Position numbers and translations under genes: made by a program
The notes under the pieces: generated by a model
The model's database searches: none
Told to the model about the DNA's origin: nothing
What the model saw: only the letters and a program-made list of their open reading frames with translations
Shown here: in pieces, positions 1-24,728 of the stretch
Position numbering within the stretch: the stretch's first letter is position 1
How the letters are laid out: each line of letters begins with the position of its first letter
IMG/VR virus record: IMGVR_UViG_3300020463_000126
Span: 1-24,728 of that record
Source: a virus
Direction: 5' to 3' (one strand)
Length of the DNA: 24,728 nt

Positions 1-765
1 CTGAGTAGTTGCAAGGCCGACTTGTGTGGTTGCTAAGGCAACCTGAGCTTGACCATTGGTGGTCGCCAGACCAGCCTGAGTAGTAGCCAAGGCAACTTGG
101 GCCGCGCCATTAGTTGTCGCCAGAGCCGCCTGGGTGGTGGCTGTTGCAGCACTTACGGCCGCAGCGTTCTTGTGAGTTTCGGCAGTGTCTCGATAACCAA
201 GTGCAAGATCTCTAGCCGCCTCTGAAGCAGTTTTGGCGGTTTCGCTGGCGGTTTTGGCTACGACACTAGCATCTCTTGCTGTTTCGCTTGCGGTTTGGGC
301 GCTTGAGGATGCCGCTGACGAGGTTGCAGCATTTCCCGCTTGGGTAGTTGAGATTGCTGCTTGTTGAGATGCTGTAACCGCGCTGCCGGCCGAATTGTTT
401 TCTGAGACTAGAGCTGCCGCAGCAGAAGCGGCCGAAGCAGTAGAACTGGTAGAGGCATTGTTTTCAGCAGTTTGGCTGTTTGAAGCACTGGTGGCCGAGG
501 CCGCAGCGCTGGTCGAGGCTTCACTGGCCTTTGTGTTCGATGTGTCACGAGCTGCTTCACTTGCAACTTTAGCTGTTACTGATTCGTCCCGCGCTGTTTC
601 AGACCCAACTCGAGCAGCCTGGGCAAGAGTAAGCTCATTACCGATGGAATTAAAACTATTAGCTGCTGCTGCTGCCGAGGCTGCTGCTGCATTGACTTGA
701 GACTGAATAGTAGCGCTTACAGTTGGGCTACTCCCGCCATCTTTGAAGAACGATGATTTGGCCAT
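1..765 (-). CDS. Tail fibre protein, N-terminal 255 residues (partial)
   Basis: The frame opens at the ATG at 765 and stays open to the left window edge, so the C-terminus is missing. A strong ribosome site (GAGGGAG, 5 nt from the ATG) overlaps the end of the adaptor gene, whose stop is at 768-770. The protein starts MAKSSFFKDGGSSPTV and is then almost entirely Ala, Ser, Thr, Asn and Gln, with recurrent SETARD and ASEAAR blocks. Near the edge it has a regular 18-residue repeat built from ATTQAGL plus ATTNGQAQVAL, seen in two full copies and the start of a third. This composition is typical of the elongated trimeric shaft of phage tail fibres. The receptor-binding tip would lie outside the window. 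The call as a fibre rests on composition, repeats and position after the head-tail adaptor, not on a recognised domain. Confidence 0.8.
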   Translation of the reverse strand, partial: MAKSSFFKDGGSSPTVSATIQSQVNAAAASAAAAANSFNSIGNELTLAQAARVGSETARDESVTAKVASEAARDTSNTKASEASTSAAASATSASNSQTAENNASTSSTASAASAAAALVSENNSAGSAVTASQQAAISTTQAGNAATSSAASSSAQTASETARDASVVAKTASETAKTASEAARDLALGYRDTAETHKNAAAVSAATATTQAALATTNGAAQVALATTQAGLATTNGQAQVALATTQVGLATTQ

Positions 766-767
766 AT

Positions 768-1382
768 CTACTCCCTCTCGAAATCGAATGCAGCTTGAAT
801 AACTTGCGTGGATCCGTTGAGCTCCTGGTCATCAGCTTGCGATTGCAGCTCATTTAGAAACTGATTGTATTTACCTTCAAACACCTCAGCTCGTTCATCG
901 AGGAAGTAGTCTGATGCATATGTCAGGCCGGCATAAATAATCATGTCCGGTGCGACTTTACTTAATGTGGTCTCTGTTGCATCCGTAGCGAATTCACCGA
1001 CCTCGCCGTAGTAATCGAGCGTCAGCGTCCCATCGACTGCGTGGGGGAACAGCAAGACGTTCGCTTGTTGGCGACTAAAGAATTGAGGATTGCCGGTGAA
1101 GGCATTTGCCAGGTGAGACCGCATCGTTGACATAGGTATGCGCGTGAGCTGAACCCCTGAGCTGTGGTACAGGTTTATGATCTCGAGAAAGTCACTTGGT
1201 AAAACTACCGAAGTTGTGTTGCCCGAAATTGTGTAGTTCTGCTGCTTCTCCATCAAAGGAACGCGCAAGTTCCGTTGGATCCGAGCCAGGCCCTGATCGA
1301 TGAACCTGGTCGTCAATGTTGCTGTGATATCTGTCCGGTTTAGCAGATCATTAAAATGACTTTTCAGATCACCATAGTTCAT
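768..1382 (-). CDS. Head-tail adaptor, gp4/tail-tubular-A-like
   Basis: This 204-aa protein starts MNYGDLKSHFNDLLNR. It has the pattern of small podovirus adaptor proteins: an N-terminal helix with LLNR, then a RFIDQGLARIQRNLRVP block, a middle beta-rich part (FLEIINLYHSSG, TLTLDYYGEV), and C-terminal helices (IIYAGLTYASDYF, FEGKYNQFLNELQSQADD). Proteins of this type (P22 gp4-like, T7 gp11-like) bind the portal ring, close the filled head and dock the tail. Length fits the family. The start at 1382 has GAGG 8 nt upstream. It lies downstream of the capsid and small basic genes and directly before the tail fibre, as expected for a connector gene. Family assignment is from sequence pattern and context. 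Confidence 0.75.
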   Translation of the reverse strand: MNYGDLKSHFNDLLNRTDITATLTTRFIDQGLARIQRNLRVPLMEKQQNYTISGNTTSVVLPSDFLEIINLYHSSGVQLTRIPMSTMRSHLANAFTGNPQFFSRQQANVLLFPHAVDGTLTLDYYGEVGEFATDATETTLSKVAPDMIIYAGLTYASDYFLDERAEVFEGKYNQFLNELQSQADDQELNGSTQVIQAAFDFERE

Positions 1383-1384
1383 CG

Positions 1385-1663
1385 TTAGGTCCTCGTATAA
1401 GTTGGGCGCTTGGCGCGGCTGGCCGGCTTCGATGCACGTTTACGTGCGACAGCTTGCTTCTTCTGATTTGCAGACATGGCACGGCTCTTGGCCGCCGTAA
1501 CGCATTTTGGATAACCGCGCTTACTACCTTTGGCAGATTTGCGACCACACTTGGGGTGCTTACCGCTTTTGTCTTTAGTTGAGATATCGCGCCAGTCTTC
1601 GGCAAACCATTTGGTTAGACCACTAGTAGCTCTTCGCTTAGCTTTTCTTTTTGGCTTTGCCAT
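1385..1663 (-). CDS. Small basic protein with DUF5872-like W/CGR/YPKC pattern
   Basis: This is a 92-aa, strongly basic protein starting MAKPKRKAKRRATSG. The core contains WFAEDWRDI, then HPKCGRKSAKGS, GYPKCVTAAKSRAMS and a Lys/Arg-rich tail. The WF..W-x-DI / CGR / YPKC order matches the small phage and giant-virus proteins carrying DUF5872, whose function is unknown. The ATG at 1663 is preferred over one further upstream (1732) because it follows an AGGGTG site and because the upstream sequence is the end of a different small gene that overlaps it by 26 nt. Two Cys residues (CGR, YPKC) could bind metal or form a disulfide, but nothing shows this directly. It is part of a run of five tiny basic proteins behind the capsid gene. 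Confidence 0.75.
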   Translation of the reverse strand: MAKPKRKAKRRATSGLTKWFAEDWRDISTKDKSGKHPKCGRKSAKGSKRGYPKCVTAAKSRAMSANQKKQAVARKRASKPASRAKRPTYTRT

Positions 1664-1814
1664 TTTTAGACACCCTGTATCCACCGCCGCGCTTTTGATA
1701 CTCGCGTGTAAGCCAACTGCTTCCATAAGCACTCGGCCATTTGTCGAACTTGCGCTTGGCAGCAGCCTTCACAGACGCATAAAGTTTCGGGTTTGTTGGG
1801 ACATTCTTACTCAT
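1638..1814 (-). CDS. Tiny basic protein, 58 aa, PKLY...KFDKWPSAYGSSWL type
   Basis: A complete 58-codon frame runs from ATG 1814 to the TAA at 1638-1640. It reads NPKLYASVKAAAKRKFDKWP, then SAYGSSWLTREYQKRGGGYR and a basic tail ending KKKS. The pattern (PKLY, Ala/Lys helix, KF...WPSAY...W, YxKRGGGY) is a recurrent small protein in phage structural regions and is usually left unnamed. It overlaps its neighbours at both ends. Its ATG shares one base with the upstream TAA (TAATG), and its 3' end overlaps the next gene by 26 nt, so translation is probably coupled. Function unknown. The conserved pattern and gap-free packing argue that it is real despite its size. Confidence 0.75.
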   Translation of the reverse strand: MSKNVPTNPKLYASVKAAAKRKFDKWPSAYGSSWLTREYQKRGGGYRVSKNGKAKKKS

Positions 1815-1978
1815 TATTTACCTACATTACGCATCGCTGTTCGATGTGCCTCGGTAAAGGTTTTGCCGGCCCTCATGAGCTTACGCATCTCGCTCATATG
1901 TTTTGGCGTATGATGGACTGAGTGCCTTTTAAGTGTGTCTGTCTGACGCTTAGTCAGTTGTTTTTTAGGTTTAGCCAT
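1814..1978 (-). CDS. Tiny His/Lys-rich protein, 54 aa, KHMSEMRKLMRAGKTFTEAH type
   Basis: A complete 54-codon frame runs from ATG 1978 to the TAA at 1814-1816. It starts MAKPKKQLTKRQTDTLKRHS, followed by VHHTPKHMSEMRKLMRAGK, TFTEAHRTAMR and NVGK. This is a familiar miniature phage protein (a KxHSxHHxxKHMxxMRKLMxxGxxFxxAHxxAM pattern) found among structural genes of many tailed phages. Its function is unknown. It is very basic and predicted helical. The ATG lies inside the 3' end of the preceding 38-aa gene (8-nt overlap), and its stop overlaps the next ATG by one base (TAATG). It probably belongs to one co-translated cluster. Confidence 0.75.
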   Translation of the reverse strand: MAKPKKQLTKRQTDTLKRHSVHHTPKHMSEMRKLMRAGKTFTEAHRTAMRNVGK

Positions 1979-2087
1979 AACGTCTTTTCCCAAGGCCAGC
2001 CATGCGTCGAGGCTTATTGTTATTAGCGTTACCTGGCTTTCTTTTTTTAGGTTTTGTTTTAGGTGCTCCGTAATGAGTTCCTGGCAT
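1971..2087 (-). CDS. Tiny basic protein, 38 aa
   Basis: A 38-codon frame runs from ATG 2087 to the TAA at 1971-1973, starting MPGTHYGAPKTKPKKRKPGN and ending RRMAGLGKRRYG. A clear ribosome site (GGAGA, 8 nt before the ATG) lies inside the end of the upstream 79-aa gene, whose stop is at 2090. Lys and Arg dominate. There is no recognisable fold, and the chain is probably disordered. It fills the space between two better-supported small genes with almost no gap, which together with the ribosome site is the main evidence. Function unknown. Confidence 0.6.
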   Translation of the reverse strand: MPGTHYGAPKTKPKKRKPGNANNNKPRRMAGLGKRRYG

Positions 2088-2089
2088 AT

Positions 2090-2329
2090 CTAATTTCTCC
2101 GTGATCTCTTGCCCGAGCACTTCCATTTCTTCCGTGACAGGCGTAGGGGTGAATTTGGGTCTTTGGCAGCCTTCGGGTGCTTCTTCATCTGACCGAATGA
2201 TCGAGTACAGTAGTTGTCACCACGAGAAGTGCCTGGGCTAATTGAATAACCTTTGGCCCCGTAACGGACAGTGCGCTTCCGGCCTGTCTTCGGGTTAGTG
2301 ACTGTCTTGCTGTACTTCTTCTCGGCCAT
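2090..2329 (-). CDS. Small basic protein, 79 aa, DUF6321-like
   Basis: The protein has TNPKTGRKRTVRYGAKGYSI, then PGTSRGDNYCTRSFGQMKKH and ends SRKKWKCSGKRSRRN. The order KTxxNPxTGRxxxVRYGAKGY / PGTxRGDxYCxRS / LSRKxWxCSGxxS matches small uncharacterised phage proteins that I associate with DUF6321. Two Cys residues, one in each half, are in conserved positions. The ATG at 2329 overlaps the TAA of the 110-aa gene by one base (TAATG), suggesting coupled translation. It is highly basic and sits directly after the capsid-proximal genes, so a virion or DNA-contact role is possible but is inference. Confidence 0.7.
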   Translation of the reverse strand: MAEKKYSKTVTNPKTGRKRTVRYGAKGYSISPGTSRGDNYCTRSFGQMKKHPKAAKDPNSPLRLSRKKWKCSGKRSRRN

Positions 2330-2661
2330 TACAATCTCTTGTTTGTCGTTATGAATGCATCAAGGTTTTCATCTCGGAGGCGCTTCAAGATTGCCTTCGG
2401 TGTCTCCTTGAACATGTCAAAGCCTTCTCGCTTCCATTTCTCATGAACTGCAACAGGAACCTTAGCTACCGACTGATAGTCGCCAGCCTTTGCTCGGACG
2501 CTATCTTCGCGGGTTCGCTTCAGCTCACTGAGAAAGCCTTGCGGTATAGCTTGATCGGTTTTCCGGACAACGCTGTTGCTGTCTTGGATAAATGACTGTG
2601 TAGAGGTCAGAAAGTTCACCGGCTTCTGCTTACCAGCGTTGTTTGTTGTATCATCGGTCAT
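2329..2661 (-). CDS. Conserved structural-region protein, 110 aa
   Basis: The start at 2661 has AGGAG 8 nt upstream. The N-terminal 25 residues are polar (MTDDTTNNAGKQKP). A central ELKRTREDSVRAKAGDYQS stretch follows, then KVPVAVHEKWKREGFDMFK and a C-terminal LKRLRDENLDAFITTNKRL. The VPxxVxEKWxREGFDxF ... LRxExLxAFxTTNKR pattern recurs in small proteins encoded next to the capsid gene in diverse tailed phages. Its function is not known to me. It is probably a minor virion or assembly protein on position alone. It is the first gene after the capsid gene, separated by about 100 nt that contain an inverted repeat. Confidence 0.65.
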   Translation of the reverse strand: MTDDTTNNAGKQKPVNFLTSTQSFIQDSNSVVRKTDQAIPQGFLSELKRTREDSVRAKAGDYQSVAKVPVAVHEKWKREGFDMFKETPKAILKRLRDENLDAFITTNKRL

Positions 2662-2699
2662 GATTGCTACTCCTAACGTGTAAATGAGAGGTCACCCTG

Positions 2700-2731
2700 G
2701 ACCAGGATAAGGAGAGCAAAAACTCCTGGCC
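2700..2731 (-). repeat. Inverted repeat between capsid gene and the next gene
   Basis: GACCAGGA at 2700-2707 pairs with TCCTGGCC at 2724-2731, allowing one G-U pair: an 8-bp stem with a 16-nt loop on the minus-strand transcript. An alternative inner AGGAG/CTCCT stem exists. The T-run lies in the loop rather than after the stem, so it does not look like a standard intrinsic terminator. It could process, stabilise or attenuate the message just downstream of the highly expressed capsid gene (inference). Confidence 0.4.
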
Positions 2732-2760
2732 CAAGGCTCCCAATTGGTCAATCGTAGGAC

Positions 2761-3898
2761 TTACGAAAGCCCGACGATTTTATGTGAATCAGCGAAACTG
2801 ACATGCTTGACCGAGACTTCCCCAACCAGCAGATGACGATCATTGTCGCCCTGCTTGGCAAGCAAAGTACGTGTGAACGGACGTAGCGTTACAGTCCGGA
2901 ACATGCTCGGGTCAATCAACAGAGCTTGTGTAGACAAAAGCTCTCTATTTAAGACCACCCTGTACGTTCCGAAGGGGGTCACGAGTACCTCAATGACGTT
3001 GACGAAGGTAGTTGTGTCGTCATTAAAGGTCCGTGTCTTGTTGGCTGCCGTAGCGAACCCAGCGACCAAGAGGCTGTCTGCCGGCTTGATCATGAGGGTG
3101 TCGGGATTGGATCCGGCTGTGTACGCTGCTTGACCGGCTGTGTTAACAGCGGCCTCGGTCAGCGGGTCAGTGGCGTTGGATCCAGCATCGGTCGAACCGG
3201 TGATCATCTGATCAACAGAAGCCATTTCACGTGCGGTCGAGCTGTTACCAGCTACGGCTGCGTTTGATACGCCAACCATTGCACGTTCATAGTCTTTCTT
3301 GATCGACTTTAGCTCTTTCGCCAGTTGATACGCCGTTTCAGCAGCGCGGCCATAGGTCTTGATAACGTCAGACGTAGCCGAGACATTGATAGTCTTGGAC
3401 ATGATCTGGCAGCTATTTGACCTGGTCGTCGGTGTGGTCAGCGTGTCATCGGATGCCTGGAACCCTTCTATCTCAGCGTTAGCGGCTGAGGCAGTTAGAG
3501 CATCTTCGATCCATTCGAAGGTACGGGCGTTGACTGTCTCGTTACGGACGAGACTGTGGAAGGGTGTGTCGGAGGGAGAGATATCGTAAATGCATAATGT
3601 TCACTACAGCGCGTTAGACTGTAGCCGGCTTTCGCCAGCTTATGATTACTCATAAGATCGGATCATATCTTCACCCTGGTATAACCAGGGGCAGTGCGCT
3701 TCGGACGACTTCGCCCTACTCTAAAATAGATGATCTCTGAACCTTCCCCGTGAGGGGCTTGGCTGCTGATTGTCCCAGAGGGATGTCCCAGCAATTCACA
3801 CTGTTTGTTTAGACGGATTACTCCGAATGGACACCAGACTTAATGTCCTCGACACTTTCTGCGACCCCTACCTGGTCGTAAGTGGTTAGTACTGCCAT
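2761..3898 (-). CDS. Major capsid protein, SU10/DUF5309-like, interrupted by a group I intron
   Basis: The gene is two exons: 3898-3843 (56 nt) and 3592-2761 (832 nt). Joined, they give 295 residues. Exon 1 starts MAVLTTYDQVGVAESVED, with AAGGA (3907-3911) upstream of the ATG. Exon 2 continues DISPSDTPFHSLVRNETVNA, FEWIEDAL, then NVSATSDVIKTYGRAAETAY, QLAKELKSIKKDYERAMVG and a beta-rich C-terminal domain ending HKIVGLS. The N-terminal Y-ISPxxTPF, the EWxED element and the TxxxSATxxVxxYGR/ELKxIKxDxE helix are the family pattern of HK97-fold capsid proteins of the SU10/DUF5309 type. Without splicing the frame hits a TAA after 26 codons. A reading from the internal ATG at 3402 would lack the N-terminal arm and first part of the fold. 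The gene follows the scaffold gene, as expected. The junction codon becomes ATC (Ile) inside the conserved N-terminal arm. Confidence 0.88.
3593..3842 (-). ncRNA. Group I intron (subgroup IA-like) in the major capsid gene
   Basis: The 250-nt interruption folds by hand into a group I core. RNA positions count from 3842. P1: exon GGACAU pairs with GUGUCC (9-14), with U-G at the splice site. P2: CGGA/UCCG with a GUAA loop (18-29). P3: CAGUGUG (40-46)/CGCACUG (145-151). P4: UUGCUG (49-54)/CAGCAG (75-80). P6/P6a: around CCCC/GGGG (86-97). P7: GAUCAU (108-113)/AUGAUC (177-182). P7.1: CUAUU/AGUAG. P7.2: GGCG/CGUC. P8: CCCUGGU/ACCAGGG (153-169). P9: CUUAUGA/UCAUAAG with a GUAA loop. P9.1: CUGGC/GCCGG with a GAAA loop. 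P9.2: CUACAG/CUGUAG. Signature strings AAUUGCUGGGA, AAUCAGCAGCCAAG, GGUUCAGAG and GAAGAUAUGAUCC match P, Q, R and S. The intron ends in G at 3593. P10 is weak (2 bp). P7.1 and P7.2 point to subgroup IA. There is no internal ORF. Confidence 0.92.
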
Positions 3899-3927
3899 AG
3901 TTTAAATCCTTTTAATGGCTAAGTGGT

Positions 3928-4986
3928 TTACGTTTCCCAACGGGACATAATGACATTCGCGGCATCGGTGAGATCCTGCCGTTGGTTCGCCCGAAGCGCG
4001 TTCTTCTGTTTCGACAGAGTACGTTTCTTCGTTTGAGCCTCGCTGGCTGGAGCTTTCTTAGACCGGAGTGTCTTACGATTAGCTGCTTTGGTCTTTTTCA
4101 CAGTCGCCACCTTTTTTCCCTGATCGAACATCCGAGCTTTGTTAATGAACTTTATAGCGACAGGATCGACGATCGTATTGACTACGTCCTCGCTCATGCC
4201 CTGTTCAATCGCATAGCTACGAATGTCGTTGTACAAATCATTAGACCAACCCTCGATGTCAGCCTCGAGCTGGGTCACAGCCACCTTGGCTTGTTCTTGC
4301 ATGGCAGCTTGCTGCTGCTCACGCATAGCGCTATAGAACTGATCGGTCTCTTCTTGCAGGAATTTAAGGTTACTTGCGGCCGCCGTTGCTTCTTTTCGAA
4401 GCGCTGAGAACTCTTCGTCACCCATAGTTTTGCTTGCTACGAGCATGTCGATTTCTGCATACGGCTTGAACTTCTCAGTGGCCTCATTCAGCATACGCTG
4501 GAGGACCGCTGTAGATTTCCCGACGGCCTCTTCAGCATATCTTCGCTGGGATGCTAGTTCTTGAGACTTCTTGGTGATGCTAGCTTCCTGTCCATAAAGA
4601 CGCTTTAGGCTGGCAATCGATGCAGTCTTGATTTCACCATTAACCTTAATTTCGACTTCGTGATCATCATCGATTTCCAATGCCTCAAGGGCTTCTTCCT
4701 CATCGACTGTCTCTTCTTGTTCGATCTCGTCATCTTCATCTAGGTCGCTGGTGTCTTCATCGGTTGACTGGTCGTTGTCATCCTCATCGTCACTATCGAC
4801 TTCGGCTTCATCAATAAGATCATCGGAGCTCTCAGTCTCTTCGGTTAGAGCTGCCTGATCTTCTGCCTCTGGAACCTTGTCTTCGGATGGCTGAGTTTCC
4901 CCTGCGTCCGTCCACTTTGCCAGTATGGCATCCGCTGTTCCTTGCTGGTCCAACGGAGTTTTCTTGTCGGGCTGCACGTCTGACAT
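3928..4986 (-). CDS. Capsid scaffolding protein
   Basis: This 352-aa protein starts MSDVQPDKKTPLDQQG. The start at 4986 is chosen over ATG 5001 because TGAGG stands 9 nt before it. Residues roughly 35-110 are extremely acidic (runs of D and E). The middle is helical and Gln/Glu-rich coiled-coil-like (ATAAASNLKFLQEETDQFYS, MREQQQAAMQEQAKV). The C-terminus is basic (KKTKAANRKTLRSKK). An acidic N-terminal part, a coiled middle and a basic capsid-binding end, placed directly before the major capsid gene, are standard for podovirus scaffolds, which direct procapsid assembly and then leave. A short motif occurs near both ends (ADAILAKW at 18-25, ANVIMSRW at 343-350). No protease domain is visible. 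Confidence 0.82.
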   Translation of the reverse strand: MSDVQPDKKTPLDQQGTADAILAKWTDAGETQPSEDKVPEAEDQAALTEETESSDDLIDEAEVDSDDEDDNDQSTDEDTSDLDEDDEIEQEETVDEEEALEALEIDDDHEVEIKVNGEIKTASIASLKRLYGQEASITKKSQELASQRRYAEEAVGKSTAVLQRMLNEATEKFKPYAEIDMLVASKTMGDEEFSALRKEATAAASNLKFLQEETDQFYSAMREQQQAAMQEQAKVAVTQLEADIEGWSNDLYNDIRSYAIEQGMSEDVVNTIVDPVAIKFINKARMFDQGKKVATVKKTKAANRKTLRSKKAPASEAQTKKRTLSKQKNALRANQRQDLTDAANVIMSRWET

Positions 4987-4997
4987 GGTGCTATACC

Positions 4998-5270
4998 TCA
5001 CTGCTTGTTGTTAGCGTTTTCATCATCGGCAATGCTTTCTAGAATGCCATCACGCACCTGGACACGCTGTTGTAATGTCGCTGCGATGTCATTGATTGCT
5101 CGATAATGGGCGAAAGCGCGTTCTCTTCCCTCAGTGTCTTGAACTTCTGAGTTTACGAAGAAAGCAAACGTAGCTTGCACCAGTTCATCAATCGTACCGG
5201 TAAAAGCCTGGGAGCCTAAAAGCTCTTCAGCAGCGTTGCCGGCATGGATTTGCTCTTCTTGGGTAGACAT
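4998..5270 (-). CDS. Hypothetical 90-aa protein between portal and scaffold
   Basis: The ATG at 5270 has AGGAGAG directly upstream, overlapping the end of the portal gene (stop at 5279). The sequence is acidic and helical: MSTQEEQIHAGNAAEELLGS, then TIDELVQATFAFFVNSE, EGRERAFAHYRAINDIAATL, QQRVQVRDGILESIADDE. No Cys, signal peptide or membrane segment is present. Small acidic proteins at this position in related phages are uncharacterised. A minor head-assembly role is a guess from position. I do not recognise a domain. Confidence 0.65.
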   Translation of the reverse strand: MSTQEEQIHAGNAAEELLGSQAFTGTIDELVQATFAFFVNSEVQDTEGRERAFAHYRAINDIAATLQQRVQVRDGILESIADDENANNKQ

Positions 5271-5278
5271 ATTCTCTC

Positions 5279-7291
5279 CTAGTTAGATTTGGGCCGGCTT
5301 TTGATATCTAGCTCGGCTACGTCCACTTGTTGTTTATGCTCGAATTGAGCCTCACGCAGATCCTGGTTATCGGATTTGAGTGCGAGGTCGTTCTCAACCT
5401 TGAGCATGTCTAGCTCGATCTTGTTACGAGCTATTTCAGCATCGAGGGCCGCTTTCTGCTCGGCGACTTGTGTCTGCCGATCTGCGATCTCGATCTGTTT
5501 CTGAGCCATCTGCGCTTGCATGACCTGAGTTGGGTCAGGCTGCGCCGGTGGCAATTGATCTGGTGGTGTCAGGTAGTCTTCAACATTCCTGATGCCTTGT
5601 TTCTCGAGCGCATCTTTCATGAGGTTGTAGACATTGTTGCCCTGGTATAACGGGGCAAGTTTCGGATCCTGAGAAAAGAGCTGATGAAGCTGCAAGAACT
5701 TCTGAGCTTCTCGATCCTGTTCTCCGTAACCGAGGTGAAGCTCAACAGTGACATCGCGGCGCTCACGGAACCGGACAGGATCCACAGCTACGAATTTACC
5801 AGCGACATCGATAATCTTCTCAGCGTCCTCATACTCGGCAATCAGTGCATAGACCTCATTGAATAGGGGCTTCAAGAACTGGTTAGCGAAGTTACGTGCG
5901 ATGATCTTCTGACGCTGCTGGCTCATGTTTGCCAAGCGCTCAACCATCGCAAATGAGTTCTGCTTACTTACGGCATCTTTGTTTGTACCCGCGCTGAGCC
6001 GAGAGATGCCGGAGATGTCCTGGGCATCGTCATCGAGCTGCTTGAGTGTCTGAAACACGAATGGGTTTAGAGATGCCTGTGGCATAGGCGCAATGGCATC
6101 CGGCCGTGTGACATTAACGATGCCACCGACACGATTGTCTATCAGCTCGCGCGGGGATGTAAGACCACCTTTTGTAACCAGGTATCGAGGTGCATTGGTG
6201 ATGGCTGCATGGTCAAGAATAGAACGGGTCAGGGTTGTCCGAGCGTTCTGGGTATCGATCAGCTTTTCAGCAAAGTTCGAGCCATAGAAAGCATGGGCCA
6301 TCGGGATGGGGCTAAAGGTCAGGAATGGTAAACGATTGACCTCTTCAATATCCAAGATGACATTGCCGGCTTTGAAGACCCTATGCAGAACGGCCTCGCC
6401 TGTGCCTTCTACGTCCAGGTGTATATACGCCTCATAGCACATGATCGAGCGGATCTGGTCTTGGTAGCCTTCACTATTGAAGCCTCGATCAGCTCCTACC
6501 AGGTCGTGACGCGCAAGGACCTCGGGCTCTGTGTCCATGTCCACATCTTCATGTGGCCCAATGTTGGCTAGCTTCTCTTCGGGGTAGCCCATCTGACGCA
6601 GCTCGGTGAGTGTCTTTTCGACACGGATGGCACAGAAGTTGATGAAGTCCGGATGCAGCTTCTTGGCTTGGGGCTCGATTAGAAACTCTTCTGGAGCGAC
6701 AGGATCGATGCACACTTTGCTGGCATCGCGTGATACCAGGATTGTGCCTGATACAAGACCAAACTCATCTGTCTCACTGTCTTCCAGCTCTACATCGTCT
6801 TGTGAAAGAATGACGTCGAGCTCTTGCTCGGTAATACTGTCGAAGTTCTCTCGGTCTACCTCTTGCATCTGCTCCCAGTAAACACGGGCCACACCTACCC
6901 TTGCAGTCAGCCCATCGAAGATCACCTGTCTCATCGTGTCGTATAGGTCGTTCTGCCGGAAGCAGACATAATCGACCATATTCGTGCAAATCTCGGCCTG
7001 GTCAATATCCTCGGGGCCGCTGGGTACAAACTTGGCAATCCGGTGACCGCTGGCAAAAGTCTCGAGCAGCGATGCAGACATCGAGCTGACCGCATCATAA
7101 ACATCCATAGATATGTAGCGGGACTTACCTTTTACGGATTTAGGCAGCTTGCCATTGTAGTAATCCAAAACGCGCCGGCGTTCTTCGGAGAGCTCACCAT
7201 CGAGGTAACCGACAGACGACTGGATGTTGTTGTCCAGCATCACGACGATTTCATCTTCGTCCAGTTCTTTATAATCAGAAATATCTGCCAT
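5279..7291 (-). CDS. Portal protein
   Basis: The 670-aa protein starts MADISDYKELDEDEIVVMLD. Early features are YYNGKLPKSVKGKSRYISMD and DVYDAVSSMSASLLETFAS, typical of the podovirus portal N-terminal region. The central part has VRVGxARVYW-like and AHAFYGSNFAEKLIDTQNAR elements, and the stem/crown helices include RLSAGTNKDAVSKQNSFAMV and ANMSQQRQKIIARNFANQFL. The last about 100 residues form a long Gln/Ala/Glu coiled coil (MAQKQIEIADRQTQVAEQKA), as at the C-terminal barrel of long portals. The dodecameric ring is the DNA entry and exit vertex and the terminase docking site. It begins 5 nt after the large terminase stop, the classical order. Length fits podovirus portals with a C-terminal extension. 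Confidence 0.88.
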   Translation of the reverse strand: MADISDYKELDEDEIVVMLDNNIQSSVGYLDGELSEERRRVLDYYNGKLPKSVKGKSRYISMDVYDAVSSMSASLLETFASGHRIAKFVPSGPEDIDQAEICTNMVDYVCFRQNDLYDTMRQVIFDGLTARVGVARVYWEQMQEVDRENFDSITEQELDVILSQDDVELEDSETDEFGLVSGTILVSRDASKVCIDPVAPEEFLIEPQAKKLHPDFINFCAIRVEKTLTELRQMGYPEEKLANIGPHEDVDMDTEPEVLARHDLVGADRGFNSEGYQDQIRSIMCYEAYIHLDVEGTGEAVLHRVFKAGNVILDIEEVNRLPFLTFSPIPMAHAFYGSNFAEKLIDTQNARTTLTRSILDHAAITNAPRYLVTKGGLTSPRELIDNRVGGIVNVTRPDAIAPMPQASLNPFVFQTLKQLDDDAQDISGISRLSAGTNKDAVSKQNSFAMVERLANMSQQRQKIIARNFANQFLKPLFNEVYALIAEYEDAEKIIDVAGKFVAVDPVRFRERRDVTVELHLGYGEQDREAQKFLQLHQLFSQDPKLAPLYQGNNVYNLMKDALEKQGIRNVEDYLTPPDQLPPAQPDPTQVMQAQMAQKQIEIADRQTQVAEQKAALDAEIARNKIELDMLKVENDLALKSDNQDLREAQFEHKQQVDVAELDIKSRPKSN

Positions 7292-7296
7292 GCTGC

Positions 7297-8868
7297 TTAA
7301 ACCATCTCAGTGTAAAATTCATCGGTGCTTTCTATCGGATCCCATGCGCCCTCATGAATATGTGAGGCCAGGGCCAGGGACATAACGCAGTCGTCATAGC
7401 AACCACCCTCGGCTTCCATAGAGCCGGACTGGGTGACGATGTATGTCATCATCTCGCGTATTGTCGTCTTATCGTTGAGCTCGATCTCGTCCTCACGGAC
7501 CGCCGCTCGGAGCTCGTCAATAATTAAAGGTTTTGTTTTTGCGGTGGTTGTGAAACCTAGCTTGGTGGTTTCTTTGTCAGTGATCTTATCGACAACAGTC
7601 TCCGTGTAGAAGTTAGGGTATGCGTAATCCTTCCCTAACCTCGCGCATGTAAGGATGCCGTGGCCGTTATTCTCCACGATTATCCGAGCCTCATTGTAAT
7701 AAAATCCGAGAGCATACAGAACATCCGCAAAGTAGTCCGGATGCACCTGGCCGCGCCAGACTGCCACCTGACGCTTCCGGCTGTCTAAAACCTGGGCAAC
7801 CGAGTAGTCGCCTTGAGACAGGCCCATAGAAACATCAGCTCCTATTACATAGTGTTCGCCAGGATCATTGATCCGATAGACAAGTAGTTCGCCACGTGGG
7901 TGATCTACTAACTCATCACCCTCGAGTGCTAGGCGCTCTGAAATGTCTCTGGTGTGCTCGAGCTGATTGGTGAGCTGCTCCTGATTGAAAACGGGCCGGC
8001 CTGTGGTCAGGAAAGCCTCTTCTGCATAGCTTGGGTATTCCTGCTTAAATAGATCCAGCCCGTTTTGCGCTATCTTCTGTCGCCGGAACATGAGCTGCTC
8101 GTCATCAAGACCATAAAGATCAACGAGCTCGTCCTCGACAGGTGTACGTTCGAAGTTTTCCGGAACTGGCTCCCGATAAGTAGGGTCGGTGAACCAGGGT
8201 ATAAATACAGGGACAAACCCGTTTATACCTTCACACGCACCTCGCCAGAGGTCGTAGAAAGTTCCGGTCACCCCGTTCGCAGTCGATTCAGCAAATATCG
8301 CAGTGCCTTTAACATTCGGCACAGCTTGGACCAAACCATTCCAGATATCGTTTGCAGAGCTTTTAGGCCAGAAGGCCAGCTCGGATGCATGCACGTGACT
8401 AAGCGTTTCGCCTCGTCCAACACTATCTGCTCCTGCCGTTGCAACCACGTATGAGCTATCCAAAACATTAAAACTAATCTCTTTCCTGCTAGAGTATCGA
8501 GTGTGAGGCTTGAGCAGCTCCGGTACATGTTCATGGTAGCGCCTAGTCATATCGAAGAGAGCTCGAGTGCTGTCGGCCGTGTGTGTCACGACCATCGCTT
8601 TTTTAGCCATCTGCTGACTGACGCTGTAATAAAGATAACCACCTACGTATGTGCTTAGCCCCTGCTGCCGTGCTTTTAAAATCACGACACGTATCTTTCC
8701 TTCGGATTCAAACTGTTTGTCTATTGCGTCTTGGAGTAACTCCTGGGCTGGGTTAAGTACGAGTGGCTGGATCTCGCCTTCCTTAGTTCTGATCTTCAAG
8801 GCGTGGCGGCTGTAGTAAGGGAAGTCAGTGTATAGGCGCTTCCGTATCTTTCTTAACTTCGGATCCAT
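7297..8868 (-). CDS. Terminase large subunit
   Basis: The 523-aa DNA packaging motor has both expected domains. In the ATPase, a Walker A-type motif KARQQGLST is at about 65-73, a Walker B-like segment LSHVHASELAFW at about 156-167 with the catalytic Glu near 163, and the coupling motif AESTANG at about 193-199. In the RNase H-like nuclease, VIGADVSMG (Asp 345), IIVENNGHG (Glu 399) and GGCYDDC (Asp 492/493) supply the metal-binding acids. It cuts concatemers and pumps DNA through the portal encoded just downstream. The start at 8868 lies 44 nt inside the small-subunit gene, in another frame. An AGAGGAAG stretch lies upstream at somewhat long spacing, so the exact start is less certain than the identity. 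Confidence 0.93.
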   Translation of the reverse strand: MDPKLRKIRKRLYTDFPYYSRHALKIRTKEGEIQPLVLNPAQELLQDAIDKQFESEGKIRVVILKARQQGLSTYVGGYLYYSVSQQMAKKAMVVTHTADSTRALFDMTRRYHEHVPELLKPHTRYSSRKEISFNVLDSSYVVATAGADSVGRGETLSHVHASELAFWPKSSANDIWNGLVQAVPNVKGTAIFAESTANGVTGTFYDLWRGACEGINGFVPVFIPWFTDPTYREPVPENFERTPVEDELVDLYGLDDEQLMFRRQKIAQNGLDLFKQEYPSYAEEAFLTTGRPVFNQEQLTNQLEHTRDISERLALEGDELVDHPRGELLVYRINDPGEHYVIGADVSMGLSQGDYSVAQVLDSRKRQVAVWRGQVHPDYFADVLYALGFYYNEARIIVENNGHGILTCARLGKDYAYPNFYTETVVDKITDKETTKLGFTTTAKTKPLIIDELRAAVREDEIELNDKTTIREMMTYIVTQSGSMEAEGGCYDDCVMSLALASHIHEGAWDPIESTDEFYTEMV

Positions 8869-9307
8869 CTGTCTTCTGCTCTTCCTCTAGTAAACTCGAC
8901 AAGAAGTCCTCGGCTTTGCCGATAGTGACATCCTGTTTGGCAACCGGCTTTTGCTTTGTAAAATCCAAGACCAGTCGTGCTGCTGCTAGCCGCTCACGTG
9001 TTTCACCAGGTACACGCATGATCTCGACTGCTGCTTTGAGCGCCTCGACAGCAAACTCGTCTTCTGGTCCATCACCATTCTTAGCCATGATCTCTACAAA
9101 CCTCTCGGCTTCTTGTTTCGCCTTCTCGCGCAGCGGCGCGATAGTTTCTTTGGTATAACCATGCGGGACACCAGCGGGTCGGCCGGCCTTAGCCCAAGCC
9201 TTCTTATTCCATTCGGCTCGTTTGGCACGGCCTTCCGGTGTCTTGGTTAGTTCTGCAAAGTAGTTTTTCTTAGGGGCGCGTTGTGGGTACTTCTTGCCCT
9301 TGGTCAT
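8825..9307 (-). CDS. Terminase small subunit (probable)
   Basis: The 160-aa basic, helical protein starts MTKGKKYPQRAPKKN. It contains TPEGRAKRAEWNKKAWAKAG, RPAGVPHGYTKETIAPLREK, then AVEALKAAVEIMRVPGETRE and RLAAARLVLDFTKQKP, ending in an acidic tail. The GRPxGVPxGY stretch resembles DNA-recognition N-termini of phage small terminases, and the middle helices AxxALxxxVxIMxxPxxTxxxRLxAAxxVLDFT are the usual oligomerisation core. It overlaps the large-subunit start and shares ATGA with the end of the ejection gene (ATG at 9307, TGA at 9304-9306). The role would be recognition of the packaging site. Assignment is by pattern plus position. Confidence 0.8.
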   Translation of the reverse strand: MTKGKKYPQRAPKKNYFAELTKTPEGRAKRAEWNKKAWAKAGRPAGVPHGYTKETIAPLREKAKQEAERFVEIMAKNGDGPEDEFAVEALKAAVEIMRVPGETRERLAAARLVLDFTKQKPVAKQDVTIGKAEDFLSSLLEEEQKTDGSEVKKDTEAPIH

Positions 9308-12300
9308 ATCGTAAGCATACCAGTTGCCGGCGACCCAGACATAGGCATCATTGGTTCTTCTTCCTCACCACCTGGACCATTGACTGCTAGTAGAGCCAAG
9401 GCGGCGGCCACTGCTGTGGCAAGCGGTGTTGAGTAGAATGTAACAATGCCTTTTGTCAGATCACTGTCATTCAAGAACTCACGAATGAGCTTTGTGGTCT
9501 CCGGCATAACCTCTTTGGCTAGCTGGGGATTGCCCAGGTATACCCAGAGCGGATCGACTGCTGTTTCGGCAGGGTTTCTTATATATGTTTGTTGGAAAGT
9601 TCGAAGGCCGCGCATTGAATCAGTAGAGTATACCTGTCGAGGTATAAACTGCCTTTGGGTTGCCTCGTCAGATTGGTCAAAAGCCTGATCATATAAATCC
9701 ATCCGCTTGTCCATTGCCCTTTTCATATTGCCATCACTTCTGACAAACTCAGGGGACAACTCTGGACGATTACGGAAAAAGAACTCAGTGTTCGACTGAA
9801 GATTATCAAGCTCAAACTCAATCTTTTTGGCTCTATCTTTACCAACAGTCACGCCAGGATTTACGACTACATCATCGGTAGTGCCTTTATCCATTGCAAG
9901 ATTTACTATGTTGTTCAGTAAGGTCCTGAAGCTGCCCTTTCTAAACATAGTGTAAGGGTAGTTTTCCCCTGATCTTTGACTGAAGCCGCCGCCTGGTTCT
10001 AAAGTGCCTTGTCCTACTTCGATATGGTGAGACAGTTCATGAAGCAGTGCGGTAAGAAAACTAGTTTCTGTCTGCTGGTATCTTTTGTTGCCAAACTTAT
10101 CGGCTTTCCTTCTTGGCAAACCTGGCTTCATCACACCTATGCGGCCTTTACCATAATTCTGGTATTGGTTATATCCCCCCATCACACCGGAGCCCTTAAC
10201 ATCCAGTTGTTCCTGTAGCGCACTTTGAGATGTAAAAAGATCGAGTTGAACACCGAACGCCTCTATCAGACGCTGGATGTCCTCGGCATTGTCTACGCCA
10301 AACTCATACGGGCTGCCTTTTTTACCGACTTCAAATAAAGCTCTGGCTAGCTCGGCTTCTTCTTTGATTTCGTGGGGCGTTGGGATTGTAACATTGGGAG
10401 CGGGTCCAGAGACTTCGTTAGTCGCTGAGGCGAGGACTGGTTCGTTGAAGTTGAGCTCGCCTTGTCCCTGGCCTGGATCCGTTTGGTCAGCGCTATTAAG
10501 AAAGCCTCCATCTTGTCCTTCGGGACCTGTTCTATTAGCGTTTGACGTTCGTCCTCGAACTGAAGCGCCGAGTGCTTCTTCGATTTGGTCATTGGTAAAT
10601 CCTTCTTTCTTAGCTAGCGCTACGGCTGCATCGAGGTAATCATTATCATCGCCTTGGCCTGGTTTAACACCTAGCATTTTCAACAGGCGTTTTTCAGGAT
10701 ACCACATCAACGCCTGGAAGTCTGCAACACTGATATCGACACCAGTTGTTTTCATCAGACGTATGGCCTCACGTGTCGCCTCGCGCATAAACTTGCGATC
10801 AGCATTATCACCAGGCATATCTCTAACAGTGTCACCCATATTTCCGAAGTGGGTTCCAACTGTCTTCCATAGCTGTGGCTTATCTGGGTTTCTGCCGGTC
10901 TCTTTCTTGTGACGGGCGTAGTACCGGTTCCAAACTCTTTGTAACTCATTAGTAAGCGCATCGATACGCTCAGCATTGTTATAAAGACCATCGCGGGTCT
11001 CGCCTATGTTCTTCAAGGCTTCGTTGACCAGCTTGCGATCATTGCCTTTCGAAGACTTCATCTCACGCACGATAATATCGCGGTTCTTCGCCATATCCTT
11101 TTCGGACTTCTCAGGCTCGAACGGCCGGCCGATCTGCCGGTTCCACATACGCATCCACCACATGTCGGCAGTCAGGTTGTCGTAGTTTCCGCGTAAGTTC
11201 TGATAGAAGCCCTGGCCGATCTTTGGACCGAGGATATAGCTGCCGTTTACTATCGTATCGACAGCGTCCTTGGTCGGAACAGTCACGTTTGTGTTATGTG
11301 TTGCGTTAAACTCATCGACAAAGGCAGTGAGCTCACCGCGTGTCATTTCCCTATTAAAGAAATCGTTAATGGAGAGATCAATCTCGCCACGATTTATAAG
11401 GTCAGTATATATGTTGTAGAAAGAAAATGCGTTTCGCATAGCATTCATGCGTTCGCCGCCCAGCTTCCAATCCGTTGGCATGAAGCCAGTCTTTTGCCAA
11501 GTTTGGTATGCGTTGTAGGCATACTCAAAGTTCTGTAAGACTGCCGTGCCGTTACTGGTAACAGCCAGAGCAAAATCAAAAGCTAGTTCGTTGTCTGGGT
11601 TGTTTGATCTGGGACCAATAGTCGGGTCTAGCAGCGTCATAACAGCCTTGGCATCTTTTAACGTCCGGTCATACCAACCGATGGCGTTGTTATCTTGCTC
11701 GAGGGCCTTCAAAGCCTCGGCAGCCATCTTACGGCCGACCACAACAACATTAGCCGGTGAGTACTCTATCGGGTCGGTTGTTCCATAATGCTTGACGTAC
11801 AGGTTCTCAAACAACCACCGGATGCCATCGACCTTGGTCTTGACCTGGACCGGCGGCACAGCGTCTGCTGTTGGATAGATGGGTAATATTGTTGCGTTAA
11901 CTTCCTCGCCCAGATCAATTGGATCAAAGGGGGTATTGTCTACCAGCATCCCTACATCGGGATCGAACACTTCGTTCTTCTGGCCTTTACCTTGAATGTC
12001 TATTGCAGCTTTCTCAGCGGCTGCGGCTTGTTGCTGCTGACGCTTAACGCGGTTCCGGTATGGGGTCAGATACTTATCAACCATCTCTTGCGGAACTGGT
12101 GTTTCTCCGCTGAGGATCTTCTTAATCTCTTGGTTGATTGATTTGACCGGATCGGTCCCGAGGTTGCGACCAAACTCGTCTAGGACAGTCATGATCCGGC
12201 CTTTGACTACCGCGCTGGCTTTCTTGTCAGCGTTTAGCTCGTCACGGATCTGCTGGACAAAGGCTTGGTTTTCTAACTTGCCGGCTTCACGTGCCGCCTG

Positions 12301-14481
12301 ATTCGCTGTTCGAACCTCGGCTGCCACTGTCAAATCTTGGTTTTGTTGAGCTCTACGGGCGGCTGAACGCTTCATCGTGACGATCATGTCGGTGAGCAAA
12401 GCCATATGCCCGTTTTCAATACCCGCGCCTATTTCTCGATCACGTAAAGCATCATAGAAAGGCCGATATTCTTCACCCAGGCTTGCCAATAGAGCTTCGT
12501 TGGCATCATTAATGTCCTGAGCTCCGAGAGGTACGCTAGTGCCTTCGTAGGTTTGAATCGCCTCGTTTGCAGTCTTCAATATTGCAAACTCTGGACCGGC
12601 TGCTGGGTCGAGCTCTATGTTTGAGCGCAGCGCTTCGAGAAGCATAGCTCTCTCTTGCTGGCTCTTTTGCAGTGACTTTTCTTGCTCGAACAAAGAAGGC
12701 AGCGTTGGATTTACACCTAAGCGTGTGTTGCCAACATTGTCTTTCACATAACTGCCGACTGCTGAGCGCCGACCACCCGACAAAGCATCGATGGCCCTGG
12801 AGCCGCCGACCATTCCGAGCTGGGCCAGCAGAGTGACACCGCCCGTAGCCGTACCGGCAACAGCAGTACCCGCCAAACGAATTGCATTCGCCATCTGCGA
12901 TTTACCATCATAGGATCCGGCTGTAGCGAACGGATTAGCAAACTTGTCTACAAAACCAGACAGGCCGCCGACATATCCATTGTTATGAACGCGGGTCAGC
13001 TCCATGCTCTCGAGCACCAGGTTACGTAGGATGTCGCCCTCACGTGTGCCGGCAGTGAGCTCACCGAGCTGCTCAAAAGCTGACGTTGGAAACGATTTCT
13101 TTACTTTGTTACGTGAGAGCTTCAGTGCCTGTTTAACATCGGAGCGATCAAAGAGCTCATTCAGTGTATCAGCTTGTTTCGGATCTAACTGCTTGCCTAG
13201 TATTTTAACAAGCTCGGCAATCTGACCGGCGATCTGTCCATGTGCAGTCTCTACTGCTTTACGAGCGCCGCCCTCGCTGCTTGGGTTCACATCTTGGAGG
13301 TCTAGAGGCTTACCAGTGAGCGCATCACCATCCTCGGCGATGTCTTGCAGACGAGCTGCGAAGGATGCCTGGGCGCGGCTTTCTCTATTGCTTTCGTCTA
13401 CAGGTACGACATCTGCATTCTGCTCAGCGTCTGCGATTTCTTTGAGGAAACTCAGGTCACCATTACGGGCAGCCTCGACAGCAATATTGAGCTGATTGGC
13501 TGCATCCATGACAGTCGGATTGTCGGTTTCCATACCGATCTCACGCAGCAGCTCAGCTTGCTTGTCCATGTTGGACATATGCTGGCTAACTTGTGTGCCG
13601 GAGATTGCCATCTTACCGGCTTGGGTAGGAGCTGAGATAGCACCGGCTTGACCCGTGCCAATGACACCAGCGTCAAGCAGACGATCACCAACTTCACCGG
13701 CAGTGTATTCACCACCCGTGGCTGCGGTTGCACCAACTATGGCCCCTTCCTGGCTTGCCTCTGTTATACCTTCCGCGCCGGCACGTTTGCCGACTTCCTT
13801 GCCGAACTCTTCGGCCGCGCGGCGATAGCCTTTCTTTTTCAGCTCATCATAGACCTGGCCGACAGTCATATCGGCTAGCTGGCTTTTGCTGAACACTTTG
13901 CCAGCGCCAAACCTGTCGAGCAGACCGATAATTGCGCCAGTACCAAGAGCTAGTTCTTCGTTTACTTCGCCAGTCTTCTCGCGCATTTCCAGAGCGGTTT
14001 CACCTGTACCCAGCAGCGCCGATCCGAGGGTTGTAACACCGCCGATGACAGCAGCAGCAGGAAGACTAATAAGGGCTGTTGCAGCGGCCGCAGCGCCGCC
14101 AGCTAGAGCAGCACCACCGGACACAGCGTTCTCTTGGATGCCTTGTAAAACCCAACCGGCTGCATCGCCTACGCTCTTTTGATCACTGAATGATCCTTCG
14201 AACTCGCGTTGGTAGCGCCCTTGAGTAATATCATCGGCTGCACGTTGACGGAGGCCCTCACCATATTCGCTGATACCCAGGTCACCGCCGAAGTACTTCT
14301 CAGACAGGTCGCCGATGGTCTCCAGACCAGCTCCGGTCATTTGACGGGCGCTGTCATAAGAGAAATCCAAGGCGCTATCACGTGGCTGCGCTAGTATTTG
14401 GTTGATGGCTTCGACTGCTTCGGCTTCGGGTACGGCATCATCGATCTCGAAGACCTCATTGCCTACCTGGTATTGAGCCAT
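9304..14481 (-). CDS. Giant internal virion/ejection protein with HExxH metallopeptidase motif
   Basis: At 1725 aa this is the largest gene. It follows two smaller internal proteins, matching the triplet of ejection proteins in T7 (gp14-15-16) and P22. After a short beta-like N-terminus, residues about 119-160 are a Gly/Ala-rich hydrophobic stretch and 178-192 another, suited to membrane insertion. Residues 1686-1702 near the C-terminus are also hydrophobic. Long helical segments fill the middle. At 1481-1485 the sequence reads HELSH within FLTALLHELSHHIEVGQG, a zinc-peptidase signature. Glu 1566 (in SNTEFFFRNRPEL) is a candidate third zinc ligand. No lysozyme or lytic transglycosylase motif, as in T7 gp16, was seen. 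The start overlaps the preceding TAA (TAATG), with AAGG upstream. The ejection role is by context; the peptidase activity is inferred from the motif. Confidence 0.82.
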   Translation of the reverse strand: MAQYQVGNEVFEIDDAVPEAEAVEAINQILAQPRDSALDFSYDSARQMTGAGLETIGDLSEKYFGGDLGISEYGEGLRQRAADDITQGRYQREFEGSFSDQKSVGDAAGWVLQGIQENAVSGGAALAGGAAAAATALISLPAAAVIGGVTTLGSALLGTGETALEMREKTGEVNEELALGTGAIIGLLDRFGAGKVFSKSQLADMTVGQVYDELKKKGYRRAAEEFGKEVGKRAGAEGITEASQEGAIVGATAATGGEYTAGEVGDRLLDAGVIGTGQAGAISAPTQAGKMAISGTQVSQHMSNMDKQAELLREIGMETDNPTVMDAANQLNIAVEAARNGDLSFLKEIADAEQNADVVPVDESNRESRAQASFAARLQDIAEDGDALTGKPLDLQDVNPSSEGGARKAVETAHGQIAGQIAELVKILGKQLDPKQADTLNELFDRSDVKQALKLSRNKVKKSFPTSAFEQLGELTAGTREGDILRNLVLESMELTRVHNNGYVGGLSGFVDKFANPFATAGSYDGKSQMANAIRLAGTAVAGTATGGVTLLAQLGMVGGSRAIDALSGGRRSAVGSYVKDNVGNTRLGVNPTLPSLFEQEKSLQKSQQERAMLLEALRSNIELDPAAGPEFAILKTANEAIQTYEGTSVPLGAQDINDANEALLASLGEEYRPFYDALRDREIGAGIENGHMALLTDMIVTMKRSAARRAQQNQDLTVAAEVRTANQAAREAGKLENQAFVQQIRDELNADKKASAVVKGRIMTVLDEFGRNLGTDPVKSINQEIKKILSGETPVPQEMVDKYLTPYRNRVKRQQQQAAAAEKAAIDIQGKGQKNEVFDPDVGMLVDNTPFDPIDLGEEVNATILPIYPTADAVPPVQVKTKVDGIRWLFENLYVKHYGTTDPIEYSPANVVVVGRKMAAEALKALEQDNNAIGWYDRTLKDAKAVMTLLDPTIGPRSNNPDNELAFDFALAVTSNGTAVLQNFEYAYNAYQTWQKTGFMPTDWKLGGERMNAMRNAFSFYNIYTDLINRGEIDLSINDFFNREMTRGELTAFVDEFNATHNTNVTVPTKDAVDTIVNGSYILGPKIGQGFYQNLRGNYDNLTADMWWMRMWNRQIGRPFEPEKSEKDMAKNRDIIVREMKSSKGNDRKLVNEALKNIGETRDGLYNNAERIDALTNELQRVWNRYYARHKKETGRNPDKPQLWKTVGTHFGNMGDTVRDMPGDNADRKFMREATREAIRLMKTTGVDISVADFQALMWYPEKRLLKMLGVKPGQGDDNDYLDAAVALAKKEGFTNDQIEEALGASVRGRTSNANRTGPEGQDGGFLNSADQTDPGQGQGELNFNEPVLASATNEVSGPAPNVTIPTPHEIKEEAELARALFEVGKKGSPYEFGVDNAEDIQRLIEAFGVQLDLFTSQSALQEQLDVKGSGVMGGYNQYQNYGKGRIGVMKPGLPRRKADKFGNKRYQQTETSFLTALLHELSHHIEVGQGTLEPGGGFSQRSGENYPYTMFRKGSFRTLLNNIVNLAMDKGTTDDVVVNPGVTVGKDRAKKIEFELDNLQSNTEFFFRNRPELSPEFVRSDGNMKRAMDKRMDLYDQAFDQSDEATQRQFIPRQVYSTDSMRGLRTFQQTYIRNPAETAVDPLWVYLGNPQLAKEVMPETTKLIREFLNDSDLTKGIVTFYSTPLATAVAAALALLAVNGPGGEEEEPMMPMSGSPATGMLTI

Positions 14482-15503
14482 TATTTAACCTTGATCACGT
14501 TCACGCCTGATTGTGTCTGCCCTACAACATTTCCACCGCCGCCACCGGATCCGGAAGCATTAGGGTTGCTATTGCTCTGACCGCCAGCGTTATTGGGCTG
14601 AGGTACGTTGTTACTACCGCCAGAGCCTTGGCCTTGTGGTTGGTTACTAGAAGGCATAAGAGGCATCCCTGGAATATTGATCATAGGGAGGTTTTTGCCG
14701 TACATTTGGTTATACATCTTGCGCTCTTGGTTGATGGCAGCAAGAGAGCTTGCATAGTACTTACGGATCTTCTTCAGATTACGAACAAACATCTCTCTTG
14801 ATTGAGACTGTTTCAAAGAAGCAATAGAGGCGTTTAGCTGATCGAGCTCGTTCTTAGACAACTGCCCAAGACCAGATGCGCCAGTAGCACTGGCCTTCCT
14901 CATTTCGTTCAAGCGGTTAAAGCCTATCGACGATTCAATCGTAGTAATCAATCCAGATAGGTCATTCGCTGCTGTACCACCAAACATCTTAGACATCTGA
15001 CCAATCAGGCCGGTTGTCGATAGAGGATTATTGTCAACTAGGTACAGTGCATCATCTAGGGCATCCATAGCTGACGAGATGTATTTACCATCCATTGGAT
15101 CCGGCGCACCACCCTGAGCCGCAGCTATATTTTTCATCGATTCTAAATTATCTTGGTAAGACTGGCTATCAGCTTCGAACTGATTAAATCGACCAGCTTC
15201 AAGACCTGTGAAGTATCCACCCAGCATTGCGGGGCCGCCTTCATCAGCTTTAGCCATTGCCGCGCCAAGGGCTGAGTTATAAGGGTTTATTCTACTCACA
15301 GGGAGATCTGGAGCCATTAACACTCCGTCCCTGCGATTAGCTGATGTGCCTGAAGTCAGCATGGGTGGAAATTGAGCGTTTGAATTGGTGCTAGCGTTTA
15401 TATTGGGCATCGGGGGACGCTGCCGCCCTGATTGGTTGAACATTTGAGAACCAAGGTATCCGGCTCCACCGAGTAGGCCAGCTCCGAGTAAATAAGGTAA
15501 CAT
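14481..15503 (-). CDS. Internal virion protein, 340 aa
   Basis: The N-terminus MLPYLLGAGLLGGAGYLGSQ is a Gly-rich hydrophobic segment long enough to enter a membrane. It is followed by a Pro/Asn-rich linker, a helical core (FTGLEAGRFNQFEADSQSYQ, SIGFNRLNEMRKASATGASG, KNELDQLNASIASLKQSQSR, KIRKYYASSLAAINQE) and a disordered Gly/Ser/Asn/Gln-rich tail with GSGGGGG. The start has GGAAGGA 6 nt upstream. It sits between another Gly/Asn-rich protein and the giant ejection protein, so it is probably one of three proteins expelled to form the trans-envelope channel. No enzymatic motif is visible. Identity is by context and composition. Confidence 0.65.
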   Translation of the reverse strand: MLPYLLGAGLLGGAGYLGSQMFNQSGRQRPPMPNINASTNSNAQFPPMLTSGTSANRRDGVLMAPDLPVSRINPYNSALGAAMAKADEGGPAMLGGYFTGLEAGRFNQFEADSQSYQDNLESMKNIAAAQGGAPDPMDGKYISSAMDALDDALYLVDNNPLSTTGLIGQMSKMFGGTAANDLSGLITTIESSIGFNRLNEMRKASATGASGLGQLSKNELDQLNASIASLKQSQSREMFVRNLKKIRKYYASSLAAINQERKMYNQMYGKNLPMINIPGMPLMPSSNQPQGQGSGGSNNVPQPNNAGGQSNSNPNASGSGGGGGNVVGQTQSGVNVIKVK

Positions 15504-15517
15504 TGTTTTTCCTTCCT

Positions 15518-16522
15518 CTAACCGCCGAAGCCAAACGTGGCTGCAAGATTTGCTAGATCGAATTGATTGCCTTTGGACGTGCCATTGTCATTCTGACCGA
15601 GACCACCAAAGCCACCGCCTCCCATGCCGGACATAAAGCCGGTAATCGCACCCATTTGCGGGTTGAACATGTTTGCATCGGGATTAACTGAAGTTGGTGC
15701 GCGTGACATGATGTTGGCGAACTGCTGATACGTTTGCAGCGGCAGATCCCTGGCCTCATCGAAGGCAGCTTTGTCTGCACTCATCTTGTTGACTTGATCC
15801 TGGTAGACCAAGTTGCCAAGCGTTCCATAGATGTCGCCAATGTCGCCAGCGTAACCAAATGCATTACCGAAGCCGGTCATCTGGTTCGTGCCTACGTTCA
15901 GTAGATTATTAATCATGTTGTTATTGTTATTGAGATACTGGCTCATGAGCTGGTCTTGAACTGTGCTTCGAACATCAGCAGACCGGTCATCAAAGGCCCT
16001 TACAGCCAAAGCGTCTGCAACACCGGCTCGAGAGCTGTTTATATTACCCGAGCTGGCAGCTCCCCTGTTAATTCCTGGCAACGTACTTTCGACTAGATCC
16101 CTATAAGGGTTCCTAAGCGCTGCCGATGACAAAGCATCAAGGCGATCACCGGATGCATAGTCCATAGCGCCAGTGAGTGGGTCCTGAGATGCAATATTTC
16201 CTGCTTGGGCAAAATAGTCGCCGAAGCCGCCAAATTGATCGAGTTGATTAGCGATTGTCGGCTGCATGTTGTCTGCAACGCCCAGCATGTAGTCCTGCTG
16301 CATCTGGTTTATTGGGTTAAAAAAGGGGGTATAGGTGTTTCCAAAAGTGCCAGTAGCTAGCACATCGTCCACCGCGCCACCGGTTCCGGAGTACATTTGC
16401 TCTAAATATGGCTTGGAAAGATTGAAACCCGCCATTTGGGCATCAATTTGCCGCTGCTTATCTTTTCGCGCATCCTTATTGGCCTTATAGCCGATGGCTG
16501 CGTTTAATAATGATCCAAACAT
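15518..16522 (-). CDS. Internal virion protein, 334 aa, gp14-like
   Basis: The N-terminus MFGSLLNAAIGYKANKDARK, followed by DKQRQIDAQMAGFNLSKPYL, is the typical opening of phage internal core proteins: a short hydrophobic helix and then a charged coiled coil. The middle has DALSSAALRNPYRDLVES, LPGINRGAASSGNINSSRAG and VADALAVRAFDDRSADVRST, a recurring pattern in T7 gp14-like and related ejection proteins. The C-terminus is Gly/Met/Phe-rich (GFMSGMGGGGFGGLGQ), low in complexity. It lies 11 nt downstream of the 95-aa gene and 14 nt before the 340-aa protein gene. Role: DNA ejection channel component (inference from family pattern and context). Confidence 0.7.
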   Translation of the reverse strand: MFGSLLNAAIGYKANKDARKDKQRQIDAQMAGFNLSKPYLEQMYSGTGGAVDDVLATGTFGNTYTPFFNPINQMQQDYMLGVADNMQPTIANQLDQFGGFGDYFAQAGNIASQDPLTGAMDYASGDRLDALSSAALRNPYRDLVESTLPGINRGAASSGNINSSRAGVADALAVRAFDDRSADVRSTVQDQLMSQYLNNNNNMINNLLNVGTNQMTGFGNAFGYAGDIGDIYGTLGNLVYQDQVNKMSADKAAFDEARDLPLQTYQQFANIMSRAPTSVNPDANMFNPQMGAITGFMSGMGGGGFGGLGQNDNGTSKGNQFDLANLAATFGFGG

Positions 16523-16533
16523 ACTAAATGGTC

Positions 16534-16821
16534 CTAAACAATTGTGATTTTGCGCCAGTTGTTGCCGTCATAGACCACGAGACCGCTGTAACCGGTGCTA
16601 AGTGGGTCCCAGGGGCTCACAGCGAAACGAATATGACCCTTCAGTGGGTTCTGTGGGGGCTTATCGACCACCTGGACTGCGGTAGACGCTGCCGATTGCA
16701 GCGATATCTCTATTCGCTGGAGCTCATCCTGTATGTAACGTCGAATGCCTTCTTCGATTTGCGGATACTGGCCGCGCTTGTACTCGGTGAAGAGTGCATC
16801 TGTCTTTTCATTGGTTGCCAT
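16534..16821 (-). CDS. Hypothetical tail-region protein, 95 aa
   Basis: MATNEKTDALFTEYKRGQYP is followed by a helix (EEGIRRYIQDELQRIEISLQ) and then a beta-rich C-terminus, GHIRFAVSPWDPLSTGYSGL and VVYDGNNWRKITIV. The helix plus short beta-domain ending in YDGxxWxKI resembles small phage attachment-type proteins whose C-terminus recurs in fibre-associated proteins (G-x-x-Y-DG-x-x-W). Its ATG overlaps the stop of the 539-aa protein (TAATG), so the two are probably translationally coupled. I do not know its function. Tail assembly is likely from position. Confidence 0.65.
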   Translation of the reverse strand: MATNEKTDALFTEYKRGQYPQIEEGIRRYIQDELQRIEISLQSAASTAVQVVDKPPQNPLKGHIRFAVSPWDPLSTGYSGLVVYDGNNWRKITIV

Positions 16822-18440
16822 TATCTTCGTCCGGTTGCCGTGACCTCGAAATCGAAGCCTGAGAACTCAAAGTCTTTGGTGTCAGGGATGGATACGCGGT
16901 AACTCAGATAACGTCCGGCTGCTCTACTATCGATCTTGTGGTCTGTTTCCGTATTGTAGGAGACCGGAGCGCTAAACGTAGGAGCGGTGGAGGGTGTATC
17001 GGACGCACCAAACTCAAGCGTGAGTAGTTTATTCGTGTTGTTGGTCTGCGCTTGCGGGTAGATTCGCGTCAGGACCTTATAACCGCGCACACCGACACCA
17101 CGCGATGCCTGGTCGAGGTCAATACCTACGCGCTCGAAGACAGCACCCTTGGTCGCCTCGGTGTCCAGCGGGAAAGCGATGGAGCCCTCATCAGAGAGAT
17201 CGAGACCATATATCTTGTCGGACGTAATACCATCGGCTGCCAGGTCCTCACCTACGAAAACCACATGCCGGTTAAAGCTGTCCTCCTGATCGTAGTAGCT
17301 GCCACCGGTGGTGTCATAAGGAAGACCGGTTGACCCAGCATAGGTTGTGACAGTGTTGAGGTTCATGACTGTCGCCGAGGATACGTTGGGCAGATCTACG
17401 AATGACCAGGTGTTTTTGCGGTAGTTATATACAGCAGCTCGGTTGCATCGGTCTGCATTTGGGAAGCCCACCAGCTCGTCACCGGAGACATAGCAGAAGT
17501 AGATCTCGTTCAGATTAGGGTCATGGTGTACGAAGCACCGGTTCTTCTTCAAGGCGTTTAGCCCTTGGAAGATAAAGTTCTTCACGCGCTCATCACAAAT
17601 CGACTTACGTGTAGTGCCATCGTGAACATAGATATCTGCGTTGTCGAAACAGTAGTGCTTGCCCTCGACCTCCACTACGCAGTTCTGATTGATCAGGCCG
17701 CTGTCAGTGAAGAGCTTACGGAAATTAAAAAGGAAGCTGCCCCCGACAAACTCTTGAAGAAACACTTCCGTGCTGGAATAAATGATGAAGTTAGAGCCAA
17801 GAGACAGACCATCGACAATCGCCGTGTCCATCTCGACAAGATCATTGAACCCAGCCGACTTGGTGGTGTCGGTTTCATCCCAACTGTCAGGCACGGAGTT
17901 AGCCAAAGCAAAGTTAGAGAACCTGACGCGGTTAGGAAAAGACGTACCGCCCTGGGTGATGTTTAAAGCTATGAGCTGGCTACCAAAGGACCTGATAGAC
18001 ACCGCACGATAAGTGCTCGGCCAGTTCGTCAGATCAGCAAAGTTTGTACCGGCCGGATCCCGAAACACAGGCACACGATCTGGTCGGTTGATATAGACCA
18101 CATCTGACAAAGTCGTGCCGGTGAAGGGCCTCGGGTCACTACTGGCCGATATGGAACCAGAGCGATCCGTTAGAGCTCCGTTTGCATATTCTTTGATGAC
18201 GTAGTCGTCCGAGACCACCAAGGCCGTGTCGAAGCCAGAGCTCGGGACAATGCCGAATGTAAATCGTGGATTGTAACCAATAGAACTTAGAACAGTTCTA
18301 AAGACGGGAGACCGGCGAACCTTACCTTCATCGAACCGAACATTCACTGCACGGGAGAAGGCCGACAGTGGAAGATTGTAGGGGGACAGATCTGTAATAG
18401 CTCCGTCCTTGCCCAGGTCTCTAACCGGTAATATCGCCAT
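16821..18440 (-). CDS. Tail/DNA-stabilisation protein, 539 aa (P22 gp10-like, tentative)
   Basis: The sequence starts MAILPVRDLGKDGAITDLSP, then YNLPLSAFSRAVNVRFDEGK and VRRSPVFR. That is the standard opening of a family of podovirus tail proteins, in which the N-terminus lists local transcript-like elements and the rest is a beta-propeller. Repeated blade-like elements follow: FTFGIVPSSGFDTALVVSDD, YRAVSIRSFGSQLIALNITQ, FYKRKNTWSF-like YNYRKNTWSFVDLPN, KVFYSSTEVFLQEFVG-like segments. Family members are annotated as tail or packaged-DNA stabilisation proteins of the gp10 type, which form the tail tube base. GAGGA stands 9 nt before the ATG at 18440, inside the end of the upstream gene. Structural role likely; exact equivalence to gp10 uncertain. 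Confidence 0.65.
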   Translation of the reverse strand: MAILPVRDLGKDGAITDLSPYNLPLSAFSRAVNVRFDEGKVRRSPVFRTVLSSIGYNPRFTFGIVPSSGFDTALVVSDDYVIKEYANGALTDRSGSISASSDPRPFTGTTLSDVVYINRPDRVPVFRDPAGTNFADLTNWPSTYRAVSIRSFGSQLIALNITQGGTSFPNRVRFSNFALANSVPDSWDETDTTKSAGFNDLVEMDTAIVDGLSLGSNFIIYSSTEVFLQEFVGGSFLFNFRKLFTDSGLINQNCVVEVEGKHYCFDNADIYVHDGTTRKSICDERVKNFIFQGLNALKKNRCFVHHDPNLNEIYFCYVSGDELVGFPNADRCNRAAVYNYRKNTWSFVDLPNVSSATVMNLNTVTTYAGSTGLPYDTTGGSYYDQEDSFNRHVVFVGEDLAADGITSDKIYGLDLSDEGSIAFPLDTEATKGAVFERVGIDLDQASRGVGVRGYKVLTRIYPQAQTNNTNKLLTLEFGASDTPSTAPTFSAPVSYNTETDHKIDSRAAGRYLSYRVSIPDTKDFEFSGFDFEVTATGRR

Positions 18441-18442
18441 AT

Positions 18443-18790
18443 CTAATCGTCCTCGGTGGTCACCTCAGCCTCTTGTGTGACTACTTGCTGGAGTGTTCTA
18501 TAGTTGGGTTCTCGGCTTACGCGGTCAAAGTGGATAGCCAGGGCCTCGATGCCCTCTTTCTGGCCTTTGACCATCTCATTCCGGAAGCTCTCAACCGCTG
18601 CACCAGTATGGGCGCTCTGTTGAGCTGTGTTGATGTTTAGCAATGGCAGCCAGGCTACCGCGCATCCGTATTCGTCCAGATCGTCGCCTTGAGGGCTCCT
18701 GCCTTTTATCTTGGTGAACCACGCGCAACGGGTCATGCGACATGGATTGAAGCTGTCCAACGGACAGTTGCTCTCGATTTCAATCTGCAT
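18443..18790 (-). CDS. Conserved 4-cysteine small protein, 115 aa
   Basis: The sequence starts MQIEIESNCPLDSFNPCRMT, then RCAWFTKIKGRSPQGDD, DEYGCAVAWLPLL and THTGAAVESFRNEM-type elements (as AHTGAAVESFRNEMVKGQKE). The pattern NCPLDSFxPCxxxxCAWFTxxxGxxPQ...DExGCAxxWLPLL...GAAVESFRNEM recurs in marine phages. Four Cys at 9, 17, 22 and 43 could form a metal site. No enzyme motif is visible and the function is unknown. It starts 3 nt after the fibre gene stop (18794) and ends 3 nt before the 539-aa gene ATG, so it belongs to the tail operon. Confidence 0.7.
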   Translation of the reverse strand: MQIEIESNCPLDSFNPCRMTRCAWFTKIKGRSPQGDDLDEYGCAVAWLPLLNINTAQQSAHTGAAVESFRNEMVKGQKEGIEALAIHFDRVSREPNYRTLQQVVTQEAEVTTEDD

Positions 18791-18793
18791 GGG

Positions 18794-19510
18794 TTAGTCT
18801 TTCTGGGCGATGATCACATCCACATATTGAACTGCTAGATCCTTAGCAGTACCGGTGAAGGCGCTTGTCGCTGTTAAACTGTGGCCGTGGCTGTGTCCCG
18901 CGCCGCCGCCGACACTCGATGATTTACCCAAGGTAGCTGCCGTTGAAGTGGAACCCATCTGATACTTATGGTCTTGTGAGCTATCGCCTAAGACACCCCG
19001 AGCCCGAGGCACTTGTGTAGATGATGTGGCGTTACCACCGCTATTGTTAACCTCGACGTTCGCAAACAACAGATGTTCATGAGCTGGTATCTCGTTAACT
19101 GTCAGAGTGTGGCTGTTGATCGTACCGCCGACAGTGGTGCTAACCGAGCCAGCCGGAGTGTAGCTTGCGAATGCGGTGGAGAAGGCAGCAGAACCGCCGG
19201 TAGTGACTGAACCACTAACGACCCGTAGGGCCTTGTCATTTTCAGAAGTGACCTTGGTCCAGCCGGTGGGGGCTGCCGACTGATTTAGCAGTAGTCTAGT
19301 ACCCGAGGGAGCGGATAGCTGACCGGCGAGACCCTGGAGCGCATTGATCTCCGCATGGGTCAGAGTGACAGCTCCGGTCAAGTTGGGGAAGGTAGCTTTA
19401 ATCGTGCTCTTGATTAGTCTTAGGTGGTCATCGGCCTGAGCTAGGGCATCGGTGCTCACTGGGTTAGCCACGTTAAGACTATCTATATAAGTGCCTGACT
19501 CTAACGCCAT
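18794..19510 (-). CDS. Short tail-fibre/collar-type protein, 238 aa
   Basis: The N-terminus MALESGTYIDSLNVANPVST, then DALAQADDHLRLIKSTIKAT and FPNLTGAVTLTHAEINALQG, is a widely shared phage fibre base. The middle TRLLLNQSAAPTGWTKVTSE and the GGSAAFSTAF part, followed by EIPAHEHLLFANVEV, then HSHGHS and a C-terminal AVQYVDVIIAQKD, are the tail-collar/short-fibre tip pattern. HxH motifs there bind metal inside fibre trimers. It probably forms a receptor-contacting or appendage protein. AGAGG stands about 10 nt before ATG 19510. It is the first gene after the noncoding control region, so its 5' side should carry the promoter for the tail operon. Confidence 0.8.
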   Translation of the reverse strand: MALESGTYIDSLNVANPVSTDALAQADDHLRLIKSTIKATFPNLTGAVTLTHAEINALQGLAGQLSAPSGTRLLLNQSAAPTGWTKVTSENDKALRVVSGSVTTGGSAAFSTAFASYTPAGSVSTTVGGTINSHTLTVNEIPAHEHLLFANVEVNNSGGNATSSTQVPRARGVLGDSSQDHKYQMGSTSTAATLGKSSSVGGGAGHSHGHSLTATSAFTGTAKDLAVQYVDVIIAQKD

Positions 19511-19659
19511 AATATTGGACCTCTATTGTTAAATGTCTAACAAAAACAACAACCAACAACCCTTTACCGGCTTTTGCGAAACGGCCGATCTCTCGACCCG
19601 CGCCCCCTCGGATTGTCAGGATGGAACCTAAGCTGTTGTGTTTGCTAGTGTATCTCGAT

Positions 19660-19678
19660 AACGGATGCAGTATCCGTT
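19660..19678. repeat. Perfect 7-bp dyad, AACGGAT-N5-ATCCGTT
   Basis: AACGGAT at 19660-19666 and ATCCGTT at 19672-19678 flank the 5-nt loop GCAGT. It can be a DNA-binding site (symmetric, about one and a half turns) or an RNA hairpin in either direction. After the right arm on the plus strand comes GATGTTTT, only weakly T-rich, so an intrinsic terminator is not clear. No second copy was noticed in the window. Confidence 0.5.
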
Positions 19679-19782
19679 GATGTTTTGACTGACGATCTGC
19701 TGGAGATCTGACAATTGATGGCTCGACCCACTTTTGGCTTGTGTAGAAATCGGGACCTCACCACCTCAGCTCGACCACAGAT

Positions 19783-19832
19783 CATCTTGCGTCATCTTGC
19801 GTTGTCTTGTGTCGCCTTGCGTTGTCTTGCGT
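19783..19832. repeat. Five-copy 10-bp tandem repeat (YRTCTTGCGT)
   Basis: Units read CATCTTGCGT, CATCTTGCGT, TGTCTTGTGT, CGCCTTGCGT, TGTCTTGCGT with no spacer, and the next ten bases start CATC before diverging. The complement reads ACGCAAGATG or ACGCAAGACA. The period of about one helical turn places each unit on the same DNA face, as in iterons or cooperative activator/repressor arrays. It lies about 150 bp upstream of the regulator gene. Variation is concentrated in the first three bases of each unit, while CTTGCGT or CTTGTGT is kept. Confidence 0.7.
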
Positions 19833-19940
19833 CATCATGGGCCGGCTGCGCCCAACTTAGATCCGCACAAGAAACAGAAGACACCTGGGCGATACGCTGA
19901 ATATATCCTTTGGGTGGACAAAAGGTCCTGAGTAATGCTA

Positions 19941-19957
19941 TTGACATAATACGTAAA
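19941..19957. promoter_or_regulatory. Candidate operator 1 upstream of the HTH regulator
   Basis: TTGACATAATACGTAAA is an imperfect inverted repeat (TTnAC.TA-A-TACGTnAA) beginning with a consensus-like -35 hexamer TTGACA. A near copy lies at 20673-20689, beyond the other end of the regulator gene, and they match at 16 of 18 aligned bases when the following G is included. Placement 27 nt before the ATG suggests autoregulation by the encoded HTH protein (inference). Confidence 0.55.
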
Positions 19958-19983
19958 GACATTTGCAAACTGTGGAGGATGAT

Positions 19984-20658
19984 ATGGGAAGGAAACCAGC
20001 GAACTTCGAGAAGGCCATACAGGCATCCGGATTGACCAAGAAGGAGATAGCGTATCGCAAGAATGTTGAGCCGGCGACACTGTCTCGTCACCTCTCCGGT
20101 GCGATCCCCCTGACTTTAGACCAGGCTTATGACTATGCTGAGATCCTCGGGTGTTCGCCGCAGGAGATCTTGTTTCCGCTCGAGACTATGCCAGTCATAA
20201 TCAGCAATCAGATGCACAATGAAGCAAGCGAGGATAAGTGGGCTACATCATTTACCCGCGTGGTTCATGATAAGCCGACAGCTACAATCAACACCCCTAG
20301 CTATTTTGAGCGCGACATGGCTGCGTGTGTAAACCTTGCCGACGAAGATTATCGGGGTGGCCTGAACGGGCTGACTAATTCTATAGATATAGTTCTAAAG
20401 TCGCCCATAGTTGAACATTACGTCCACCCCCGTTGCCAGCAAAGCCTGAGTTATGTATGTCTCAATAGTGATCACGAAAGTCCACGTGAGAAAACCAACA
20501 TAATGATCCAAACTATTTTTAATCAACCGGACAGCCTGTACACGTTGTACAATCCGATCACAGACTATACTCACAAGGATGTTGACTTACGTTGGGCCAC
20601 ACCAATCTGCGCTACAATTTACCATCCCGATATGTTTTACACGGGGGCAATTCAGTAA
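19984..20658 (+). CDS. HTH (Cro/C1-type) transcriptional regulator, only plus-strand gene
   Basis: ATG 19984 is chosen over 19963 because GGAGG lies 5 nt before it, giving 224 aa. Residues about 5-62 form an XRE-type helix-turn-helix: NFEKAIQASGLTKKEIAYRK, NVEPATLSRHLSGAIPLTLD, QAYDYAEILGCSPQEILFPL, with the recognition helix around EPATLSRHLSG. The remaining about 160 residues do not match a domain I recognise. They lack the Ser/Lys of S24 repressor peptidases, so RecA-type self-cleavage is not indicated. It is transcribed against all other genes and converges on the ribonucleotide reductase gene. Flanking operator-like repeats suggest that it binds its own locus. A role in a lysogeny-like, timing or superinfection switch is possible. 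No integrase is in this window. Confidence 0.82.
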   Translation: MGRKPANFEKAIQASGLTKKEIAYRKNVEPATLSRHLSGAIPLTLDQAYDYAEILGCSPQEILFPLETMPVIISNQMHNEASEDKWATSFTRVVHDKPTATINTPSYFERDMAACVNLADEDYRGGLNGLTNSIDIVLKSPIVEHYVHPRCQQSLSYVCLNSDHESPREKTNIMIQTIFNQPDSLYTLYNPITDYTHKDVDLRWATPICATIYHPDMFYTGAIQ

Positions 20659-20672
20659 ATCTCCAAGTCGAG

Positions 20673-20689
20673 TTGACGTATTACGTAAA
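20673..20689. promoter_or_regulatory. Candidate operator 2 downstream of the regulator, perfect core palindrome
   Basis: TTGACGTATTACGTAAA contains ACGTA-T-TACGT (20676-20686), a perfect palindrome around one central base, extended by TT/AA. It matches operator 1 (19941-19957) and starts 15 nt after the regulator stop. A further half-site TTTACGT follows at 20696-20702. Together they suggest cooperative binding between the two ends of the gene or control of transcription entering the ribonucleotide reductase gene from its 3' side (inference). Confidence 0.55.
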
Positions 20690-20722
20690 GTTTTATTTAC
20701 GTTATTTGTTAATAACTCTTAA

Positions 20723-20744
20723 TCGTTCACTGTTCGTTCACTGG
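20723..20744. repeat. 11-bp direct repeat TCGTTCACTGK x2
   Basis: TCGTTCACTGT (20723-20733) is followed immediately by TCGTTCACTGG (20734-20744). It lies in the short gap between the convergent regulator and ribonucleotide reductase genes. One period is about one helical turn. Function unknown; it may be a binding site or a replication slippage product. Confidence 0.55.
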
Positions 20745-20800
20745 TAAATTGAATAGGTATCATATCTAATAACTAGGTCAGGGCCTCACGGCATCCAATT

Positions 20801-20818
20801 GGTCTGTTCGCGCAGACC
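20801..20818. terminator. Possible bidirectional hairpin between convergent genes
   Basis: GGTCTG (20801-20806) and CAGACC (20813-20818) form a 6-bp stem with the loop TTCGCG. It lies between the ends of the regulator (20658) and the ribonucleotide reductase gene (20861), where a terminator is expected for both. Neither strand has a strong T-run after the stem, so an intrinsic terminator is uncertain; it may be a weak stop or an operator-like dyad. Confidence 0.35.
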
Positions 20819-20860
20819 TATATACTTGGATACCTGAGTGCTCCTGGCGCTCTTACCTAA

Positions 20861-22771
20861 TCAATTAGTGAGATCGACCACCTCACAGCTATCACCGCTA
20901 CAAGCTAATGTCTGGCTGCTGGTGATTGCGTCCTCTCGGTCAAACTCCGAAAGTAGAGACCAAACGATATTATCAGGCATTTTATCAGTCAACTCTCGAA
21001 CTACAGTTTCTTCACATTCTTGATATGGAGCCTGTTGATAAGTGTGATTGTCTTGCGGCAGAAATGAGATCCCTGAGAGCAAATCGAAGTTGTCAAATAC
21101 CCAGGCTCCGACCTTCAACCAGTCGTCATCTCGGACACTGATAGTCACACTGGGCTTGTGTTCACACCAGTGGACCGCGTACTTCTTCCAGACCTCGAGC
21201 TGCTCAAGTGAAGACATCTCAGTCCTGGTCACCGCACCGGCTGGAGCCGTAATCGGGAAGCTAAACACAGTCGTGGTGTCGGGCTTCATTACACATGGTT
21301 CGGAAGGTACTCCCTGGTCGATTAGGAAGGCCGTGAGAGGGTCTTTATTGTCTGCTCGTACTGTCCGGACATAGTGAGCGCTGTGCCTTGCATGGATGCC
21401 GCTGGCGCTGTCTACAAGCTGCGAGACTGTGCCGGAAGGCTTCACACAAGTGATTGCCGTGCTTGGTTTGATCTTGAGATCCTTAGACATATTTATGTTT
21501 GCTGTAACAGCCACCTCTTTAAGACGCTCGAGCATCTCCGGATCCGGATTACTGGTCAGGTCATTGTCCATGATACCAGTCAGCGAGACACCCAATAGAC
21601 GCTCCTCAGCGGTGTTTGTTTCCCATCTGGACCTGAGATAAGGGAAGTATGTATAGCTGCTCTGAACCGTCCCCAGGACGCTAGCCAGGAAGACTTTCTC
21701 GGCTAATGTTTCCTCGGTGTCAGTTGCACGGACAACCACCTCTGTCAGATTACAGAACTGGTGAGGCCGAAGTATGATCTCGCTGCATGGGTTGGTTCCG
21801 AAGTCCCAGCCACTGTCCCGCCGGCCGATCTTTTCGACATGTTCTTTTGCAGCAGCTCGACTAAAGATGCCACGTTCACCGGACTTGCTTTCGACCAGCG
21901 CTTTCCATTCAGCCAGGAATGCTTCCATGTCCGGCTTGCTTGTGTAGCAGACGCTATTGTTAGCCAGCGCCATCTCTGGTCTAGCGTTCCACCAGTCACC
22001 TGATTTGGCTGAGCGCATCTTATCGTCTTGTAAGTTCGACAGGCTAATCATAGCTGACCGGCGAACACCACCAACTACCACGATCTCACCGATCTTGCAC
22101 ATCAAACTGTGACACTCGAACGGGGTCAGCGGCCTACCGGCAGCGCCCTTAAAGATATCCAGTGTGTATTGGAATAGCTGGTCCAGCGGCCCTGGTCCTG
22201 ATGCCCTGCCCCCGAATGTCTTCAGTCGGGCTCCGGCTGGTCTAATCCTTGATAGATCCCACTTGGGTATGTCACCAAGGTAAAGCATCGAGATGAGCTT
22301 CCGATAGCTCCTAGCCCAGCCTTCTTTGCTGTCCGGTACGACAATCACATCGTCACATTCTACCAGCTCGTCAGGGACCGCTGGCAGCTTACTGACCGCC
22401 TCACGTTCTACTGAGAAGCCGACACCGGTCCCACACAACAAGATGAACATGGCCTCATCGAAAGCCCTGGGGTGATCCACCGGAAGGTAGGAGCAATTAT
22501 AGATGCATGTGTTGTCTCGGTTAGCTGGAGCCCCTGCTGTCATGAGAGCTCTCATCGATGGCATGACCCGAAGGTCTAGGATCGCATCACGGAGCTGAGT
22601 AACCAGCTCTTTATGTTTCTTGCCGGAAAGAATAGGCCGGACAATGTTGTCGATATATCGGTCCACTGTCTCGTCCCAGGTCTCTCGGCGTTCGTCTTCT
22701 TCCCGCCACCTGGCATAGCGTGATAGTGCAATGAAGTTCTGGTAATCAGTGGGTAGGTAGTTATTCAACAT
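20861..22771 (-). CDS. nrdJ: Ribonucleotide reductase, class II (adenosylcobalamin-dependent), monomeric type
   Basis: The 636-aa enzyme reduces ribonucleotides to deoxyribonucleotides for phage DNA synthesis using coenzyme B12. The fingerprint is present. NCSYLP supplies redox Cys 93. FGTNPCSEIILRPHQFCNLT gives the active-site Asn 327, thiyl Cys 329, Glu 331 and redox Cys 340. KPSGTVSQLVDSASGIHARH is a substrate-phosphate loop. The C-terminal shuttle pair TLACSGDSCEV is Cys 624 and Cys 629 (C-x4-C, the spacing of Lactobacillus-type reductases). No small subunit or activase gene is next to it, consistent with class II. It is about 100 residues shorter than the Lactobacillus leichmannii enzyme. 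It overlaps the DUF3310 gene by 11 nt. Choice of a triphosphate rather than diphosphate substrate is inferred from the monomeric subfamily. Confidence 0.92.
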   Translation of the reverse strand: MLNNYLPTDYQNFIALSRYARWREEDERRETWDETVDRYIDNIVRPILSGKKHKELVTQLRDAILDLRVMPSMRALMTAGAPANRDNTCIYNCSYLPVDHPRAFDEAMFILLCGTGVGFSVEREAVSKLPAVPDELVECDDVIVVPDSKEGWARSYRKLISMLYLGDIPKWDLSRIRPAGARLKTFGGRASGPGPLDQLFQYTLDIFKGAAGRPLTPFECHSLMCKIGEIVVVGGVRRSAMISLSNLQDDKMRSAKSGDWWNARPEMALANNSVCYTSKPDMEAFLAEWKALVESKSGERGIFSRAAAKEHVEKIGRRDSGWDFGTNPCSEIILRPHQFCNLTEVVVRATDTEETLAEKVFLASVLGTVQSSYTYFPYLRSRWETNTAEERLLGVSLTGIMDNDLTSNPDPEMLERLKEVAVTANINMSKDLKIKPSTAITCVKPSGTVSQLVDSASGIHARHSAHYVRTVRADNKDPLTAFLIDQGVPSEPCVMKPDTTTVFSFPITAPAGAVTRTEMSSLEQLEVWKKYAVHWCEHKPSVTISVRDDDWLKVGAWVFDNFDLLSGISFLPQDNHTYQQAPYQECEETVVRELTDKMPDNIVWSLLSEFDREDAITSSQTLACSGDSCEVVDLTN

Positions 22772-23096
22772 CTGTCGGGTTCTTTCCTCGTAGTGTGTTT
22801 ATTCGCATGTCGATGTAGCGTTTAGCCTTCTCAAGATCCGTGATCTCGGACTGGCTTTTGTCCATCCCATCGTATTTCTTCGAGCCGCAGCGCATGACGT
22901 ACTTGATGATATTGCCTCGCCAAAACTCCAAGTCATTCCGAAGGATGAAATCCACCGGCTGGACGTTCCAAGCGGTGTAGTGGGCAGGGGTTACAACTAT
23001 GTTTTGCCTTCGCGCTTCCTGTTGTTCTTCTAAGCCCTCTCGATAAGTCCGAGCGATATATCTATCGAAAGGTTCACGTTTCTTATCCTCGGACAT
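22761..23096 (-). CDS. DUF3310 family protein, 111 aa
   Basis: An about 36-residue charged N-terminus is followed by the family core: TPAHYTAWNVQPVDFILRND, LEFWRGNIIKYVMRCGSKK and DLEKAKRYIDMRI (roughly residues 36-98). HY...P-x-DFI...FxxGNxIKYVxR...K...DLxKAxxYI is the DUF3310 pattern, common in phages and sometimes labelled nucleotide-kinase-like without biochemical support. Its place between an exonuclease and a ribonucleotide reductase fits a role in nucleotide metabolism. It overlaps the exonuclease by 14 nt and the reductase by 11 nt, so translation is coupled. Confidence 0.82.
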   Translation of the reverse strand: MSEDKKREPFDRYIARTYREGLEEQQEARRQNIVVTPAHYTAWNVQPVDFILRNDLEFWRGNIIKYVMRCGSKKYDGMDKSQSEITDLEKAKRYIDMRINTLRGKNPTDVE

Positions 23097-23859
23097 ATTC
23101 GGGCTCCCATAGTTTGTAGGTATTGTTCTGTGGGTCCCAGTCAGACCACCGAAGGATCCGAGCCAGTCTGGCCTGTATCAGCGCATCCTCTTTGGTAAGA
23201 CCAGCCTTGTTATAGGCGGCCTCTACTGTGCTCCAGCTAGCTCGATGGGCCTTAAACAAAGCCTCTGCTTTCTTGGGACCAAAACCAGGTAGACCAGGGA
23301 AACCATCTGTCGGGTCTCCGGTCAGGCACTGTGTGAAGAAGTGTAGATCAGCTTCGTCGTCACTGATCTCAAGCATCTCGTCCGACATCGGCCGGTAAAG
23401 ACGACCAGGTATTGTCCTCATGTCCTTGTCATCCGACACAATGATCGTGTCAGAACCAGGCATGGTCTGCATGATACCCATGCAATCATCGGCCTCGAGC
23501 GATGGTTTCCAATAGAACTTGTGTTGATCCTTTGCCCAGCGGATGAAGGATCGATAGCCGGTGGGCTTCCTGGTTGCTTTGCGGTTGGCCTTATAGGTCT
23601 CCGACACTACCTTCCGGAAGTTCAGTTTATCCGAGAAGCACAAGATCATCTTGTCAGTACCGAGCGTGTCGGTCACGAACTGCATCTTGTCCGTGAATAT
23701 CTTCTTGGCATCTTTTAAATCAGTCATGAGCGTGAAGACATCATCACCCCAATCGTATTCCTTTTCGGCTGCCGCAGCCGCCTGGTAAAGAAACAGATCT
23801 GCGTCAATCAGTAATGTCGTCTGGGTCCGATCCGCTTTCGTCAAGTTTGGAAATGTCAT
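23083..23859 (-). CDS. 5'-3' exonuclease (T7 gp6-like, FEN/PIN fold)
   Basis: The 258-aa nuclease has all core acidic clusters of the flap-endonuclease/5'-3' exonuclease family: TTLLIDADLFLYQ (Asp 19), PSLEADDCMG (Glu 122, Asp 124, Asp 125), IIVSDDKDMRTIPG (Asp 143-146) and LTGDPTDGFPGLPGFGPKKA (Asp 182, Asp 185, with the helix-hairpin-helix DNA clamp GLPGFGPKKAEAL at 189-201). In T7-type phages this protein removes RNA primers and degrades host DNA. AAGGGG lies 7 nt upstream of ATG 23859. It begins within the last 56 nt of the preceding gene. The position next to DNA polymerase supports the assignment. Confidence 0.92.
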   Translation of the reverse strand: MTFPNLTKADRTQTTLLIDADLFLYQAAAAAEKEYDWGDDVFTLMTDLKDAKKIFTDKMQFVTDTLGTDKMILCFSDKLNFRKVVSETYKANRKATRKPTGYRSFIRWAKDQHKFYWKPSLEADDCMGIMQTMPGSDTIIVSDDKDMRTIPGRLYRPMSDEMLEISDDEADLHFFTQCLTGDPTDGFPGLPGFGPKKAEALFKAHRASWSTVEAAYNKAGLTKEDALIQARLARILRWSDWDPQNNTYKLWEPEYVRG

Positions 23860-24220
23860 TTGCTACCCCTTCTAATGTAACCCGTAATTCCTCTAAAAAA
23901 GACATGCCCAAATCAGTGATCAGCCACTCATTGCCCCAGGTATCGGTAGCAATCTTGGTTGTGATCATCCCCTCAAAAGACGCGATAGCGACATAGTCGG
24001 CTGCATCTCGAGCGAAGTCTGATTTGGTTGTAAATGGATTGCGCCAGGCTCGGTCTAAAACGCCGTGCATGGCAATCATGAAAGGCACTTGGTCTAATAG
24101 CTCTTGCTTAGTGGCTATCAGCCCAGGTGCGTCCGATGCTGTATTCTGCATCAATTTTAATTCTTGTTTTGAAGTGAGAGCCAGCTTGCGCCGCCACTCT
24201 TCGAAGTCGATCACCGACAT
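23804..24220 (-). CDS. Hypothetical protein between DNA polymerase and exonuclease
   Basis: I choose ATG 24220 (138 aa, MSVIDFEEWRRKLALTSKQE) because GAAGGA stands 10 nt before it. ATG 24262 lacks such a site and would deepen the overlap with DNA polymerase (stop at 24108). The 113-nt overlap that remains is large, so a later start at 24151 (MQNTASDAPGLIATKQELLD) is also possible. The sequence is helical: LLDQVPFMIAMHGVLDRAWR, then FARDAADYVAIASFEGMITT, WLITDLGMSFLEELRVTLEG, ending in an Asp/Ser-rich acidic tail. ITDLGxxFLEEL looks like a winged-helix wing/helix pair but is not decisive. I do not recognise the family. Confidence 0.6.
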   Translation of the reverse strand: MSVIDFEEWRRKLALTSKQELKLMQNTASDAPGLIATKQELLDQVPFMIAMHGVLDRAWRNPFTTKSDFARDAADYVAIASFEGMITTKIATDTWGNEWLITDLGMSFLEELRVTLEGVANDISKLDESGSDPDDITD

Positions 24221-24728
24221 TGGTCTCGTATCCTTCACGGACAGCGACCTGTACTTCGTCATGCACCCAAGCCATCATGTAGGCGTGTTTGTCTAAACCT
24301 TCAGCGCGTAGGTGATCATCGATCATACAGATCCATTTCTTACTGATGCACCCCGCTGCCGATTGAAGCAGCGTGTTTAGTGCGCTGTGCGCTGATCGGA
24401 TAGGAACCTTCCGTCCGTCCAGGCTTTTTAGGTAGCCACGTGCAGCAGCTTCCTCGCAGCCCTTTTGTAGTTCTTCGAAAGCCGGCATGGTTGCAAAGAA
24501 ACGCTTGCGAAGCATAGCGCCTTCCTTGGCCCCCTTGCCCACGATCTCACCGATCCGAGATGGACCAGCTCCGTAACATAAGGCGTATATGAATGTCTTT
24601 GCCTGGTCTCGGGTCTCAAGACCGGCAGCTTTCTGATTCGCGGTGTGTATATCACCATCGAGAATGAGCTTTGCGTACTCGCCATCGTCATTGAGATAGT
24701 GAGCCAACATCCGCAGCTCAATACCGCT
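24108..24728 (-). CDS. DNA polymerase, family A, T7-like (C-terminal part)
   Basis: The frame is open from the right window edge to the TGA at 24108, giving the last 206 residues. Motif A begins at the edge (SGIELRMLAHYLNDDGEY; the catalytic Asp would be just outside). Motif B is RDQAKTFIYALCYGAG, with Lys and Phe in T7 positions. KSLDGRKVPIRSAHSALNTL and LLQSAAGCISKKWICMIDDH follow, then motif C AWVHDEVQV with the catalytic HDE. The similarity to the T7 polymerase C-terminus extends almost to the end (IGRTWADSH). It copies the phage genome. The Phe in the O-helix (KTFIYALCYG) is usual for podophage enzymes rather than the Tyr that permits dideoxynucleotide use. Confidence 0.93.
   Translation of the reverse strand, partial: SGIELRMLAHYLNDDGEYAKLILDGDIHTANQKAAGLETRDQAKTFIYALCYGAGPSRIGEIVGKGAKEGAMLRKRFFATMPAFEELQKGCEEAAARGYLKSLDGRKVPIRSAHSALNTLLQSAAGCISKKWICMIDDHLRAEGLDKHAYMMAWVHDEVQVAVREGYETNVGDRLRRVAAQAGSHFKTRIKIDAEYSIGRTWADSH

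Follow-up and report, generated by a model that had tools for sequence, protein, structure and literature searches.

Group I introns splice in two GTP-initiated steps. A major capsid gene interrupted by such an intron has been described in LittleE, a mycobacteriophage of Cluster J, and verified by RT-PCR and N-terminal sequencing (PMC3706429); the same paper cites a capsid-gene group I intron in Tuc2009. These precedents contradict a preliminary description of the DNA studied here, in which an intron in the capsid gene of such a phage was called unusual. A study of the Bastillevirinae asks why introns colonise nucleotide- and DNA-metabolism genes only (PMC11878797). Three introns in one gene of phage Twort were described by Landthaler and Shub in 1999 (cited in PMC6669764), and the Jug phages carry small group I introns (~206 nt), with metatranscriptomes supporting the splicing of 37 of 76 (PMC12363816).

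The locus analysed here lies in a stretch of viral DNA of 24,728 nucleotides (IMG/VR record IMGVR_UViG_3300020463_000126), hereafter the window. The major capsid protein (MCP) gene is located on the minus strand, where it directly follows the genes for scaffold, portal and terminase. Its frame, opened by the ATG at 3898, is read for 26 codons and ends at a TAA (3820-3818), which lies upstream of helix P3 and is the first stop met in frame when the message is unspliced; as the preliminary description had stated, the capsid frame resumes 250 nt on. The Rfam group I model RF00028 is matched at full length by positions 3852-3639 (-), with 74.9 bits and E 1.3e-17 in cmscan against a gathering score of 50 bits, and this is the sole Rfam match in the whole window. 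The intron, 250 nt long, occupies 3842-3593 (-), starts with UAAGU and ends in ...AUUAUG, the 3′ junction being ...AUUAUG/CAUUUAC with a terminal G (slashes mark splice sites). Its folding energy is 3.1 sd below that of dinucleotide shuffles. All three frames of the inserted stretch contain stops, which excludes an intein or an in-frame insertion. The early stops themselves carry no special signal as a selected feature, since frames often have them (89%).

When 3842-3593 is excised the exons join in frame, GAGGACAT/CATTTACGATATC, and the junction predicted for the spliced transcript is GAGGACAT/CATTTACG. Exon 1 (3843-3898, -) comprises 18 codons plus 2 nt, its 5′ splice site is preceded by GGACAU, and orthologous N-termini are found in more than 130 relatives. 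Exon 2 (2761-3592, -) includes the stop codon. The spliced product is a protein of 295 aa, MAVLTTYDQVGVAESVEDI-IYDISPSDTPF..., with SVEDIIYDISPSDTPF as exon-junction peptide; it matches PF17236 (SU10_MCP) over residues 5-291 of 295 (E 1.5e-69) and also phrog_1328, and it aligns end-to-end with uninterrupted relatives, of which more than 130 have the N-terminal arm in common. Three IMG/VR relatives (L001-L003) have an MCP uninterrupted at the window's intron site, with 85% amino acid identity, and the nearest intronless allele is 73% identical in nucleotides and 85% in amino acids. One of them, L003, has the exact empty site, GTCGAGGACAT/CATTTACGA, with no intron, and in it GTCGAGGACATCATTTACGA is unbroken and identical to the window's joined exons. 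Two other splice choices were considered. Excision of 3842-3602 is compatible with the frame, with P1 and with the U/...G/ rule, but adds TLC, which is found in no relative, and excision of 3837-3585 leaves no P1. The 3′ boundary at 3593 is the correct one because every intronless relative encodes EDI-IYDI or its equivalent. The group I intron proposed earlier for these positions, the full-length model match expected of it, the rejoining of the N-terminal arm and the alignment of the 295-aa product with its relatives are thus all borne out. Both the assignment to group I and the gene model are firm. Splicing is inferred without data from transcripts, proteins or in vitro assays; identity, boundaries and splicing taken together are nonetheless highly probable.

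The broken reading frame of the unspliced message could also be read as the sign of a decayed or misassembled gene, whose MCP would be absent or start downstream of the intron, and an internal ATG at 3402 does open a frame of 213 aa. A truncated capsid protein from that ATG was rejected, as it would be missing the conserved N-terminal arm. Intact, conserved exons flank an intron whose structure is conserved with covariation, and the same arrangement is found repeatedly in independent samples, which leaves decay or misassembly hardly tenable.

The secondary structure was analysed by aligning 23 distinct MCP introns, mapping the window's helices on the alignment and counting the pairs. Standard pairs occupy 93.4% of 1576 cells, both sides have changed in 50 of 75 pairs, and double changes occur in 286 cells, compared with 79 after shuffling. 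Pairing falls to 36-41% when the partner is shifted by one column; this control favours the window's structure, because the structure was taken from the window row, while the double changes are unaffected. P1 (3829-3848) is made up of the exon sequence GGACAUUA (3848-3841) and the internal guide UGGUGUCC (3836-3829), with a U.G pair at the splice site, and the P2 hairpin (3814-3825) is placed from the intron alignment. P3 (3692-3803) pairs CAGUGUG (3803-3797) with CGCACUG (3698-3692), with all cells paired (100%) and four pairs double-changed. P4 (3793-3788 with 3769-3764), also 100% paired and with double changes in 5 of its 6 pairs, encloses P5 (3783-3780 with 3776-3773) in the region 3764-3793, and P6 with P6a (3741-3763) follows with 97% of cells paired. 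The guanosine-binding helix P7 (3661-3735) joins GAUCAU (3735-3730) to AUGAUC (3666-3661) and is 97.8% paired. P7.1 (3729-3727 with 3723-3721) and P7.2 (3716-3712 with 3707-3703), together at 3703-3729, are paired in 88% and 94% of cells, respectively, every pair being double-changed. Pairing is poorest in P8 (3674-3690), at 72%, owing to length variation. The 3′ region (3604-3656) contains P9 (3656-3639; 99.4% paired), P9.1 (3638-3625, with a GAAA loop) and P9.2 (3624-3604; 100%), with many double changes in P9 and P9.2. Hence the helices listed from inspection of the letters alone (P1, P2, P3, P4, P6, P7, P7.1, P7.2, P8 and three hairpins after P7) hold, with P5 in addition, and a catalytic core from P3 to P9 with the P/Q/R/S elements is established by the full-length RF00028 match and by covariation in the 23 homologues. 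Since P7.1 and P7.2 covary, the intron is placed in subgroup IA, with P7.1/P7.2 between P7 and the 3′ strand of P3. The finer subgroup is presumably IA2, by analogy, only the general Rfam model having been applied.

Relatives were gathered from IMG/VR in three protein searches, whose queries were the spliced MCP and two relatives, and by scanning for the junction GACATTAAGTN{0,4}TGGTGTC. At least 190 MCP loci were obtained, 46 of them carrying inserts (the window included and some contigs represented twice); the proportion is biased by the junction scan and by one search in which only the best 80 loci were counted. In the individual protein searches, interrupted loci amounted to 17 of 67, 8 of the best 80 and 7 of 29. 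The inserts measure 240-261 nt, and representatives of every insertion site pass the RF00028 cut-off. Besides the window's, 32 further introns were mapped (33 in total), all with a U preceding the 5′ site, a terminal G and a spliced MCP in frame. They occupy at least eight positions of the orthologous gene: site A at codon 19 (the window and 14 other mapped introns), A2 at codon 23 (L042), A3 at codon 25/26 (L187), E at about codon 55 (again L187), D at codon 86 (L084, L196), B at codon 106/107 (L051, L066, L067, L084, L086), C at codon 222/223 (L044, L052, L055, L059, L062, L066, L067) and F at about codon 276 (L198). The site A boundaries of L071, L084 and L086 were set by hand from the shared GACAT/TAAGT junction. 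Three introns are present in the MCP gene of L084 (A, D and B) and two in those of L086, L066, L067 and L187. Several introns in one gene are rare, not unique, given the three of the Twort gene described by Landthaler and Shub. Six candidates (L074, L076, L078, L083, L085, L089) proved by frame and Rfam check to be chance matches to the junction pattern and not MCP introns. In L049 (2855-2875) an NN gap in the site B intron is followed by a piece of site C-like exon and intron, probably a scaffold misjoin.

Among 33 contigs of the clade, which total 1.0 Mb and many of which are about 40 kb long, 19 group I introns were found, and a comparison of coordinates with the loci places all of them in the MCP gene. 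Insertion at especially conserved residues was not significant (mean entropy 0.69 vs 0.80, p 0.18). No report of multi-site group I introns restricted to the MCP was found in the literature, which, as mostly non-subscription papers were available, is weak evidence of novelty. It is the population pattern around the window intron that is the new part, the ribozyme itself being of known class.

Presence and absence of the intron in near-identical alleles, the mark of a mobile intron, is observed in the relatives and not for the window's own nearest allele. Intron-plus and intronless exons are 99.0% identical in nucleotides in L044/L007, 98.3% in L055/L027 and 98.0% in L062/L033. A tree of 73 MCP proteins requires at least 19 switches between presence and absence of an intron, 11 at site A alone. 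Site A introns follow MCP relatedness (Mantel r 0.71), and therefore descent also contributes. The closest relative of the window intron is the one in L086 (77% identity; SH-aLRT 98, UFboot 92), while the window's nearest MCP relatives have no intron. The intron tree is only partly resolved, with weakly supported deep branches, and shallow groupings alone were used. Among these, the A2 intron is nested within the A introns with 92% UFboot; introns at B and at C, both cutting after CGU, are as similar across the two sites (76%) as within each (77-81%); and the A3 and E introns, both in L187 and both cutting after GCCU, group together (80%).

The exon and its guide change in concert. P1 pairs GGACAU with GUGUCC or AGACAU with GUGUCU at site A, and AAGUGU with GCAC or AAGCCU with GGGC at site D. 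Sites A and A2, four codons apart, both read GGACAT/CA and have the guide GUGUCC in both introns. The guide-pairing codons are always present in intron-bearing alleles, whereas intronless alleles often have alternatives, many of them synonymous: GACAT is found in 15/15 intron-plus vs 73/131 intronless alleles (Fisher p 4e-4), TACGT in 7/7 vs 46/131 (p 1e-3) and CTGCGT in 5/5 vs 22/131 (p 2e-4), relatedness being uncorrected in all three comparisons. Three pairs at site C and one at site A show an excess of exon differences beside the intron, as would be expected from co-conversion of flanking exon, and other pairs show none; within 50 nt of the insertion the differences in the site C pairs reach 3.5-3.9x the expected number, the 95th percentile of the control being 2.45.

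The 250-nt window intron does not code for a homing endonuclease, its longest open frame being 58 codons from stop to stop, and autonomous homing is left unexplained because it has none. The mode of spread is inferred. An endonuclease acting in trans, either free-standing and of a family other than those searched for or supplied by a co-infecting phage, might cut the intronless MCP gene, the intron then being copied with flanking exon. Such homing would account for the three site C pairs, near-identical and differing mostly at the insertion (3.5-3.9x), and agrees with the patchy distribution of introns on the MCP tree; collaborative homing has been described in other phages (PMC2988022, PMC3984707). 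Nevertheless, HNH_3, HNH, GIY-YIG and LAGLIDADG_1 had no match in the 33 related contigs, near-complete 40-kb intron-bearing genomes included, the His-Cys, EDxHD, Endo VII-like and PD-(D/E)XK families being outside the search. We give homing in trans slightly less than an even chance.

The failure to detect any of those four families is compatible also with reverse splicing at the RNA level, in which the excised intron RNA, directed by its internal guide, would insert at another matching site of the MCP mRNA, followed by reverse transcription and recombination into DNA. Guide and target are common to related introns that occupy different sites (A/A2, B/C, A3/E), the pattern expected from guide-directed ectopic insertion, and Hausner et al. 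is cited in its support. However, a promiscuous endonuclease of relaxed specificity could yield the identical pattern, no evidence of a reverse transcriptase lies behind this reading, and support for the deeper parts of the intron tree is weak. Reverse splicing is thus a possible but tentative explanation. Equally tentative is its extension, that in this marine phage clade group I introns free of endonucleases have the MCP gene as their dedicated niche and reach new positions in the same mRNA by guide-directed reverse splicing; if true, this would be a natural case of introns transposing at the RNA level within a protein-coding gene of a phage.

A regulatory function has also to be weighed. 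Splicing that responds to GTP level, temperature or translation could gate capsid production and confine it to late infection, as suggested by an intron placed early in the gene of the most abundant late protein, and a switch has been proposed for phage introns in nucleotide-metabolism genes (PMC11878797). The existence of near-identical relatives without the intron and the variable position within the gene speak against it; both are easier to reconcile with a tolerated insertion than with a conserved control. We regard a switch as improbable; most likely, by inference, the MCP introns are near-neutral selfish elements rather than regulators.

We propose the following model. The window RNA would self-splice from the late MCP transcript through two GTP-initiated transesterifications, the internal guide GUGUCC holding exon 1 (GGACAU) in P1 and the terminal G defining the 3′ splice site. 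Ribosomes entering the intron should meet the in-frame stop after 22 nt and halt ahead of the catalytic core, and therefore the capsid protein would be made only from spliced mRNA; this halt, the dependence on spliced mRNA and efficient splicing in infected cells are inferred without RNA data. The window element would be one of a population of endonuclease-less introns colonising the MCP gene in a marine phage clade. Recombination at conserved target codons would carry its members from phage to phage, whether a cleaving nuclease is provided in trans or none takes part, and occasional jumps would reach other MCP positions able to pair with the guide.

The term cobavirus-like, applied to this phage in the preliminary description, stands only for the replication genes, where ribonucleotide reductase (67% identity), polymerase A (35%) and exonuclease (30%) resemble those of cobavirus ICBM2. 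The MCP, portal, scaffold and TerL have no match in the ICBM2 genome, so that membership of the Cobavirinae, understood as sharing both replication and structural modules with ICBM2, is not supported; judged by its protein matches, the structural module is SU10-type. The B12-dependent ribonucleotide reductase lies at 20861-22771 (-), and the genome is mosaic. No cobavirus paper describing introns was found in the literature.

Other introns were noticed on the way. A group I intron ~65% like the window's is located in L091 (739-957, -), in an unrelated MCP family (phrog_3437, HTVC010P pelagiphage type) of which L214 provides an intronless allele encoding the same protein; its P1 fits GAUCU/CAAUGGGAUC, and its 3′ splice site is unresolved because the intron would end in A, not G. 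In Vibrio phage 1.232.O (L200; MG592596.1 6177-9285) the annotated MCP, which belongs to another family (phrog_1357), runs into a group I intron at 1355-1625 (83 bits), followed by an HNH gene and a likely unannotated C-terminal exon, ...SQNRIIKWTSAS; this is possibly a capsid intron in a cultured phage. In the Schitoviridae Escherichia phage ZQ2 (L203) and Shigella phage Moonfish (L207), a group I intron with an HNH gene splits the annotated phage RNA polymerase. In Rhizobium phage RHph_N3_13 (L202:1479-1696) a group I intron immediately precedes the annotated terminase large subunit, and the "hypothetical protein" before it may be terminase exon 1.

Gene callers will split or miss capsid frames that are unspliced, which matters for the use of MCP as a survey marker gene. 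With at least eight sites, one, two or three introns in a gene, dozens of naturally empty alleles and matched guide/target changes, the gain, loss and transposition of introns become testable within one short gene. LittleE resembles the window in that the intron lies in the major capsid gene, with a U before the 5′ site and a terminal G, but its intron is ~820 bp long with a LAGLIDADG-like frame, occupies a single site and belongs to a temperate siphovirus with a different capsid protein, whereas those of the window's clade are ~250 nt, lack an endonuclease and occupy at least eight sites. The introns of T4 td, nrdB and nrdD, of SPO1 pol and of the Bastillevirinae are of the same ribozyme class and also lie in conserved phage genes, though in those of nucleotide or DNA metabolism or terminase, often with endonucleases (PMC11878797, PMC2988022); confinement to the capsid gene contrasts with the question raised there on metabolism genes. 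The Jug phages are huge and have ~18 introns over many genes, with many endonucleases, while in the window's clade only the MCP is interrupted. Twort shares with this clade several group I introns within a single phage gene, but it is one phage, and the clade offers a population in which MCP genes hold one, two or three introns (three in L084) and many alleles are empty.
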